A stretch of 64,000 bases of DNA from an uncultured Coriobacteriia bacterium (lineage in GTDB: Bacteria; Actinomycetota; Coriobacteriia; Coriobacteriales; QAMH01), in the NCBI GenBank assembly GCA_948466335.1, contig CAOKAE010000001.1, positions 226,664-290,663 of the forward strand. Direction: 5' to 3'. Made by a program: the position numbers and the translations under genes. The first letter of the stretch is position 1; each line of letters opens with the position of its first letter. The notes beneath the pieces were generated by a model, which saw only the letters and a list, made by a program, of their open reading frames with translations, did not search any database and had not been told where the DNA came from. Below are positions 1-64,000 of the stretch, piece by piece.

Positions 1-1
1 C

Positions 2-124
2 CACATGGGCAAGCTCGGATTCGGCGCTCCCAACAAGTGCCTGATCTGCAACGTCGAGCCTGTGAGCGAGTCGTATGACACCGACATGAATCTCATCTGG
101 GAAAAATTCGGAAAGCTGGTGTAG
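2..124 (+). CDS. Moco oxidoreductase catalytic subunit, 3' end only
   Basis: Only the last 40 codons and the TAG stop lie in the window. The tail (GFGAPNKCLICNVEP followed by SYDTDM) matches nearly residue for residue the C-terminus of the complete enzyme encoded at 1717-4050, so this is another large catalytic subunit of the same atypical DMSO-reductase-superfamily group. The stop is two bases before the ATG of the ferredoxin-like subunit at 127, the same large-then-small arrangement seen elsewhere here. Its substrate cannot be inferred. Confidence 0.85.
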   Translation, partial: HMGKLGFGAPNKCLICNVEPVSESYDTDMNLIWEKFGKLV

Positions 125-126
125 AT

Positions 127-618
127 ATGGCAACCTACGGACTTCTTATCGATTACGAGTACTGCACGAACTGCGGTTCCTGCCAGGTCTCCTGCAAGGA
201 GGAGCATGGCTACCCGGTAGGCAAGACGGGCATCGCCGTCCATGCCGACGGCCCGTGGTACATCGACGATGACAACATCAACTTCAACTACTTCCCCCTG
301 CCGACGGATTTGTGCGACCTGTGCAAGGACCGCACCGAGCGTGGTCGCGAGCCCATCTGCGTGCATCACTGCCTCGCCAACATCCTGTACTACGGCACGG
401 TCGAGGAGCTTTCCAAGAAGCTCGAGGAGAAGCCGAAGCAGATGCTCATCGTCCCGCAGTACATGCCGCGTGTGGCCAAGGGCGAGTTCGTCCATCAGGA
501 GAACGCGACCGACCTGCACAAGGCCGCTGCCATGGACGTCAAGGGCACGGGCGCCTCGACTTTCGGTGCGCACCGCGCTGACGCCAAGGTCGGCGAGTAC
601 GAAGAGGATGCCGTCTAG
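127..618 (+). CDS. Ferredoxin-like electron-transfer subunit, 163 aa
   Basis: Two [4Fe-4S] sites are visible: CTNCGSCQVSC (residues 13-23, CX2CX2CX3C) and a CX2C...CVHHC set near residues 67-86. This is a minimal two-cluster relative of the four-cluster DmsB-type beta subunits and should feed electrons to the Moco catalytic subunit whose end lies just upstream. There is no signal peptide or membrane segment, so it is cytoplasmic. Unlike the 112-115 aa paralogues here, it has an extra acidic tail of about 45 residues after the VPQY segment. Start at 127 is only two bases after the preceding stop and has no strong Shine-Dalgarno sequence, which suggests translational coupling. Confidence 0.9.
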   Translation: MATYGLLIDYEYCTNCGSCQVSCKEEHGYPVGKTGIAVHADGPWYIDDDNINFNYFPLPTDLCDLCKDRTERGREPICVHHCLANILYYGTVEELSKKLEEKPKQMLIVPQYMPRVAKGEFVHQENATDLHKAAAMDVKGTGASTFGAHRADAKVGEYEEDAV

Positions 619-653
619 GCGGTATCTGACACGACATGCTCAGAGCCTTTCGA

Positions 654-682
654 GGGGGCGCCCGAATCGCCGGGTCGCCCCC
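654..682 (+). terminator. Hairpin after the ferredoxin gene
   Basis: An 11-bp GC-rich stem with one bulged T (GGGGGCGCCCG against CGGGTCGCCCCC) sits 36 bases after the stop at 618. There is no long T tract, so it is a possible rather than a classical intrinsic terminator. Confidence 0.5.
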
Positions 683-698
683 TTGGGGGTAGTTGTGA

Positions 699-871
699 CA
701 AGCGGGGGACAGACCCTTGGCGCCCATGTCATTTCGAGCGAAGCGAACGAAGTGAGCGGAGTCGAGAAATCTCGACCGAAACGGTGGAGGAGAGGGTTTT
801 TCGCCGCACGGCCTATCGGTCGCTCCGCTCGAAATGACAAAAGCCAAGGTGAAAAAGAGGGGACAGACCCC
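699..871 (+). repeat. Repeat array 1: two GGGGACAGACCC copies flanking an inverted-repeat element
   Basis: Core copies lie at 705-716 and 859-870. Between them (727-839) is a second element whose ends, TGTCATTTCGAGCGAAGCGA and its near-exact inverse complement, are inverted with one mismatch, so the 113-bp piece can fold on itself. The rest of the gap between the genes at 618 and 893 shows nothing else. Confidence 0.85.
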
Positions 872-892
872 GATGGCCTGGAAGGGGAGACT

Positions 893-1321
893 ATGGAAGA
901 CAATCGAGTCGGCAGGGTGGCCTACATCCGCTACGAGGGTGGCATCCTGGGCGAGCGTCACGTCGACAAGCACCTGGACGAGCCGCTTGCCGTGCGCATC
1001 GGCGCGGGTCGCGTGGTCAAGGGCATCGATGATGCCTTGCGCACCATGGAGGTCGGCGAGAGCGCGACGCTCATCATCCCTCCCGAGGAAGGCTACGGCG
1101 ACGCCGATCCCAAGCAGGTCAAGTGGTATCCCCGCTCGATCATCCCCCATGGATACGAGATCAAGAAGGACACGATGATCATGTGGGAGAGCGCCGATGG
1201 CCTGGCCAAGCGTCCCGCCATGGTGGTGGATGCGACCGAGGACACGGTGAAGATCGACATGAATCATCCCTACGCGGGCAAGACGCTCGAGTACTGGGTC
1301 GAGCTCGTCGACCTCAAGTAA
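893..1321 (+). CDS. FKBP-type peptidyl-prolyl isomerase, SlyD-like
   Basis: The 142-aa product has the FKBP core features VRIGAGRVVKGIDDALRTM and IIPPEEGYGDADP, and ends with the NHPYAGKTLEYWVELV pattern typical of SlyD-like two-domain FKBPs (FKBP fold with an insert-in-flap chaperone domain). Such proteins catalyse prolyl isomerisation and act as cytoplasmic folding or metallocentre-assembly chaperones. No His-rich metal tail is present. The ATG at 893 follows a GGAAGGGGAGACT ribosome site; the frame is open further upstream only through repeat sequence. Its place between Moco subunits suggests a role in maturation of these enzymes, which is inference. Confidence 0.9.
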   Translation: MEDNRVGRVAYIRYEGGILGERHVDKHLDEPLAVRIGAGRVVKGIDDALRTMEVGESATLIIPPEEGYGDADPKQVKWYPRSIIPHGYEIKKDTMIMWESADGLAKRPAMVVDATEDTVKIDMNHPYAGKTLEYWVELVDLK

Positions 1322-1333
1322 GGAGCGAACGTG

Positions 1334-1720
1334 ATGTGCTATCCGTGCACCAATTGCGGGCGCTGCGGAAAGTTCGATCCGAGTAGTCCCCTGTACACGC
1401 CCCCGCCGAGCATCCCCTGCCTGAAGTGCGGTGGCACCGTCGACCCCCAGACGGGCATCTGCGATGACTGTGGGGATCAGGCGTTCACGCCCACGGGTGG
1501 CATGATGGCGAGCGCCAACAGCCTGCGCCCCGACGCCGCCGACAAGGAGGGGACAGACCCTTCCGAATCATCGCAGGTGGGAAAAGGGGGACAGACCCTT
1601 GATTCCACCGATTCCGGTGATGCTGGCAATAAGGGGACAGACCCCCGCGATGACGATCGGGGGACAGACCCTCGCGATGCACACCCCGACGAGGACCCGG
1701 AAGAAGGGACCGCCTCATGA
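1334..1720 (+). CDS. Small zinc-ribbon protein with a repeat-derived C-terminus
   Basis: The first half is Cys-rich (CYPCTNCGRCGKF, later CLKCGGTVDPQTGICDDCG), a double zinc-ribbon-like layout of unknown role. From about residue 70 the protein is a translation of four GGGGACAGACCC repeats, giving GTDP, GQTL, GTDP and GTDP blocks in an acidic, probably disordered tail. The stop overlaps the ATG of the Moco gene at 1717 by four bases (ATGA), so the ribosome has to read through the repeats to couple the two genes. A GTG at 1331, one codon upstream, is an equally possible start. No function can be assigned. Confidence 0.7.
   Translation: MCYPCTNCGRCGKFDPSSPLYTPPPSIPCLKCGGTVDPQTGICDDCGDQAFTPTGGMMASANSLRPDAADKEGTDPSESSQVGKGGQTLDSTDSGDAGNKGTDPRDDDRGTDPRDAHPDEDPEEGTAS
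1549..1671 (+). repeat. Repeat array 2: four GGGGACAGACCC copies inside a coding region
   Basis: Copies at 1549-1560, 1587-1598, 1633-1644 and 1660-1671 lie within the zinc-ribbon gene. Three are read in one frame (GTDP) and one in another (GQTL). All are on the coding strand. Confidence 0.95.
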
Positions 1721-4050
1721 AGCTATTCAAGGGACAGGGCACGGCCGACCTCGGTAAACCCTGGCGTTACGAGGAAGACGGCCTGACCGTCACCCGCGGC
1801 TGCGCGTGGTCTCCTCCGGGATGTCACCCCGTCGGCTGCGGCATCAAGACCTACGTCAACTCCGCAGGCGAGCTGGTCAGAATCGAAGGCGACGAGAACC
1901 ATCCTGTCACGGGTGGTCGCCTCTGCGTTCGCTGCCTGACCATGCGCGACTACGTCTATAACCCAGACCGCGTGCTCTACCCGATGAAACGTGCCCGCGA
2001 GGATCGCGGCAAGAACCGCTGGGAACGCATCACCTGGGACGAGGCCTTCGACACGATTGCCGAGAAGGTCGCCTACTACAAGGAAAACTACGGGGCCGAG
2101 TCCATCCTCATGCAAGGCGGCACCGGCCGCGAGGGTGGTCCCATGCTTCCCGCCTATGCCCAGGCGGCGCTCGGCACGCCCAATGCCTCGCAGCCCCTGA
2201 GCGGATACTCGTGCTACATCCCGCGCGTCGCGGGCACCACCTACGTCACCGGTGTGGCCTATCCCGAGATGGACTATGCGGGCGGCCTGCCCGGTCGCTA
2301 CGATGACCCGGAGTTCACGCTGCCCGAGCTCATCGTCTTCTGGGGCAAGGATCCGCTGCCCACGAACGGCGACGGTCTCTTCGGCCATGCCGCCATCGAC
2401 ATGATGCGCCGCGGAAGCAAGCTTATGTCCATCGACCCGCGCGTCAACTGGGTCTCCACCCGTGCCGACTGGCATTTGCGCCTGCGTCCGGGAACGGATG
2501 CGGCACTGGGCATGGCCATGCTCAACGTCATCATCTCCGAGGACCTCTACGATCACGACTTCGTCGACAAGTGGTGCTACGGCTTCGAGCAGCTCGCCGA
2601 GCGCGTGAAGGAGATGCCGCCTCAGAAGGCCGCGGAAATCACGGGCGTTGATGCCGGCTTCATCCGCGAGGCGGCTCGCGTCTACGCCGCGGCCAAACCC
2701 GCGCAGATTGCCTGGGGCCTGGCCATCGATATGAAATCCAACGGCATGCAGGCCGGTCATTGCATACTCGCGCTCGAAGCCATCACCGGCAACCTCGACG
2801 TGCCCGGTGGCCAGCTCGTGGGTGACGTCAACGACGGCCTCGAGCTCGGCTTCGGCTGGAACGAGCTCGGCCCCGAGCTCCAGGGTAAGATTCTCGGCCT
2901 CAAGCGCTACCCGGCCATGGTGAGCTTCGTGCTCAACGCCCACTGCGACATGGTGCTCGACACGCTCGAGACGGGCGAGCCCTGCCAGTTCAAGATGGCG
3001 GGCTTCGAGGACTGCAACGGCCTGGCCGGCACGGATTGCGCGCAGCCGCAGCGCTGGCATGACGCCTACCAGAATCTCGAATGGTGCTTCGGCATCGACG
3101 TGTGGCTCACGCCCACCATCCAGGCGACCTGCGAGCTCTTCCTGCCGCTGTCCTCGACCGTCGAGCACGACAGCGTGGTCTACAGCCACTACGGCGCGTC
3201 GCCCATCACCATGGGCGCCATCAACAAGTCCATCACCGTGGGCGAGGGCAAGGGCGATGCCGAGATCATGTACGAGATCGGCCGCCGCTGCATGCCCATC
3301 AACTTCGGTCGCTTCGCGAACTTCTACGAGTTCCTCGAGTACTACCGCCTCAACGGCAAGACGACCTTCGAGGAGCTGCGCGAGGAAGTGGTGCACCAGA
3401 AGACCGAGACGCTGTCCTATCGCAAGTACGAGACGGGCAAGCTGCGCCCCGACGGCATGCCGGGCTTCAACACGCCGACCGGCCGCGTCGAGCTCTACTC
3501 GACGATGTTTCGCCAGTTCGGGGTCGACCCGCTGCCCTTCTACGAGGAGCCACAGCTCTCGCCGGTGTCCACGCCCGAGAAGATGGAGGAGTACCCCTTC
3601 GTTCTCACTACGGGCGCGCGCACCTATTGCTACTTCCATTCGGAAGGAAAGCAGATTCCGTACCTGCGCGAGATTAATCCCGACCCGCTCATCGAGATCA
3701 ATCCGAAGGATGCACTCAAGCTTGGCGTGTCGGATGGCCAGTGGGTGCGCGTGAGCAACCCGTTCGGCTCCTGCGTGCTCAAGGCCAAGGTCACCCAGAC
3801 GGTGTATCCGGGCCTCGTCATGGCCCAGCATGGCTTCTGGTTTCCGGAACAAGACGGCGAGGAACCACATCTCTACGACGTGTGGCGCTCCAACATCAAC
3901 CTGCTCATGCCCCACTTCTACGTGGGAGAGCTGGGCTTTGGCGCTCCGTATAAGTGCTTGATCTGCAAGGTCGAGCCCATCGAGGAAAGCTACGACACCG
4001 ACATGCAGGCTATCTGGAATCGCTATAGCCAGCTCGTCGTGCCGGAATAG
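1717..4050 (+). CDS. Molybdopterin-dependent oxidoreductase catalytic subunit, 777 aa
   Basis: A full-length DMSO-reductase-superfamily catalytic subunit. The N-terminal cluster region has Cys29, Cys36, Cys41, Cys70 and Cys73 (GCAWSPPGCHPVGCG, then GRLCVRC) instead of the usual CX2CX3C plus one distant Cys. Middle blocks (WERITWDEAFDTI, GNLDVPGGQL) and a C-terminal molybdopterin-dinucleotide-binding domain (FVLTTGARTYCYFHSEGKQ, about residue 630 on) are clear. Cys166 in SGYSCYIPRV is the best candidate Mo ligand. No Tat signal, so cytoplasmic. The family look is that of acetylene hydratase, transhydroxylase and gut catechol dehydroxylases; the reaction is unknown. No ferredoxin gene follows directly; the nearest are at 127 and 6510. 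GAAGGGA precedes the ATG. Confidence 0.93.
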   Translation: MKLFKGQGTADLGKPWRYEEDGLTVTRGCAWSPPGCHPVGCGIKTYVNSAGELVRIEGDENHPVTGGRLCVRCLTMRDYVYNPDRVLYPMKRAREDRGKNRWERITWDEAFDTIAEKVAYYKENYGAESILMQGGTGREGGPMLPAYAQAALGTPNASQPLSGYSCYIPRVAGTTYVTGVAYPEMDYAGGLPGRYDDPEFTLPELIVFWGKDPLPTNGDGLFGHAAIDMMRRGSKLMSIDPRVNWVSTRADWHLRLRPGTDAALGMAMLNVIISEDLYDHDFVDKWCYGFEQLAERVKEMPPQKAAEITGVDAGFIREAARVYAAAKPAQIAWGLAIDMKSNGMQAGHCILALEAITGNLDVPGGQLVGDVNDGLELGFGWNELGPELQGKILGLKRYPAMVSFVLNAHCDMVLDTLETGEPCQFKMAGFEDCNGLAGTDCAQPQRWHDAYQNLEWCFGIDVWLTPTIQATCELFLPLSSTVEHDSVVYSHYGASPITMGAINKSITVGEGKGDAEIMYEIGRRCMPINFGRFANFYEFLEYYRLNGKTTFEELREEVVHQKTETLSYRKYETGKLRPDGMPGFNTPTGRVELYSTMFRQFGVDPLPFYEEPQLSPVSTPEKMEEYPFVLTTGARTYCYFHSEGKQIPYLREINPDPLIEINPKDALKLGVSDGQWVRVSNPFGSCVLKAKVTQTVYPGLVMAQHGFWFPEQDGEEPHLYDVWRSNINLLMPHFYVGELGFGAPYKCLICKVEPIEESYDTDMQAIWNRYSQLVVPE

Positions 4051-4094
4051 GGGAGGAGGAGTCTGGGGGAAGCAATTTCGCCCGGTGGGAAAAA

Positions 4095-4141
4095 GGGGAC
4101 AGACCCTTGATTGCCACAGGTGAGAAAAAGGGGACAGACCC
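4095..4141 (+). repeat. Repeat array 3: two GGGGACAGACCC copies
   Basis: Copies at 4095-4106 and 4130-4141, both preceded by a GAAAAA-type run, separate the two Moco genes. An open frame through the second copy runs into the downstream gene but is not thought to be translated (see the start chosen at 4206). Confidence 0.9.
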
Positions 4142-4205
4142 TCGATTGTCAACAGCACCGCCACCGGGCATGCAAGCAAGCGAACAGAGAGGAAGGGAAG
4201 GAAAC

Positions 4206-6497
4206 GTGACTACGACACCGAAAATCGATAACGGTATCGAGAACTTCAGAAACGACCTGGGCAAGCCCTGGCGTTACGAGGAGGACGGCTACACCGTCAC
4301 CCGCGCCTGCGCCTGGTCGGCACCTGGCTGTCATCCTGTCGGATGCGGCGTCAAGCTCTACGTGAACAAGGACGGCATCCTCGAGAAGGTCGAGGGCGAC
4401 GAGAACCAGCCCATCACCCAGGGTCGCCTGTGCATGCGCTGCCTCACGCTCACCGACTTCACCTATCACCCCGACCGCGTCATCTACCCGATGAAGCGCG
4501 CCAAAGAAGACCGCGGCAAGGACAAGTGGGAGCGCATCACCTGGGACGAGGCCTACGACATCATCGAGGAGAACATCCAGGGCCTCAAGGAGAAGTACGG
4601 CCCCGAGTCCATCGTCGTCTTCGGTGGCACCGGCCGCGAGGGCGGTCCCATGTGCGGTCCCTACGGTGCGGCCATGATCGGCACCCCCAACGCCTGCTAC
4701 ACCCAGTCCGGCTACGCCTGCTACATCCCGCGCGTTGCCGCTGGCACCTATGTCGCGGGCGTGACCTATCCCGAGATGGACTACGCGGGCGGCCTGCCCG
4801 GTCGCTATGACGACCCGATGTACAAGATTCCCGAGGTTCTGGTCACCTGGGGCAAGGAACCGCTTCCCTCCAACGGCGACGGCTTCTTCGGTCACGCCGT
4901 CATCGACGTCATGAAGCGCGGCAGCAAGCTCATCTCCATCGACCCGCGCTCCAACTGGCTGTCCACGCGCGCGGTCTATCACCTGCAGCTGCGTCCCGGC
5001 ACCGACACGGCACTCGGCATGGCGATGCTCAACATCATCATCTCCGAGGATCTCTACGATCATGACTTCGTCGAGCGCTACTGCTACGGCTTCGAGCAGC
5101 TCGCCGAGCGCGTGAAGGAGATGACCCCCGAGAAGGCGGCCGAGATCTGCGACCTCGACGTCGACGACATCTACGGTGCGACCCGTATGTACGCCTGCGC
5201 CGACAACGCCGCGATTCTGTGGGGCCTGGCCACCGACCAGAAGGCCAACGGCACTCAGTCCGGCCACACGATCGTCGCGCTCGAGGCCATCACCGGTAAC
5301 CTCGACATCCCCGGCGGCCAGCTGCTCGGTGACGTGAGCGATTCCCTCGGCGACCTCGGCTTTGGCTGGAAGGAGCTCGGCCCGGAGCTGCAGAACAAGA
5401 TCATCGGCCTCTACGAGTATCCCGCCTACGTCGGCCTCGTGCTCAACTCCCATGCCGACCTCACGCTCGAGGCCATGGAGACGGGCGAGCCCTACGAGAT
5501 TCACGGTGGTTTCATCGCCTCGACCAACCTGCTCGCCGGCACCTGCGCCGCTCAGCCCAAGCGCTGGCATGACGCCATGGTCAAGCTCGACTTCGTCTTC
5601 GCGGCCGATTGCTGGATCACCCCGACCATCCAGTGCTGCGCCGACGTCATCCTGCCGCTCGCGACCTATGCCGAGCGCCAGTCCATGGTCGGCACGCATT
5701 ACGGCGCGTCGCCCAACATGCTCGGTGCCGTCGTCGATGCCGTCAAGGTGGGCGAGACCAAGGGCGACCTCGAGATTCAGTACGAACTCGGCTGCCGCCT
5801 CAACCCCGGCACCTACGCGCGCTTCAAGGATTTCGAGGACTTCCGCAGCGAGTTCCGCCTCGGCAACCTCGGCATGACCTATGAGGAGCTGCGCGAGAAG
5901 GTCGTCGTCCAGCGCAACGTGAGCTACAAGAAGTACGAGACGGGCAAGCTGCGCCCCGACGGCAAGCCCGGCTTCAACACGCCGACCGGCCGCGTCGAGC
6001 TCTACTCGACGATGTACCAGCAGTTCGGCGAGGATCCGCTGCCGTATTACGAGGAGCCGCAGCGCTCTCCGATCTCCACGCCCGAGCTCATGGAGGAGTA
6101 CCCGTTCGTGCTTACCACCGGTGCTCGCACTTACGCGTACTTCCATTCCGAGGGCAAGCAGATTCCGCTGCTGCGTGAGGTCAATCCCGATCCGCTGCTC
6201 GAGATCAATCCGAAGGACGCCGAGAAGCTCGACATCATCGACGGCGAGTGGGTCAAGGTCGCCAACGAGTTCGGCGAGTGCCAGCTCAAGGCGAAGGTCA
6301 CGCCGATCGTGAAGGAAGGCGTCGTCCACGCCCAGCACGGCTTCTGGTTCCCCGAGGAGGATGGCGAAGAGCCGCATCTGTTCGGCGTCTGGCGCTGCAA
6401 CATCAACGAACTCATTCCGCACAAGTTCGTCGGCAAGCTCGGCTTCGGCGCACCATTCAAGTGCGTCATCTGCAAGGTCGAGAAGCTGAATAAATAG
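4206..6497 (+). CDS. Molybdopterin-dependent oxidoreductase catalytic subunit, 763 aa
   Basis: A close paralogue of the enzyme at 1717 along its whole length, including the atypical cluster motif (Cys35, Cys42, Cys47, Cys76, Cys79) and SGYACYIPRV with candidate Mo ligand Cys172. It ends in the same GFGAPFKCVICKVE tail. No signal peptide. I chose the GTG at 4206 because a strong GGAAGGGAAGG ribosome site lies just before it. The longer frame from 4107 would begin inside a repeat. The ferredoxin gene follows after 12 bases, making a two-subunit operon. Reaction probably reduction or dehydroxylation of an organic acceptor, by analogy with the superfamily branch; unproven. Confidence 0.92.
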   Translation: MTTTPKIDNGIENFRNDLGKPWRYEEDGYTVTRACAWSAPGCHPVGCGVKLYVNKDGILEKVEGDENQPITQGRLCMRCLTLTDFTYHPDRVIYPMKRAKEDRGKDKWERITWDEAYDIIEENIQGLKEKYGPESIVVFGGTGREGGPMCGPYGAAMIGTPNACYTQSGYACYIPRVAAGTYVAGVTYPEMDYAGGLPGRYDDPMYKIPEVLVTWGKEPLPSNGDGFFGHAVIDVMKRGSKLISIDPRSNWLSTRAVYHLQLRPGTDTALGMAMLNIIISEDLYDHDFVERYCYGFEQLAERVKEMTPEKAAEICDLDVDDIYGATRMYACADNAAILWGLATDQKANGTQSGHTIVALEAITGNLDIPGGQLLGDVSDSLGDLGFGWKELGPELQNKIIGLYEYPAYVGLVLNSHADLTLEAMETGEPYEIHGGFIASTNLLAGTCAAQPKRWHDAMVKLDFVFAADCWITPTIQCCADVILPLATYAERQSMVGTHYGASPNMLGAVVDAVKVGETKGDLEIQYELGCRLNPGTYARFKDFEDFRSEFRLGNLGMTYEELREKVVVQRNVSYKKYETGKLRPDGKPGFNTPTGRVELYSTMYQQFGEDPLPYYEEPQRSPISTPELMEEYPFVLTTGARTYAYFHSEGKQIPLLREVNPDPLLEINPKDAEKLDIIDGEWVKVANEFGECQLKAKVTPIVKEGVVHAQHGFWFPEEDGEEPHLFGVWRCNINELIPHKFVGKLGFGAPFKCVICKVEKLNK

Positions 6498-6509
6498 GAG
6501 GGCACACCA

Positions 6510-6857
6510 ATGAGAAACGGACTGCTGATTGACTACGAGTTCTGCACGGGCTGCCAGTCCTGCGAGGTCGCTTGCCAGAAGGAGCATGGCTTCGAGGCCG
6601 GCACCTGGGGCATTCGCGTGCTTGACGAGGGCCCCTGGGAAGTCGACGCCAAGACGATGAACTGGAACAAGATTCCCACGCCCACGACGTTGTGCGACCT
6701 GTGCGCCGAGCGTACGGAGAAGGGCAAGCTGCCGAGTTGTGTGCATCACTGCCTCGCGGCAGTCATGAAGTACGGGCCCATCGACGAGCTCGTGAAGGAG
6801 ATGGACAAAAAGCCCAACCAGGTGATGTTCGTCCCCGGACCGTACATCTGCAAATAG
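6510..6857 (+). CDS. Ferredoxin-like electron-transfer subunit, 115 aa
   Basis: Two [4Fe-4S] sites: Cys12, 15, 18, 22 (CTGCQSCEVAC) and Cys62, 65, 77, 81 (CDLC...CVHHC). It is soluble, with no signal or membrane anchor, and should be the electron donor or conduit for the catalytic subunit ending 12 bases upstream. TAGGAGGGCACACC gives a strong ribosome site before the ATG. Compared with the 163-aa paralogue at 127 it lacks the acidic tail. Confidence 0.92.
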   Translation: MRNGLLIDYEFCTGCQSCEVACQKEHGFEAGTWGIRVLDEGPWEVDAKTMNWNKIPTPTTLCDLCAERTEKGKLPSCVHHCLAAVMKYGPIDELVKEMDKKPNQVMFVPGPYICK

Positions 6858-6868
6858 CGTTACGCGAA

Positions 6869-6891
6869 GGGCCGGGTCTCGTACCCGGCCC
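6869..6891 (+). terminator. Hairpin terminator after Moco/ferredoxin operon
   Basis: Perfect 9-bp stem GGGCCGGGT/ACCCGGCCC with a five-base loop, starting 12 bases after the ferredoxin stop. The following TCTCGCAT is only weakly T-rich. Confidence 0.65.
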
Positions 6892-6917
6892 TCTCGCATC
6901 ACCGCAGGTGACAATCG

Positions 6918-7061
6918 GGGGACAGACCCTTGGCTACGGTGTCAATGAGGGGACAGACCCTTGCCCCCCTGTCATTTCGAGCGAAGCGAACGAAGTGAGC
7001 GCAGTCGAGAAATCTCGGTCGAAATGGCAGACGTCGCAGGTGAGAAAAAGGGGACAGACCC
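6918..7061 (+). repeat. Repeat array 4: three GGGGACAGACCC copies plus CATTTCGAGCG element
   Basis: Core copies at 6918-6929, 6949-6960 and 7050-7061. The second repeat family (TGTCATTTCGAGCGAAGCGA and onward to GAGAAATCTCG) occupies 6970-7017 between copies two and three. Confidence 0.9.
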
Positions 7062-7112
7062 CCGACTAGCGCGACGGGTTCTACAGGAGAGCAACCGAAG
7101 GGATGGATGGAC

Positions 7113-9062
7113 ATGGCGTCATTCAACGACTACGAGTACGTCTTCTCGCCGCTCAAGGTGGGTAGGCAGGTGCTCAAGAACCGCATCATCTTCTCGCCCA
7201 TGGTCTCGGACTACACGACCGCCAACGGCGAGCCCACGCAAGGCTACATCGACTTCGTCGAGGAGCAGGCCAGGACCGGCGCGGCGCTCATCACGCTGGG
7301 CGCGACCCCGGTCAACTGGGACACCGCTCCCGACTATCCCGCCGAGCTGAACGTCACCGAGGACACGCGCATCAACGGCCTGGTGCTGCTGTCCGAGGTC
7401 GCCCATCGCCACGGGGCCAAGATATCGGTCGAGCTCGTCCACGCCGGTCGCGGCGTGCACCCCGAGCTCATCCAGAGCGAGTACGGCCTGGCGCCCACGC
7501 CGCTGCCCATTCCCGGGCAGTATCCGTACCTCAAGGAGATGGAATTCCGCGACATGGAGAACATCATCGCGGATTACGTCGATTGCGCCGTGCGCCTGAA
7601 GAAAGCCCAGTTCGACGGCGTGAACATCCACGCCGCCCACGGCAACCTGATCGCGGCCTTCCTCTCTCCGCTCACCAACCATCGCACCGACAACTTCGGC
7701 GGCAGCTTCGAGAACCGGTGCCGCTTCCCGCTGATGCTGCTCGAGTCCGTGCGCGAGGCCGTCGGTGACGACTTCATCCTCGACATGCGCATCAGCGGCG
7801 ACGAGATGGTCGACGGTGGCATGCGGGTGGAAGAGGTCATCGAGTTCCTCAAGCTTGCGCAGGAATATCTCGACATGGTCAACATCTCGGCCGGCCTAAT
7901 CGTCGACTGGCGTGCGCAGTTCTTCACGATGCCACCCTACTACCAGCCGCATTGCCTCAACCGCGAGCTGTCGCGCAAGGTCAAGGAGTGCAAGGACATC
8001 ACGATTCCCGTCTCCGTCGTCGGCTGCATCACCAACATCGACGAGGCCGAGGACATCATCGCGAGCGGTGCGGCCGACGCGTGCTACATCGCCCGCGCGC
8101 TGCTGGCCGATACCGAGATCCTCAAGAAGTCCTATCGTGGCGAGCCCGAGACGGTGCGTCCGTGCCTGCGTTGCCATTCGTGCGCGGCGGGCGGTGGCAA
8201 CCACATGTCCTGCGCCATCAACCCGCAGCTCGGACGTGGCTATCGCTACTGGGAGATTCTGCCCGCGGCCAAAAGCAAGAAGGTCGTCATCATCGGCGGC
8301 GGCCCCGCTGGCATGATGGCGGCGCAGACGGCGATCAGGCGCGGTCACGAGGTCGTGCTCTTCGAGAAGTCCGCATCGCTCGGCGGCGCGCTCAACGACA
8401 TCAACAAGCTGCCTTTCAAGGGCGATTTACTGAGGTACACGGATTGGGATGCCAAGCAGACGATGGAATGCGGCGCCGACGTGCGCCTCAACACCGAGGC
8501 GACCCCCGAGCTCGTCATGGCCGAGAACCCCGACGCGCTCATCGTCGCCCTCGGCTCGATGCCGGTCAACCCTCCCGTTCCCGGCCTCGACCGCGACAAC
8601 GTCTATGGCGTGCGCGATGTCGATTCCGGTCGCAAGAAGGTGAGCGGCAGGGTCGTCGTCTGCGGTGGTGGCGCGAGTGGCTGCGAGTCGGCCTTGGCGC
8701 TGGCCATGGAGGGCTGCGAGGTCACGCTCGTCGACCGCGTGCCGCTCGACAGGTTTGCCGGCGGCATGATCCACATCACGCGCGGCATGCTCATGGCGCT
8801 GCTCGAAGAGTACGGCGTGCGCATCCTCGATGACCGCAACGTCGAGGCCATCGATGACGAGGGCGTGCACGTGCAGGACAGGGACTGGCGCCGCGAGACG
8901 ATTCCGGCCGATTACGTGGTCAACGCCATGGGCATCAGGCCCGTCGAGCCCGACCAGTTCCGCGAGCTCATTCCCGAGACCTATGTCGTGGGCGATTGCG
9001 CGGACATCGGCACCATCAAGAGGGCGAACCACAGCGGCTTCGATGCCGCCATGGAGGTGTAG
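7113..9062 (+). CDS. OYE-type FMN / [4Fe-4S] / FAD reductase, 649 aa
   Basis: Domain order is that of 2,4-dienoyl-CoA reductase, BaiCD/BaiH and related NADH:flavin oxidoreductases. An N-terminal old-yellow-enzyme TIM barrel covers about residues 1-340. A cluster motif CLRCHSCAAGGGNHMSC follows (about 351-367). A C-terminal FAD/NAD-binding half carries VVIIGGGPAGMMAAQ and a second dinucleotide motif VVVCGGGASGCESA. Predicted to reduce an activated C=C bond, cytoplasmic. ATG 7113 is preferred over the in-frame ATG at 7107 because GAAGGGA sits at the right distance and the paralogue at 10075 starts the same way (M-x-SFND). First gene of an OYE-SDR-OYE set; substrate unknown. Confidence 0.92.
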   Translation: MASFNDYEYVFSPLKVGRQVLKNRIIFSPMVSDYTTANGEPTQGYIDFVEEQARTGAALITLGATPVNWDTAPDYPAELNVTEDTRINGLVLLSEVAHRHGAKISVELVHAGRGVHPELIQSEYGLAPTPLPIPGQYPYLKEMEFRDMENIIADYVDCAVRLKKAQFDGVNIHAAHGNLIAAFLSPLTNHRTDNFGGSFENRCRFPLMLLESVREAVGDDFILDMRISGDEMVDGGMRVEEVIEFLKLAQEYLDMVNISAGLIVDWRAQFFTMPPYYQPHCLNRELSRKVKECKDITIPVSVVGCITNIDEAEDIIASGAADACYIARALLADTEILKKSYRGEPETVRPCLRCHSCAAGGGNHMSCAINPQLGRGYRYWEILPAAKSKKVVIIGGGPAGMMAAQTAIRRGHEVVLFEKSASLGGALNDINKLPFKGDLLRYTDWDAKQTMECGADVRLNTEATPELVMAENPDALIVALGSMPVNPPVPGLDRDNVYGVRDVDSGRKKVSGRVVVCGGGASGCESALALAMEGCEVTLVDRVPLDRFAGGMIHITRGMLMALLEEYGVRILDDRNVEAIDDEGVHVQDRDWRRETIPADYVVNAMGIRPVEPDQFRELIPETYVVGDCADIGTIKRANHSGFDAAMEV

Positions 9063-9083
9063 CGTCGCCGCAGGTGACAACCG

Positions 9084-9095
9084 GGGGACAGACCC
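9084..9095 (+). repeat. Single GGGGACAGACCC copy
   Basis: One full unit, with the common left flank GCCGCAGGTGACAA, lies in the 57-base gap between the reductase and the SDR gene, 24 bases before the SDR start. Confidence 0.9.
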
Positions 9096-9119
9096 TCGGT
9101 TGCAAGGAGAGGAGCAAGC

Positions 9120-9938
9120 ATGCAGAAACTGGTAATCGATCCCATCACGACCATGAAGGGTGCCTTCTCGGTCGAGGGATACAACGTCGTCGTCACGGGC
9201 GGCAACCGCGGGCTGGGTCGCGGCATCGCCCAGGCGTTCGCCGAGTGTGGTGCCAACGTTGCAATCTTGTGCCGCAACGAGGAGAGTGGCAAGAAAGCTG
9301 CGGCCGAGATTGCCGAGCTCGGTGTCGAGAGCTTCGCCGTCAAGTGCGACGTCGGCGATTTCGATGACGTGCTGGCGGCCAAGGACGCCGTCGCCGAGCG
9401 CTTCGATCACATCGACGTGCTCGTGAACAATGCCGGCATCGACGGCAAGAAGGGTGTCTTCGACGACGAGCGCATGGAGGAGTTCAAACGCGTCATGAAC
9501 GTCAACCTCGATGGCGTCGCGGCAATGATCCAGGTCTTCGGCCAGTGGATGATGGACGAGGGGCGCGGGGGAGAGATCATCAACATCTCGTCCATCGGTG
9601 GCCAGGCCATCGGGGACCCGCGTTCGCATCCCATGCCCTCGTACAACGCGTCGAAGGCGGCGCTCGATCATCTGACGAGGCATCTAGCCATCGTCATGGG
9701 CGACTACGGCATTCGCGTCAACTCCATCGCGCCCGGCCCCACGCATTCCGATCTGGATGCGGGCCTGCCGCCGTCCATCACCGAGTTCATCGACGAGACC
9801 ATGCCGATGCACCGCTTCGGCGAGCCGCTCGAGATCGGTGCGCTGGCGGTCTTCCTGTCATCACCGGCGGCGGTCCAGATCACGGGCGTCGTCGCCAACC
9901 ACGATGGCGGCACCATGTGCGTCGGCCTGACGTTCTGA
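9120..9938 (+). CDS. Short-chain dehydrogenase/reductase, 272 aa
   Basis: Classical SDR: cofactor motif TGGNRGLG (residues 26-33), NNAG (103-106), Ser157/158 and the catalytic pair Tyr175-Lys179 (YNASK). The length fits the family with a short 20-residue N-terminal extension. Expected to interconvert a ketone and an alcohol with NAD(P)H in the cytoplasm. It lies between two OYE-type reductases with only repeats in the gaps; together they could carry out sequential C=C and C=O reduction of one substrate, as in known gut reductive pathways (bile acid or isoflavone type). That pathway link is inference. CAAGGAGAGG precedes the ATG. Confidence 0.92.
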   Translation: MQKLVIDPITTMKGAFSVEGYNVVVTGGNRGLGRGIAQAFAECGANVAILCRNEESGKKAAAEIAELGVESFAVKCDVGDFDDVLAAKDAVAERFDHIDVLVNNAGIDGKKGVFDDERMEEFKRVMNVNLDGVAAMIQVFGQWMMDEGRGGEIINISSIGGQAIGDPRSHPMPSYNASKAALDHLTRHLAIVMGDYGIRVNSIAPGPTHSDLDAGLPPSITEFIDETMPMHRFGEPLEIGALAVFLSSPAAVQITGVVANHDGGTMCVGLTF

Positions 9939-9944
9939 CAGCGA

Positions 9945-10039
9945 GGGGACAGACCCTCGTTGCTCACGTCGATGACAAGCAGGGGACAGACCCCCGCGCA
10001 TCGAGCCGCGTGTCGTTTGGAGCCGAAGGGTCTGTCCCC
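9945..10039 (+). repeat. Repeat array 6: two plus copies then one inverted copy
   Basis: GGGGACAGACCC at 9945-9956 and 9982-9993, then the inverse GGGTCTGTCCCC at 10028-10039, 36 bases before the next start codon. The last plus copy and the minus copy can pair into a 12-bp stem. Confidence 0.92.
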
Positions 10040-10074
10040 ATATTGCTAACGCCGTAGAATTGAGGAGTAGGAGC

Positions 10075-12030
10075 ATGCCGAGTTTCAACGATTTTCCCCA
10101 CATCTTCACGCCGATCAGGATTCGCAACTTCGAGTTGAAGAACCGCCTGGTCTTCTCGCCGGTTGTCTCGGGCCACGCGGGCGTCGTCGACGGCCAGGTC
10201 ACCGAGGCGCTCGTGCAGTTCCTGGGTGCGCAGGCCCGCAGTGGCGTCGGGATGGTGACCATCGGCGCCTCGCCGGTCGACCAGGGCCGCGCCCGGGACT
10301 TCTTCGGAAGCCTGTCGGTTTGCAAGGACGAGGACATCCCCGGCTTGCATCGCCTCGCCGAGGAGGTGCACCGCTACGGCGCGGCCATCTCGTGCGAGAT
10401 CTTGCATGCCGGACGCATCGCCCAGCCCAACGCCCTTGCCGGTCGCAAGGCCTGGGTGCCGTGGCTCACGCCCGACATGGATCCTGACCTCTTCGAGGAG
10501 GTCACCGAGGAGCAGATGGACGAGGTCATCGACCTGTTCTGCAAGGCGGCCGTGCGTCTGCGCGATGCCGGCTTCGACATGGTGCTCATCCACGGGGCGC
10601 ACGGCAATTTCGTGAGCGCCTTCTTCTCGCCGCTCACCAACCAGCGCACCGACGAGTATGGCGGCTCCTTCGAGAACCGCATGCACTTTCCGCTCAAGCT
10701 CGTAAAGGCCGTGCGCGAGGCCGTCGGCGATCAGATGGCCATCGACTTTCGCATCAGCCAGAACGAATATGTCGAAGGTGGCACTTCGCTCGAGGAGGTC
10801 ATCGCTTTTCTCAAGGCCGCCGAACCCTATATCGACGATGCGAACCTCTCGGGCGGCTGGATCTTCGACCCGGTCTACGTCAAGTACATGATGCCTGGCT
10901 ACCCGCAGGAGCTCTGCCTCAACATTCCGCGCACCGCCATCGTGCACGATCAGCTCGACATTCCCGTCACTTGCGTCGGTAACATTCCCGACGTCCAGAC
11001 GGCCGAGCGGATTCTGGCCGAGGGCAAGGCCGACATCGTCGCCTTCGCGCGCAACATCCTCGCCGACATGGACCTCGTCAACAAGGCGTATCGCGGCGAG
11101 GAGGACACCATCCGCCCCTGCCTACGCTGCATCGAATGCGCGTCGCGTCCCGCCGTGGGTGGCGGCGTGCGTTGCTCGGTCAATCCGCAGCTTGGCCGCG
11201 AGCTCTACTACCGCGAGATTCCCGAGGCGCGTGTCAGAAAGAAGGTCGTCGTCATCGGCGGCGGTCCGGCCGGCATGATGGCGGCGCAGACGGCCGTGAA
11301 GCGCGGCCACGACGTCGTGCTCTTCGAGCGTGACGAGGAGCTGGGCGGTCGCCTCAAGGAGGCGTCGGTGCTCTTCTGCAAGGAGCCCTACCATAAGCGC
11401 TACCTTGCCTGGGACCGGCGCGCGACGCTCGAATGCGGTGCCGACATCCGCCTTGGCGTCGAGGCCACGCCCGAACTCGTCATGGCCGAGAATCCCGACG
11501 AGGTCATCGTCGCCATCGGTGGCGAGCATATTTGCCCGCCCATACCCGGCGCCAACGGCGACAACGTCATCTCGGTGACGGATGCCGACCTGGGCACCAA
11601 GCCCGTCGGCAAGCGCGTCGTGATCGTGGGCGGCGGTTTCTCGGCGCTCGAGTGCGGCATCCAGCTCGCCTACGAGGGCCACGAGGTCACCGCCATCGAT
11701 GCGCTGCCGGAAGACAAACTGTGGCGCGAGGTCATGAACGAGCTGCGCAGCGGCCTCATCGAACTGCGCGACCGCTACGGCGTGCGCCTCGTCGATGAGG
11801 CGCGGGTCAAGGAGATTCGCGCGGACAGCGTCGTCTACGCACGCGGCGGCGAGGAGTTCGAGGTTCCGGCCGACACGGTGGTCATGGCATGCGGCCTGCG
11901 TCCGAACAAGGAGCTCGTGCAGCAGTTCGTGGAGATGATGCCGCAGGTCATGGTCGTGGGTGACGCGCGTCAGACGGGCAACATCTTCTCGGCGAACATG
12001 AGCGCCTTCGATGCCGCCGTCGAACTCTAG
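10075..12030 (+). CDS. OYE-type FMN / [4Fe-4S] / FAD reductase, 651 aa
   Basis: Paralogue of the gene at 7113 with the same layout: TIM barrel to about residue 340, cluster motif CLRCIECASRPAVGGGVRC, then FAD and NAD(P) dinucleotide motifs (VVVIGGGPAGMMAAQ and VVIVGGGFSALECG). Predicted cytoplasmic NAD(P)H-dependent enone/ene reductase. TGAGGAGTAGGAGC before the ATG at 10075 is a strong ribosome site, so the in-frame TTG at 10060 is not used. Divergence between the two OYE proteins suggests distinct substrates or opposite stereochemistry, as for BaiCD and BaiH, but this cannot be told from sequence. Confidence 0.92.
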   Translation: MPSFNDFPHIFTPIRIRNFELKNRLVFSPVVSGHAGVVDGQVTEALVQFLGAQARSGVGMVTIGASPVDQGRARDFFGSLSVCKDEDIPGLHRLAEEVHRYGAAISCEILHAGRIAQPNALAGRKAWVPWLTPDMDPDLFEEVTEEQMDEVIDLFCKAAVRLRDAGFDMVLIHGAHGNFVSAFFSPLTNQRTDEYGGSFENRMHFPLKLVKAVREAVGDQMAIDFRISQNEYVEGGTSLEEVIAFLKAAEPYIDDANLSGGWIFDPVYVKYMMPGYPQELCLNIPRTAIVHDQLDIPVTCVGNIPDVQTAERILAEGKADIVAFARNILADMDLVNKAYRGEEDTIRPCLRCIECASRPAVGGGVRCSVNPQLGRELYYREIPEARVRKKVVVIGGGPAGMMAAQTAVKRGHDVVLFERDEELGGRLKEASVLFCKEPYHKRYLAWDRRATLECGADIRLGVEATPELVMAENPDEVIVAIGGEHICPPIPGANGDNVISVTDADLGTKPVGKRVVIVGGGFSALECGIQLAYEGHEVTAIDALPEDKLWREVMNELRSGLIELRDRYGVRLVDEARVKEIRADSVVYARGGEEFEVPADTVVMACGLRPNKELVQQFVEMMPQVMVVGDARQTGNIFSANMSAFDAAVEL

Positions 12031-12049
12031 AACCCGCCGGTGACAATAA

Positions 12050-12215
12050 GGGGACAGACCCCCGAACACCTCTGTCATTTCGAGCGAAGCGAATGAAGTG
12101 AGCGCAGTCGAGAAATCTCGTTCCAGGCGCTTCGCGCCTTTTGGCCGAAATGCCCAGAGTGCCCAGAGGGTCTGTCCCCCAGTTATCACCCCGCGAGCAC
12201 CGGGGGTCTGTCCCC
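12050..12215 (+). repeat. Repeat array 7: one plus, CATTTCGAGCG element, two minus copies
   Basis: Plus copy 12050-12061, second-family element 12073-12120, minus copies 12168-12179 and 12204-12215. Confidence 0.9.
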
Positions 12216-12566
12216 CGGCTGTCACTACGAGCCCCGCCGGTGTCGCATGCCCGATATTCCCACCGCGTATTCGCGCTCTTCAAAATCGCAATTTCACCTT
12301 TTCCATCCCGCTTGGATACCATCTTTTGTGGGAAAAGGATGTTTGCCAGCCAGAGTTACTCCGACCCCTCCCTCTTGGGTTTGCCTCCGTTTCCCTCTTC
12401 GTCCGGGCGCCTCCCCCCCTGATTTGGGCGCCCGGACTCAACCATCACCCCGCCGCAGCGCCTCCTCTCGTTCCTTCCGGGACGCTTGCGCTCGTACCGC
12501 GCCTTATGCCAGTCCAGAATGAAATACCCTTTGAAATGGCATTTTCTATATGCCCGGCATTCCTCC

Positions 12567-12572
12567 TATACT
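12567..12572 (+). promoter_or_regulatory. Possible -10 box of the 83-aa protein gene
   Basis: TATACT 38 bases upstream of the start codon at 12610, in an AT-rich patch; the matching -35 (T-rich TTTTCT about 17-18 bases upstream) is poor. Confidence 0.3.
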
Positions 12573-12609
12573 CGCGGTGTTGGTCACGCATATAACGGAG
12601 GAGAGAATT

Positions 12610-12861
12610 ATGCTTACTGTCGAGTCTCACGAGTATGATGCCGCCACGGGCATCGACACCTACGTTTTCAATCCGGGCAACATGAAGGCCAAGGTCAAGG
12701 TTATCCAGGAGGACGGCGACCCCGAGGTTCTTCTCGGCGTCGACGGCATGGCCGTTCAGCAGGACGTCGTGGGCGAGCCCACGTGGACCGTCTGCGCCAA
12801 CAAGGAAATCGTCAACATCGCCCTCGAGGAGTGGGAGAAGCGCAAGGCCGCCGAGAAGTAG
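12610..12861 (+). CDS. Small protein of unknown function, 83 aa
   Basis: I do not recognise this gene. The product is soluble and acidic, starts MLTVESHEYDAATGIDTYVF and has one Cys. It begins with alternating hydrophobic residues, as in beta strands, and ends in a charged helix (EEWEKRKAAEK). It stands alone with its own candidate promoter, a very strong ribosome site (ACGGAGGAGAGAATT) and its own terminator, so it is probably well expressed. Codon use matches the surrounding genes. Confidence 0.75.
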   Translation: MLTVESHEYDAATGIDTYVFNPGNMKAKVKVIQEDGDPEVLLGVDGMAVQQDVVGEPTWTVCANKEIVNIALEEWEKRKAAEK

Positions 12862-12884
12862 GCCCCGTTTCAGCGCATCTCGAG

Positions 12885-12912
12885 GAAGGGCACGCCATCT
12901 GGCGTGCCCTTC
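12885..12912. terminator. Bidirectional terminator hairpin
   Basis: Perfect 12-bp stem (GAAGGGCACGCC / GGCGTGCCCTTC) with a four-base loop, 24 bases after the 83-aa gene. It also faces the end of the leftward gene at 12946, so it can serve both convergent genes. Confidence 0.8.
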
Positions 12913-12945
12913 TCACGTTTCCACGGCCTTTCTCCTGTTGCAGCC

Positions 12946-13158
12946 CTATGCGAGCGGATCGAACTCCTGCACGATTCCCGTCGCCTCGTCGAGGCGTCCC
13001 ATCTTGCCGCGATGCATGTTGTTGGCGTACGACGCGCCGCAATCGGGACAATGACTCACACCGGGTCGTATGGGCTCGCCACATACCGAGCAGGTGAGCT
13101 CCATACGCGTCGAGAGCATTCCGCACTTGTTGCATCGGCTGCATTGGTAACAGGGCAT
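12946..13158 (-). CDS. Zinc-ribbon protein, 70 aa
   Basis: Three CX2C pairs (CYQCSRCNKC at the N-terminus, CSVCGEP, CPDCGASY) indicate one or two zinc ribbons. No other domain is visible. GGAGG lies five bases before the ATG. It is just downstream of the LysR gene (18-base gap), so the two are probably cotranscribed. Its N-terminus recalls the zinc-ribbon gene at 1334. Function unknown. Confidence 0.75.
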   Translation of the reverse strand: MPCYQCSRCNKCGMLSTRMELTCSVCGEPIRPGVSHCPDCGASYANNMHRGKMGRLDEATGIVQEFDPLA

Positions 13159-13175
13159 GGGTTCCTCCGCCTCGT

Positions 13176-14093
13176 CTACTCGGAACGGTTTTCCTCGATG
13201 ATCTCGATTGCCTCGGGAACGAGCGGGTTGTGGCAGTTCTTCAGGAAGAAGGCCGCAACCGGGAACGTCGCGTCATTATCGGATATGGGAACCTGCTGGC
13301 AGAACGGCAGGATGCCGATGCCAACGCGCTTGATGAAGTTTTCGCCGAGGATGAGGACCTCGTCGGTGAGGCTTGCGGCCGTGGTGATGAGGTCGGTGAG
13401 GCGCATGGAGTAGTGACGCCTGATCTTCGGGGTGAACCCGTGCGCGTTGCAGCACTTCTCGATGAAGCGCCACGCCTCGGATATGTGCGAGCCCTCTATC
13501 TTGATGAGCGTTTCGTCGCGCAGGTCGTCGACGGAAATCGTCTCCTGTCCGGCGAGCCTGTGCTCCTTGCTCACCACGGCGACCCACCGAAGCGACCCGA
13601 TGGTGACGGAATCGAGTACCTCGTCAAGGTTATCGTATTCGTAGGCGTAATCGAACACGATGTCGACGTCGCCTTCCAGGAGCAGTTCGGAGGGGAGCCG
13701 GTGCTTTGCCGGGCGCACTTCGAGGAAGTTGCGCCCGTGGTTCTCGCTCATCGCCACGAGCATGTTGCTGAGCGTCTGCGAGACGAGCTCCTCGTCGACG
13801 AACCCGCCAACCCTCAGCTGCGGCGGCGGGGCGCTGCGCAGGGCCTTGACCACGGCATAGAAGTCCTTCTGGCTCTCTATGATCTTGTACGCGTGTGGGA
13901 GCAGTTCGGTGCCGGCTCTCGTGAGGCGCAGCATGCTTCCCGACCTGTCGAAGAGCTCGATGCGAAGCTCGCGTTCGAACGAGCTGATGTGCTTGCTCAA
14001 AGTGGGCTGTGACATGTTGAGCAGGCGGGCCGTCTCCGTGAAATTCAACCGCTTCGCCAGCTCAGCAAACTCCTGAAGAATGCCAGTATCCAT
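13176..14093 (-). CDS. LysR-family transcriptional regulator, 305 aa
   Basis: The N-terminal winged helix (LQEFAELAKRLNFTETARLL, then MSQPTLSKHISSFEREL) is a textbook LysR DNA-binding domain, followed by a two-lobed effector-binding domain of normal length. AAGGGGG precedes the ATG. It is divergent from the MFS gene at 14442, so it very likely controls that gene from the 348-base spacer, where a 32-bp element also found before the Moco operon at 16246 occurs. The effector is unknown; an aromatic substrate of the neighbouring enzymes is a reasonable guess. Confidence 0.93.
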   Translation of the reverse strand: MDTGILQEFAELAKRLNFTETARLLNMSQPTLSKHISSFERELRIELFDRSGSMLRLTRAGTELLPHAYKIIESQKDFYAVVKALRSAPPPQLRVGGFVDEELVSQTLSNMLVAMSENHGRNFLEVRPAKHRLPSELLLEGDVDIVFDYAYEYDNLDEVLDSVTIGSLRWVAVVSKEHRLAGQETISVDDLRDETLIKIEGSHISEAWRFIEKCCNAHGFTPKIRRHYSMRLTDLITTAASLTDEVLILGENFIKRVGIGILPFCQQVPISDNDATFPVAAFFLKNCHNPLVPEAIEIIEENRSE

Positions 14094-14441
14094 GCTTCCC
14101 CCTTAGTGGCAGTGATCCGACGTGTCATTTGCTTGCGCTATTCAATTGCGATTCGGCGCGAATTCATGCCCCGAATTGCCCAGACAGAATCTCGAGGCAT
14201 ACGAAAGATGATAGGACAGAATGAACCTATAAACGAAATAGCAAAAGGGCATATACGCGATTCGAAATAATCTACACCATGAATCATTCCTTGCAGTTTT
14301 TGGCATACCTCGTTTCGGTCTATCGAAACATCGCATTTTTAGTATGCAGCGTCACGTTGATATACATAGCTCGGTGGTTTGGATTGAGGAGAAAGGAATA
14401 GCGACCGAGGGTCCTATTCATTACTTAGGGAGAGGTGACTT
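14094..14441. other. Divergent LysR / MFS promoter region
   Basis: A 348-base AT-richer spacer with no gene and no GGGGACAGACCC copy, unlike most gaps on this side of the window. It holds the shared element at 14334-14365 and the ribosome site GGGAGAGG of the MFS gene. Confidence 0.7.
14334..14365 (+). promoter_or_regulatory. Shared 32-bp promoter element, copy 1
   Basis: CATTTTTAGTATGC, nine variable bases, then TTGATATAC. The same pattern with the same spacing occurs at 16014-16045 before the Moco operon. ATATAC overlaps a TATACA that could be the -10 box. It lies 77 bases before the MFS start and about 240 bases from the LysR start. Confidence 0.6.
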
Positions 14442-15704
14442 ATGACGGCTGCAACTGCTAATAAGGTCAATCAGCATATTGGCAAGCTGATGATTCCCAT
14501 CATGGCAATCTATGCACTCGGCGCGTCGCAAGGTGGTATCAACGCGGGTATCGCAACGATGGGCGCCGCGTTTCCGGAGGCTGGCGCGAACATCGCGTAC
14601 GTCGTTTCCATCGTTGCTCTTGGCATGATTCCCGCAGGTGCGCTGACGGGCATCGTCTCGGGCAGGTACATCAAGTACCGCACGTCCGTGCTCGTCGCGA
14701 TCGTCCTGTATCTGGTTTCGGGCCTCCTGCCCGTCTTCGTGGGCGAATCCATGGGCTTCACGGGCCTGCTCGTGTCGCGCTTCATCTTCGGCGTGGCGGT
14801 TGGCTGGTGCTACCCGCTGGCCCAGGCCCTCGTCTTCAAGAGCGTCGATGACGAGCACCAGCGCGCCAAGTGGCTTGGCATTGGCTGGGCGTTCGTGAAC
14901 ATCGGCTCGGCTCTCATGGAGTTCTTCGGCGGTTACCTGGCGCTCGTCGGATGGCAGATGTGCTTCTGGGTCTACGCCATCGGCATCATTCCGTTCATCT
15001 TCGTGCTCGTCTTCCTGAAGGAGCCCGAGACCGACGCCCAGCAGGCTGCCGAGCGCGCCGCCGCTCATGGCACCACGGCGGGCAAGGCCCACATTCCGCC
15101 GCTGGCCTTCGTCTACATGATCATGCTGACGCTCACGACCGGCTTCGCGATGCCGACGATCCTGTACTGCTCCTTCATCGTTCCTGACTCCGCCGTCGCG
15201 GGCATCACGCTGTCCGTCATGACGATTGTCGGCGCGGTGTCCGGCTTCACGCTCGGTCCCGTCTACAAGGCCATCGGCAAGTGGACGCTTCCGGTTTCGG
15301 TCCTCGTGCTCGGCATTCTCTACTGCGTCGCCGCCGTGTTCTCGGCGGACTTCCAGATGATTCCCTATCTCATCGGCTTCCTCGTCGGTCACTGGGGCTT
15401 CGCCATCGTCATTCCCGCCACGGCGGACATGATCACCAACCTCACCCCGATTGGCGCCGCGACGCGCGCCATGGGCTGGAACACCGCGTTCCATCAGCTC
15501 GGCTGCTTCATCGGCACCCCGGTTGGCGTCTTCGTCCTCGGGCTTGTGGGTAGCCAGAACCCCGTCGATTGCGTCCTGCCCTGCTCGATCGCGATTGTCG
15601 TGCTCGGCGTCATCTACCTCGTCATCGCCGCCTTCACCAAGATGGACAAGTATGGCGAGAACTACGAGATCGAGGCCGAGGCAAAGGCGAACACCGAGGT
15701 CTAG
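14442..15704 (+). CDS. MFS transporter, 420 aa
   Basis: About twelve hydrophobic segments, with typical MFS loop residues after TM2 (SGRYIKYRTS) and a charged C-terminal tail. The N-terminus is cytoplasmic and there is no signal peptide. It lies between a divergent LysR gene and a Moco operon and shares a promoter element with the latter. It is therefore the likely importer (or exporter) of the substrate or product of the Moco enzymes at 16246-21802. Carriers of this kind accompany catechol dehydroxylase genes in gut Eggerthellaceae; the specific substrate is not deducible. Confidence 0.92.
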   Translation: MTAATANKVNQHIGKLMIPIMAIYALGASQGGINAGIATMGAAFPEAGANIAYVVSIVALGMIPAGALTGIVSGRYIKYRTSVLVAIVLYLVSGLLPVFVGESMGFTGLLVSRFIFGVAVGWCYPLAQALVFKSVDDEHQRAKWLGIGWAFVNIGSALMEFFGGYLALVGWQMCFWVYAIGIIPFIFVLVFLKEPETDAQQAAERAAAHGTTAGKAHIPPLAFVYMIMLTLTTGFAMPTILYCSFIVPDSAVAGITLSVMTIVGAVSGFTLGPVYKAIGKWTLPVSVLVLGILYCVAAVFSADFQMIPYLIGFLVGHWGFAIVIPATADMITNLTPIGAATRAMGWNTAFHQLGCFIGTPVGVFVLGLVGSQNPVDCVLPCSIAIVVLGVIYLVIAAFTKMDKYGENYEIEAEAKANTEV

Positions 15705-15766
15705 GACCTTCTCGACATCGTGGAAGGAGCGCGCGTACCTACGCCGTTCCAATCCCGTGAAAACAT

Positions 15767-15943
15767 GGGGACAGACCCCCGGGCCTCTGGGCCCGGGGGT
15801 CTTCGTTTGCAGCGCGAGGGTTCAGCGCGAGGGTCTGTCCCCGCATTGCCGCCTGGGCCTCGATTGGCTCGAGGGTCTGTCCCCCTCCTGATGAGGGTCT
15901 GTCCCCCAATTGCCATCGGGGAGCAACGCGAGGGTCTGTCCCC
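15767..15943 (+). repeat. Repeat array 8: one plus copy, four minus copies
   Basis: Plus copy at 15767-15778; minus copies at 15831-15842, 15873-15884, 15895-15906 and 15932-15943. It is the array richest in inverted copies in the window. Confidence 0.93.
15774..15801 (+). terminator. Intrinsic terminator sharing sequence with a repeat
   Basis: Perfect 12-bp stem GACCCCCGGGCC / GGCCCGGGGGTC with loop TCTG, followed by TTCGTTT. The first arm begins inside the plus repeat copy at 15767-15778, so the repeat has been co-opted as half of the MFS gene terminator. Confidence 0.75.
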
Positions 15944-16013
15944 CGACCTTCGCGGCAAATTCCATCGCGGCATGGCGACGATGCAGCGCGTGAATGAACC
16001 CCACGTAAATCAT

Positions 16014-16045
16014 CATTTTTAATATGCGAACCCCCCTTCATATAC
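16014..16045 (+). promoter_or_regulatory. Shared 32-bp promoter element, copy 2
   Basis: CATTTTTAATATGC, nine variable bases, then TTCATATAC; identical spacing to the copy at 14334. TATACT at 16041-16046 is a good -10 box. It stands 200 bases before the Moco gene at 16246. Confidence 0.6.
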
Positions 16046-16245
16046 TCCACCTGTTTGACAGTTGGATCTGCCCGAGTTCGCATGTCCGCGCGCCGACAAA
16101 CCACCACCCTCCGCACGCACGTGTCGAGGAAAACGCGCAGACATGGCCAGCCAGGCACCGGCGCGCCGTTACGCGGCACGCTGGGAACCGGCATGTCCAC
16201 GATGTCGATTGATGTCAGTTCGCGTGAAGCGAGAGAGGAGTGACG

Positions 16246-18621
16246 ATGTCGGAAAACTACTACGAGAGCCACAAGGGCGAATGGCAGTGGCAAGACGGCG
16301 ATTACACCGTCACGCGTACCACGACGTGGTCGGGCCCTGGTTGCCATGACGGCTGCGGCGTCCTGTACTACACCGACAAGGACGGGAAGCTCGTGAAGGT
16401 CGAGGGCGATCCCGATAATCCCTTCAACCAGGGCACGCTGTGCATGCGTTGCCTCGAGATGCCCGAGTACGTCAACAACCCCACGCGCCTCGGCCATCCG
16501 ATGAAGCGCGTTGGCGAGCGTGGTGAGAACAAGTGGGAGGAGATCAGCTGGGACGAGGCCCTCGATATCATCGAGGAGAAGGTTCGTGCCATCTGGAAAG
16601 ACTACGGCCCCGAGGCCATCGTCGCCCACGTCGGCACCGGTCGTAACAACAACGATCATATCCCGTACATGACCTATTCGGCGTTTGGCTCGCCCAACTT
16701 CTCCATGGGCTACCTCGCCGGCGATTCCTGCTTCTGCCCGCGTTCCGCCTCCATGGCGTCCATGAACGGCGACTTCTTCATCGCCGACATGTCGCAGCAG
16801 TTCGAGAAGCGCTACGACGAGGAGAACACCGAGTGGCGTTGCCCCGAGGTCATCGTGAACTGGGGCTGCAACGCCGTCGTCTCGAATTCGGACAACTTCT
16901 TCGGTCACTGGATCGTCGACTGCATGCAACGCGGCGCCAAGATGATCACCGTCGATCCTGCCCTCACGTGGCTCGCGGCGCGCTCCGAGGTCTGGCTGCG
17001 CGTGCGCCCCGGCACCGACGCCGCCCTGGCCATGGCGATGATTCACGTCATCGCGGAGGAAGACCTCTACGACCACGACTTCGTCGAGAAGTGGTGCTAC
17101 GGCTTCGACGAGCTCGTCGAACGCTGCCAGGAGTGGACGCCCGAGAAGGCCGCCGAGGTCTGCTGGGTCGAGCCCGAGAAGATCGTTGCGGCCGCCCGCC
17201 TGTACGCGCAGGCCAAGCCCGCCACCATCCAGTGGGGCCTCAAGGTCGACCAGACCACCAACGCCACTGCGACGGCCAACGCCATCAACGCCCTGTGGTC
17301 CATCACGGGCAACGTCGACGTCCCCGGCGGCAACATCATCATCCGCAACGCCTACCAGCAGAACCTGTCCTACGGCTACAGCTACCGTGAGCTCACCCCG
17401 GAGGTCCAGGCCAAGCGCCTTGGCTCCGAGTTCCCGCTCATGAGCCGCGCCGGTTACAGCTCCTCGGCCCATGCGGACTCCGTCCTGAAGACGATCGAGA
17501 CCGCCGATCCGTACCCCATCCGCATGGTGTGGATGACCTCCACCAACCCCATCGCGAACATGGGCGCCGACGCTCCGCGTCTGTACCGCGCCCTGCGCAG
17601 CGTCGACTTCGTCGTCGTGAACGACCTGTTCATGACCCCGACCGCCGTCGCGTTCGCCGACCTCGTCCTGCCCGCGGCCATGAGTCCCGAGCGCAACTCC
17701 CAGCGTTGCTGGTGGGTGCCTCATCGCACCATGGTCAAGGTCACGCAGCACGAGGAGTGCGTGGGCGATGACGAGCTCGCGCTCATGGTCGGCAAGCGCC
17801 TACATCCCGAGAACTTCCCCTGGGAGGACGGCGTCGAGTGGATCGACCACATCCTGCAGTACGAGACCGACGACAAGCTCCCGTACAAGACGCTCGAAGA
17901 GGGCAAGAAGCAGGTCTGGTCCTATCCGGACTTCGAGTACCGCAAGTACGAGAAGGGCCTGCTGCGCTTCGATGGCGGCCCCGGCTTCAACACCCCGACC
18001 GGCCGCATCGAGCTCTACAACACGAACATGATGCTGTGGGGCTATGACGCGTTGCCCGAGTTCAAGGAGCCGAGCTGCTCGCCCTACGAGTCCCCCGAGC
18101 TCTACGAGAAGTACCCGTTCGTGCTCACGACCGGCGCCCGCTCCTACGAGTTCTTCCACTCCGAGCATCGCCAGGCCGGTACGACGTCGCGTGAGATGCA
18201 TCCGAACCCCATGTTCGAGATGAATCCCGCCGCCGCCGAGAACCTGGGCCTGGAGGAAGGCGACTGGTGCTGGATCGAGAACCAGCGCGGCCGCTGCCGT
18301 CAGAAGCTGCGCTTCAACCCGTCGCTTGATGACCGCGTCGTGCGCGCCGAGCACGGCTGGTGGTTCCCCGAGACCGAGGGCGCCGAGCCCAACCTGTTTG
18401 GCGTGTTCGACTCCAACATCAACAACCTCACGCCGCAGTGCGAGAACGGTGACACGGGCTTTGGCGCGCCCTATGCGAACCAGCTGTGCAAGATCTACAA
18501 GTGCACCGAGGAAAACAGCAAGGTCATGCCGAGCTACCACGTGACCATGGAGGATGGCTACTCCAAGGACATCGACGAGGCAAACGGCGACGTGAAGGTG
18601 GGTAAAACATATGAGCGCTAA
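16246..18621 (+). CDS. Molybdopterin-dependent oxidoreductase catalytic subunit, 791 aa
   Basis: A second subgroup of the Moco family here. The N-terminal cluster site has only four cysteines, Cys33 and Cys37 (GPGCHDGCG) and Cys66 and Cys69 (TLCMRC), with no counterpart of the first Cys of the 1717/4206 proteins (TRTTTW replaces TRGCAW). GDSCFCPRSASM holds candidate Mo ligands Cys162/Cys164. Central blocks GNVDVPGGN and the C-terminal dinucleotide-binding domain (FVLTTGARSYEFFHSEHRQ) are intact. No Tat signal, cytoplasmic. It resembles gut catechol dehydroxylases more than classical DMSO reductases, but the substrate is unproven. GAGAGGAG precedes ATG 16246. The ferredoxin gene overlaps its end. 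Confidence 0.93.
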   Translation: MSENYYESHKGEWQWQDGDYTVTRTTTWSGPGCHDGCGVLYYTDKDGKLVKVEGDPDNPFNQGTLCMRCLEMPEYVNNPTRLGHPMKRVGERGENKWEEISWDEALDIIEEKVRAIWKDYGPEAIVAHVGTGRNNNDHIPYMTYSAFGSPNFSMGYLAGDSCFCPRSASMASMNGDFFIADMSQQFEKRYDEENTEWRCPEVIVNWGCNAVVSNSDNFFGHWIVDCMQRGAKMITVDPALTWLAARSEVWLRVRPGTDAALAMAMIHVIAEEDLYDHDFVEKWCYGFDELVERCQEWTPEKAAEVCWVEPEKIVAAARLYAQAKPATIQWGLKVDQTTNATATANAINALWSITGNVDVPGGNIIIRNAYQQNLSYGYSYRELTPEVQAKRLGSEFPLMSRAGYSSSAHADSVLKTIETADPYPIRMVWMTSTNPIANMGADAPRLYRALRSVDFVVVNDLFMTPTAVAFADLVLPAAMSPERNSQRCWWVPHRTMVKVTQHEECVGDDELALMVGKRLHPENFPWEDGVEWIDHILQYETDDKLPYKTLEEGKKQVWSYPDFEYRKYEKGLLRFDGGPGFNTPTGRIELYNTNMMLWGYDALPEFKEPSCSPYESPELYEKYPFVLTTGARSYEFFHSEHRQAGTTSREMHPNPMFEMNPAAAENLGLEEGDWCWIENQRGRCRQKLRFNPSLDDRVVRAEHGWWFPETEGAEPNLFGVFDSNINNLTPQCENGDTGFGAPYANQLCKIYKCTEENSKVMPSYHVTMEDGYSKDIDEANGDVKVGKTYER

Positions 18622-18949
18622 CGCATTGATGATCGACTACGAGTTCTGCACCGGCTGCCACGCCTGCGAGGTCGCCTGCAAGAAGCACCTCGAGGTGGGC
18701 GAGGGCCAGTACGGCATCCACGTCCTGCAGGACGGGCCGCGCGAGCTTCCCGACGGGCGCTGGGAGTACAACTTCCTGCCCATGCCCACGTCGCTGTGCG
18801 ACATGTGCGCCGGAAGGATCGCCGAGGGCAAGGACGCCGCCTGCGTGCACCACTGCCCGGCCCACTGCATGCACTACGGGCCTGCCGAGGAGATGGCCGC
18901 GCTGGCCGCCGAGAAGACGAAGAGCGCGGTGTTCGTCCCCGTCGCCTAG
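18611..18949 (+). CDS. Ferredoxin-like electron-transfer subunit, 112 aa (copy A)
   Basis: Two [4Fe-4S] sites: Cys13, 16, 19, 23 and Cys63, 66, 78, 82. Overlaps the end of the catalytic subunit gene by 11 bases, so translation is coupled. The protein is identical over all 112 residues to the product of 21464-21802, and the DNA differs at only a few third positions. This points to recent duplication or gene conversion and suggests that the two catalytic subunits share an interchangeable partner. Confidence 0.93.
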   Translation: MSANALMIDYEFCTGCHACEVACKKHLEVGEGQYGIHVLQDGPRELPDGRWEYNFLPMPTSLCDMCAGRIAEGKDAACVHHCPAHCMHYGPAEEMAALAAEKTKSAVFVPVA

Positions 18950-18964
18950 CGCGACTGGCAGTCG

Positions 18965-19060
18965 GGGGACAGACCCCCGACTGCCACCCCCCCCCTACTG
19001 CCGGCATGGCAATAGGGGGGCAGACCCTCGATTCGCGATTCGAAATCGGGGGACAGACCC
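18965..19060 (+). repeat. Repeat array 9: three plus copies
   Basis: Copies at 18965-18976 and 19049-19060, with a variant lacking the A of GGACAG (GGGGGGCAGACCC) at about 19015-19027 between them. They separate the two tandem Moco/ferredoxin pairs. Confidence 0.88.
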
Positions 19061-19101
19061 TCAAGGCCGACTATCAAAACGATTGAGAGGTTGAGTCTTT
19101 C

Positions 19102-21474
19102 ATGACAAGCAAATACTACGAAGAGCATAAGGACGACGTCACGTGGCAAGACGGCGACTACACCGTGACCCGCACCACCACCTGGTCGGGCCCTGGTTGC
19201 CATGACGGCTGCGGCGTCCTCTACTACACCGACAAGGACGGAAAGCTCGCGAAGGTCGAGGGCGATCCGTACAACCCGTTCAACGGCGGCACGCTGTGCA
19301 TGCGCTGCCTCGAGATGCCCGAGTTCGTCAACCATCCCCAGCGCGTGACCTCCCCCCTCAAGCGCGTGGGCGAGCGTGGCGAGAACAAGTGGGAGGAGAT
19401 CTCCTACGACGAGGCCTACGACATCGTCGAGGAGAAGGTCCGCGAGATCTGGCGTGACTACGCCCCCGAGTCCATCTCCTGCATGATGGGCACCGGCCGC
19501 AACGCCTGCTGGCAGGTTCCCTACCTCTGCTACTCCGCGTTCGGATCCCCCAACTTCTGCCTCGGCTTCCTCTCCGGCGAGTCGTGCTTCCAGCCCCGTT
19601 CCGCTGCGATGGCCTCGATGAACGGCGACTTCCTGATCGCCGACATGTCGCAGCAGTTCGAGCAGCGCTATGACGAGGAGAACACCGAGTGGCGCACCCC
19701 CGAGGTCATCGTGATCTGGGGTAACAACCCCGTCCGCTCGAACTCCGATAACTTCTACGGTGGCTGGGTCGTCGACTGCATGCAGCGCGGCTCCAAGCTC
19801 ATCACCATCGACCCGTCCCTCACCTGGCTCGCATCGCGCTCCGAGTACTGGCTGCGCCTGCGTCCCGGCACCGACGGCGCGCTGGCCCTCGGCATGCTCC
19901 ACGTGATCATCGAGGAGGACCTCTACGATCACGAGTTCGTCGAGAAGTGGACCTACGGCTTCGACGAGCTGCGCGAGCGTTGCAAGGACTGGACGCCCGA
20001 GAAGGTCTCCGAGATCTGCTGGATTCCCGCGGAGGACATCGTCGCGGCCGCGCGCATGTACGCCCAGGCCAAGCCCGCCACCATTCAGTGGGGCCTTCCC
20101 ATCGACCAGGCCGTTTGGGGCATTCCGTCCGCCATGGCCATCAACGCCCTGTGGACCATCACGGGCAATGTCGACATCCCCGGCGGCAACATCATCATCC
20201 GCAACGCGTTCGACCAGAACGTGTCCTACAACTACGGCTTCAACAACCTCGCCCCCGAGGTGCAGGCCAAGCGCATCGGCGCCGAGTATCCCCTCATGGC
20301 CAAGGCCGGCTTCAGCTCCACGGCCCATTCCGACTCCATCCTGAAGGCCATCGAGACCGGCGACCCGTATCCCATCAGGATGCTCTGGCTGCAGTCGACC
20401 AACCCCATCGCCAACATGGGTTCTGACGCCCCGCGCATCTACCGCGCGGTCAAGTCCCTCGACTTCGTGGTCGTCGTCGACATGTACATGACGCCCACGG
20501 CGGTCGCCTTCGCCGACCTGTTCCTCCCGTGTGCCATGAGCTGCGAGCGTGACAGCCAGCGCGTGTGGTGGGTCCCGCTGCGCGGCATGAAGAAGGTCAC
20601 GCAGTGCGGCAACGTCAAGTCCGACGAGGACATCATCATCGACCTGGGCAAGCGCCTGCATCCCGAGAACTTCCCGTTCGACAACGAGATCGAGTGGGCC
20701 GATAACATCCTCAAGAACGAGACCCCTGCCTACGGCGGAGATTTCGACCAGCTCGTCAACAAGGACGTGTGGAAGTACCCCGAATTCCACTACCGCAAGT
20801 ACGAGATCGGCGAGGGTCGCTACGACGGCCAGGTGGGCTTCAACACCCCGACCGGTCGCGTCGAGCTCTACAACACGACCATGATGCTGTGGGGCTACGA
20901 TCCGCTGCCCGATTGGGAAGAGCCGACGAGCTCGCCGTACCGTACGCCGGAGCTCTTCGAGAAGTACCCGTTCGTGCTCACCACGGGCGCCCGCTCCTTC
21001 GAGTTCTTCCACTCCGAGAACCGTCAGCCCAACACCACCTCGCGTGAGCTGCATCCCATGCCCAAGTTCGAGATGAGCAAGAATGCGGCCGAGAAGCTCG
21101 GTCTGGAAGACGGCGAGTGGTGCTGGCTCGAGAACCAGCATGGCCGCTGCCGCCAGATCCTGCGCATCAACCCGTCGCTCGATGACCGCGTCGTGCGCGC
21201 CGAGCACGGCTGGTGGTTCCCCGAGACCGAGGGCGCAGAGCCCAACCTGTTCGGAACGTTCGACTCGAACATCAACAACCTGATCCCGCAGTGCGACAAC
21301 GGCGTCACCGGCTACGGTGCTCCCTACAAGAACCAGCTCTGCAAGGTCTACAAGTGCACCGAGGAGAACAGCAAGGTCATGCCCGGTTATCACGTGACGA
21401 GGGAAGACGGCTACTCCAAGGACATCGACGAGTCCAACGGCGACGTGAAGGTGGGGATGAGCTATGAGCGCTAA
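19102..21474 (+). CDS. Molybdopterin-dependent oxidoreductase catalytic subunit, 790 aa
   Basis: Very similar to the 791-aa protein at 16246 over its whole length, with the same four-Cys cluster motif (Cys33, 37, 66, 69), candidate Mo ligand Cys162 in SGESCFQPRS, and the same C-terminal tail. The two differ most in the central substrate-channel region (for example IDQAVWGIPSAMA against VDQTTNATATANA). Such a tandem pair with divergent centres and near-identical electron-transfer partners suggests related but distinct substrates. No signal peptide. A GAGAGG site lies before the ATG. The 3' end overlaps the next ferredoxin gene by 11 bases. Confidence 0.93.
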   Translation: MTSKYYEEHKDDVTWQDGDYTVTRTTTWSGPGCHDGCGVLYYTDKDGKLAKVEGDPYNPFNGGTLCMRCLEMPEFVNHPQRVTSPLKRVGERGENKWEEISYDEAYDIVEEKVREIWRDYAPESISCMMGTGRNACWQVPYLCYSAFGSPNFCLGFLSGESCFQPRSAAMASMNGDFLIADMSQQFEQRYDEENTEWRTPEVIVIWGNNPVRSNSDNFYGGWVVDCMQRGSKLITIDPSLTWLASRSEYWLRLRPGTDGALALGMLHVIIEEDLYDHEFVEKWTYGFDELRERCKDWTPEKVSEICWIPAEDIVAAARMYAQAKPATIQWGLPIDQAVWGIPSAMAINALWTITGNVDIPGGNIIIRNAFDQNVSYNYGFNNLAPEVQAKRIGAEYPLMAKAGFSSTAHSDSILKAIETGDPYPIRMLWLQSTNPIANMGSDAPRIYRAVKSLDFVVVVDMYMTPTAVAFADLFLPCAMSCERDSQRVWWVPLRGMKKVTQCGNVKSDEDIIIDLGKRLHPENFPFDNEIEWADNILKNETPAYGGDFDQLVNKDVWKYPEFHYRKYEIGEGRYDGQVGFNTPTGRVELYNTTMMLWGYDPLPDWEEPTSSPYRTPELFEKYPFVLTTGARSFEFFHSENRQPNTTSRELHPMPKFEMSKNAAEKLGLEDGEWCWLENQHGRCRQILRINPSLDDRVVRAEHGWWFPETEGAEPNLFGTFDSNINNLIPQCDNGVTGYGAPYKNQLCKVYKCTEENSKVMPGYHVTREDGYSKDIDESNGDVKVGMSYER

Positions 21475-21802
21475 TGCATTGATGATCGACTACGAGTTCT
21501 GCACCGGCTGCCACGCCTGCGAGGTCGCCTGCAAGAAGCACCTCGAGGTGGGCGAGGGCCAGTACGGCATCCACGTCCTGCAGGACGGGCCGCGCGAGCT
21601 TCCCGACGGGCGCTGGGAGTACAACTTCCTGCCCATGCCCACGTCGCTGTGCGACATGTGCGCCGGAAGGATCGCCGAGGGCAAGGACGCCGCCTGCGTG
21701 CACCACTGCCCGGCCCACTGCATGCACTACGGGCCTGCCGAGGAGATGGCCGCGCTGGCCGCCGAGAAGACGAAGAGCGCGGTGTTCGTCCCGGTGGCCT
21801 AG
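21464..21802 (+). CDS. Ferredoxin-like electron-transfer subunit, 112 aa (copy B)
   Basis: Same protein as 18611-18949, with identical CX2CX2CX3C and CX2C-X11-CX3C cluster sites and an 11-base overlap with its catalytic subunit gene. The few DNA differences from copy A are silent and lie near the two ends (GCTAAT for GCTAAC at codons 3-4; CCGGTGGCC for CCCGTCGCC at the end). Confidence 0.93.
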   Translation: MSANALMIDYEFCTGCHACEVACKKHLEVGEGQYGIHVLQDGPRELPDGRWEYNFLPMPTSLCDMCAGRIAEGKDAACVHHCPAHCMHYGPAEEMAALAAEKTKSAVFVPVA

Positions 21803-21813
21803 AACCGGAATCG

Positions 21814-21910
21814 GGGGACAGACCCCTTCGCATCCCCGCCGGTGACAAAGAGGGGACAGACCCTCGGCTGTCGACGAGGCAATAGGGGGACGCAATAGGG
21901 GGACAGACCC
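21814..21910 (+). repeat. Repeat array 10: three plus copies
   Basis: Copies at 21814-21825, 21852-21863 and 21899-21910; the last is preceded by a stuttered partial copy (AATAGGGGGACGCAATAGGG), which looks like a slippage or nested-insertion product. Confidence 0.9.
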
Positions 21911-21922
21911 TTCCCTCGTGAA

Positions 21923-21961
21923 ACGGGGTCGTCTTGCCTGACGTTGGCGGGACGGCCCCGT
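21923..21961 (+). terminator. Hairpin before the second MFS gene
   Basis: 11-bp stem ACGGGGTCGTC / GACGGCCCCGT (one G-U pair in RNA) around a 17-base loop. It ends 46 bases before the next start codon and so could act as terminator for the Moco operon. Confidence 0.5.
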
Positions 21962-22007
21962 CCCTTATCCAGACACACGTGAACGACCGTTTGACGAAAG
22001 GCGGATT

Positions 22008-23240
22008 ATGAGCACGAACACGGAGTCGGCGCGCAAGGCCGGTCCCTATCAGAACGTCTTTGTCGTCGCGATCGTGCTGTTCCTGGTGGCCACGGCGGTC
22101 ACCATCATGCAGTATAAGATCCCGACGATCATGGTCCCCATCATGGAGCAGTTCGCCATTGACGCGAACACCGCCGCATGGACCATGTCCATCTTCACCT
22201 TCACGGGCATTGTCCTCGCGCTACCCGTGGGTATGCTTTCCCGAAAGTTCGGCCCCAAGAACCTGATCATCGCGGCACTCATACTGGACATCATCGCCAG
22301 CGTGGCGGGTGCGTTCGTGAGCGACATCGCGTTGCTGCTGGTGACGCGTGCGCTCGAGGGCGCTGCCCTGGTCTGCGTCATCGCCTGCGGCCCGGTCGTG
22401 TTGCAGCAGACGGTCGACCCGGCGCGCATGGGCATTGCCACGGGCATCTGGATGCTCGGCGGCATGCTGGGTGCCACCTTCGGGGGCATCTTCACGCCGC
22501 TTCTGTACTACAACACGGGGTTTGCCGGCCTCTGGATTGGCTACGCCATCTTCACCGCCATCGCGCTGATTGCCTTCGTGCTGGTCATCAAGATGCCGCC
22601 CGTCGATACGAGCGTGGCCGAGCAGGAGGCACTCGCCAATGCGAACAAGACCTTCGGCGAGCGCTTCAGGACGGAGTACCGCGTCTTCTTCAAGCCGAAC
22701 ACCTGGTTGTTCTACCTGCCGCACGCTATCTTCCAGATCCTCCTGCTCGCAGTGCTCTCGTTTGCCCCCACGGCGCTGCAGCAGCAGGGCATGGACCCTG
22801 CGCTGTCCGGCTTGGTGAGCACCATCCCCATGCTGCTGGCCATCATCTCCTCGCTTGCCTTCGGCGCCATATCCGATGCGATGCATCGCTGCAAGCCGCT
22901 CGTGATTATCGGCATCGTCTCCATGGCTATCTGCACGCCCATCATGCTCAACGTCACGGGCCCCGTCTTCTGGGGCGCGCTCGTCGTCATGGGACTGCTG
23001 TCCATGGGCATGCCCACCGTCGTCATCGCGGCGTATCCGCAGGTGCTGGGTGATCCCAAGCTCATGACCGTGGGCATGGGTGTCTTGCTGCTCGTGCAGA
23101 GCATCGGCCAGTTCCTCGGCTCGCTCGTTCCGGGTATGCTGCTCGGTCCCGACATCTCCAATTGGTTTGTCTGCGGCACTGTGCTCTGTGCGCTCGGGCT
23201 CGTGGGCGGCCTTTCGGCCATCGTCTGCAAGTTCAAGTAA
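22008..23240 (+). CDS. MFS transporter, 410 aa
   Basis: Twelve hydrophobic segments with an MFS-type loop after TM2 (GMLSRKFGPKN) and charged cytoplasmic ends. It is not a close copy of the carrier at 14442. Located right after the tandem Moco/ferredoxin pairs, it is probably the second carrier for their substrates or products. GAAAGGCGG precedes the ATG. Confidence 0.9.
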   Translation: MSTNTESARKAGPYQNVFVVAIVLFLVATAVTIMQYKIPTIMVPIMEQFAIDANTAAWTMSIFTFTGIVLALPVGMLSRKFGPKNLIIAALILDIIASVAGAFVSDIALLLVTRALEGAALVCVIACGPVVLQQTVDPARMGIATGIWMLGGMLGATFGGIFTPLLYYNTGFAGLWIGYAIFTAIALIAFVLVIKMPPVDTSVAEQEALANANKTFGERFRTEYRVFFKPNTWLFYLPHAIFQILLLAVLSFAPTALQQQGMDPALSGLVSTIPMLLAIISSLAFGAISDAMHRCKPLVIIGIVSMAICTPIMLNVTGPVFWGALVVMGLLSMGMPTVVIAAYPQVLGDPKLMTVGMGVLLLVQSIGQFLGSLVPGMLLGPDISNWFVCGTVLCALGLVGGLSAIVCKFK

Positions 23241-23610
23241 ACCCGCAGGTGACAATAAGGGGACAGACCCCTCCGCATCACCGCTGGTGGCAATGAGGGG
23301 ACAGACCCCTAAGAGCAAGGAAGGATCAAGGGGACAGACCCCGGTTGTCATCCGTGATGATCGGGGGACAGACCCCTGGGAACGAGAGGCAGACCCCCCT
23401 CGGGGCTATGCGCTTTTGAGTAACCAATGCGGCATGGCGATATCCCGAAGAAGAATGGCTCGCGACGCTACAGAATGGGGCCGCGATTCTCCCATTCGCC
23501 CATCGCGAAATCCCCTGCTCAGCAGATGCATGATAGGAATTTCTCGCATGCATCTCCGATTCCATATGATTGCCCCATTGTTGGTCGAAAGACTCAGAAA
23601 GGGAGGGAAA
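23241..23610. other. 370-base intergenic region
   Basis: The left 135 bases are repeat array 11. The right part (23400-23600) shows no gene and no clear promoter. The ribosome site GGGAGGGAAA of the next gene ends it. Confidence 0.6.
23269..23375 (+). repeat. Repeat array 11: four plus copies
   Basis: Copies at 23269-23280, 23297-23308, 23330-23341 and 23364-23375, about 28-34 bases apart. A GAGGCAGACCCCC fragment follows at about 23388. Confidence 0.92.
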
Positions 23611-24582
23611 ATGAAGAAGAACATTTTCGCTGTGGCGGCCGCCGTCGGCCTGACGCTCGCCTTGGGGGCAAGCCTGGTCGGTTGTGGTGGATCATCGGGT
23701 GGAGGCAGCACCGCGCCCGCTGGCAACGCACCCATCAAGGCGGATGCCAAGTGGGAAAAGGTCGCGACCGTTCCCAACACGGCAATCATCGAGGGCATGA
23801 ACTTCCACGATGGCGAGCTGTGGTTCATCGACGTTGGAACGTCGCGCATCTTCAAGCTCGTCAACGGCGAGGTGCAGACCGTCTACGAGGATCCCGAGAA
23901 GAAGGCGATGCCCAACGGTGCCAAGTTCATCGATGACAACACGCTCCTCATCACCGATCGCGCGCTGGGCCTTTGCACCTATGACCTGACTACGGGTGCG
24001 TACACCGTGAAGGTGTCCGGCGTTGACGGCCAGAACTTCCTCGGCCTGAACGACATCGTGCTTGACGGTCAGGGTGGCGCCTACTTCACCGACCCCGGTC
24101 AGTCCGACTATCTGAATCCCGAGGGTAGCGTCTACTACGTGAACTACGGTGACGGCAGCTACAAGGTCGAGAAGTATGCGGGCAACTTTGCCTATCCCAA
24201 CGGCATTACCATCTCCCCCGATGGCAAGTTCCTGTATGTTGCGGAGTTCAACACCAACTCCATCGTCCTCGTGCCCTCCAAGACCTACACGGACAAGAAG
24301 GACACTCCCTACGTGTTCGCTCGCCTGAACGGCGGCCACGGTCCTGACGGTGTCCTCACCGATGAGGCCGGCAACGTCTACGCTGCGCACCTTAACGCTG
24401 GCGAGATGGTCGCGGTTTCACCCAATGGCTTCGAGATCGGCGCCTGGAAGCTTCCCGAAGGTGCCACCGACCTCGTCAGCAACCTGTGCATCGGCCCGGA
24501 CGGCTTCATGTACATGACCGAGTTTGGCAGCGGTACGATCTGGAAGATCCCCACCACCGCCAAGCCTAACCCGCTGGCATAG
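23611..24582 (+). CDS. SMP-30/gluconolactonase-like beta-propeller lipoprotein, 323 aa
   Basis: A lipoprotein signal peptide with lipobox LVGC (Cys at about residue 26) is followed by a GSSGGGS linker. The rest has repeated beta-propeller blades with the SMP-30/SGL signature (NGITISPDGKFLYVAEF, GPDGVLTDEAGNVYAAHL, IGPDGFMYMTEFGSGTIW). Members are often metal-dependent lactonases or sugar/lactone-binding proteins. This one is anchored outside the membrane and may bind or hydrolyse a substrate before uptake by the neighbouring MFS carrier, which is inference. It starts at the ATG after GGGAGGGAAA; the open frame upstream through the repeats is not coding. Confidence 0.85.
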   Translation: MKKNIFAVAAAVGLTLALGASLVGCGGSSGGGSTAPAGNAPIKADAKWEKVATVPNTAIIEGMNFHDGELWFIDVGTSRIFKLVNGEVQTVYEDPEKKAMPNGAKFIDDNTLLITDRALGLCTYDLTTGAYTVKVSGVDGQNFLGLNDIVLDGQGGAYFTDPGQSDYLNPEGSVYYVNYGDGSYKVEKYAGNFAYPNGITISPDGKFLYVAEFNTNSIVLVPSKTYTDKKDTPYVFARLNGGHGPDGVLTDEAGNVYAAHLNAGEMVAVSPNGFEIGAWKLPEGATDLVSNLCIGPDGFMYMTEFGSGTIWKIPTTAKPNPLA

Positions 24583-24609
24583 CTCGCGTATTTCATTGGG
24601 TACCGAGGG

Positions 24610-24635
24610 AGGGCGTCGCGCAAATACGGCGCCCT
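24610..24635 (+). terminator. Terminator after the SMP-30-like gene
   Basis: AGGGCG pairs with CGCCCT, extended by inner G-C pairs, and is followed by TCTTCGTTTGT, a T-rich tail. It lies 27 bases after the stop. Confidence 0.7.
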
Positions 24636-24926
24636 TCTTCGTTTGTCTACAAGCAAGGTAAATGCAATCAAACCCCTGTTCTCTGTTGTTCCGCCTTGGC
24701 CGTCTCATTGGTTTCGTTTCAACATGAGGCTGGCTCTGCCGGGAATCACCTACATACATCACAACCACATCATCGTCAGTATCGTAGCTCCCACATCTAA
24801 CAAAAACGCCGAATGTTTGTGGTCGAATCGCCGAATTATTTCGGAGTGCAATCAGATATTTGCCTGGACGAATTTGGGATGAAACACGACAAGCAGAAAT
24901 AGCATCATGCCACCATCTGACAATCG

Positions 24927-24976
24927 GGGGACAGACCCCTCCGCATCACCGCAGGTGACAATAAGGGGACAGACCC
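24927..24976 (+). repeat. Repeat array 12: two plus copies
   Basis: Copies at 24927-24938 and 24965-24976, the second with the full CCGCAGGTGACAATAA left flank. Confidence 0.92.
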
Positions 24977-25163
24977 CCCCCATTCCATCCCCGCGCTCCG
25001 TTCACAAATTCTCTATTCATCACTCCGAATAATGCGTTACACTGTCCCCACGCTGTGATTTGCCCAAAAGCCGTCGTGCAGCGGCCCAGGGAACATCCAT
25101 TGTTGCACCGGGTGCATCGAGGTGGCGCACGATGCATCGCCTCATTGCGAAGGAGCGTGCAAC

Positions 25164-25595
25164 ATGGGCACCATCAAGGCCGTCTGCACCAGCACCGTCA
25201 AGGGCATCCAGAAATCCGAACAGCAGCACATTGACCTCATTCCCGATTGGGGCATCGAAGACGACGCTCATGCCGGTCCCTGGCATCGCCAGGTGAGTCT
25301 GCTTGGCCATGAGCGCATCGAGGCATTCAAGGCCCTTGGCGCCGAGGTGGAGAACGGCTCTTTCGGCGAGAACATCATCGTTGAGGGCTTCGACCTCAAG
25401 AGCCTGCCCATCGGCACGCGTTTCAAGTGCGGTGATGCCATCCTCGAACTCACGCAGATTGGCAAGCAGTGTCACGCGCACTGCGCGATCTACCACAAGA
25501 TGGGCGACTGCATCATGCCCCGTGAGGGCGTGTTCTGCCGGGTCGTCGAAGGTGGCCGCGTCCGCGCAGACGACGATTTCGAGATTGTCGCCTGA
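25164..25595 (+). CDS. MOSC-domain protein, 143 aa
   Basis: A stand-alone MOSC domain with the characteristic pattern GSFGENIIVEGF and the conserved Cys-containing segment QIGKQCHAHC...CIMPREGVFCRVV. MOSC proteins bind molybdenum cofactor and are linked to Moco sulfuration or delivery. In a genome this rich in Moco enzymes it probably serves cofactor metabolism, though the exact reaction is unknown. AAGGAG lies before the ATG at 25164; an in-frame ATG at 25122 has no ribosome site. Confidence 0.9.
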   Translation: MGTIKAVCTSTVKGIQKSEQQHIDLIPDWGIEDDAHAGPWHRQVSLLGHERIEAFKALGAEVENGSFGENIIVEGFDLKSLPIGTRFKCGDAILELTQIGKQCHAHCAIYHKMGDCIMPREGVFCRVVEGGRVRADDDFEIVA

Positions 25596-25601
25596 CAACC
25601 G

Positions 25602-25648
25602 GGGGACAGACCCTTTTGCATTGGCAATGACAACCGGGGGACAGACCC
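25602..25648 (+). repeat. Repeat array 13: two plus copies
   Basis: Copies at 25602-25613 and 25637-25648, starting 7 bases after the MOSC stop, each with a TGACAACC left flank. Confidence 0.92.
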
Positions 25649-25700
25649 TCGGTTGGTACTAGAATGCACTCATACCAACTTCGCGGAAAAGAGGAACGCC

Positions 25701-26636
25701 ATGCGCGTACATAAGAATGTTTTCGAGCTCGTCGGCAACACGCCGCTCGTCGAACTGACGAATTACGAAGCCGCCCACAATCTCGATGCCCGCCTCATCG
25801 GCAAGGTGGAGTACTTCGAGCCGGCCGGCTCGATTAAGGACCGCATTGCCAAGGCGATGCTCGACGAAGCCGAGGCAAACGGGCTGCTCGATGCCGACAC
25901 GGTCATCATCGAGCCCACGAGTGGCAATACGGGCATCGGCCTTGCCGCCATCGCCGCCGCGCGCGGCAATCGCGCCATCATCGTGATGCCCGACACCATG
26001 TCCGTGGAGCGTCGCAAGCTCATGCGTGCCTATGGGGCCGAGCTCGTGCTCACGCCTGGCGTCGAGGGCATGGCGGGCGCCATCGCCAAAGCCGAACAAC
26101 TTGCCGAGGAGATCGAGAACTCGATCATCCCCTCGCAGTTCACGAATCCGGCTAACCCCGCGATTCACTATCGCACGACGGGTCCCGAGATCTGGCGTGA
26201 CACGGATGGCGAGGTCGACATCTTCGTCGCTGGTGTCGGCACGGGTGGCACCATCAGCGGCACGGGGGCATATCTGAAGGAGCAGAATCCGCAGGTCCAG
26301 GTCGTGGCGGTGGAGCCGGCGGACTCGCCGGTGTTGTCCGAAGGGCGCTCGGGCGCCCATGGCATCCAGGGCATCGGCGCGGGTTTCATCCCCGAGATTC
26401 TCGACACGAGCGTGTACGACGAGGTCATCACCATCACGAATGACGAGGCCTTCGAGGCCGGCTGCGAACTGGCCGTGCGCGATGGACTGCTTGTCGGCAT
26501 CTCGTCGGGCGCCGCGGTGGCCGCTGCCGCAAAGCTCGCTCGGCGTCCGGAGAACGCTGGCAAGAACATCGTCGTGATTCTGCCGGATACGGGCGAGCGC
26601 TACCTGAGCTCCGCCATGTTCGACTTCGCCGAATAA
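25701..26636 (+). CDS. cysK: Cysteine synthase (O-acetylserine sulfhydrylase), 311 aa
   Basis: A PLP-dependent fold-type II enzyme making cysteine from O-acetylserine and sulfide. The PLP lysine is Lys46 in PAGSIKDR. The substrate loop TSGNTG, the phosphate-binding GTGGT and the SSGAA motif are all present, and the length is normal. ATG 25701 is preceded by AGAGGA and matches the usual N-terminus ([17 protein letters not shown]). Monocistronic, between two repeat-rich gaps. Confidence 0.95.
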
Positions 26637-26647
26637 TTGTCGTATGG

Positions 26648-26699
26648 CAAGAAGCGGATGTTTGCGGCGCGCGAAATGCGCCGTAATGGGCGTTTCTTG
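26648..26699 (+). terminator. Nested hairpin after cysK
   Basis: Outer 9-bp arms (one G-U pair) and an inner perfect 6-bp stem, starting 11 bases after the cysK stop. The outer 3' arm carries TTTCTTG, so it may terminate transcription. Confidence 0.5.
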
Positions 26700-26829
26700 T
26701 CACTTGCGCACAGAAAACCGCTCGTTGTGGCACATCTGCGAGTCACAACTTGTCATTTCTTGTCATCGTGGCTGCCCCTGTGCGCCACAACTCATGATTC
26801 TCTGCCCGGATGGCCGCGTCTGACAATCA

Positions 26830-26933
26830 GGGGACAGACCCTCGTTCGGACTCTCGTTCGTCTTTCTGGCAACTGAGGGTCTGTCCCCCGGCTCACGATT
26901 CCGCCCCCCCGATTCCGCCGAGGGTCTGTCCCC
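26830..26933 (+). repeat. Repeat array 14: one plus, two minus copies
   Basis: Plus copy at 26830-26841, minus copies at 26877-26888 and 26922-26933. The last copy ends 4 bases before the -35 box of the next promoter. Confidence 0.92.
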
Positions 26934-26936
26934 CGA

Positions 26937-26966
26937 TTCACCCCGATTCGCACCACGCTCTATAAT
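26937..26966 (+). promoter_or_regulatory. Sigma70-type promoter of the carrier gene
   Basis: TTCACC (26937-26942), an 18-base spacer and a consensus TATAAT (26961-26966), 32 bases before the start codon at 26999. Confidence 0.6.
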
Positions 26967-26998
26967 GGCGCCCGGAAATTCCGAAGGGGGAGGGCTTC

Positions 26999-28204
26999 AT
27001 GCGTCTGCGATACCGGTTGATGCAGCTGCTGCGCAGGCACTGGATGCTTGCCGCCGCCGCTCTCGTCGCGTTCGTGTCCATGCTCTTCGTCCCGCCCGAC
27101 GAGGCGTACCTCGGCTACTTCGACTGGAAGACCATCGGTTGCCTGTTCTGCGTGCTGGCCGTCGCGAGCGCGCTGCGCAATGTCGGCGTCTTCGACTGGG
27201 CGGCCCGCGCCGCCATCACGCGTTTTGCAAGTCCGTGCACGCTGACGATGACCCTCGTGCTCGTCACGGCCGTGTTCTCCATGGCGTTCACCAATGACGT
27301 GGCGCTCGTCATCATGCTGCCGCTCTCGGTCGCGGCACTCGTCGAGTTCGGCCAGCCGCGCCTCGTGTCCGCCGTCTTCGCGCTGCAAGCGCTCGCGGCC
27401 AACCTCTGCGGCATGGTGACGCCGTTCGGAAATCCCCAGAACATCTATCTCTACTCCTACTATCACGTCGAGCTAGGCGAATTTCTCAGGACGATGGCCC
27501 TGCCGTTTGCCCTGTCCGTCGCGGGCATCGTCTTCGCGACCTGGTTCATGACGAGAAGGGGCGTCACCGAAAGCGATGATCCGGCGCTGCAGCCGCAACA
27601 AGCCATGCCGAGCGAGGGTGCTATGGCCCCCACGACCTCGGCTGCCATGCTCGACCGGCGACGGATCGCGGTCTACGTGCCGCTCTTCGTCTTGGCGTTG
27701 CTCGCGGTCTTTCGCGTGGTGCCCTTCGGCATCGCCGTCATCATCGTCATCGTGGTGCTTCTCATCCTCGATCGCGATGCGCTGCTCAAGGTCGACTACC
27801 CGCTGCTCGCCACCTTCCTCTGCTTCTTCGTCTTCGCGGGAAACATGGCGCGCATCCCGGCACTGGAAGAGCTGCTGATGCCGGTCATGAGCCAATGGGG
27901 CCTGCTCACCTCCGCGCTCACGAGCCAGGTGATCAGCAACGTGCCCGCTGCGGTGCTACTCTCGCACTTCACCGATGCATGGCAACCGCTGCTCATCGGC
28001 GTGAACATCGGGGGAGCGGGCACTTTCGTGGGATCGCTCGCGAGCCTCATCGCCATTCGTCACTTCGCCATCGCGCGCACGATGGTCCCGCGCTTGCGCG
28101 AGCCCGACGCGCCGAACACCGCATCGTTCCTGCGCCTCTTCGGCGTGGTGAACGGCGTGTTCTTCGTCGTACTGCTCGTCATCTGCCAGCTCGTGCTGGG
28201 ATGA
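26999..28204 (+). CDS. Anion permease of the ArsB/SLC13 (ion transporter) superfamily, 401 aa
   Basis: Ten or so hydrophobic segments with the pseudo-repeat signatures of the IT superfamily: TNDVALVIMLPL in the first half, SNVPAAVLLS and GTFVGSLASLIA in the second. Related proteins carry arsenite, citrate or dicarboxylates; no arsenic genes are adjacent. A hydrophilic loop of about 30 residues (about 190-220) splits the halves, as is usual. A strong GGGGGAGG site and a consensus promoter precede it. Confidence 0.85.
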   Translation: MRLRYRLMQLLRRHWMLAAAALVAFVSMLFVPPDEAYLGYFDWKTIGCLFCVLAVASALRNVGVFDWAARAAITRFASPCTLTMTLVLVTAVFSMAFTNDVALVIMLPLSVAALVEFGQPRLVSAVFALQALAANLCGMVTPFGNPQNIYLYSYYHVELGEFLRTMALPFALSVAGIVFATWFMTRRGVTESDDPALQPQQAMPSEGAMAPTTSAAMLDRRRIAVYVPLFVLALLAVFRVVPFGIAVIIVIVVLLILDRDALLKVDYPLLATFLCFFVFAGNMARIPALEELLMPVMSQWGLLTSALTSQVISNVPAAVLLSHFTDAWQPLLIGVNIGGAGTFVGSLASLIAIRHFAIARTMVPRLREPDAPNTASFLRLFGVVNGVFFVVLLVICQLVLG

Positions 28205-28291
28205 GAGCGAAAGCCTGCCCTGAGCGGATTTCTCATTGCGCGGCCGAAGCACCTATTGCATCATGCACATAGGAGAGAAGGGGTACTAGAC

Positions 28292-28999
28292 ATGAGCATC
28301 GGAAACGCCAACTGCCTGATTTGTGGTGCGCCCATCGTGTACGCCGATAAGGCGCACGAGGTGACTTGCGCGATTTGCGGCAAGACCGAGACGGGGCACT
28401 GCACCTGCGAAGACGGTCACTACGTTTGCAACAACTGCCATCGCGCCAAGGGCGTCGACTTCATCATGGAGACCTGCCGCGCGAGCGATGCGACCAACCC
28501 CATCGAGCTTGCCCAAGCCATCATGGGCGACAAGTCGATATACCCCAACGGCCCCGAGCATCACTCGCTCGTGGGTGCCGTGCTGCTCACCTGCTACAAG
28601 AACGCCGGTGGCGACATCGACCTGGACGCGGCCCTCGACGAGATGTGCGCGCGCAGCATGCATGTGCCGGGCGGGACCTGCGGCTTCTGGGGCTGCTGCG
28701 GTGCGGCCACGAGCGCTGGCCAGTACTACTCCATCATCTCGGGCTCCACGCCCATGACCCAGGACCCCTGGGGAGCGACGGCGCGCCTCACCTCGCGGGT
28801 CATCGGCAAGCTCGCCGACGTGGGCGGCCCGCGTTGCTGCAAGCGCACGGGCTTCACCGCCATCGAGGAGTCGGCGCGTTACACGGCCGAGACGACGGGC
28901 GTGACGATGGACCTTCCCGAGCGCACGACCTGCACCTTCATGGCCAACAACGCCGAGTGCCGTAAGCTCGACTGCCCGTACTTCCCGGTCAAGCGCTGA
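28292..28999 (+). CDS. DUF5714-family Cys-rich protein, 235 aa
   Basis: The N-terminus is a zinc-ribbon-like segment (CLICGAP, CAICGKTETGHCTC, CNNC). The rest carries the conserved DUF5714 pattern EHHSLVGAVLLTCYKNAGG, VPGGTCGFWGCCGAA and GGPRCCKRTGF. About twenty cysteines suggest metal or Fe-S binding. The biochemical role of the family is not established to my knowledge. It lies before an importer/radical SAM module, and a 60-base remnant of a second copy lies after that module (33651-33710), so the association looks functional. AGGAGAGAAGG precedes ATG 28292. Confidence 0.85.
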   Translation: MSIGNANCLICGAPIVYADKAHEVTCAICGKTETGHCTCEDGHYVCNNCHRAKGVDFIMETCRASDATNPIELAQAIMGDKSIYPNGPEHHSLVGAVLLTCYKNAGGDIDLDAALDEMCARSMHVPGGTCGFWGCCGAATSAGQYYSIISGSTPMTQDPWGATARLTSRVIGKLADVGGPRCCKRTGFTAIEESARYTAETTGVTMDLPERTTCTFMANNAECRKLDCPYFPVKR

Positions 29000-29005
29000 C
29001 AATAA

Positions 29006-29017
29006 GGGGACAGACCC
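29006..29017 (+). repeat. Single GGGGACAGACCC copy
   Basis: A TGACAATAA-flanked unit beginning 6 bases after the DUF5714 stop codon; the stop TGA is itself the start of the TGACAATAAGGGG flank. Confidence 0.92.
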
Positions 29018-29123
29018 TCGTCATCGACCCTCGCCATCGGATCCCTGCCACTGACCTCTGCGTCGGCACGCGCCGCCCTACTTCATATGCCGATTACCGT
29101 CAACTATCCACCATTAGCAACAG

Positions 29124-29179
29124 TCTAATAGGTGCAAGTTTCATTTCACTATTTGCATTCATCTAATACGTGTTATAGT
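29124..29179 (+). promoter_or_regulatory. Promoter with direct repeats before the importer operon
   Basis: TCTAATAGGTG (29124-29134) and TCTAATACGTG (29162-29172) are direct repeats 38 bases apart. A possible promoter is TTTGCA (29152-29157), 16 bases, TATAGT (29174-29179). The region is clearly AT-richer than its surroundings. The repeats could be an operator. Confidence 0.5.
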
Positions 29180-29218
29180 CGCGCACGCCGAATCACCATA
29201 TCATGAGAGGAAGATCGC

Positions 29219-30325
29219 ATGAAAACAGGCAAGAAGATTGGGGCGCTGGTAGCCGCACTCGCCATGAGTGTGTTGCTTGCAATCGCCCTCGTCGGCTGTG
29301 GCAATTCCAACAGCCAACAGAACAACGACTTCATGGAGAAGGGCGATGGCGAGCATCTGGTGTGCGCCGTGACCGGCAAGCTCATCAAAATCGCTCCGGC
29401 CATCCTCGCCGACCAGCTCGGTTATTTCGAGGAGGAGGGTTGTGACGTCGAATTCCAGACCGTCGCCCTGGCCGACGCCATGGCATCCATGTCGGTGAAC
29501 AACCTCGACATCGACCTCTTCGGCATCGTTCCCGCGTGCTCCTACGTGTCCCAGGGCGTGCCCATCTACGTCTTTGGCGGGACCATCCTCAATGGCTCGG
29601 AGTTCATTTTTACCACGAGCTTCGATCGCGAACTCAAGACAGCCGAGGACTTCCGCGGCCTCAAGATCGCCTGCTCCCGTGAGGAGAGCGGCCAGATTTA
29701 CCTGAAGGCGTACCTGCAGGACAACGGTCTCGAGCTGGGCAAGGACGTCGAGTTCGAGTACGTCGACAACGCCACTACCGCCCTCGAGGGTCTGCGCTCC
29801 GGTCAGTGTGACCTGTTCATCTGCAACAACGCGCAGGGCTACACCTACTCCACCACTATGGATGACATCAAGGTTCCCGCCGTTCCCGCCGACATCACGG
29901 GTGACTATCCCTGCTGCCGCCAGAACTGCTCCGAGGATGCCTATCACAACAAGTTCCAGTCGCTCGTCGATTTCGAGGTGGCCCTCATCCGCGGCTATGA
30001 CTACTACCTGAACAACAAGGAGGACGTCATCCAGCGCATGGTCGACTACTCCGCCCAGCCGCGTGACTACGTTGAGGCGGCTCTCTACGGCACCGACGAG
30101 TATCGCAACATGATGGATCTCTCGCCCGATCCCCACACCAACGAGATCGTCGACTACTACAAGGCTATGCTCTCCATCGGCGAGATCGAAGGCGACCCCA
30201 ACGCGATGGACCAGTACGCCACGAGCGAGGTCTACAAGCGCGCCCTGGATCGTCTGGTTGCCCAGTATCCCGATAACCAGACCTATCAGAAGCTCGCCGC
30301 CGACTTCGCCATCTACAACAGCTAG
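29219..30325 (+). CDS. NMT1/SsuA-like ABC transporter substrate-binding lipoprotein, 368 aa
   Basis: Signal peptide with lipobox ALVGC, then a periplasmic-binding fold of the NMT1/THI5/SsuA type (KIAPAILADQLGYFEEEGCDVEFQTV, then DLFGIVPACSYVSQGVPIYVFGG). It would capture a small organic ligand outside the membrane for the ATPase and permease encoded next. Ligands of the family include thiamine precursors, sulfonates and nitrate; the ligand here is unknown. A CCRQNC segment near residue 238 is unusual for the family. GAGAGGAAG precedes the ATG. Confidence 0.9.
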   Translation: MKTGKKIGALVAALAMSVLLAIALVGCGNSNSQQNNDFMEKGDGEHLVCAVTGKLIKIAPAILADQLGYFEEEGCDVEFQTVALADAMASMSVNNLDIDLFGIVPACSYVSQGVPIYVFGGTILNGSEFIFTTSFDRELKTAEDFRGLKIACSREESGQIYLKAYLQDNGLELGKDVEFEYVDNATTALEGLRSGQCDLFICNNAQGYTYSTTMDDIKVPAVPADITGDYPCCRQNCSEDAYHNKFQSLVDFEVALIRGYDYYLNNKEDVIQRMVDYSAQPRDYVEAALYGTDEYRNMMDLSPDPHTNEIVDYYKAMLSIGEIEGDPNAMDQYATSEVYKRALDRLVAQYPDNQTYQKLAADFAIYNS

Positions 30326-30357
30326 GGCATGCGCCCATAGCCGCCTAATCGGCATCG

Positions 30358-30388
30358 AGGACGGCCCTGTTTCGCACGGGGCCGTCCT
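30358..30388 (+). terminator. Attenuator hairpin between binding-protein and ATPase genes
   Basis: Perfect 10-bp stem AGGACGGCCC / GGGCCGTCCT with an 11-base loop followed by TTTACC. Placed inside the operon, it should lower expression of the ATPase and permease relative to the binding protein. Confidence 0.7.
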
Positions 30389-30426
30389 TTACCGCATGCG
30401 AGTCATTCACGAAGACGGAGGTGACG

Positions 30427-31308
30427 ATGAGCTCGCTTGACATGATCGACGTGTCCTATGCCTACCCCGACGAGGTGGACAAGTTCAAGACGCGCAAGCA
30501 CCGCACGGTGACCGTCGATGACATTCCCGAGGAAGACCTCGTGCTCAAGCACCTGAACCTGCACGTCGATGATGGCGAGTTCCTATGTCTGGTCGGTCAT
30601 TCGGGATGCGGCAAGTCCACCACCTTGCGCATTCTCGCGGGACTGCAGCAGCCCTTGGGTGGCGAGGTCCGCATCGGCGATGAGCCCCTCGACGGCCCCG
30701 GCATGAATCGCTCGGTGGTCTTCCAGAACTACGCGATCTTCCCGTGGATGAAGGCGAAGAAGAACGTCGAGTTCGGCATTCGCCAGGCATCGCAGGAGCT
30801 CCATCGCGACCTCACGAAGGAACGCATTTCCGAGATTGCCGACGAGTATCTGGCCAAGGTCAACATGACCAAGGCGGCCGACCTGTATCCCTACCAGCTC
30901 TCCGGTGGCATGCAACAGCGCGTGGCCATCGCCCGCGCTCTGGCCATGGACACCGAGATCCTGCTCTTCGACGAGCCCTTCGGCGCGCTCGACATCAAGA
31001 CGCGTCGCGAGCTGCAGGGGCTCATGGAGGGTCTGTGGATGAGCGACGAGTCGCGCAAGACGGCCATCTTCGTCACCCATGACGTCGAGGAGGCCCTGCT
31101 CTTGGCCGACCGCATCATCTTCATGAGCGGCGGTCGCTTCAACGATGAGTTCACGGTCGATGCCCCGCGCCCTCGCGATCCCGAGGTGTTCTTCGAGACC
31201 GATGTGTTCAGGGAACGCCGCGCCTATCTCATGGAACTGTTCTACGCGGCCGAGGAGACGAAGCTCGATCAGACCGACCGCGAGCGCATTTACGAAGAGG
31301 TGATGTAG
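30427..31308 (+). CDS. ABC transporter ATP-binding protein (SsuB/TauB type), 293 aa
   Basis: Walker A GHSGCGKST, signature LSGGMQQRVAIARAL, Walker B LLFDEPFGALD and switch His in VTHDVEEAL are all intact. A charged insertion of about 20 residues (FKTRKHRTVTVDDIPEEDL) sits between the first beta strand and the usual core, which is uncommon. It energises import with the permease that starts right after its stop. ATG 30427 follows GGAGGTGAC; a GTG two codons upstream is less likely. Confidence 0.92.
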   Translation: MSSLDMIDVSYAYPDEVDKFKTRKHRTVTVDDIPEEDLVLKHLNLHVDDGEFLCLVGHSGCGKSTTLRILAGLQQPLGGEVRIGDEPLDGPGMNRSVVFQNYAIFPWMKAKKNVEFGIRQASQELHRDLTKERISEIADEYLAKVNMTKAADLYPYQLSGGMQQRVAIARALAMDTEILLFDEPFGALDIKTRRELQGLMEGLWMSDESRKTAIFVTHDVEEALLLADRIIFMSGGRFNDEFTVDAPRPRDPEVFFETDVFRERRAYLMELFYAAEETKLDQTDRERIYEEVM

Positions 31309-32235
31309 ATGCCGCGAAAGATCAAGACGCATCTGGTCATTTCCCACGTGCTGCTTATGGCCCTGCTGGGGATCATCTTCCTCATGCCCAACACGCGCAC
31401 CAACGTGTCTCCCGTAACGGGCGAGATCATCGCCATCTGCTGCATCGAGTTCTTCTACTTGCTTGCCCTGTTTCTGGGGCATCGCAAGGACCCCATGCCG
31501 GAGGGTTCGTCCGACATCATCCTCATCGTGTGGTTGATATTCATTGCCTGGGAGCTCGTAGGGCCTAAACTGGGCATCGCCCACAACGTGCTCGTTCCTT
31601 CGCCCGAAAACGTCTTCAACGTCTTCGTCGAGCATGCCGACGAGCTGTTCATGAACGTCTTGTCCTCGCTTCAGTTGCTGCTCACGGGCTACATTCTGGG
31701 TACGATCCTTGGCGTCATCCTGGGCATCATCTGCGGATGGGTGCCGCGCTTGCGCGCGATCTTCTATCCCATCGCCAACGTTTTCGCGCCCATTCCGTCG
31801 GTTGTGTTCACTCCGTTTCTGGTCATCATCATGCCGACCTACCGCTGGGCGGCCATCATGGTCATCCTCATTGGCGTGTTCTGGCCGCAGTTCCTGTCCA
31901 TGATCTTGCGTGTGGGTTCGTTGCCGCCGGCCATCGTCGACAACACCCGCGTGCTCATGGTCAACACGCCCACCATGATCATGAAGGTGATCATTCCCTA
32001 CATCATCCCCGACCTGCTCAAGGGCCTGCGCGTGTCGCTTACCACGGGCTTCCTCATGTTGATGTACGCCGAGAGCTTCGGTGCCAAGTCGGGTATCGGG
32101 TACTGGATTTCGAATGCCAACGTGTTCGCGAACTACGCCAACATCTATGCGGGCATCATCACCTGCGGTATGACGGTCACGGTGCTCAACTACTTGTCGG
32201 GCTGGCTGCAGAAGCGCTTCACGACCTGGCGCTAG
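31309..32235 (+). CDS. ABC transporter permease (SsuC/TauC type), 308 aa
   Basis: Six to eight hydrophobic segments. The cytoplasmic EAA-like loop lies in the second half (PAIVDNTRVLMVNTPTMIMKVIIPYIIPDLLKGLRVSL). The N-terminal 80 residues add two extra membrane segments before the standard permease domain. The ATG directly abuts the ATPase stop codon (TAGATG), so translation is coupled. Confidence 0.9.
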   Translation: MPRKIKTHLVISHVLLMALLGIIFLMPNTRTNVSPVTGEIIAICCIEFFYLLALFLGHRKDPMPEGSSDIILIVWLIFIAWELVGPKLGIAHNVLVPSPENVFNVFVEHADELFMNVLSSLQLLLTGYILGTILGVILGIICGWVPRLRAIFYPIANVFAPIPSVVFTPFLVIIMPTYRWAAIMVILIGVFWPQFLSMILRVGSLPPAIVDNTRVLMVNTPTMIMKVIIPYIIPDLLKGLRVSLTTGFLMLMYAESFGAKSGIGYWISNANVFANYANIYAGIITCGMTVTVLNYLSGWLQKRFTTWR

Positions 32236-32252
32236 TCCAACGATGGCAATCG

Positions 32253-32410
32253 GGGGACAGACCCCTTCGTGTCGGCGATGGCGATCGGGGGACAGACCCT
32301 TTGGCCTCCGTTCGCGAGAGGAAGGGGACAGACCCTTGGCATCGTCGCCGGTGAAAAAAGGGGACAGACCCCTGGCTGTCATTTCGAGCGAAGCGAAGTC
32401 GAGAAATCTC
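32253..32410 (+). repeat. Repeat array 16: four plus copies and a shortened CATTTCGAGCG element
   Basis: Core copies at 32253-32264, 32288-32299, 32324-32335 and 32360-32371. The second-family element follows at 32377-32410 and lacks the middle CGAAGTGAGCG stretch found in the other copies. TTTATACT just after it (about 32414) may be a -10 box for the radical SAM gene. Confidence 0.9.
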
Positions 32411-32454
32411 AGGTTTATACTATCGGGACAATTTCGAAAGACGAGAGGATTACG

Positions 32455-33576
32455 ATGAACAACGAGGTCAAGGAACTTATTGACAAGATATTCGACGAGG
32501 GGTCGCGTGGTGCCTCACAGCCGCGAGAGGTCATTATCAGGCTGCTCGAACTCGACAGCGCTTCCGAGGAGGTCACGTACCTCAAGCAGAAGGCGGCCGA
32601 ACTCGCCCACATCGCCACAGGCAATAGCGCCTCCATCTCGGGTGCCATCGGCGTCGACCTGTGCAGTTGCGACATGAACTGCAAGTTCTGTTCGTTTGGC
32701 ACCGAGTGGGGTCTCGTCGAGGAGGACATCATCTACTCCAAGGAAGAGATCATCGAGCTCGTGCGCGCCTACGTCGAGGCCGGCGTCACGACCATCACGC
32801 TGCGTTCCACCGAGTTCTACGACCTCAACGTCCTGTCCGAGTGGCTGGCTGACATCCGCGAGGCTGTTCCGGGCAGCTATCTCATCAACCTCAACGTGGG
32901 CGAGATGAGCCCCGCCATGGCCGAGGCGGCTTATCAGGCCGGTGCGACGAGCGCCTACCACGTCATTCGCATGCGCGAGGGCATCGACACGCCCTTCGAT
33001 GTCGACCTGCGCTGGAAGACCGTCGATGCCATCAGCAACTCGCCGCTGCGCTGGCTCACCTGCGTCGAGCCGCTGGGCATTGAGCACACCAACGAGGAGA
33101 TTGCCGATCGCATTCTGGAGAACCTCGCCCATCGCCCTTATGCCATGAGCGTCATGGCCCGCGTCAACGTGCCGGGCACGCCGTTCGAGGGCATGGAAGC
33201 CATCAGCGAGGAGCGCATGCTGCACCTGCTGGCCACGCTGCGCCTCGTCGTGGGCACGAAGGTGCGCAGCTGCGGCATGCACCCGGCAACCCCCGCGGCG
33301 CTCTATGCCGGTGGTAGCAACTTCACCGTCGAGCGCGGTGCCAACCCGCGTGATACGACCTTCAACGAGGACGTGTGGCGCGGCTTCACCGTGGAGGAGG
33401 CCAAGGCCCTCATCGAGGAGGCTGGCTTCGTCTGCCGTCCGGAGAATCCTGATCCGCGCTTCCCGGTCGATGGCAAGCAGTGGTGGAAGGTGGGCGACCC
33501 GGCTGACTACATCATGCCCGATCCCACCGAGAACGCCGGCGCCGGCTGCTGCTGTGGCCCCCGCAAGAAGAAGTAG
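32455..33576 (+). CDS. Radical SAM enzyme, BioB-like, 373 aa
   Basis: The SAM/[4Fe-4S] motif CDMNCKFC (CX3CX2C, about residues 71-78) is preceded by CS. The remainder follows the TIM-barrel pattern of the biotin synthase/HydE/PylB branch (AGVTTITLRSTEF, INLNVGEMSP, RVNVPGTPF). The last residues are AGCCCGPRKKK type, with adjacent cysteines that could hold another cluster or metal. Downstream of an SsuABC-like importer with repeats in between; probably acts on the imported compound. Product unknown. ATG 32455 has an AGAGG site. Confidence 0.88.
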   Translation: MNNEVKELIDKIFDEGSRGASQPREVIIRLLELDSASEEVTYLKQKAAELAHIATGNSASISGAIGVDLCSCDMNCKFCSFGTEWGLVEEDIIYSKEEIIELVRAYVEAGVTTITLRSTEFYDLNVLSEWLADIREAVPGSYLINLNVGEMSPAMAEAAYQAGATSAYHVIRMREGIDTPFDVDLRWKTVDAISNSPLRWLTCVEPLGIEHTNEEIADRILENLAHRPYAMSVMARVNVPGTPFEGMEAISEERMLHLLATLRLVVGTKVRSCGMHPATPAALYAGGSNFTVERGANPRDTTFNEDVWRGFTVEEAKALIEEAGFVCRPENPDPRFPVDGKQWWKVGDPADYIMPDPTENAGAGCCCGPRKKK

Positions 33577-33589
33577 CTGGTGACAAGAA

Positions 33590-33601
33590 GGGGACAGACC
33601 C
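33590..33601 (+). repeat. Single GGGGACAGACCC copy
   Basis: A GGTGACAAGAAGGGG-flanked unit 14 bases after the radical SAM stop and 50 bases before the DUF5714 remnant. Confidence 0.92.
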
Positions 33602-33650
33602 CTGATGGGAGCCGCCGCCCAGGCTGCGGAAAACGCGCTGACAAAGCACC

Positions 33651-33710
33651 GTGGCCAATAACGCCGAATGCCGCAAGCTTGACTGCCCGTGCTTCCCGGT
33701 CAAGCGCTAA
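33651..33710 (+). pseudogene. 3' remnant of a second DUF5714 gene
   Basis: These 60 bases translate to VANNAECRKLDCPCFPVKR plus stop and match the last 20 codons of the intact gene (28940-28999) at 53 of 60 bases. Four of the seven differences are silent third-position changes and the stop is conserved as TAA for TGA. This suggests the lost gene was a separate working paralogue rather than a recent copy. No upstream part of the gene is left: a repeat unit and about 45 unrelated bases precede it. Confidence 0.85.
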
Positions 33711-33793
33711 TTCGCAAACATATTGCTTGACACCCCCGCCCTGCCAAGGGAAGATGCTATCCGTCTATGAGGCGAGAGGGAGGACGAGGCGAT

Positions 33794-34369
33794 ATGAAGA
33801 TGAGGAAACTGCTGACGGTAGCCATCTCTGCAGTTATGGCGTTTTCGCTGTTCGCACTGATTGGCTGCGGTTCGAGCAACCCGGAACAGGTAATCAGGCA
33901 GGGCCTGAGCGAGGAGTTCGACAGCGTAAAGAATCTCAACGAAGATACGCTCGAGGAGCTTGTCGGAAACAGCCTCAACCAGTTCCAGCAATACGGCATC
34001 GACATGAAGGAGTTTCTCCGCTCCTACTTCGATGGCTTCGATTACAGCATCGGCGATATCACCGTCGACGGCGACACCGCAGAGGCCGAAGTCACCATGA
34101 AGATCAAGAGCTACAGCCAGTTCATGGAAGACTACGAAGCTGATGTCAACCAGTACGTTCTCGATCTCCAGAGCAATCCGAGCGCTCTGAGCTCCATGAC
34201 GCAGGAAGACCTGCTGGCCCAACTTGGCCCCATCATGATGGAAACTCTCAAGGACGTTCCCGTCGTCGAGACCGCACCCGTCATCATCGAGTGCACCAAG
34301 AAGGGCAATACCTGGGAAGTGGCTGATTCGGCAGAGCAGGCAATCCAGAGCGCGATGCTGGAGAGCTAG
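33794..34369 (+). CDS. Small lipoprotein, 191 aa
   Basis: Lipobox ALIGC after a hydrophobic signal (Cys about residue 25), then an acidic helical protein. The middle FDYSIGDITVDGDTAEAEVTMKIKSY resembles the beta sheet of DUF-type (NTF2-like/DUF5105-like) secreted lipoproteins common in Gram-positive gut bacteria. Function unknown. ATG 33794 follows GGACGAGGCGAT; the region before it includes a TATTGCTTGACA stretch that may be part of its promoter. Confidence 0.85.
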   Translation: MKMRKLLTVAISAVMAFSLFALIGCGSSNPEQVIRQGLSEEFDSVKNLNEDTLEELVGNSLNQFQQYGIDMKEFLRSYFDGFDYSIGDITVDGDTAEAEVTMKIKSYSQFMEDYEADVNQYVLDLQSNPSALSSMTQEDLLAQLGPIMMETLKDVPVVETAPVIIECTKKGNTWEVADSAEQAIQSAMLES

Positions 34370-34401
34370 GAGCCACCGCAGCTTTTCGCGATTGCCAAGC
34401 A

Positions 34402-34437
34402 GGGCCTCGCCGGTATCGTACCCGCGGGGCCCTTTTC
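34402..34437 (+). terminator. Intrinsic terminator after the lipoprotein gene
   Basis: GGGCC...GGCCC outer stem with further inner pairs (CGG/CCG), ending in TTTTCGTT, 33 bases after the stop. Confidence 0.75.
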
Positions 34438-34482
34438 GTTGGGTCATACGGACCCATCACACGGGGCATTTGTGGAGGACGA

Positions 34483-36519
34483 ATGACTGCAACATGCGAT
34501 AACGGTAGATGTGCGAGCGATAGGGCATGGCACCATGTTGTGTGTCCCGCCAACTGCTCGGATACGTGCTCTGCTCTCGTGCGCGTCGAAGATGGCCGCA
34601 TCGTGGAAGCGCGTGGCGATGAAGCCAATCCCCATACGCGGGGATTTCTTTGCGGGAAGTTCAACGACTTCCTCAGACGCGCCCAGGGGCACGGCCGCAT
34701 CAAAACGCCCCTTGTTCGCACGGCAGCCGGTTTCGAGCCCATCGGCTGGGATGGTGCCCTCGATATGATTGTCGAGCGGTGGCAGCGCGTCATTGCCGAA
34801 TATGGCGCCGAAGCCATTCTGCCGTATTCGTATTCCAGCTCGATGGGCATTGCGAACCGCAATTACGGCGATGCGTTCTTCGCCGCCCTAGGTGCAAGTT
34901 CCCTGCGAAAGACCCTGTGTTACCCCGCGCGTAACGCCGGGCTTTCCCGCGTGCTGGGCGGCGAGCTTGCCACGGCGTTCACCGATGTCGAGAAAAGCGA
35001 TTTGATCGGTCTCTGGGGAGCTGACGTAACCAACGCCCGAGCGCATCTGATACCCGTGCTGCAAGCTGCGCGTCGTCGCGGGGCGCAGGTATGGCTCATT
35101 GACGTGTACGAGAGCCCGGCGGCCCGACTGGCCAATCACACGCTGTGCGTGAAGCCCGGTACCGATGCCTACCTTGCCCTTGGCGTCATCGACATCCTGC
35201 TGCGAGAGGGGCTGCACGATGCCTACTTCTGCGCAGCGCGCGTGGAGGGGCTTGAGGCGCTGCGCGAAAGCGTGCTCGCACGTATTCCCGCGGAGCATGC
35301 GAGCGAGCTTTGCGGTGTCCCGATGCGTGATATGGAAGAGCTTGCCCATAACCTGGCGGCACATCGAAACGCTCTGCTTTACCTCGGATGCGGGTTCTCT
35401 CGCACGCAACATGGTGGCATGGCGAGCGCTTGCATCGCCGCTCTTGGCGCCGTCGCTGGCATCTATGCGCGAGAGGGTGGAGGTATTGCCGCGACCTCGC
35501 AGGCGGGCGCTGCCCTTCCGCTCGATCCCATCACGCGCCCCGATCTCGGGTGTGCCCCGCGTCGCATGATAAACGCGATAGACCTTGGCAGGGCCCTGCT
35601 CGAGGAGCATGACCCGCCCATTCAGTCCCTCTACGTGTACGGCACGAACCCGGCTGTGGTCACCCCCGACCAGACGCGCGTGCTCGAGGGGCTTGCTCGC
35701 GACGACCTGTTCGTGATTGTGCACGAGCAGGTGATGACCGACACCGCCCGAATGGCCGATCTCGTCCTTCCGGCAACGACGGCGTTCGAGCACGACGATG
35801 CGTACAAGGGCTCGACGTTTCCGACGATTCAGCTCGGCCGTGCTTGCATAGAGCCGTATGCGGAAGCTCGTTCCAACAACGATGTCTTTCGAGAGCTCGC
35901 ACGTCGCATGGGGATGGACGAAGCACATCTCGAACGCTCGGATATCGAGCTTGTGGAGGAATCCATCGCCGCGTCGTCATACGGGTTTACCGAAGACGAG
36001 CTACATGACTTTTATGTGGGAAAGCCCGTGGTCATCGTAGGGGAGCGTTTCGCGAGGGAGCGCAGGCGCGATAGCTTTGCCACTCCTTCGGGCAAGGTGG
36101 ACCTCACCTGCATTTGCACCCATGCCGATGAGCTCGGTACTCCCTGGTACGAGCAGCAACCGCGAACTCACGGTGAATTTGCGGTGGTCACCGTGCCTGG
36201 CAAGCACGTGAATTCGTCGGGCATCTACGAAGATGAGGGTTGCGAGCAGACGTTGCTCATGAACCGTGCGGACTTCGAGGAAAGGGAGCTGAAGGCTGGT
36301 CAAAGCGTGCGCCTTGCCAACGAATGGGGCGTGGTGACGTTCTCGGCGCAGCCCAGCGAGGCAGTGCCCGCCGGCGTGCTCGTCGTACCGGGGCTTATGC
36401 CCCTGACGGCAACGGAAGGCGGCTTTGGCATCAACGCCCTGTGCCCCAGCTATCCCACGGATCTGGCCGACGCTTCGACCTATTCCGACATCAGGGCCGA
36501 CTTATCTCCCGAGAAATAG
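34483..36519 (+). CDS. Single-subunit molybdopterin oxidoreductase, 678 aa
   Basis: A more classical DMSO-reductase-family protein than the others here. It has CPANCSDTC (CX3CX3C) with the fourth Cys in GFLCGKF for one [4Fe-4S] cluster, the candidate Mo ligand Cys146 in LCYPARNAG, the MADLVLPATTAFEHDD segment, and a C-terminal dinucleotide-binding domain from about residue 560. No Tat signal and no ferredoxin partner gene next to it. It is shorter than usual (about 100 residues less than the other Moco enzymes). The stop codon TAG runs directly into a repeat unit, so the natural C-terminus may have been trimmed. TGGAGGAC precedes the ATG. Substrate unknown. Confidence 0.9.
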   Translation: MTATCDNGRCASDRAWHHVVCPANCSDTCSALVRVEDGRIVEARGDEANPHTRGFLCGKFNDFLRRAQGHGRIKTPLVRTAAGFEPIGWDGALDMIVERWQRVIAEYGAEAILPYSYSSSMGIANRNYGDAFFAALGASSLRKTLCYPARNAGLSRVLGGELATAFTDVEKSDLIGLWGADVTNARAHLIPVLQAARRRGAQVWLIDVYESPAARLANHTLCVKPGTDAYLALGVIDILLREGLHDAYFCAARVEGLEALRESVLARIPAEHASELCGVPMRDMEELAHNLAAHRNALLYLGCGFSRTQHGGMASACIAALGAVAGIYAREGGGIAATSQAGAALPLDPITRPDLGCAPRRMINAIDLGRALLEEHDPPIQSLYVYGTNPAVVTPDQTRVLEGLARDDLFVIVHEQVMTDTARMADLVLPATTAFEHDDAYKGSTFPTIQLGRACIEPYAEARSNNDVFRELARRMGMDEAHLERSDIELVEESIAASSYGFTEDELHDFYVGKPVVIVGERFARERRRDSFATPSGKVDLTCICTHADELGTPWYEQQPRTHGEFAVVTVPGKHVNSSGIYEDEGCEQTLLMNRADFEERELKAGQSVRLANEWGVVTFSAQPSEAVPAGVLVVPGLMPLTATEGGFGINALCPSYPTDLADASTYSDIRADLSPEK

Positions 36520-36621
36520 GGGACAGACCCCCGATCTCGGCGCAGGTGAGAAAGAGGGGACAGACCCCCCGAATTGCAGACCCTCCCCGAATTGCGGCTA
36601 CTGGAAAGAGGGGACAGACCC
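36519..36621 (+). repeat. Repeat array 18: three plus copies, first touching a stop codon
   Basis: Copies at 36519-36530, 36556-36567 and 36610-36621. The first G of the first copy is the last base of the Moco gene stop codon. Confidence 0.93.
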
Positions 36622-36632
36622 TCGAGCGGCTT

Positions 36633-38291
36633 CTATGCGCTGCGGTTCACGATGAGGCGCTTGCGCAGCTGCGTGGAGATGACCTCGAGAATCACCGAAA
36701 CCGCCAAGCACATGTAGGTGATGAGGCCCACCGCATGCATGCTGAAGTAGAAGTTCGCCGCGAGGAAGAGCTCGTAGCCGATGCCACCCGAGCCGCAGAG
36801 CGCGGCGATGACCACCGTGTTCACGAAATTATTCTCGAAGCGGATGAAGATCCACGAGAGGATGTCGTTTGCCTTTTCGGGAATGACGCAGTGGGTCACG
36901 ATTTCCCACCAGCTCGCGCCCGTGGAGCGCAGGGCATCGAGCGAGCCTTGGTCAAGCTCCTCGAAGGACTCGGAGAATGCCTTCGCGAGAAACGCCACCG
37001 TATGAAACATCATGCCCACGATGCATGCCTCCGCCCCCAGGCTGATCGACACGACGAAGATGAGCACCCAGATGATGGTCGGAATGGCGCGGATGACCGA
37101 AAAGACCAGCTTGATGATGTTGCTCACGACCTTGTTCGAGAGGTTGCACGCAGCGGGCAAGGCAAGGAGCAACGCGAGAATCGAGCCGATGAGTGTCGTG
37201 AGGACGGCGAGCGAGATTGTGAGCACGAGGTCGTTGAATAGCTCGCCCATGGTCCAGTAGCCGTCCGTTCCCGGATGAAACACCATCACGCCAAAGTTGT
37301 TGAAGGCTCCCAAGGTGGCGTTGAGAAGGTTGACCTCGCCGTAGTCCATCTGGGCAAAGCCGTACACCGTCAACACGGCGAGTACTCCGAGGGTGCTCAC
37401 GATGATGACCTTGGACTTCGTCCAGACTCGGGTGACGATTTTGCCATCGCCTGCCACGATACGCTTACGGGGCGCATCGTCGGCCTGAATGATGCGGCGG
37501 CGCACGTAGTTCGACACCGCCTCGCAGCCCATCGCCATGAGGGCGACGCACAGGATGACGAGGCCGGCTGTGTCGTAGCGGAAGGTGCGGTAGTAGAGCT
37601 CGAACACGAAACCGATACCCGAGCCCGTGAGCATGCCGACGAGCGTGGCATCTCGCGTATTCGTCTCGGTCATGTAGAGCAGCCAGCTGATGACCTGCGT
37701 CGAGGTGAGGGGCACGATTGCGTGGGTGATGATCTGCAGCTTCGTCGCGCCAACCGAATACAGGGCCTCGACGGAGCCTTGGGAAATCTCGTCCATGGTC
37801 TCGAGGAACATCCTGGTCAAGAAGCCGAAGCTCTTCATGAAGAGGACGAGGAAGCCGGTGAACTCGCTTTGGCCGAAGGAGAACGTGAGCATGAAGGCCC
37901 AGGCAACGTTGGGGATGTTGCGCGACACGGTTGCGACGCCGCGCACGAACAGACGGACGACGCCACCAAAGCCAACCGGCCTGCAGCCGATGAGTGCGAC
38001 CACGTAAGCGAGTATGGCGGAAACTAAGGCAGCCGCCGCCGCGCCGAGGAAGGTCTTCCACAGGGCAAGTAAAATCTTCGGAAGTTTCTCGAAGGACGAG
38101 AGGGTGGGGGTGAAGTGCTGGAAGGTCCAGACGACGCTGCCCGGCAAGTCCATGAGCGTTTCGATGGGATTGAAGTCGCAGCGCAGGTCACTCAGAATCG
38201 CGATGATGGCAATCGCGATGGTTATCGCGCCTATCTTCAGCTCTCGTTTGAGGAAGTATCGCCGCATGTTTTCGCTGGGCAGATCAGGCAT
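36633..38291 (-). CDS. phnE: Fused double permease of a phosphonate-type ABC importer, 552 aa
   Basis: Two complete PhnE-type permease domains in one chain. The first has its EAA loop in QGSVEALYSVGATKLQIITHAIVP (about residues 150-175), the second in QGSLDALRSTGASWWEIVTHCVIPE (about residue 460). About a dozen membrane segments in total; a 60-residue basic cytoplasmic linker joins the halves. One polypeptide thus replaces the usual permease dimer. ATG 38291 overlaps the end of the ATPase gene by 8 bases and has an upstream AGGA, so translation is coupled. Ligand probably phosphonate, phosphite or a similar oxyanion, from the binding-protein family. Confidence 0.9.
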   Translation of the reverse strand: MPDLPSENMRRYFLKRELKIGAITIAIAIIAILSDLRCDFNPIETLMDLPGSVVWTFQHFTPTLSSFEKLPKILLALWKTFLGAAAAALVSAILAYVVALIGCRPVGFGGVVRLFVRGVATVSRNIPNVAWAFMLTFSFGQSEFTGFLVLFMKSFGFLTRMFLETMDEISQGSVEALYSVGATKLQIITHAIVPLTSTQVISWLLYMTETNTRDATLVGMLTGSGIGFVFELYYRTFRYDTAGLVILCVALMAMGCEAVSNYVRRRIIQADDAPRKRIVAGDGKIVTRVWTKSKVIIVSTLGVLAVLTVYGFAQMDYGEVNLLNATLGAFNNFGVMVFHPGTDGYWTMGELFNDLVLTISLAVLTTLIGSILALLLALPAACNLSNKVVSNIIKLVFSVIRAIPTIIWVLIFVVSISLGAEACIVGMMFHTVAFLAKAFSESFEELDQGSLDALRSTGASWWEIVTHCVIPEKANDILSWIFIRFENNFVNTVVIAALCGSGGIGYELFLAANFYFSMHAVGLITYMCLAVSVILEVISTQLRKRLIVNRSA

Positions 38292-39054
38292 CGAGAAGAT
38301 CCTCGTCTTCATAGACGCCGGCCAGGACATCGTTCGTGAAATCGCACGGCGTTCCCTTGCAGCACTCCTGCCCCTTGGCAATGCCGAAGATGAAGTCGGA
38401 ATACTCGCGCGCGAACTCCACTTGGTGCAAACTGACGAGGCAGGCGATGCCGAGGTCATCGGTAGCCGTGCGCAGCAGGTCCATGACAGTGCGCGAGGTT
38501 TTGGGGTCGAGGCTTGCGATGGGCTCATCGGCGAGGATGAGCGCCGGCTCCTGCACGAGAGCGCGGGCGATGCCGACACGCTGCTTCTGGCCGCCGGATA
38601 GCTGGTCTGCTCGCACGTAGGCGAAGTCGGCCATGCCGACGCGCTCGAGCATGGAGAGGGCCTTCTCCTTGTCCTCCTTGCTAAAGATTCCCAGCGCGCC
38701 TGCTACCGCGTTCTTGTAGCCCAGACGACCTTGGAGCACGTTTTGGATCACCGAGCTGCGCAGCACGAGGTTGTAGTTCTGGAAGACCATGGACATGCGT
38801 CGGCGTTGCGTGCGCAGCCTCTTGCCGCGAAGCTTTGTCATCTCCACGCCATCAAACACGATTGAGCCGGAGCTGGGCTTGATGAGCCCGTTGATGCAGC
38901 GCAGGAGGGTGGACTTTCCCGCCCCGGAGCTGCCTATGACGGATACGAACTCGCCCTCGCCAAGCGCGAGCGAGATGTTGTCGAGGGCAAGGGTCTTGCC
39001 ATCGTAGCTTTTGGAGAGGTTATCTATACGCAAAAGCGTTTCGTTGTCGCGCAC
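38284..39054 (-). CDS. phnC: Phosphonate-type ABC transporter ATPase, 256 aa
   Basis: Walker A GSSGAGKST, signature LSGGQKQRVGIARAL, Walker B ALILADEPIASLD and the PhnC-type Q-loop MVFQNYNLV are intact. I place the start at GTG 39054, with GAAGGAAG just before it, giving MRDNETLLRIDNLSKSYDGK. The frame stays open to 39108, but that extension would be translated from the transcription terminator of the upstream gene and is not plausible. Transcribed after the binding-protein gene, followed by the fused permease. Confidence 0.9.
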   Translation of the reverse strand: MRDNETLLRIDNLSKSYDGKTLALDNISLALGEGEFVSVIGSSGAGKSTLLRCINGLIKPSSGSIVFDGVEMTKLRGKRLRTQRRRMSMVFQNYNLVLRSSVIQNVLQGRLGYKNAVAGALGIFSKEDKEKALSMLERVGMADFAYVRADQLSGGQKQRVGIARALVQEPALILADEPIASLDPKTSRTVMDLLRTATDDLGIACLVSLHQVEFAREYSDFIFGIAKGQECCKGTPCDFTNDVLAGVYEDEDLLDA

Positions 39055-39070
39055 GGCATCTTCCTTCGAA

Positions 39071-39105
39071 TAAAAACGGGCGGCGCTCGTCAAAACGCCG
39101 CCCGT
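39071..39105 (-). terminator. Intrinsic terminator/attenuator between phnD and phnC
   Basis: On the minus strand ACGGGCGGCG and CGCCGCCCGT form a perfect 10-bp stem with a 10-base loop, followed by TTTTTA. It lies 25 bases after the binding-protein stop and 17 bases before the ATPase start. It should keep binding-protein mRNA in excess. Confidence 0.88.
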
Positions 39106-39129
39106 CATTTAAACATATCGAATGCCAGT

Positions 39130-40200
39130 TTACTTCTTGCCGATCAGCTCGCGGTAGTCGTCGTAGTACGAATCGTCGGCGACGACAAAACGAACCGTGC
39201 CGTTCTTGTTCTGCTTGTACTTGCTCTTGTGAGCGGGGTTGTCGGGGTCGACGAAGATGTCCTTGTTGGCGGCGACATCATCGGAGGTCATGTAATCGAT
39301 GATCTGGTCGACGACCTCCTTGGGAAGGGCGCTCGTGTTGATGCAGAACGGGACCGCGGGCACCGGATAGGACTCGACGCAAACAAACTTGGTGCCTGCC
39401 CAGCTTGCGAGCTCGCCCTCAAGGCCCTCCTGGACCTCGTAGACGCAGCCGACCTCGCCATTGGTGCCGGAAACGACGTTGTAGGCGGCGCTCGCGCTCG
39501 TGTTGTCGCAGGAGGCGAGGTTGACGTTGCCACTCGCGACCTGATAGACGCTCAGCGGCTGGCTCGACGCCATGACGACCTTGTCGAAGAACTCGCCGGA
39601 CTCGGCAAAGACGTCGATGTTGTCATAGTTGAGCTTCTGGGCAAAGATCGTGGCCGGGATGACGTAGCCGGAGGTGGAGCTCAGGGACACGAAAGAGTAG
39701 TTCTCGCCCTTCAGCTTGTCGTAGTCGAACGTGCCGTCGGCCTTCAGGTACTTGGACTGCTCACCATCGCGGCATATGATCTGCGAGTAATACGAGACGG
39801 GATTGAGCTTGCCTTCCTTGTCGGAAAGCACGAAGGCGACGTCAATCTCCGGGTTGCGCTCGTGAATCTCGACGTACTCGTCAGCGCCGAGCGACGCAAT
39901 CTGGGCCTGGCCCGAAGAAAGGGCCTCGATGGTCATGTTGTAATCCGTGGTCGTCATGATTTCGCAGGGGATGCCGGTCGCCTCGGTGATGGCGGCGGCC
40001 ATCGAGTCGCGCATGCCCTCGTAATCAGAGCCGGAATTGGAGGGCTCCCAGGCAAAGACGATCTTGTCGGGCTTCTTGGCGGAAGAATCCGAACCCGAGC
40101 TTCCGCATGCAGCGAGTCCGACGGTGAGTGCGCAGGCAAGGACGCCAGTGGCAAGAATCATGCAAAAGCGTCCGGCCTTTGACTTTACACTCTTGAACAC
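39130..40200 (-). CDS. phnD: PhnD-like phosphate/phosphonate-binding lipoprotein, 356 aa
   Basis: Signal peptide with lipobox LAAC, a Ser-rich linker, then the PhnD/TctA-type binding fold (KIVFAWEPSNSGSDYEGMRDSMAAAITEATGIPCEIMTTTDY, FVSLSSTSGYVIPA). It captures the ligand for the PhnC and PhnE proteins encoded downstream. Start is GTG 40200 with AAAGGAG 12 bases upstream. Related to phosphonate, phosphite and methylphosphonate receptors; no phosphonate-breaking enzyme is in the window, so ligand identity is open. Confidence 0.9.
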   Translation of the reverse strand: MFKSVKSKAGRFCMILATGVLACALTVGLAACGSSGSDSSAKKPDKIVFAWEPSNSGSDYEGMRDSMAAAITEATGIPCEIMTTTDYNMTIEALSSGQAQIASLGADEYVEIHERNPEIDVAFVLSDKEGKLNPVSYYSQIICRDGEQSKYLKADGTFDYDKLKGENYSFVSLSSTSGYVIPATIFAQKLNYDNIDVFAESGEFFDKVVMASSQPLSVYQVASGNVNLASCDNTSASAAYNVVSGTNGEVGCVYEVQEGLEGELASWAGTKFVCVESYPVPAVPFCINTSALPKEVVDQIIDYMTSDDVAANKDIFVDPDNPAHKSKYKQNKNGTVRFVVADDSYYDDYRELIGKK

Positions 40201-40414
40201 GAGCTCACGCTCCTTTCGGTAGTCTCTGACACTCTACGAGATGCCAGCGCGCCCACTTCATGCGCTACATTGTAAGAACGCATATATTAGACACGATACT
40301 ATAAGACGAACGCCATTATAGAATATAATCTTGTAATGTATAGTACGAAATCATTTTCCGCGTAAGCACAGAGCTTGCTGGCCTATGCTGGCAGGCAAAG
40401 CGAAGGGTCCGTCA

Positions 40415-41110
40415 ATGTCGAAGAAGAAAGACTCCAAGAAGAATCAGAAAAGCTCCTGCTGCTGCGGGTCGGACAAGAGCTCGCAGGCGTATAGCTGCGA
40501 GGACGACCGCTATCGAGGCAAGCTCCAGAAGGTCGATATCGATTTTCTCTATCTTGATCTTTCGTGCTGCGATCGATGCCAGGGCGCCGACAAGCGCGTC
40601 GAGGAGGCTGTGGCTCGCTGTCGTGACGTGCTCCGAGCCTGTGGATACAACCTCGTCCTCAATTCCGTGCTGGTGGATAGTGCCACGAAGGCGAAGCGCT
40701 ACCGTTTCGAAAGCTCGCCAACGGTGCGCGTGAACGGGGTCGACATTTGTCCGTCGGTCGAGGAGAACGATTGCGACTGCTGCAGCGACATGAGTGATGC
40801 CGCCGTTTCATGCCGCATCTTCCCGTACAACGGGACGTATTACGAGGTTCCGCCCACCGACATGCTCGTACGCGGCATCATGGAGGTCGTGCTGCAAAAC
40901 CGCCGGCCGGCTGATCCGCCCATGCCCTACGCATTGCCCGAGAACCTGAAGAAGTTCTACGAGGGCGTCGAGAAGAAGGCGAAGAAGGGCTCTTGCTGCT
41001 GCGGCGAATCGGATAAGGCCGAGTCTCCGTGCTGCTGTGGCGAATCGGGCAAGAAACATAAGGGCAAGAAGTCGAAAAAGACGAAGAGTTCTAGCAGCTG
41101 TTGCTGTTAG
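40415..41110 (+). CDS. DUF2703 protein with cysteine-rich ends, 231 aa
   Basis: The core (VDIDFLYLDLSCCDRCQGADKRVEEAV, ESSPTVRVNGVDICPSVEENDCDCC) is the DUF2703 thioredoxin-like fold with a CDRC site in place of the thioredoxin CXXC. Both ends are extended by Lys/Cys-rich segments: SSCCCGSDKSS at the N-terminus and four CCC/CCCG clusters at the C-terminus, ending SSSSCCC. Such triplets suggest metal or metalloid binding. DUF2703 genes are often found near arsenic or mercury resistance genes, none of which is adjacent. ATG 40415 follows GCGAAGGG; an ATG at 40385 lacks a ribosome site. Confidence 0.85.
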   Translation: MSKKKDSKKNQKSSCCCGSDKSSQAYSCEDDRYRGKLQKVDIDFLYLDLSCCDRCQGADKRVEEAVARCRDVLRACGYNLVLNSVLVDSATKAKRYRFESSPTVRVNGVDICPSVEENDCDCCSDMSDAAVSCRIFPYNGTYYEVPPTDMLVRGIMEVVLQNRRPADPPMPYALPENLKKFYEGVEKKAKKGSCCCGESDKAESPCCCGESGKKHKGKKSKKTKSSSSCCC

Positions 41111-41111
41111 A

Positions 41112-41122
41112 GGGTCTGCCCC
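41112..41122 (-). repeat. Single degenerate inverted repeat copy
   Basis: GGGTCTGCCCCC followed by TTTTT, directly after the DUF2703 stop. It lacks one base of the core. Together with the T run it may help end transcription. A TACAAT at 41141-41146 is a possible -10 box for purB. Confidence 0.6.
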
Positions 41123-41183
41123 CTTTTTCCCAAGAGCCGCTACAATAGGGCGCAACAATAAGCCATTTGAAAGGAATCCGGGG

Positions 41184-42527
41184 ATGATCGAGCGCTACAC
41201 GCTGCCCGAAATGGGACACATCTGGTCTCTCGAGAACAAGTTCGACGTCTGGAAGGAAATCGAGGTCCTTGCCTGCGAGGCCCAGGCCGAGCTCGGCCAA
41301 TGCGGCATCACCGCCGACGAAGCCGCGTGGATTCGCGCCCATGCCGATTTCACCGTGGACGAGATCGACGAGATCGAGAAGGTCACGAATCATGACGTCA
41401 TCGCCTTCACGACCGTCATGGCCGGCTACATTGACGCCGACATTCCCGAGGGCGACCCCAAGCCGAGCCGTTGGGTGCACTACGGCATGACGAGCTCCGA
41501 CCTCGGCGACACGGCACTCAGCTACCAGGTCACGCAGGCCCTCGACATCATCATCGCCGACGTGAAGCGCCTGGGCGAGACCTGCAAGCGCCGCGCCTTC
41601 GAATTCGAGGACGCCATCTGCGTGGGCCGCACCCACGGCATCCACGCCGAGCCCATGACCTTCGGCATGAAGTTCGGCAGCTGGGCCTGGGCCCTCAAGC
41701 GTGCCGAGAACCGCCTGCTGCAGGCCCGCGAGGTCGCCGCCACCGGTGCCATCAGCGGCGCCGTGGGCACCTACTCCAACATCGACCCCTTCGTCGAGCA
41801 ATTCGTCTGCGAGAAGCTCGGCCTCACGCCCGATCCTCTGTCCACGCAGGTCATCGCCCGCGATCGCCACGCGCAGGTCATGTCGGCGCTCGCCGTGACC
41901 GCCTCCACGCTCGAATCCATCGCCATGCAGGTGCGCCTGCTGCAACAGTCCGACGTCATCGAGGCCGAGGAGCCCTTCACCAAGGGCCAGAAGGGCTCGA
42001 GTGCCATGCCGCACAAGCGCAATCCCATCACCGCCGAGCGCGTCTGCGGCCTGTCTCGCGTGGTCAAGGCCAACGCGCAGGTCGCCTTCGACGACGTGGC
42101 GCTGTGGTACGAACGCGACATCTCCCATTCCGGCGCCGAGCGCGTCGTCCTGGCCGACAGCTTCATCGCGCTGGATTACATGTTCTCGAAGATGCAGTGG
42201 ATGCTCGACGGCCTCAACGTCTATGTGAACAAGAGCCTGCACAACCTGTGGCGCACGCGCGGCCTCATCTTCAGCTCGAAGGTCATCCTCGCCCTCGTCG
42301 ACACGGGCATGACGCGCGAGGATGCCTACGTCGTCGTGCAGCGCAACGCCATGAAGGTGTGGGACGACATCCAGCAGGCCATCGATGGCCCGACGTTCCG
42401 CGAGAACCTCGAGGCCGATCCCGAATGCCCGCTCACCGAGGCGCAGCTCGATGCCATCTTCGACCCCGAGAGTTTCCTCGGCCATAAGGCCGTCATCTTC
42501 GACAAGCTCAAGCAGCTCGAATTCTAG
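41184..42527 (+). CDS. purB: Adenylosuccinate lyase, 447 aa
   Basis: Fumarase/aspartase superfamily enzyme that cleaves adenylosuccinate and SAICAR in purine synthesis. The family signature GSSAMPHKRNP is present, as are HYGMTSSDLGDTA and GRTHGIHAEP with the catalytic His. Length is normal for the short PurB type. Cytoplasmic homotetramer by family knowledge. GGAATCCGGGG precedes ATG 41184. The next gene starts 9 bases after the stop, so a TSCPD protein and a Tat lipoprotein are probably cotranscribed with it. Confidence 0.96.
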   Translation: MIERYTLPEMGHIWSLENKFDVWKEIEVLACEAQAELGQCGITADEAAWIRAHADFTVDEIDEIEKVTNHDVIAFTTVMAGYIDADIPEGDPKPSRWVHYGMTSSDLGDTALSYQVTQALDIIIADVKRLGETCKRRAFEFEDAICVGRTHGIHAEPMTFGMKFGSWAWALKRAENRLLQAREVAATGAISGAVGTYSNIDPFVEQFVCEKLGLTPDPLSTQVIARDRHAQVMSALAVTASTLESIAMQVRLLQQSDVIEAEEPFTKGQKGSSAMPHKRNPITAERVCGLSRVVKANAQVAFDDVALWYERDISHSGAERVVLADSFIALDYMFSKMQWMLDGLNVYVNKSLHNLWRTRGLIFSSKVILALVDTGMTREDAYVVVQRNAMKVWDDIQQAIDGPTFRENLEADPECPLTEAQLDAIFDPESFLGHKAVIFDKLKQLEF

Positions 42528-42536
42528 GAGCATTTC

Positions 42537-42848
42537 ATGGAAAACCAGAAACAGGAAAACCCGCAGGTTGAGAATAGGGGGACAGACCCCGAGTTCCTCT
42601 ACCGCACGCATGGCACCTGCTCGCGCGCCATCAAGTTCGATCTCGACGACGAGCAGAAGGTGCGCAACGTCGAGTTCATTGGCGGATGCAACGGCAACCT
42701 CAAGGGCATCGGTTCGCTCATCGAGGGCATGCCGGCGGATTGGGTCATCGAGCGTTGCGCGGGAACCCAGTGCGGCGGCAAGGCGACGTCCTGCCCCGAC
42801 CAGCTTTCCCGCGCGCTCAACTGGGCCATCGAGCAGCGGCAGGCGTAG
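42537..42848 (+). CDS. TSCPD-domain (TIGR03905-like) protein with a repeat-derived N-terminus, 103 aa
   Basis: From about residue 20 the protein is a full TIGR03905-type domain (YRTHGTCSRAIKF, VRNVEFIGGCNGNLKGI, CGGKATSCPDQLSRAL), a Cys-containing domain found alone or fused to ribonucleotide reductases. The first 19 residues (MENQKQENPQVENRGTDPE) are not part of the family. They include a whole CCGCAGGTTGAGAATAGGGG repeat unit read in frame. AGGAG precedes the ATG at 42537, and no better start lies after the repeat. The role of these proteins is unknown; metal or nucleotide binding is suspected. Confidence 0.88.
   Translation: MENQKQENPQVENRGTDPEFLYRTHGTCSRAIKFDLDDEQKVRNVEFIGGCNGNLKGIGSLIEGMPADWVIERCAGTQCGGKATSCPDQLSRALNWAIEQRQA
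42578..42589 (+). repeat. GGGGACAGACCC copy inside the TSCPD gene
   Basis: The copy with its usual CCGCAGGT left flank is read in frame as RGTDPE near the N-terminus of the protein. Confidence 0.95.
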
Positions 42849-44174
42849 ATGGGCCGCGACGGGTCACAGCTGTCACGTCGTGACTTCCTGCGTCTGGGCG
42901 GCGGCGCGCTCGCCTGCGCGACGGTGCTCGGCGCCCCCGCGGTGCTCACGGGCTGTTCGGGTGGCTCGGATAAGGGCACGCCCAGCACGCTCGAGGTGTC
43001 GACCAACGACGTCGTCACGCTCGACGCGTTTGCCGAGATCGAGGATCCCACCGGCTACTACGAGATAAAGGACCTCGCCCAGTATCCCAAGGGCACCATG
43101 CTCTTCGCGTCCGAGGACGTGACGGCGGCGGCGCTGCTCACGGGACAGACGGCATCGCCCCTGTCGACCTGCTCGCTCGTCAATCTCGAGGATGGCGCCA
43201 TGACGCCGGCGCTCGAGCGTGCGGTCAACCATGACATGGGCTACAGCATCTTTGCCGTGCGTGCGTCCAAGGAACTGCTCGTCTGGGTCGAGAGCAACTA
43301 CCTCACCTCGGATTGGATGGTGTACTGCGCCACGATCGCGAGCGGCAAGCTGACCGGTCAGCCCGTCAAGCTCGACGAGGGAAACGGCGAGTATGACACT
43401 CCCGAGATAGCCGCCATCGGCACGGCCGCGTATTGGATCGTCCAGCCCGCCGAAAACGGACCGCGCACGACGGAGAACTCGTACCTGCGCGTCGCCTCGG
43501 GCGGATCGCGTTCGTCGGACATGATCACCTCGGAGGGTCGCTTCAACGGAGGTCTCTCCGTGAGTGGCCAGGTGCTCACGGCGATGCCGAGGGCCAAGGC
43601 GTCTAGCGGCGTGTACTACGAGCTCACGGCAATCGCCTCCGGTTCGGGGTCGATCGTCGCGTCCCAGGTGATGCCGCATTCCTTTCGCCCGTCAAACGCC
43701 ATCTACATGAACAACGCCTTCGCGTTCACGATTCCCGCTTCCTACGATTACGGCGGAGGCATCGCCAACGTCGGCACGTACTACCCCATAGCGGGCAACG
43801 CTTGGCTGCGCCTCGCGCGCCAGTCGCTCACGCCGCCGGGCATATGCAACGGTTGGCTGTTCGCCAAGTCGAGTTCGCGTACGGTCTTCATCGACACGCG
43901 GGAAGAGAAGTACTTCGTCGTCAATGCACCCGATGGCTGCACGGATTACGGTGATTACTCGGTATGCGTGGGGGAGGTCGCGCACGTCTGCAACTACGCG
44001 ACCGTCAACAAGTACGAGGGAGCCGAGCGAACGACACAGGTCATGTTGCGCTCGATAACGCCCATCCCCGCCGGCACGGAGCCCGTCATTCCGGAACCCG
44101 AGCCGCAGCCGGGATCGGGGGAACCCACGGAACCCGGCACCGAGCCCACTACGACCCAACCCACCGAGCGATAG
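42849..44174 (+). CDS. Tat-exported lipoprotein, 441 aa
   Basis: The N-terminus carries a twin-arginine signal (SRRDFLRLGGGAL) and a lipobox LTGC at about residue 36, so it is folded in the cytoplasm, exported by Tat and anchored outside. The body has repeated beta-rich segments (AAYWIVQPAENG, LSVSGQVLTAM, NNAFAFTIPASYDYGGG) like a beta-propeller sensor or binding protein. It ends in a Pro/Glu/Thr-rich spacer of about 40 residues. Starts directly after the stop of the TSCPD gene (TAGATG). Not assigned to a known family. Confidence 0.82.
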   Translation: MGRDGSQLSRRDFLRLGGGALACATVLGAPAVLTGCSGGSDKGTPSTLEVSTNDVVTLDAFAEIEDPTGYYEIKDLAQYPKGTMLFASEDVTAAALLTGQTASPLSTCSLVNLEDGAMTPALERAVNHDMGYSIFAVRASKELLVWVESNYLTSDWMVYCATIASGKLTGQPVKLDEGNGEYDTPEIAAIGTAAYWIVQPAENGPRTTENSYLRVASGGSRSSDMITSEGRFNGGLSVSGQVLTAMPRAKASSGVYYELTAIASGSGSIVASQVMPHSFRPSNAIYMNNAFAFTIPASYDYGGGIANVGTYYPIAGNAWLRLARQSLTPPGICNGWLFAKSSSRTVFIDTREEKYFVVNAPDGCTDYGDYSVCVGEVAHVCNYATVNKYEGAERTTQVMLRSITPIPAGTEPVIPEPEPQPGSGEPTEPGTEPTTTQPTER

Positions 44175-44189
44175 CCGCCGGTGACAATC

Positions 44190-44321
44190 GGGGGGCAGAC
44201 CCCTAGCAATAGGGGGACAGACCCCCCCATGCATTCCCGCAGGTGCTAAAGAGGGGACAGACCCTCCGCTCTGTCATTTCGACCGGAGGGTCTGTCCCCA
44301 TCTTCTCGGGGGTCTGTCCCC
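44190..44321 (+). repeat. Repeat array 21: three plus copies then two minus copies
   Basis: Plus copies at 44190-44202 (variant lacking one A), 44213-44224 and 44253-44264; minus copies at 44288-44299 and 44310-44321. A TGTCATTTCGACC fragment of the second repeat family lies at 44272. This is the last repeat array; none occurs from here to the end of the window. Confidence 0.93.
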
Positions 44322-44341
44322 CGATTGTCACGGGGGGGGTG

Positions 44342-45619
44342 TTACACCGCCGCGAGCGCCTGGTCGATGTCGGCGATGATGTCTGCGGCGGCCTCGATGC
44401 CGCACGACAGACGAATCAGGTCGGGCGATATGCCCGCCGCCTCCAGCTCGACGTCGTTCATCTGCCGATGCGTGGCGTTGGCCGGATGCAGCACGCAGGT
44501 GCGCGCGTCCGCCACGTGCGTGGCGATTTGCGCCAGCTGCAAATGGGCCATGAACGCCTCGGCCGCCGCACGACCGCCCGCGACGCCAAAGCTCACCACG
44601 CCGCATGCGCCTTGCGGCAGGTACTTTTGCGCGCGCTCGTATTCCGCATCGTCCTCCAGACCGGGGTAGCGCACCCACGCCACCTTCGGATGTTGCGCCA
44701 GATGCCGTGCCACCGCGAGCCCGTTTTCCGCATGCTGCCTCATGCGCAGGTGCAGGCTCTCGAGTCCCAGGTTGATCAGGAACGCGTTTTGCGGCGATTG
44801 GATCGAGCCCAGGTCGCGCATGAGCTGCGCGGTCGCCTTCGTGATGAACGCGCCCTCGAGTCCGAAGCGCTCGGTGTACACCACGCCGTGGTAGCTCTCG
44901 TCGGGCTGCGTGAGTCCCGGAAACCTCTCGCCATGGGCTGTCCAGTCGAATCTGCCCGAATCCACGATGGCGCCGCCGACGCTGGCACCATGGCCATCCA
45001 TGTACTTGGTGGTGGAGTGCGTCACGATGTCGGCACCCCATTCGATGGGCCGGCACAGCACCGGCGTGGGGAAGGTGTTGTCCACGATGAGCGGTACGCC
45101 GTGGGCATGGGCGGCCGCGGCGAAACGCTCGATGTCGAGCACCGTGAGCGCCGGGTTGGCGATGGTCTCGCCGAACACGCACTTGGTGTTGGGGCGAAAG
45201 GTCGCCTCGAGCTCGGCGTCGCTGCAGTTCGGGTCGATGAACGTGCACTCTATCCCCATGCGGCCCATGGTGTGCGCCAGCAGGTTGTAGGTGCCGCCGT
45301 AGATGGACGCCGACGACACCACGTGGTCACCCGCGCCGCAGATGTTGAACACCGCGAAGAAGTTCGCCGCCTGTCCGCTCGAGGTCAGCATGGCCGCCGT
45401 GCCACCCTCGAGCTCGGCGATCTTGGCCGCCACCGCATCGTTGGTGGGGTTTGCCAGACGCGTGTAGAAGTACCCCGATTCCTCCAGGTCGAAGAGCTTG
45501 CCCATGGCCTCGCTCGTGTCGTACTTCCACGTGGTGTTCTGGTAGATGGGAATCTGGCGCGGCTCGGCATTGCCCGGATGGTAGCCGCCTTGCACGCACG
45601 TGGTGGCGATGTCGGTCAT
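44342..45619 (-). CDS. metY: O-acetylhomoserine sulfhydrylase, 425 aa
   Basis: Cys/Met-metabolism PLP enzyme. The N-terminal [11 protein letters not shown] and [10 protein letters not shown], the PLP lysine in [11 protein letters not shown] and the length over 420 residues place it with O-acetylhomoserine aminocarboxypropyltransferases, not the shorter cystathionine enzymes. It makes homocysteine directly from O-acetylhomoserine and sulfide. This agrees with the divergent metA gene, whose residue 111 predicts acetyl-CoA use. Methionine gamma-lyase is a less likely alternative. Confidence 0.92.
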
Positions 45620-45656
45620 GGTGATACCTCGCTCTTTCGTCTGGGATGATTCGCCA

Positions 45657-45685
45657 ATTATAGGTTTGCGGGCGGGGGTTCGACA
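45657..45685 (-). promoter_or_regulatory. Promoter of metY
   Basis: On the minus strand TGTCGA (45685-45680), 17 bases, then a consensus TATAAT (45662-45657), 38 bases before the metY start. I looked for a SAM-type riboswitch in the 220-base metY-metA spacer and saw none. Confidence 0.5.
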
Positions 45686-45839
45686 TACGTTTTCTCGATG
45701 GCTCGTTCTTCAGAAATCCTATGACGCGAACACCGAAGAGCAGCGCACGCCCGTGCGCGCTTCCCCTATAGTATGCCCACGGCGCACGTGTCGCACCCGC
45801 GATGCACGAAGGCGCCCGTGCGAAGAAAGGACGACCGTC

Positions 45840-46760
45840 ATGCCCATCCGCATTCCCGACCAACTTCCCGCAACCGCGGCGCTCGAGAGCGAGAACATCT
45901 TCGTCATGACGGAGTTCCGGGCCATGCACCAGGACATCCGTCCCCTGAAGCTGCTGCTCCTGAACCTCATGCCCACCAAGATAACCACCGAGACGCAGAT
46001 TCTGCGCAAGCTCTCGAATACGCCGCTGCAAATCGAGGTGGAGCTCCTGCAGACCGTCAGTCACGACGCGAAGAACGTCGCCGCCGAGCACCTGGAGACG
46101 TTCTACACCACCTTTGACGAGGTGCGCGAGCGTCATTACGACGGCCTTATCATCACGGGCGCGCCCGTGGAACTCCTCGACTTCGAGGACGTGGACTACT
46201 GGGATGAGCTCTGCGCCATCATGGAGTGGTCGAAGACGAACGTGCATTCGACCCTGCACATTTGCTGGGGCGCGCAGGCGGGTATCTACTACCACTACGG
46301 CATGGGGAAGTACGAGCTCCCGCACAAGATGTTCGGCGTGTTCGAGCATGACGTGGTGAAGCGCACCTCGCCGCTCGTCCGCGGCTTCGACGACACGTTC
46401 TGGGCCCCGCATTCCCGCTATACGGAGGTGAGCGCCCAGGACATCGAGGCCCACCCTGACCTGGAGCTCATCGCCGTGTCGAGGGAGGCCGGCGTGTACA
46501 TCGCGAAGTCGACCGACTCGTCGAACTTCTTCGTGTTCGGCCATCCCGAGTACGACCGGGGGACCCTCAAGGCCGAATACGACCGTGATCTGGCCCGCGG
46601 CCTGGACATCGCCCTTCCCGCGCATTACTACCCCGATGACGATCCCACGCGTCAGCCCGTTGCGGCATGGCGCTCCCATGCCCAGCTGCTCTACACCAAC
46701 TGGCTCAACTACTACGTGTACCAGACGACGCCCTACGACATCGATGCAATCGGGGAGTAG
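45840..46760 (+). CDS. metA: Homoserine O-acyltransferase (predicted acetyl type), 306 aa
   Basis: MetA family, first step of methionine synthesis. Catalytic Cys142 (HICWGAQ), His235 and Glu237 (GHPEYD) are at the exact family positions. Residue 111 is Glu ([16 protein letters not shown]). Work on the family shows Glu111 goes with acetyl-CoA and Gly111 with succinyl-CoA, so this should be a homoserine O-acetyltransferase despite the MetA name. It fits metY next door. AGAAAGGAC precedes the ATG; TATAGT at about 45770 is a possible -10 box. Confidence 0.95.
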
Positions 46761-46841
46761 GAGCTCCGCTTGCCGGGCCTGACGCGGGCGGTGCACAATG
46801 GTACACTGCACGGATAGAAGAAAACCGAAAGGAGTCTCATC

Positions 46842-47573
46842 GTGGACACCGGTTCTGAAGCCCGTCGCATCCTGCTCGTCGAGGACGAGAAGACCATTCG
46901 CGATGCCGTCGCCGCCTATCTCGAGCGTGCCGGTTACTGGGTGACGCCGGCCGCAGACGGCCAGGAGGCTGTCGATGCGTTCTCGCTGCATCAGTTTGAC
47001 CTCGTCATCCTCGATCTCATGCTCCCCAAGCTGCCGGGCGAGAAGGTCTGCCGCATCATTCGCGATACCTCCGACGTGCCCATCATCATGCTCACCGCCA
47101 AGGGAGAGGTCGAAGATCGCATCGTCGGTCTCGAGCTCGGCGCTGACGACTACCTCATCAAGCCCTTCTCGCCGCGCGAGCTCGTCGCGCGCGTCCGTGC
47201 CCTGCTGCGTCGCGCCCACATCGACTCCGAGCCGCAGCGCGAAGTGCTCGATTTCGGCGGCCTGACCATCGACCTCAACGGCCACAAGGTCCTCGTCAAC
47301 GACGAGGAGGTCGACCTCACCGCCAGCGAGTTCAAGTTGCTCACGACCCTGTCGCGTTATCCGGGCCGCGTGTACTCGCGCATGGAGCTCGTCGAGAAGG
47401 TGCTCGGTTACGACTTCGAGGGCTACGAGCGCACCATCGACAGTCACGTGAAGAACCTTCGCGCCAAGATCGGCGATGATCCGCGCAATCCCCGCTGGAT
47501 CTACACCGTGCACGGCGTCGGCTATCGCTTCGAGGTGCCCCGAGACGGCGAATCGGCTGGTCAAGAGGCCTAG
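46842..47573 (+). CDS. OmpR-family response regulator, 243 aa
   Basis: Receiver domain with Glu14/Asp15, phospho-acceptor Asp58 (ILDLMLPKLPG) and the conserved Lys in LTAKGE. Then a winged-helix DNA-binding domain (about 135-235) with YSRMELVEKVLG and RTIDSHVKNLRAKIGDD. Starts with GTG 46842 after AAAGGAG. The kinase gene follows after six bases, forming a two-component system of the BaeSR/CpxAR-like type. Target genes unknown. Confidence 0.94.
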   Translation: MDTGSEARRILLVEDEKTIRDAVAAYLERAGYWVTPAADGQEAVDAFSLHQFDLVILDLMLPKLPGEKVCRIIRDTSDVPIIMLTAKGEVEDRIVGLELGADDYLIKPFSPRELVARVRALLRRAHIDSEPQREVLDFGGLTIDLNGHKVLVNDEEVDLTASEFKLLTTLSRYPGRVYSRMELVEKVLGYDFEGYERTIDSHVKNLRAKIGDDPRNPRWIYTVHGVGYRFEVPRDGESAGQEA

Positions 47574-47579
47574 ACGTCA

Positions 47580-48896
47580 ATGAGTAGCAAGCGCAAGACC
47601 CGCGAGAAGAAGCCCCTCTCGTTCGCGATTTACGTCATGGGCGCGTTTCTGCTCACGTCGGCCATGACCGTGCTCATCACGGCCGCGGCCATCGCGATCG
47701 TCTGGAACGTGGGATATGCGGGCGAGCCGAGCGACGAGGAGCTCTTCTTCGCGGTCTTTGCCGCCGGAGCCATAGCCCTCGTGCTCTCCACCATCCTGGG
47801 ACTCTACTTCGCCTTCGGCATCGCACGTCCCGTCGGGCGCATCGCCGACACCGCCTCGGCCATCAAGGAGGGCAACCTCTCGGCGCGTACGGGGCTTGGC
47901 GGCGACGACCAGCTCGGCCAGCTCGGCCAGCGATTTGACGAGATGGCCGATGCCATCGAGCGCGACCGCGACCTCGAGCGCCAGCTCATCGGCGACGTGG
48001 CCCATGAGCTGCGCACGCCGCTCATGGCCATCCAGGCCACGGTCGAGGCCATCCAGGACGGCGTCTTCGAAGCCGACGAGGAACACCTCAACACCATCTC
48101 GTTCGAGACGCGACGCCTAGGCCGCCTGGTCGAGGCGCTTCTGCACCTCAACCGCCTCGAGAACGGCACGGCCGAGGTCAAGCGCAACCTCGTCAACCTC
48201 AGCAGCGTGGTCGGCGGTCTCTCGACGACCCACGAGGCGCTGCTCGAGAACTCGGGCATCATGTTCTTCACCGACATCACTCCCGACGTGATGATCATCG
48301 GTGATCAGGACCTCATCTCGCAGGCCGTCGCAAACCTGCTCTCCAACGCCGTGCGCTACACGCCCGAAAACGGCATGGTCAGCATCGAGCTCACGCGCGA
48401 GAACGGCTATGCCAAGATTTCCGTGCGCGACACGGGCGTCGGCATATCCGAAGAGGACATGAAGAAGGTCTTCTCCCGCTTCTGGCGCGCCGACGTTGCC
48501 CGCCAGAGCGTCGATGGCGGTCTGGGCATCGGCTTGGCGCTCGTCAAGGAGGTCGTCGACCAGCACTTTGGCGAAATCTCCGTCTCGTCCACGCTGGGCG
48601 AGGGTAGCACCTTCGTGATGCGCATCCCGCTTGCGCCGGAAGACCGCGCCAGGCCCATGGTTCCCACACGGAGGAGCAGTTCGCGACGACGTCAGGAACG
48701 CGCTGCGCGCAAGGAGCAGGAAAAGGCCCGCAAGATCGAGGAACGGCAGGTCAAGGCGCGTCGCAAGGCACGTGAGGCGGGCGCCGGCATGAGCGCCACG
48801 CAGGAGCTCAAGCTCTTCGGGCTGCGCGTTTCGCTGCCCACGACAAGACAGCAAGATTCACATTCGAGAAGCAAGGAAGATGGTACCCATGAGTGA
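47580..48896 (+). CDS. Sensor histidine kinase with a very short sensor loop, 438 aa
   Basis: Two membrane segments (about 14-42 and 54-80) enclose only about ten external residues. HAMP (about 80-132), phospho-His141 (HELRTP), N box (NLLSNAVRYTP), DTGVGI and GLGIGLAL follow. With so small an outside loop, sensing must occur within the membrane or through another protein. After the ATPase domain comes a Lys/Arg/Glu-rich helical tail of about 60 residues. Its last eight bases overlap the purC start. Confidence 0.94.
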   Translation: MSSKRKTREKKPLSFAIYVMGAFLLTSAMTVLITAAAIAIVWNVGYAGEPSDEELFFAVFAAGAIALVLSTILGLYFAFGIARPVGRIADTASAIKEGNLSARTGLGGDDQLGQLGQRFDEMADAIERDRDLERQLIGDVAHELRTPLMAIQATVEAIQDGVFEADEEHLNTISFETRRLGRLVEALLHLNRLENGTAEVKRNLVNLSSVVGGLSTTHEALLENSGIMFFTDITPDVMIIGDQDLISQAVANLLSNAVRYTPENGMVSIELTRENGYAKISVRDTGVGISEEDMKKVFSRFWRADVARQSVDGGLGIGLALVKEVVDQHFGEISVSSTLGEGSTFVMRIPLAPEDRARPMVPTRRSSSRRRQERAARKEQEKARKIEERQVKARRKAREAGAGMSATQELKLFGLRVSLPTTRQQDSHSRSKEDGTHE

Positions 48897-49770
48897 AATG
48901 GCAATGCGTCCCGATTCGCAGGGCAAGGTTCGTGACCTCTATGACCTGGGCGACAAGCTCCTTATCGTCGCGACCGATCGCATTTCGGCGTTCGATTACA
49001 TCCTCAAAGACGAGATTCCCTACAAGGGCGAGGTCCTGACGCGCCTTTCGCTCTTCTGGTTCGACCTGCTCGCGGACATCGTTCCCAACCACCTGATCTC
49101 CGCGGACGTGGCCGACCTTCCCGAGAGGTTCAAGCCCTACGCGGAGTGGCTCAACGGCCGCTTCATGCTCGTGCGCAAGGCGCAGATGTTTCCCGTCGAA
49201 TGCATCGTGCGCGGCTACCTTGCCGGTAGTGGCCTCAAGGAGTATTGCGCCCAGGGTACTGTCTGCGGCATCGAGCTGCCCGCGGGGCTCGTCGAGGCGA
49301 GCAAGCTGCCTGAGCCCATCTACACACCCTCGACCAAGGCCGAAATCGGCGACCATGACGAGAATGTGAGCTACGAGCGCACGGTCGAGATGCTTGGCGA
49401 GAAGGATGCGAGTGCCCTGCGCGATGCGTCGCTCTCCGTCTACAAGACGGCTGCCGACTATGCCGCCCAGCACGGCATCATCATCGCCGACACCAAGTTC
49501 GAGTTTGGCATGATCGACGGCACACTCACCTTGGCAGACGAGGTGCTCACGCCGGATTCCTCACGCTTCTGGCCCCAGGACGCCTACGAGCCCGGCAAGG
49601 GCCAGGCGAGCTTCGACAAGCAGTTCGTGCGCGACTGGCTCGACGCCAACTGGGACCGCACGGGCGAGCCGCCGCAGCTGCCGGCCGACATCATCGAGGC
49701 GACCTCGAACAAGTACATCCAGGCCTACGAGCTCATCACGGGCGAGCGTTTCGTTCCCGCGAATCTCTAG
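48889..49770 (+). CDS. purC: SAICAR synthetase, 293 aa
   Basis: Phosphoribosylaminoimidazole-succinocarboxamide synthase of purine synthesis: GKVRDLYDLGDKLLIVATDRISAFD at the N-terminus, then RGYLAGSGLKEY, and the C-terminal signature TKFEFGMIDG...DEVLTPDSSRFW, all typical of the longer (about 295-aa) PurC type. I prefer ATG 48889 over ATG 48880 because AAGGAAG is then nine bases away. It overlaps the kinase stop (ATGAGTGA), so its translation is tied to the two-component genes. Confidence 0.95.
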   Translation: MSEMAMRPDSQGKVRDLYDLGDKLLIVATDRISAFDYILKDEIPYKGEVLTRLSLFWFDLLADIVPNHLISADVADLPERFKPYAEWLNGRFMLVRKAQMFPVECIVRGYLAGSGLKEYCAQGTVCGIELPAGLVEASKLPEPIYTPSTKAEIGDHDENVSYERTVEMLGEKDASALRDASLSVYKTAADYAAQHGIIIADTKFEFGMIDGTLTLADEVLTPDSSRFWPQDAYEPGKGQASFDKQFVRDWLDANWDRTGEPPQLPADIIEATSNKYIQAYELITGERFVPANL

Positions 49771-49848
49771 GTCGCAGGCCGCGCTCGCGCGCCATCCGTT
49801 GTATCATAGGCATTTACACATCACAGGCATTCGAAAGGCGATTGACGA

Positions 49849-50505
49849 ATGACGCAGCGTAATTTCCAAAACGCACGCAACCAGGGCGATGGTCCCAAGG
49901 GCAAGTCGAAGAAGTCGGCTAGTTCGGCAAAGCTCAAGAGCAAGGCCGGCGCCTCGGTGTACGCGCCCTCCAAGGAGGTAAAGGCCAAGCGGGCCAAGGA
50001 AGCGGCCAAGGCGAGGAAGAACCAGCCGGCCGAGGCAAAGGCGAACGACCCCGTCGAGCAGCAGCGCCGCCGCGAGCGCGCCATGGTCTCGATGATGCGT
50101 GACCTGCCCGAGTACAAGTTCTGGCGCCGCATCTGGTGGGTCGCCATGGGCATTGCCTTCGTCGTCATCGTCCTTACCTGGCTTCCCAACATGCTCATCA
50201 GCTCGGGCGTGCTCGGCGAGGATTTCCAGGAGACGGCGAGCTGGATCTCGACCATCGGGTTCATTTTCGCCATAGTCGCCCTGGTAGTCGCCTTCTACAT
50301 CGACCTGCGCAAGATTCGCAAGATCCAGAAGGCCCAGGAGGCCAAGGCGCGCAACCTGACCAAGACCGAACGCCAGGAGCTCGACAAGGCCATTGCCGCA
50401 TCCATCGAGCGCGACCAGGCCAGGCGCGCGGAACGCAAGGGCAAGATGCCCTGGAGCAAGAAGAAGCCGCAGGCGGCTTCCGAAGACGCCCCGGCCGACG
50501 AGTAA
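49849..50505 (+). CDS. DUF3043-like membrane protein, 218 aa
   Basis: A highly basic, Lys/Ala-rich N-terminal 70 residues, then RERAMVSMMRDLPEYKFWRRIWW, two membrane helices (about 97-118 and 130-155) and a basic cytoplasmic tail. The layout recalls the actinobacterial DUF3043 family of unknown role. A TATCAT at about 49802 is a possible -10 box; GAAAGGCGA precedes the ATG. The amidohydrolase gene follows after 12 bases. Confidence 0.75.
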   Translation: MTQRNFQNARNQGDGPKGKSKKSASSAKLKSKAGASVYAPSKEVKAKRAKEAAKARKNQPAEAKANDPVEQQRRRERAMVSMMRDLPEYKFWRRIWWVAMGIAFVVIVLTWLPNMLISSGVLGEDFQETASWISTIGFIFAIVALVVAFYIDLRKIRKIQKAQEAKARNLTKTERQELDKAIAASIERDQARRAERKGKMPWSKKKPQAASEDAPADE

Positions 50506-50517
50506 ACAGGAGACGCG

Positions 50518-51957
50518 ATGCTGCTCACCGCGAAATACGTCATTCCCGTCACGTCCCCCTACATCGAGGACGGTGCCGTCCTCGTGCGCGATGACCAGAT
50601 CCTCGATCTGGGCACCGCATGCCACCTCAAGGACAAGTATCCGATGGAGGAGGTTCGCGACTTCGGCCTCTCCGCACTCATGCCCGGCTTCGTCGACGTG
50701 CACACGCACCTTGGCTACACGGCTCTGCGTGGCATGTTCGGCGACCTGCCCTATGCGGATTGGAAGCGTCACGTGCTCCATACCGAGCCCTTCTTCACCG
50801 AGGAGGACTGGATTGACTCGGCACGTGTCGGCGCGCTCGAGGCCGTCGCCAGCGGCATCACGACCATCGCGGACATTTCCGCGTCGGGTGTCACGCTCGT
50901 CCCCGCCAAGGAGATGGGGCTGCGCGCCCGCGTGTATTACGAGGTTTTGACCACGCAGAAGGAACATGCGGCAGACGTCGTGCGCGAGGGCGTGGAGAAG
51001 ATCGAGCGCTGGAAGGAAGAGTACGGGAGCGACCTGCTCGACTTCGGCCTTGCGCCCGGTCCCGTCTACGGCTGTCACCCCAGCGTCTTCCAGGCCATTG
51101 CAGACGTCGCGATCGAGAAGAACATTCCCGTCGCCATGCACCTGGCCGGAAGCCAGGAGGAGGCCGACTTCATTCGGTACGGCTCGTCGCCCTTTGGCGT
51201 TCACGTGAGCGAACACGAGCAGGGCAAGCTTGCCGCCTATCCGCCTTGGCTGCCGGCGGGCACCTCGCCCGTGAGCTACGTGAGCAACTGGGGCATCCTC
51301 GATGTGCCCGGCATCCTCGCGATTCACTGCGTGCACGTCGACGATCATGACATCGGCATCCTCCGCGACAAGCAGGTGCGCATCGGCTACTGCCCGCGCA
51401 TCAATGCCAAGCTCGGCATGGGTTCGATGCCACTCGAGAAGTTCTGGGCTGCGGGTCTTGCCATCGGATTGGGCACCGACTCCCCGGCCGCCGTTGACAC
51501 GACCGACATGATCGACGAGATGCGCATCGGTCTCATGATCACGCGCGCGACGAGTTCGGAGCGCTTCGTGCAGGCATCCGCCAAGACCGCCCTGCGCATG
51601 GCGACCATCGGTTCTGCCCAGGCCCTGGGCATCGAGGACAAGGTGGGTTCGCTCGAGGCGGGCAAGCAGGCCGACATCATCGCCATCGACCTGCATAACT
51701 CGCACCAGAACCCCACGACGGACCCGGAAGCTGCCGTCATCTACACGGCCAACCAGGACAACGTCAAGATGACCATGGTCGCCGGACGCATTCTCTACGA
51801 CAACTTCGTGCACGTGTCGGGGTGCGATCGCGATGGGATCATCGACCGGGCACGTGCCCTGCGCGTGCGCATACGCGAAGAGGTCAGCGACGAGGCCCTG
51901 CGCAGGTCGCTCATCGAGCATGCGACGCAGGACGAGCGCGACCGTTACAACAGATAG
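50518..51957 (+). CDS. Amidohydrolase / nucleoside-type deaminase, 479 aa
   Basis: Metal-dependent amidohydrolase of the MtaD/SAH deaminase/chlorohydrolase group. His62 and His64 (DVHTHLG), a later metal His in AMHLAGS, HCVHVDDHD and the Asp in GLGTDSPA are present. A final beta-sandwich segment with KVGSLEAGKQADIIAID completes the family pattern. It probably deaminates an adenosine-like or other purine-type compound in the cytoplasm; exact substrate not deducible. GGAGACGCG precedes the ATG. Confidence 0.88.
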   Translation: MLLTAKYVIPVTSPYIEDGAVLVRDDQILDLGTACHLKDKYPMEEVRDFGLSALMPGFVDVHTHLGYTALRGMFGDLPYADWKRHVLHTEPFFTEEDWIDSARVGALEAVASGITTIADISASGVTLVPAKEMGLRARVYYEVLTTQKEHAADVVREGVEKIERWKEEYGSDLLDFGLAPGPVYGCHPSVFQAIADVAIEKNIPVAMHLAGSQEEADFIRYGSSPFGVHVSEHEQGKLAAYPPWLPAGTSPVSYVSNWGILDVPGILAIHCVHVDDHDIGILRDKQVRIGYCPRINAKLGMGSMPLEKFWAAGLAIGLGTDSPAAVDTTDMIDEMRIGLMITRATSSERFVQASAKTALRMATIGSAQALGIEDKVGSLEAGKQADIIAIDLHNSHQNPTTDPEAAVIYTANQDNVKMTMVAGRILYDNFVHVSGCDRDGIIDRARALRVRIREEVSDEALRRSLIEHATQDERDRYNR

Positions 51958-51964
51958 GGCCATC

Positions 51965-52150
51965 ATGTCGAACAAAAATAAGACGTTCCAGAAGAACAAG
52001 CAGCAGAAGCTCGAACAGGAACTGGCCGCCCAGTACCGTCGCGAGAAGAAGGAGCGTCGCACGAAGCTCCTGAAGACCATCGGTATCACCATTCTCTCGG
52101 TTCTCCTGATTATCTCGTTCTGCTTCCCGGCCTTCACGATGCTCTGGTAA
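51965..52150 (+). CDS. Small single-pass membrane protein, 61 aa
   Basis: A basic, Gln/Lys-rich cytoplasmic part (NKNKTFQKNKQQKLEQELAAQ) precedes one C-terminal hydrophobic helix (about 40-58). Starts 7 bases after the amidohydrolase stop, so likely cotranscribed; its ribosome site is weak. Function unknown. Convergent with the tad operon, with only five bases in between and no clear terminator. Confidence 0.7.
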   Translation: MSNKNKTFQKNKQQKLEQELAAQYRREKKERRTKLLKTIGITILSVLLIISFCFPAFTMLW

Positions 52151-52154
52151 GAGG

Positions 52155-52481
52155 CTAGGCGATTTCGCAGTTCATGGTCTTGCCGGCTTCCGGCCACCTT
52201 CCGTCGTCTTGATGTGGACGTTCGAGCACGAAGGCCGCCTTGCGGCAGCCGAGCACGCGCCCCGGCGGCACCGCCTGCTCGGAGCGCAACACTACGCTGT
52301 TCCTATCCACGAAGGCGATGTCGAGCCCATAACCCATGCCGATGGTGTGCACGCTTTTGCAAGGCGCGAGTACGAGTACGCGATTGCCCTCGCCCCAACT
52401 CGCATCGGTGCCGAGCAGGCCACGTGCACGGGCGGCGAAGCCCAGGGCAAGCACGAAGCGCATGTTTTCCCATGTCGTCAC
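52155..52481 (-). CDS. DUF192-family protein, 108 aa
   Basis: A compact DUF192 domain with the usual RARGLLGTD and the CKSVHTIGMGYGLDIAFVD motif. Unlike many members it has no signal peptide. Its ATG overlaps the stop of the TadE-like gene by four bases, so it is translated as the last member of the tad operon. The family function is unknown; the tight coupling points to a role in pilus assembly or modification. Confidence 0.85.
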   Translation of the reverse strand: MTTWENMRFVLALGFAARARGLLGTDASWGEGNRVLVLAPCKSVHTIGMGYGLDIAFVDRNSVVLRSEQAVPPGRVLGCRKAAFVLERPHQDDGRWPEAGKTMNCEIA

Positions 52482-52912
52482 AGCAGTTCTCCTGGCGTGT
52501 AGGGATCCACGGCGATGCTGCAGCCGTGTTCGAGTGTGGCCGGGGCGCCTGCAATGGAAAGGGGCCAGGGCGCGAAGCGCAACGTGCAGCGGTAAACCGT
52601 CATGCTCGCAAAGGCCGCGCCGGCGTCTTCGTAGCTCACCTCCACCGACGAGCCGTTCTTGGCGAAGTCGCCTTCGAGTGCCGATTGCACGGCGGCGACG
52701 CGGACGTCATCGGCATAGCCGTCCATCGGCGCACTCACGGCCAACGCGAGCACGCGTTGGGGCGCGATGTGGTCGAAGCGGGCGCATTCGCCTGCGTAGA
52801 CGAGCATGTCGACTGCGATGACGAGCACGATGAGGATGACCGGCATGATGACGGCGAGCTCGACGGCCATCTGGCCGTCTTCTCGACGCGAAGCTGCGCG
52901 TGACGGGTTCAT
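52478..52912 (-). CDS. TadE-like minor pilin, 144 aa
   Basis: Basic leader ending at GQMAVE, then a hydrophobic helix (LAVIMPVILIVLVIAVDMLVY) with the conserved Glu near the processing site: a class III pseudopilin. The rest is a small outside domain. GGGAGGATGACGCC before ATG 52912 decides the start. It follows the 698-aa TadG-like gene by four bases. Confidence 0.85.
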   Translation of the reverse strand: MNPSRAASRREDGQMAVELAVIMPVILIVLVIAVDMLVYAGECARFDHIAPQRVLALAVSAPMDGYADDVRVAAVQSALEGDFAKNGSSVEVSYEDAGAAFASMTVYRCTLRFAPWPLSIAGAPATLEHGCSIAVDPYTPGELL

Positions 52913-52916
52913 GGCG

Positions 52917-55013
52917 TCATCCTCCCAACGATCCGAGGAAGCCATCGAGGGCCTCTTCGAGGCGGGCGTCAAGGTCCTTGGGCATGGGCAGGTACAGCTT
53001 GCCGTTGCCGGTGCCGAGTCCGATGTCGGCGAGGGGAATCTCCGCAATCTCCAGCCCATGTTCGTCGAGGAATCCGGCAATTTCGGGGACGGCCTTGATG
53101 CTGTTGACGAGCCCCTCCATGTCTCCCGTGCTGATCGAGCCGTACATGTGTGCCGCCTGCTTCATCGACGAGAGGGCCCGTGCGGCGCCACCCGAATCCC
53201 GGTCGAGTATGTAGGCCGTGTTGACGAGCACGGGCTTATAGGTATCGAGGTCCGCGGGTTCGAGACCGGCCGCGCCAAGCGCGTTTTCGAATGTCGATAC
53301 CGCCCCGTCAGAAAGCGTCGTGCCGATGACGGGGATGGTCCCGAGTACCTTGCGAAAGCCGGCCTTGAGACCTTCCGTCCCATTTGAGTACGCGGCGAGC
53401 ATGCTGCCCCAGGCACCGAACGCCGTCTTTGCCGGCCCGGACGCGAGGCTTTCTTGTGGCACGAGCCCTTCGGCGATGCCCGAGATGACGTTACCCTGAT
53501 CGCTTGCCTCGTCGGGAGCGAGCGTGGCACCCGAGATGGCGATGCGCGCGGGAACCTGCGCGTCATCGTCGACGAAGGGAATGCTGCCCGCCTCCGTGCC
53601 GGGCGCAATCACGACGCAGATGCAGCCATAGCGTCCCGGTGGTTGGGGGTCGTAGCGCGAGCCTGCCAGGGACTCGAGCGCTTCGGAGAGCATGCCCCCG
53701 ATGGACTCCCTTGCCTCATCCAGCGCCTGCTTGGCTTGCTCGCCGTCATTGACGGCTTGCGCGTAGTCACGCGATGCCTCCACGACCGCGAGGTAGTGGT
53801 ATTCGAACCCGTTGTCGATTGAGGTCGATGCACTTGGCACGCGGCCGAGCGTGGTGGCGTTGAACTTGCAGACGGGACAGCGCTGGATGCCTCCCGAATC
53901 GATATCGCATACGGCGGCGCTCCCGGCCGCACTGCCCGCGACGCACTGGGGACATCCGCCGTAGGCATGCAGGTAGCGTACGTCGCCGTTATCCGACACG
54001 GGATAGATGGCGCTCGTGTACAGTGACGTGCCCTTGATCTGCTCCGTGTTGCGCGCGAGCTGCACGAGATGCGGGATTTCCGCACCCGAGGCGTTCGTCT
54101 CGATGTAGCCACGGGATACTTCGCTGCGCGCATAGGCGTAGAATTGCTTGCGGGCGACCGATTCGGCAATCCTCTCCGGAGACCCGGACGCAAAGGCCCC
54201 CGGTTCGGCACGGTAGCGCGCCTCGTAGTACGCTTGCGCACGGGACAGCGCAACCGAGAAGCTCCACCGGTCCGATGACGAGAAATAGGGATTGCGCGCT
54301 TCGGATATGGTCGAGAGCTTGCCTGCGCGCTCGAACATGCTCATGCCCTCGTTACCGCAATCTGCCAGCCAGGCTCGCTCCTTCGCGGCGTCCTCGCGTT
54401 CCTGGGCCTCTTTCTGCCGCATGCTCGCCTCTTGGATTTGGGGTTCCCTGGCCTCTATTTCCCTGGTTGTCTCCTCTACCTTCGTGTTGTCGGGAATCGA
54501 TATCTCGACGCCTTGCAAGGGCGAGGCAATGGCGATGCCCGCATAGGGAATGCCGCTCGCGTCCGCGTTTGCCCCTACGACCTGGGCCGCCCGTATGGCG
54601 CAGACGGCGGGCAGCGCCTTCTGCGCGGCCTGCAGTCCCCTGATGGCCGAATCGACGAACGTGTCGCGAGCTTGCAACACCTTCGAGCCGAGAGCCGCGA
54701 TTTCGGTCGCGGCGCCTTGGGCGCCGGGAATGAACGCGGCAACGGCGGAGACGGCGTATATGGTGAGCCCCAGCAGTGAAAACGAGAGGGCGGTGGCGTC
54801 AACAGCCTGGCCTGCGGTCACGAACTCGGCGACGACGTTTTCTGCCGCCAGAGCCCCCGCATCGGCGACGTATTGGATTTGGCCCGAGTGCGAGCCCACG
54901 CTGACGCCTCTCGTGCACACGAAGACGAGAGCGCACACGACGAGGAGGGCGACGGCGGCAGCGGGCGTGGTGAAACCACCTTCGGAGCGCGTGAAGGTCA
55001 GGGACTCGTTCAT
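52917..55013 (-). CDS. Large TadG-like pilus protein with a zinc-ribbon-like insert, 698 aa
   Basis: One N-terminal membrane helix (about 17-35) preceded by EGGFTTP is followed by a long exported region. It contains Ala-rich amphipathic stretches, a coiled-coil-like section rich in Glu/Arg (about 195-230) and, near residues 350-390, CPQC ... CPVC, an external zinc-ribbon-like pair. In Tad systems such proteins are anchored surface or tip components. ATG 55013 overlaps the previous stop by four bases. No closer family recognised. Confidence 0.78.
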   Translation of the reverse strand: MNESLTFTRSEGGFTTPAAAVALLVVCALVFVCTRGVSVGSHSGQIQYVADAGALAAENVVAEFVTAGQAVDATALSFSLLGLTIYAVSAVAAFIPGAQGAATEIAALGSKVLQARDTFVDSAIRGLQAAQKALPAVCAIRAAQVVGANADASGIPYAGIAIASPLQGVEISIPDNTKVEETTREIEAREPQIQEASMRQKEAQEREDAAKERAWLADCGNEGMSMFERAGKLSTISEARNPYFSSSDRWSFSVALSRAQAYYEARYRAEPGAFASGSPERIAESVARKQFYAYARSEVSRGYIETNASGAEIPHLVQLARNTEQIKGTSLYTSAIYPVSDNGDVRYLHAYGGCPQCVAGSAAGSAAVCDIDSGGIQRCPVCKFNATTLGRVPSASTSIDNGFEYHYLAVVEASRDYAQAVNDGEQAKQALDEARESIGGMLSEALESLAGSRYDPQPPGRYGCICVVIAPGTEAGSIPFVDDDAQVPARIAISGATLAPDEASDQGNVISGIAEGLVPQESLASGPAKTAFGAWGSMLAAYSNGTEGLKAGFRKVLGTIPVIGTTLSDGAVSTFENALGAAGLEPADLDTYKPVLVNTAYILDRDSGGAARALSSMKQAAHMYGSISTGDMEGLVNSIKAVPEIAGFLDEHGLEIAEIPLADIGLGTGNGKLYLPMPKDLDARLEEALDGFLGSLGG

Positions 55014-55483
55014 TTCCACGCCCCGATCCAACGCGATGGGTCGTACCCCTGGCCGCCTACCCAACCGGGGATGGACGAGCAGGAGATGTCAACGCGCTGC
55101 ACGATGCCGCCATCATCGCCAATGGTGTTCGTGAGCCCGGCGAGTATCCCGAAAAGCGGCAGGGGGTCGGCATGGTTCTCGATGATCACGTTTGCCGTGC
55201 CGTCAGACGAGCGCGACCAGTTGATGCCCCAATCCTCGCCGATGTGGAAGATGGGAATCTTCGGTATCGCCTCGAGACGCCGCTCGACGTAGGCGCGTAT
55301 CGTCGCATCACCGCCCGTGTTCGTGGCAACGAGGCGACATCCTTCCGTGGCAGCGGCGTTCATGATGCATCGGTTGTAGAGCAGCACGCTAGGTTGCAGG
55401 AGTAACCCGAAAACGATGAGGAGGACAGGCAGGAGCACCGCTGCCTCGACCGTGGATTGTCCCGATTCAGAACAGAAGCGCAT
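55010..55483 (-). CDS. TadE-like pilin, 157 aa
   Basis: SGQSTVEAAVLLPVLLIVFGLLLQ is the TadE/TadF leader and helix with the processing-site Glu. The remainder is a secreted domain with several Cys. ATG 55483 has GGAGG eight bases upstream; it overlaps the preceding small pilin gene by 17 bases. Confidence 0.88.
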   Translation of the reverse strand: MRFCSESGQSTVEAAVLLPVLLIVFGLLLQPSVLLYNRCIMNAAATEGCRLVATNTGGDATIRAYVERRLEAIPKIPIFHIGEDWGINWSRSSDGTANVIIENHADPLPLFGILAGLTNTIGDDGGIVQRVDISCSSIPGWVGGQGYDPSRWIGAWK

Positions 55484-55664
55484 CGAAAAGTCCTCCCATG
55501 GTTCCCAGCGCATGCGAGGCATTTGCCTCCATGAGCGAACTCAGGCCACCTGTCGCCACGAATCGCCAGAGGGCCGCAAGCGCGCCCATGAGCGCGATGA
55601 ACGCGAGTCCGACGACGAGGTATTCGACCGAGGCCTGGCCCTTTTCCCGCAACCGCATGTGCAT
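55467..55664 (-). CDS. Small Flp/TadE-like pilin, 65 aa
   Basis: Leader MHMRLREKGQASVEY with the E/Y pair typical of Flp pilins, one hydrophobic helix and a short tail. The start shares a base with the stop of the flp gene (TGATG), so translation is coupled. It may be a second structural or minor pilin. Confidence 0.8.
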   Translation of the reverse strand: MHMRLREKGQASVEYLVVGLAFIALMGALAALWRFVATGGLSSLMEANASHALGTMGGLFDALLF

Positions 55665-55870
55665 CACAAACCGTTGATTCCGCTCGAGATGGCATCCCAG
55701 AGCTCGCCTATGCGTCCGCGAAACGCCGCGATGGCAATCATGGCGATGACCGCGAGCACACCGACGAGAATCGCGTATTCGGTAGTGCCCTGGCCCCTCT
55801 CGTGCAGACACCTAACCCGCGTCACCGTCTTGGCGTAGGCACCGAGCGCCCAATCGTTGATTCTTTTCAT
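55664..55870 (-). CDS. flp: Flp-family major pilin, 68 aa
   Basis: Class III pre-pilin: processing motif GQGTTEYAILVG, a hydrophobic helix and a C-terminal ISSGINGL tail as in Flp/Fap pilins. The leader is longer than usual (about 27 residues before the cleavage site). GGAGAGAAAGTC precedes the ATG. No prepilin peptidase gene (tadV/cpaA) is in the window. Confidence 0.9.
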   Translation of the reverse strand: MKRINDWALGAYAKTVTRVRCLHERGQGTTEYAILVGVLAVIAMIAIAAFRGRIGELWDAISSGINGL

Positions 55871-55892
55871 GACTTTCTCTCCTTACTCTTGC

Positions 55893-56636
55893 TTAGAAAC
55901 CCGTCTGGACAAATTGGAGAAGCACCGGCCCCATGACCAGGATGAGCATGGCGGGCAAGATGCATGTTCCCGTTGGGATGAGAAGCTTGACCGGGGCCTT
56001 GGCAATCTGGCGCTCGATGGCGGTGTGCCTGCGCTGGCGAATGTCGGCCGAGAAACGGCCGAGCATGTCGGCGAGGGGCGATCCGTGGTGGATTGCCTGG
56101 AGGGACGTTTCCGAGAAACGCCTGATTGCCTTGGAGTTGACGCGTGCCGAAAGTGTCGCCAGGGCCTCCTTGCGCGAGGCAAGGCCGCTTTCCCATTCGA
56201 GTCGCGTCTCGCGCAGGTGACGGGCAAGCGTGTTGTCGAATTTGGTGCAGTACAGATCGAGTGCCGCGTCAAAGGACAGGCCCGAGCGCACGCCCATGGC
56301 CACGATGTCGGCCATCACGTCGACCTGCTCGTCGCATGCGCTGCGCAGCTCACGCCCGTGCCGCGCGTCGAGCATCGCGGGTGCGCGGCGTGAGAGCACA
56401 TAGGCCATGACAACGCAGGGTGCGAGCAGCCACGGCGTGATGGCGTAGGATACGACGACGCCAGCGCCGCAAAACGCGAGGAAGCTCAAAGTGGGGTCGC
56501 GCAGCATGTCCTCGACATTGAACGACTGACGGGGCCGTGCCAGGAGACCAATGCGCGTGCAAATCAGTCGCGCGCAGAGATAGACGCACGCGCAGGCAAG
56601 CGCGCATGAGGTCAGGCGCAGTGGGAAGGCGAGCAT
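55893..56636 (-). CDS. tadC: Tad pilus inner-membrane protein TadC, 247 aa
   Basis: T2SF/GspF-type domain in the middle (VMADIVAMGVRSGLSFDAALDLYC, then FSETSLQAIHHGSPLADML) with membrane helices at both ends. Starts one base after the tadB stop. With TadB it forms the platform for pilin assembly. Confidence 0.9.
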   Translation of the reverse strand: MLAFPLRLTSCALACACVYLCARLICTRIGLLARPRQSFNVEDMLRDPTLSFLAFCGAGVVVSYAITPWLLAPCVVMAYVLSRRAPAMLDARHGRELRSACDEQVDVMADIVAMGVRSGLSFDAALDLYCTKFDNTLARHLRETRLEWESGLASRKEALATLSARVNSKAIRRFSETSLQAIHHGSPLADMLGRFSADIRQRRHTAIERQIAKAPVKLLIPTGTCILPAMLILVMGPVLLQFVQTGF

Positions 56637-57410
56637 CTACACCGCCTCCTCGAGGTCGACCGTGAAGTCGATGGCAAGGGCACGCCGCACGAGGAACACG
56701 CCCGCCACCTCGAGCAGAATCGCGAGGACGAAGAGGCAGACACCGAGTGGCGAGCCTAGAAACTCCACGAGATAGCCGGGCGAGAAGATCGAGAGGATGC
56801 CGAGCAGCGCGAAGGGCATGAGCGCGACGATGCGACTCGAGAGGCGCCCCTGTGCGGTCTTGGTGCGAAGGTCTTCCTTGAGTTCGGCAGACTGCTGGAG
56901 GAGCGCCGAGACGCTTTCGAGTATGCTCGTGAGGCTGCCGCCGGATTGGTGTTGTATCTCCATCGCAACGGCAAGGTACGCAAATTCGGAACCGCCCGTG
57001 CGGGCGCGCAGCTTCTCGAGCGCTTCGTCAAAGCCCTGTCCGGCCTCCAGGTCCCATATCGTGCGCTTGAGTTCTCCGGCAAGGGGCTCGTCGCAGTTGT
57101 CGGCGGCGTAGCGCAACGCCATGATGAGCGACGAGCCGGATTCGAGCGCGATGCAGAGCAGACGCAGCACCTCGGGCATGCCCTTTTCCAGCTCTTCGGC
57201 GTATCTCCTCTCACGGGCTTTGCCAAAAACGGGGGCAAGCAACTTGGTCGAGGCGATGCGGGCCTTCGCGTCTTCGAGCAGGAGTCGTTTGTCGACATGT
57301 GCGAGCTTCGCGCCCGGTCGCCCGTGCATGAGCAGGAGTACCGCCTTGTGAACACAGGAAAAGGTCGCGATTATGCTGCCAAGCAGCAGCAACGCACTGA
57401 TTGCACCCAT
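56637..57410 (-). CDS. tadB: Tad pilus inner-membrane protein TadB, 257 aa
   Basis: GspF-type domain (PEVLRLLCIALESGSSLIMALRYAA, SGGSLTSILESVSALLQQ) between an N-terminal helix and two C-terminal helices. GGAGGAGGTGGAGCA before ATG 57410 fixes the start and means it overlaps the end of tadA by 40 bases. Confidence 0.9.
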   Translation of the reverse strand: MGAISALLLLGSIIATFSCVHKAVLLLMHGRPGAKLAHVDKRLLLEDAKARIASTKLLAPVFGKARERRYAEELEKGMPEVLRLLCIALESGSSLIMALRYAADNCDEPLAGELKRTIWDLEAGQGFDEALEKLRARTGGSEFAYLAVAMEIQHQSGGSLTSILESVSALLQQSAELKEDLRTKTAQGRLSSRIVALMPFALLGILSIFSPGYLVEFLGSPLGVCLFVLAILLEVAGVFLVRRALAIDFTVDLEEAV

Positions 57411-58714
57411 TGCTCCACCTCCTCCTTGTTTGCCACGCCCATGAACGGAAGGTCATCGATCCATGGGGGAAGCTCGTTCCACTCGTAGCGCCGCATGCGC
57501 CTGTTCCAGCTCACGACCGGCATGAAGCTTTGACGTCCCTGTGCCGGACGGTCGTCATCGCGGCGCATGGCAATCTGCGTGATGCGCCGCTTGCCGCCTG
57601 CTAGACGGTCCTGCTGTACGACGAGGTCGAGCGCGGACGCGATTTGCTCCTCGATGATTTCGGTGGGCAGGTCCATGCCGTAGCGCACCATCATCACGAG
57701 ACGGGGAATGACCTCGGAGGGCGAGTTCGCGTGCAGCGTCGTCAGTGACCCGTCGTGCCCCGTGTTCATGGCCTGCAGCATGTCGAGAGCCTCGGCGCCG
57801 CGGCATTCGCCCACGATGATACGGTCTGGTCGCATGCGCAGCGCATTGATGACGAGCTCGCGGATGGATACCTCCCCGCGTCCCTCGGCGTTTGCCAGGC
57901 GAGCCTCGAGTCGCACGACGTGCGGATGCTGGTCGAACCTGAGCTCGGCGCTGTCCTCGATCGTGACGATGCGCTCCTCATGGGGAATGAGGCGTGACAG
58001 CGCGTTGAGCAACGTCGTCTTGCCGCCGCCCGTACCGCCCGAGACGGCGATGTTCCTGCGGGACCGCACCGCCCAGGCAAGCAGCTGTGCCATCTCGGGC
58101 GAGAGCGCATCCATATCGACGAGCTCGCCAAGCGTGAATGACCGGGCACGGAACTTGCGTATGGTGAGCGCGGTTCCGCCGATCGCGACAGGCGGGATGA
58201 CGACGTTGACGCGATGTCCCTCTGGCAGGCGGGCGTTCACGATGGGGCACTGCTCGTCAACGCGCCTTCCGAGCGGCGAGACGATGCGGTCGATGACGAG
58301 CCGCAGTTGCTCCTCGGAGTCGTAGCGCTCGGTGCTGCTGCATATGACGCCGTCGCGTTCGAAGAAGACGGAGTCGGGGGCATTCACCATGATCTCGGTG
58401 ATAGAGTCATCCTTGAGCATCTTCTCGATGGGCCCGAGGCCGAGCACCATGTCGAGCGTCTGCTCGATGAGGGCCGAGCGTTCGATGTCGTTCATGGGCG
58501 CGAAGTCGTGGGCGCTCAGGATCTGGTCGATGCAGACGGCAAGCTCGCGTCGCGCCCGCTCACGCCCTTGACCGAGCAGCTGGGCGATACGTTCACTTGG
58601 AATCTCGCGGTAGAGCAGCTCGCGTAGCCGTGCATGCCCCTTCTCGGAGAGGGCGGCGTTGTCCTCATTTGCCGCAACTTGCGCGCCCTGACGTATGTAG
58701 TCACCGAGCTTCAT
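57371..58714 (-). CDS. tadA: Tad pilus assembly ATPase TadA, 447 aa
   Basis: Type II/IV secretion ATPase (CpaF family): Walker A SGGTGGGKTT, Asp box (TIEDSAEL), Walker B (RIIVGECRG) and His box (GHDGSLTTLHAN) are in order. The N-terminal helical domain is normal. ATG 58714 overlaps the tadZ stop by four bases. It powers pilus extension (and perhaps retraction) from the cytoplasmic face. Confidence 0.95.
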   Translation of the reverse strand: MKLGDYIRQGAQVAANEDNAALSEKGHARLRELLYREIPSERIAQLLGQGRERARRELAVCIDQILSAHDFAPMNDIERSALIEQTLDMVLGLGPIEKMLKDDSITEIMVNAPDSVFFERDGVICSSTERYDSEEQLRLVIDRIVSPLGRRVDEQCPIVNARLPEGHRVNVVIPPVAIGGTALTIRKFRARSFTLGELVDMDALSPEMAQLLAWAVRSRRNIAVSGGTGGGKTTLLNALSRLIPHEERIVTIEDSAELRFDQHPHVVRLEARLANAEGRGEVSIRELVINALRMRPDRIIVGECRGAEALDMLQAMNTGHDGSLTTLHANSPSEVIPRLVMMVRYGMDLPTEIIEEQIASALDLVVQQDRLAGGKRRITQIAMRRDDDRPAQGRQSFMPVVSWNRRMRRYEWNELPPWIDDLPFMGVANKEEVEQWVQSVRCCCLAA

Positions 58715-59499
58715 GGGAAGAAGCGCCTCGCTCTCTTGCGTTCGCTGGCCGAAAACTCGATTCCGATGCGGGGGAGGAGTGCGGCCAGAAGTGATTCGAC
58801 ATCGGATGTGGGCGATGCCCCCTCCTCGACAAGCTCCTCGATGCGACCTGTGCCGACGAGCGCCTCGACCGACGCCTTGCCATCTGCGAGCCGAAACAGC
58901 TCCTCGCAGCCGAGCGAATCTTCGATGCGCTCGATTTCGCCACGGGACAGTCCCGAGGCGCGGTTGAGCACGAAGGCGATGCGCGCTCCGGGAATACCGA
59001 GGCGCTGGCAGAGCTCGAGGGCCTTGATGGCCCCGTACACCGATGACCGCCGCTGGTCCATGACAAGCAACACGAGGTCGGAGTTGCACAGAAGCTCGCC
59101 CGTGAGTCCCGACCAGAACTGTCCGGTGTCGGCGATGACGAGGTCGTAGCTCGTGCGGGACCCCTCCACGAGACGGGCCGTGGCCTCGGATATCTCCTCG
59201 GCGACCTCGGGTAGGATCGGTGCCTTGAAGAGGTCGAGCTGCGCCGAGATGGGCACGGGGATGCAGGCCTCTCCCTGGGCAAGCGACGAGAGCTTGACGT
59301 CGAGTCCGAGCCAGAATCCCATGTCGCCAAACTGCAGGTCACCCTCGACGATGGCGGTCTTGGTGCCCCGTGCCGCGGTCAGGTGAGCGGCAATGAGCGC
59401 GATCGTGCTCTTGCCGACGCCCCCGCTTGCGGACACCAGCGTGATGAGCGGTGCGCGCCGTGCGCTTTGCGCGGAGCATGTGGGCTGGACGGGGTCCAT
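58711..59499 (-). CDS. TadZ/CpaE-like ParA-family ATPase, 262 aa
   Basis: Deviant Walker A SASGGVGKSTIALIAAHL, switch region EGDLQFGDMGFWLG and VIADTGQFWSG define the ParA/MinD fold used by CpaE/TadZ to place the Tad machine. The N-terminal receiver-like domain of longer CpaE proteins is missing. It begins two bases after the cpaB stop at 59501. Confidence 0.88.
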   Translation of the reverse strand: MDPVQPTCSAQSARRAPLITLVSASGGVGKSTIALIAAHLTAARGTKTAIVEGDLQFGDMGFWLGLDVKLSSLAQGEACIPVPISAQLDLFKAPILPEVAEEISEATARLVEGSRTSYDLVIADTGQFWSGLTGELLCNSDLVLLVMDQRRSSVYGAIKALELCQRLGIPGARIAFVLNRASGLSRGEIERIEDSLGCEELFRLADGKASVEALVGTGRIEELVEEGASPTSDVESLLAALLPRIGIEFSASERKRARRFFP

Positions 59500-59500
59500 G

Positions 59501-60160
59501 CTATTCCATCTGACTCGCCGCGCTGCTGCCGGGTAGGACGAAGTGGATGGTCCCCTTGGCCGAGGCGGCAATGAGGTCACTGACGCTCGAGGGCTTGACC
59601 GCGAGCGTGACCCAGGAAATCTGGCCGTCCTTGCCGTCGTCCAGCGTGCTCGTCTCGAGCACGAGGATATGCTCGCCGAGCATCGTGATCTCGCCCGATG
59701 ATGCCTCGACGTATACATCCACGACCGAGCCGGCCCTTATGGCGCCGCCTACCGCGAGCACGTCATCGGACGCGACGCTTGCCGCCGCCAGGCCGTCGGG
59801 CACGGTGATGCGCGAAGAACCATCGCCCACGCGCTCGAGCAGCACCGGCTCGTTCACGCGAATCTCGGTTTGCGCGACAAGCCCCTCGAGCTCGTCGTAG
59901 CTTTGTGCCGCCTGTCCCTGGGGCAGGAAGTCGACGAGCCATTCCTGCACGCTTGCGTTCGACTCGTCTATGACGCTGCCGATGGGAATCGTCTTGCTTG
60001 CCACGAGCACTTCGACGCGCTCGCCACCGTAGCTGCGAATCGCGGACGCCCGTGCCATCGCAGCCTCGGACTGTATCGTCGCCGTATAGGCGAACACGCA
60101 GAGCGCGGCCACGATGCCGCATGCCGCCGCGATGATTGCCTGTTTGCGTTGCTTCGTCAT
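59501..60160 (-). CDS. cpaB: CpaB/RcpC-like SAF-domain protein, 219 aa
   Basis: One N-terminal membrane helix, then a SAF domain (VEVLVASKTIPIGSVIDESN) and a conserved segment GSVVDVYVEASSG typical of Flp pilus assembly CpaB. First gene of the leftward tad operon. GTTGGAGGTGAC is an ideal ribosome site. No secretin (cpaC) is present, as expected for a single-membrane cell. Confidence 0.9.
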   Translation of the reverse strand: MTKQRKQAIIAAACGIVAALCVFAYTATIQSEAAMARASAIRSYGGERVEVLVASKTIPIGSVIDESNASVQEWLVDFLPQGQAAQSYDELEGLVAQTEIRVNEPVLLERVGDGSSRITVPDGLAAASVASDDVLAVGGAIRAGSVVDVYVEASSGEITMLGEHILVLETSTLDDGKDGQISWVTLAVKPSSVSDLIAASAKGTIHFVLPGSSAASQME

Positions 60161-60557
60161 GTCACCTCCAACACCTTCGTTTTGGAGATGTGACTATGCG
60201 ACGGATGGCACCGAGCAAACCACCCCGACAACCTGTACGTTTTCGGACTGGATTCGGGGCAAATTCAGACCAGGTTCAGAGCGAAATCAGATTTCGCCAT
60301 TTCGCCTAGCGATGGACAGGCCACAGAGCCGAGGTTAAGGGAGCGCATAACCAAATAACCCAGCGTCGGATAGACCGCCGAACCGAGGTTAAGGGAGCGA
60401 GCCGTAAGGCCCGCGAAGCGGGCTGTCGGGGAGCGACCATCGAGGTGAGGTGGTCTGGCCGACGCATCCGCGAAGTGGGCCGTCGGGGAGCGACCATCGA
60501 GGCGAAGGGGCGTGTCCATCGCCCCCATCGAGGTGAGGCGGTCTATCCGACGCCCCT
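60161..60557. other. 397-base intergenic region upstream of the tad operon
   Basis: About 140 bases next to cpaB hold the presumed tad promoter (no clear boxes seen). The rest, 60308-60553, is the repeat region described separately. No gene. Confidence 0.6.
60308..60553. repeat. Separate repeat block with 54-57-bp units and 17-bp inverted ends
   Basis: CCGAGGTTAAGGGAGCG recurs at about 60329 and 60383 (54 bases apart). GTCGGGGAGCGACCATCGAGG recurs at 60425 and 60482 (57 apart). CCATCGAGGTGAGG recurs at 60437 and 60525. GCGTCGGATAGACCGCC (60363-60379) and GGCGGTCTATCCGACGC (60537-60553) are perfect 17-bp inverted repeats bounding 191 bases. Unrelated to the GGGGACAGACCC family. Confidence 0.75.
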
Positions 60558-61223
60558 TTACAGATGCCTGATGATGTTGCGGAACTCTTCTTCGGCGTCG
60601 CTCTTGGTGGCGGCGATGATGGTCTCGCCCGGATATAGCACGGTGTCGCCCGTGATCATCACGAACTCGTCGTCGCGAATGACGGCGATGAGCTGCGTGT
60701 CGTGCGAGAACGGGATGTCCGCCACGCGCACGCCGTCCTTGTGGCGCATCTTGGCAGGCAGCTTTGTCTCGACCATCACGATGTCGCCCTCGCGCAGCGA
60801 GAACACCATGCGCATGTCGCCGACGATGGCCTCCTCCTCGACCATGCGCGCGATGAGTTCGGTCGACGAGACGGGCTCGATGCCCACCTCGTGGAAGATG
60901 CGGCCGTTCTTGGGGTTGTTGACGTTGGCGATGCAGCGCGGGACGTTGAAGGCGGTCATGGCGATCTCGCAGGCGACGAGATTCGTCTCATCGTGGCCCA
61001 TGAGCGCGACGAACAGGTCGGCGTCATCGACGCCGGCGTCGAGCTGCACGGCGGAATCCGTGCCGTCACCTTCGATGATGAGGACTTCGGGGGGAAGCGT
61101 ATCGGCGAGGTGGTCGATGGTCTCGCGCTCCTCCTCGATGAGGGTGATGCGATGGTTCTGCTCGAGCATCATCGAGATGAGGTATTCGGCCGTGGTCGAT
61201 CCGCCGCTAATGACGATGAACAT
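60558..61223 (-). CDS. trkA: TrkA-type potassium uptake regulator, 221 aa
   Basis: An RCK_N domain (IVISGGSTTAEYLISMM, LIIEGDGTD, FVALMGHDETN) and a C-terminal RCK_C domain (about 135-215). The NAD-binding loop reads SGGSTTAE where the usual motif has GxGxxG, so nucleotide binding may be altered. AGGAGCTGATTCC precedes ATG 61223. Four bases after the partner gene, so one operon. No channel subunit (trkH/ktrB) is in the window. Confidence 0.88.
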   Translation of the reverse strand: MFIVISGGSTTAEYLISMMLEQNHRITLIEEERETIDHLADTLPPEVLIIEGDGTDSAVQLDAGVDDADLFVALMGHDETNLVACEIAMTAFNVPRCIANVNNPKNGRIFHEVGIEPVSSTELIARMVEEEAIVGDMRMVFSLREGDIVMVETKLPAKMRHKDGVRVADIPFSHDTQLIAVIRDDEFVMITGDTVLYPGETIIAATKSDAEEEFRNIIRHL

Positions 61224-61227
61224 GGAA

Positions 61228-61872
61228 TCAGCTCCTGATAAAGCGCGAGAGGCGTCCGAAGTCCTCGCGGGCAACGCAGACGATGGCCACGTCGCCGTCG
61301 TGCAGAATCGTGTCCTGCGAGGGCAGGATGGTCTCGTCGTCGTGCTCGACGGCGACGACGCGCGCGTCGTAGTCCCTTTCGAGCTCGCTGCATGACATGG
61401 TGACGTCGTCTTCGAGGTTGAAGGCGAAGCGTGCCAGCTCGTAGCTGCCGAAGGTGTCGATGTGATGGCCGTGCCCCGATTGGATCTTCGAGAAGATCTC
61501 CTCGGCCACGAGCGTCGTGCCGCAGGCGAAGTCAATGCCGAGCTGGGCATAGGTCTTCTCGCGGCGTGCCTCGTAGAGCCTCGTGATGACATGGGGAACC
61601 TCGTATATGCGCCGCGCGACTTCCGCGATCATGAGGTTGGCGTTGTCGTTGCTCGTGACGGCGGCGATGACGTCGGCCTCGTCGATGCCCGCCTCCATGA
61701 GCGCGCTCTCGTCAAAGCCGATGCCGCGCACGATGCGCCCGTTGAAGTCACGCCCGAGGTTCTTGAACGCGTCGGCGACGCGGTCGATGACCGAGACGTT
61801 GTGCCCGTCTTCGGAAAGCAGGGTCGCCAGGTGGCTTCCCACGCGGCCGCAGCCCACGACGATGATGTTCAT
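61228..61872 (-). CDS. trkA: TrkA-type potassium uptake regulator, 214 aa
   Basis: RCK_N with an intact dinucleotide motif VVGCGRVGSHLA and Asp at the end of the second strand (VIDR), then RCK_C. Paired with the degenerate paralogue at 60558; such pairs can form hetero-oligomeric gating rings on a Trk/Ktr channel. GAGAGGGGCGCG precedes the ATG; serS ends 16 bases upstream, so the three may be cotranscribed. Confidence 0.9.
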   Translation of the reverse strand: MNIIVVGCGRVGSHLATLLSEDGHNVSVIDRVADAFKNLGRDFNGRIVRGIGFDESALMEAGIDEADVIAAVTSNDNANLMIAEVARRIYEVPHVITRLYEARREKTYAQLGIDFACGTTLVAEEIFSKIQSGHGHHIDTFGSYELARFAFNLEDDVTMSCSELERDYDARVVAVEHDDETILPSQDTILHDGDVAIVCVAREDFGRLSRFIRS

Positions 61873-61888
61873 GGCGCGCCCCTCTCGT

Positions 61889-63160
61889 CTACTGCGCGGT
61901 GATCACATCGCAGCCCATGTACGGGCGCAGCACCTCGGGAACCGTGATGGTTCCGTCGGCGTTCTGGTAGTTCTCGATGATGGCGGCCATCGTGCGGCCC
62001 ACGGCCAGGCCACTGCCGTTGAGCGTGTGCGCGAAGTGCTTCTTGCCGTTTTCGTCGACGTACTTGATGTTGGCGCGACGCGCCTGGAAGTCACCGCAGT
62101 TGCTGCAGCTCGAAATCTCCTTGTAGGCGCCGTAGCTCGGCAGCCACACCTCGAGGTCGTAGGTCTGCCGGGCCGAGAAGCCCAGGTCGCCCGTGCACAG
62201 GCTGATGACGCGATAGGGAAGCCCCAGCTCCTGCAGGATCTTCTCGGCGCAGGCGGTCATGTCCTCGAGCTCCTCGTCGGATTTCTCGGGGTTGGCGAAG
62301 CGCACCATCTCGACCTTGTCGAACTGGTGCACGCGGATGATGCCACGCGTGTCGCGACCGGCGCTACCGGCTTCCTCGCGGAAGCAAGGCGTGTAGGCGC
62401 AGTAGCGAATGGGCAGCTCGGCGCCGTCGAGCACTTCGCCGGCATGCAGGTTGGTGAGCATGACCTCGGCCGTGGGGATGAGGTAGAGTCCCTCGGTCGT
62501 CTTGAAGAGGTCTTCCTCGAACTTGGGCAGCTGGCCCGTGCCGGTGAGGGTCTCCTTGTTGGCAAGCGCGGGCACCCACCATTCGGTCGAGCCCCACTTG
62601 ACGTGCTCGTTGAGCATGAAGTTGATGAGCGAACGCTCCAGACGGGCGCCGGCGCCATGCAGTGCGTAGAAGCGCGCGTGGGCGAGCTTCACGCCACGCT
62701 CGAAGTCGATGATGCCGAGTTCGGGACCGAGGTCCCAGTGGGCCTTGGCCTCGAAATCGAACGCGCGCGGCGTACCCCAGCGGCGCACCTCGGGATTGTC
62801 GTCCTCGTCATCGCCGACGGGCGTGTTGGGGCCGGGGATGTTGGGGATGGAGTAGGTGAGGCCGTTAAGCTCCTCCTCGACGGCCACGAGGGCGCCGTCG
62901 AGGTTGTTGATCTCGTCGCCCACGTCACGCATGCGCGCCTTGGCGGCCTCAGCCTGTTCGGCGTCGCCCTCCTTGAGCAGCTGGCCGATTTGCTTGGAGA
63001 CGGTGTTGCGCTCGGCCTTGAGGGACTCGACTTTCTGGATGATTTCGCGGCGCTCTGCGTCGAGACGACGGAACTCGTCGTAATCCCACTTCGCGTGACG
63101 ATTCTTCAAAGCCTCTTCGACGGCTTCCGGGTTTTCGCGAATGAAGCGAATGTCGAGCAT
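61889..63160 (-). CDS. serS: Seryl-tRNA synthetase, 423 aa
   Basis: Class II synthetase. The N-terminal coiled-coil arm (about 30-100) binds tRNA. Motif 2 is FREEAGSAGRDTRGIIRVHQF-like and motif 3 NGSGLAVGRTMAAI. SSCSNCGDFQARR is the usual serine-site region. Length normal. GGAGGAAC precedes ATG 63160. Essential housekeeping gene; cytoplasmic. Confidence 0.97.
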   Translation of the reverse strand: MLDIRFIRENPEAVEEALKNRHAKWDYDEFRRLDAERREIIQKVESLKAERNTVSKQIGQLLKEGDAEQAEAAKARMRDVGDEINNLDGALVAVEEELNGLTYSIPNIPGPNTPVGDDEDDNPEVRRWGTPRAFDFEAKAHWDLGPELGIIDFERGVKLAHARFYALHGAGARLERSLINFMLNEHVKWGSTEWWVPALANKETLTGTGQLPKFEEDLFKTTEGLYLIPTAEVMLTNLHAGEVLDGAELPIRYCAYTPCFREEAGSAGRDTRGIIRVHQFDKVEMVRFANPEKSDEELEDMTACAEKILQELGLPYRVISLCTGDLGFSARQTYDLEVWLPSYGAYKEISSCSNCGDFQARRANIKYVDENGKKHFAHTLNGSGLAVGRTMAAIIENYQNADGTITVPEVLRPYMGCDVITAQ

Positions 63161-63275
63161 TGTTCCTCCTGTGCATGGGCGCGATGCGCCGTTCGAAATG
63201 TGATGCGAGCAAGTATACCTCGCACGGCGCGTTTTGCGGTACCATGCGACCCGTGACTTTTAGCTGGGAGAGAGC

Positions 63276-63473
63276 ATGTTCGACGAATACTTCGCATACT
63301 TCGGCCTGACGGGTGGTGTCCTTCTCATCATCGGCATTGGTCTGCTCCTGTTCCTGCTGATAGCCATCATCCTCGAGCGCCGGACCAAGATGCTCTTCCC
63401 CGAGCGTCACAAGCCCAAGTCGAAGGCAGATGACGATTTTCTGTCCTTTGACGACGAAGAGGACGAAGACTGA
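63276..63473 (+). CDS. Small membrane protein with acidic tail, 65 aa
   Basis: One hydrophobic helix (about 13-33), a basic segment (ERRTKMLFPERHKPKSK) and a very acidic end (DDDFLSFDDEEDED). GGGAGAGAGC precedes the ATG; divergent from serS with a 115-base shared spacer. Function unknown. Confidence 0.75.
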   Translation: MFDEYFAYFGLTGGVLLIIGIGLLLFLLIAIILERRTKMLFPERHKPKSKADDDFLSFDDEEDED

Positions 63474-63530
63474 GTCTACGGGTACACTTAGCCCGACCCG
63501 TGCATGACGAGCCAAGCAAAGGAGCACGAC

Positions 63531-63926
63531 ATGATAAGAAAGCGTCTCATCGTATGCCTCATCGCAGCGGTCATGTCCTGCACCTGCCTGTTCTCGTTCG
63601 CGGCATGCGGGTCATCGGATGCCAATGACCTCGTGGGCGAGTGGAAGATCAAGGACACGGACGTCACGGTCGTCTTCTCGGGCACCGAGTTCAAGCTCGT
63701 CGGCAATACCTTCGACTACACGGTCGATCCCGGTTCCAAGACCATCACCTACAAGTCGGGTGACGCGACGGGCAGCGCGAAGTACAGCTTCGGCAACAAC
63801 GGGCAGCAGCTCACGCTCGACGAAAGCGATGGGGCCGGCGGCACGAAGACCACCGTGTTCGACAAGGTCTCGAACAACGGTGACGCCGAACCGGCGGCAA
63901 ACGGCGTGGCAGTCGAGGGCGAGTAG
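63531..63926 (+). CDS. Small lipoprotein, 131 aa
   Basis: Signal peptide with lipobox FAAC (Cys about residue 27), then a small beta-rich domain with LVGEWKIKDTDVTVVFSGTEFKL, which recalls DUF5640-like secreted lipoproteins that begin with a G-W-K/Y pattern. Function unknown. AAAGGAGCACGAC precedes ATG 63531; TACACT at 63483-63488 is a possible -10 box. Confidence 0.82.
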   Translation: MIRKRLIVCLIAAVMSCTCLFSFAACGSSDANDLVGEWKIKDTDVTVVFSGTEFKLVGNTFDYTVDPGSKTITYKSGDATGSAKYSFGNNGQQLTLDESDGAGGTKTTVFDKVSNNGDAEPAANGVAVEGE

Positions 63927-63967
63927 GTCCATGGGCGACGCCATGTCGTCGTGCGACAGGAGAGCGG

Positions 63968-63973
63968 TACAAT
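63968..63973 (+). promoter_or_regulatory. Possible -10 box of a gene beyond the window
   Basis: TACAAT near the right edge, after the lipoprotein gene; no start codon with a ribosome site follows inside the window. Confidence 0.3.
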
Positions 63974-64000
63974 ACATGCATGCGAGCGAGTGCGTCGCAT

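Follow-up and report, generated by a model that had tools for sequence, protein, structure and literature searches.

The described systems closest to the locus analysed here concern organoarsenical and organometallic biochemistry. Arsenosugar-type biosynthesis combines ArsM with the radical SAM enzyme ArsS (TIGR04167), and the arsinothricin cluster arsQML comprises a radical SAM enzyme, an ArsM methyltransferase and a transporter (PMC8552651). The Sec-assisted organometallic (SAO) system uses an NMT1-like importer (PMC13188914), and MbdU, a metal-binding double selenoprotein of about 468 aa with two Sec residues (NF045648), is among the systems listed in the same publication. A structural parallel is provided by integrative elements whose entry interrupts a gene but supplies it with a replacement 3′ end, while the old end comes to lie at the far side.

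Our window, a stretch of 64,000 nt from an uncultured Coriobacteriia bacterium (C1:226664-290663 of a 1.89 Mb genome in 35 contigs, G000), contains a gene for a cysteine-rich DUF5714 protein, an operon for a binding protein (SBP), an ATPase, a permease and a radical SAM enzyme, and a second copy of the DUF5714 gene end (Table 1). The locus resembles each of the described systems in part. It shares an NMT1-like importer and an organometallic theme with SAO, but the scores against the SaoX, SaoA and SaoP models (26, 217 and 66 bits against equivalog cut-offs of 300, 360 and 295) rule out membership. The DUF5714 protein matches the first half of MbdU (2e-45), but it is half as long (235 aa), has no Sec and no in-frame TGA before its stop, and its 155.6 bits fall far below the curated cut-off of 600. 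The transporter of the arsinothricin cluster is a GntP-related permease, whereas that of the window is an ABC importer.

Table 1. Features of the DUF5714 locus, with positions in the window
Feature	Position	Strand	Basis
Intact DUF5714 gene, 235 aa, sole full copy in the genome	28292..28999	+	PF18978, 208.5 bits
Repeat copy 1, closing 60 bases of the intact gene	28940..28999	+	53/60 identity to 33651-33710
Spacer; single GGGGACAGACCC repeat unit (29006), possible promoter (29152-29179)	29000..29218	+	
SBP, NMT1/SsuA-like lipoprotein, PCCRQNC motif	29219..30325	+	PF09084; R-type clade in SBP tree
ABC importer ATPase	30430..31308	+	PF00005
ABC importer permease	31309..32235	+	PF00528
Spacer with four GGGGACAGACCC repeat units	32236..32454	+	
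BioB/HydE-like radical SAM enzyme, CxxxCxxC, C-terminal GCCCG tail	32455..33576	+	Alignment, predicted fold
Spacer; full GGGGACAGACCC unit at 33590, apparent left half of a second, CTGACAA (33638-33644)	33577..33650	+	
DUF5714 3′-end remnant, 19 codons and stop	33651..33710	+	Repeat comparison and own-genome search
Spacer and lipoprotein gene (33794-34369)	33711..34369	+	Common with G001 from 33720 onward

A repeated gene end on both sides of a four-gene operon

Direct comparison of the two stretches found 53 of 60 bases identical, and re-reading reproduced exactly the coordinates and identity given in the preliminary description. The best other match to the downstream copy was 31/60 within the window (both strands) and 41/60 across 55 DUF5714-bearing loci of other genomes, which excludes chance as the source of the repeat; no other gene in the window offers a better match than DUF5714. 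From copy 1 to copy 2 there are four silent codon changes, a change of stop codon from TGA to TAA, and the replacements ATG to GTG and TAC to TGC, which bears out the earlier reading that most changes are silent and the stop is retained. The downstream copy retains the last 19 codons and the stop, and because the frame upstream closes after four codons (TGA CAA AGC ACC GTG), it represents a 3′-end fragment. As it spans the last DUF5714 motif alone, it would form no working protein by itself. A search of the bacterium's own genome recovered one full DUF5714 gene, and the remnant as a 21-residue fragment.

The intact protein covers all of the PF18978 model (positions 1-173 of 173) at a score far above the gathering threshold of 26.2 bits. 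Fourteen Cys and two His residues are invariant among 27 relatives from several phyla; they lie in two CxxC pairs near the N-terminus, a CxxxHxxCxxC stretch and H91, followed by CGxxGxC and two adjacent cysteines (CC), with C...N..C....CP at the C-terminal end. The predicted structure is confident (pLDDT 90) and had no match in the PDB with E below 0.001, nor any VIA Z reaching 5, although missing PDB relatives are no proof of a new fold. No paper in the literature searched mentions DUF5714 by name.

The 4.7 kb between the copies holds the importer and radical SAM genes reported earlier, as four genes at 29219-33576. The promoter match in the first spacer is no better than those in shuffled sequences. 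GGGGACAGACCC repeat units occur at both ends of the block, and CTGACAA, just 5′ of the remnant, looks like the left half of a further unit. The spacer that separates the radical SAM gene from the permease gene measures 219 nt in the window, against 13-51 nt in the Adlercreutzia genomes described below.

No match was found between the SBP and sequences of solved structures. The radical SAM enzyme has an invariant CxxxCxxC motif (C72, C76, C79) and a predicted barrel similar to those of solved members of the BioB/HydE-like fold, to which we assign it; the best matches of the model were BioB of V. parvula (Foldseek E 1.5e-18, TM 0.75) and HydE (TM 0.72). It differs from the biotin synthase/HydE/PylB group in its low identity to the structural match (18%) and in a conserved C-terminal tail, CC or CCC followed by G, present in all five orthologues; model confidence is low over the last 38 residues. 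Its score against BioB (TIGR00433) was 40.7 bits for a cut-off of 225, and no family model reached its own cut-off.

History of the locus

Among 397 genomes searched within the order, five have an orthologue of the radical SAM enzyme, and all five carry the same four genes in the same order: four Adlercreutzia-type genomes (G296-G299), which belong to a family other than that of the window, and a member of another genus (G294). In three of them (G296, G297 and G299) the operon is followed by a further radical SAM gene on the opposite strand. The operon is absent from both genomes of the window's own genus (G001 and G002), and the rest of the family lacks this operon type, one member (G004) carrying a 43% identical relative of the radical SAM enzyme. 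The window's radical SAM enzyme is closest to those of Adlercreutzia (89-91% aa identity, against 69% to G294), whereas its SBP is closest to G294 (74%, against 65-67% to Adlercreutzia) and its permease is about equidistant from the two. Such mixed ancestry fits horizontal exchange. Identity to Adlercreutzia at the four-fold sites of the operon genes is 0.54-0.67, a divergence at which the arrival of the operon is not datable and need not be recent.

The same-genus genome G001 is 90-95% identical around the locus. One of its contigs (C98) carries CysK, CitMHS and DUF5714 and ends inside DUF5714; another (C135) starts ten bases beyond the remnant, at the equivalent of window position 33720, and continues with the lipoprotein gene (98% aa and 95% nt identical to that of the window) and the molybdopterin genes. 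G001 has no radical SAM orthologue, and the one SBP homologue that it encodes, on C98, is a paralogue with 30% identity. On the simplest reading of these contigs, DUF5714 would directly precede the lipoprotein gene in G001, with the join in the gap between C98 and C135. The very end of C98 is anomalous: its last ~105 nt are identical at 104 of 105 positions to Enterorhabdus sp. P55, against about 71% for the rest of the gene, so that this contig end is either chimeric or recently recombined. Nucleotide identity between window and G001 falls from 94% to 70% at 28847, which is not a recombination edge in the window, since the odd sequence belongs to G001; for the same reason, comparing the remnant with the G001 3′ end is void.

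The reading we favour, with a probability of roughly 0.55, is that the original 3′ end of the resident DUF5714 gene was displaced and survives as the remnant, left behind when a foreign operon recombined into the locus. The ancestral order would have been CitMHS transporter, DUF5714, lipoprotein, molybdopterin oxidoreductase, as G001 seems to have. An operon of the type found in Adlercreutzia and relatives may then have recombined into the 3′ end of DUF5714, bringing a closely related DUF5714 3′ end (88% identical) that restored the gene, while the old end would have remained beside the lipoprotein gene, its left edge cut at a join with the dispersed repeat. We infer a gain here rather than a loss in G001. 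Since none of the genomes searched offered a donor in which DUF5714 immediately precedes this operon type, the adjacency being unique to the window, the incoming end is likewise part of the reconstruction. The outcome resembles that of integrative elements, but the 4.7 kb block contains no integrase, relaxase or transposase, all four of its genes being of transport or radical SAM families, and recombination between homologous DNA is the more likely route. A rearrangement scar of this kind is ordinary genome traffic.

The preliminary description had concluded that two DUF5714 genes once flanked the module, or that the module was duplicated and collapsed. The first of these proposals, in which the second full gene decayed to 60 bases, for example after a circle with operon and DUF5714 integrated by homologous recombination and one copy was later deleted, differs from a displaced gene end chiefly on one point, the former existence of a complete second copy. 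DUF5714 directly follows related importers at seven other loci (L125, L126, L128, L134 and L142-L144), which makes importer operon then DUF5714 a natural order, and five of the seven differences between the copies are silent, as if the fragment had once been under selection. Yet none of the five operon genomes has a DUF5714 gene after the radical SAM gene, where the description had suggested seeking the full gene in relatives, no genome searched has two separate full copies, and just the last 60 bases are left in the window; on this evidence we consider a former second gene unlikely. The better-assembled operon genomes carry DUF5714 elsewhere than beside the operon. The four genomes outside the window's family that have this operon type or the one nearest to it, and exceed 80% completeness (G294, G296, G297 and G305), all encode DUF5714 (split in G305); in Adlercreutzia faecimuris (G296) it lies near 662.5 kb, ~49 kb from the operon, which occupies about 709-713 kb of the same contig. 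Duplication and collapse of the module is disfavoured because the sequence after the remnant, the lipoprotein side shared with G001, differs from that after the intact gene.

If the gene end had been partly duplicated on the spot through the dispersed GGGGACAGACCC repeats, independently of the arrival of the operon, this would account for the unit in the spacer before the remnant and that after the intact gene, but would need two separate events at one spot and leave unexplained why G001 contigs stop at both edges of the block; we regard it as improbable. An operon ancestral to the genus and lost from G001 and G002 is equally improbable: the divergent four-fold sites are compatible with an old operon, but its distribution within the genus and family argues against one.

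DUF5714 neighbourhoods and a putative metalloid pathway

The preliminary description also took the scar as support for a functional link between DUF5714, the importer and the radical SAM enzyme. The scar itself says little on this point; that the families belong together is indicated instead by independent neighbourhoods. In a sample of 41 DUF5714 loci, a related importer, CobW GTPase or ArsM/ArsS-like gene lay within 6.5 kb at 21 of the 28 from Coriobacteriia (L123-L150) and at none of the 13 from other groups (L151-L163), counts that are not independent given the relatedness of the genomes. The usual order is SBP, ATPase, permease, DUF5714, often followed by CobW and a fusion protein of about 690 residues that joins an arsenite-methyltransferase-like domain to ArsS. 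The ArsS part scores above the curated cut-off of 300 bits in relatives (356.8 and 321.5 bits). The radical SAM gene of the operon is not a standard neighbour of DUF5714, with none of its kind within 6.5 kb at the 41 loci. Elsewhere, related importers adjoin DUF5714, and in six genomes (G009, G014, G052, G271, G320 and G349) only a few kb separate homologues of the radical SAM gene from ArsM/ArsS genes.

The SBP tree separates two clades that have PCCRQ in common. Clade R (YPCCRQNC) comprises the window, Adlercreutzia and G294, and members of clade D (FPCCRQ[ST]TNR) mostly adjoin DUF5714. G294 combines an R operon with a permease 29 nt from its own DUF5714 gene.

In our judgement the DUF5714, importer and radical SAM families probably share a pathway. 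That it handles arsenic in particular is a more tentative suggestion, based on neighbourhoods and motifs. The PCCRQ binding protein may capture for import a small, thiol-seeking molecule, probably of arsenic type, which the radical SAM enzyme and the Cys-rich DUF5714 protein could process or hold; the output might feed an ArsM/ArsS/CobW set encoded elsewhere in the genome. A candidate for this set is found outside the block on contig C11, where ArsM-like, CobW, ArsM-ArsS (ArsS, 331.5 bits) and amidohydrolase genes occur together; the window has no ArsM or ArsS gene near the block. Taken as a whole, a pathway of gut Eggerthellales made up of PCCRQ-type ABC importers, DUF5714, a Cys-tailed BioB-like radical SAM enzyme, a CobW GTPase and an ArsM-ArsS fusion, directed at an arsenic-containing or similar thiol-seeking metalloid molecule, is a speculative proposal, in which the window would show an R-type importer at a DUF5714 site that is normally D-type's.

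Judged by gene content, such a pathway would probably be an undescribed variant of organoarsenical-type biochemistry. As in the arsenosugar-type system, ArsM-like methyltransferases and the ArsM-ArsS fusion occur near DUF5714 or radical SAM genes in relatives, and an aquaporin-family (MIP) channel near some of these loci is a further likeness; unlike that system, it would include a PCCRQ-SBP ABC importer, a CobW-family GTPase, DUF5714 and a second, BioB-like radical SAM enzyme. The scar joins several uncharacterized families, namely DUF5714, two vicinal-cysteine importer clades and a conserved BioB-like radical SAM enzyme, and if these do form one metalloid pathway, they would offer a concrete lead to the handling of dietary organoarsenicals by gut bacteria. 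In A. faecimuris an ArsM-ArsS-like fusion lies near 697 kb and scores 290 bits, just below the 300-bit cut-off.

A dispersed repeat in the intergenic spacers

The window holds 53 exact copies of GGGGACAGACCC, or 56 with one mismatch allowed, against 0.5 expected. The copies lie in spacers, often in tandem with units about 35-38 nt apart. The same-genus genome G001 also has the repeat, which was absent from the Adlercreutzia faecimuris locus; GGGGACAGACCC is a REP-like, genus-level repeat.

Coordinates of the repeat and of the loci discussed
Feature	Location	Positions	Remarks
GGGGACAGACCC repeat	window	705-44321	56 places; mostly one strand; <=1 mismatch
ArsM-like methyltransferase, CobW GTPase, ArsM-ArsS fusion, amidohydrolase	L192 (own-genome contig G000:C11)	5616-11325	
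Second radical SAM gene, BadF-type ATPase, 2-hydroxyglutaryl-CoA dehydratase-like protein	L223 (Adlercreutzia-type genome)	4576-8641	
Third kind of PCCRQ importer	L042 (G001)	3569-6263	upstream of DUF5714 gene

Importer neighbourhoods in related genomes

Downstream of the operon, Adlercreutzia-type genomes have a second radical SAM gene, and after it the genes for a BadF-type ATPase and a 2-hydroxyglutaryl-CoA dehydratase-like protein. A PCCRQ importer of a third kind, whose SBP is 30% identical, is encoded in G001, divergent from cysK. Positions 1-105 of the G001 locus L042 (CATLBX010000098.1, a public MAG contig) match Enterorhabdus sp. P55 at 104/105, and the switch to this sequence at the contig end falls within the DUF5714 gene, reflecting either a chimeric contig or very recent recombination.

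ArsM- and ArsS-like genes

The ArsM-like methyltransferase of the own-genome cluster ends in ASCC. Standalone ArsS-like genes (the ArsS matches in G304, G305, G271, G294, G299, G318, G331 and G349) contain one in-frame TGA, the pattern expected for selenoprotein forms.
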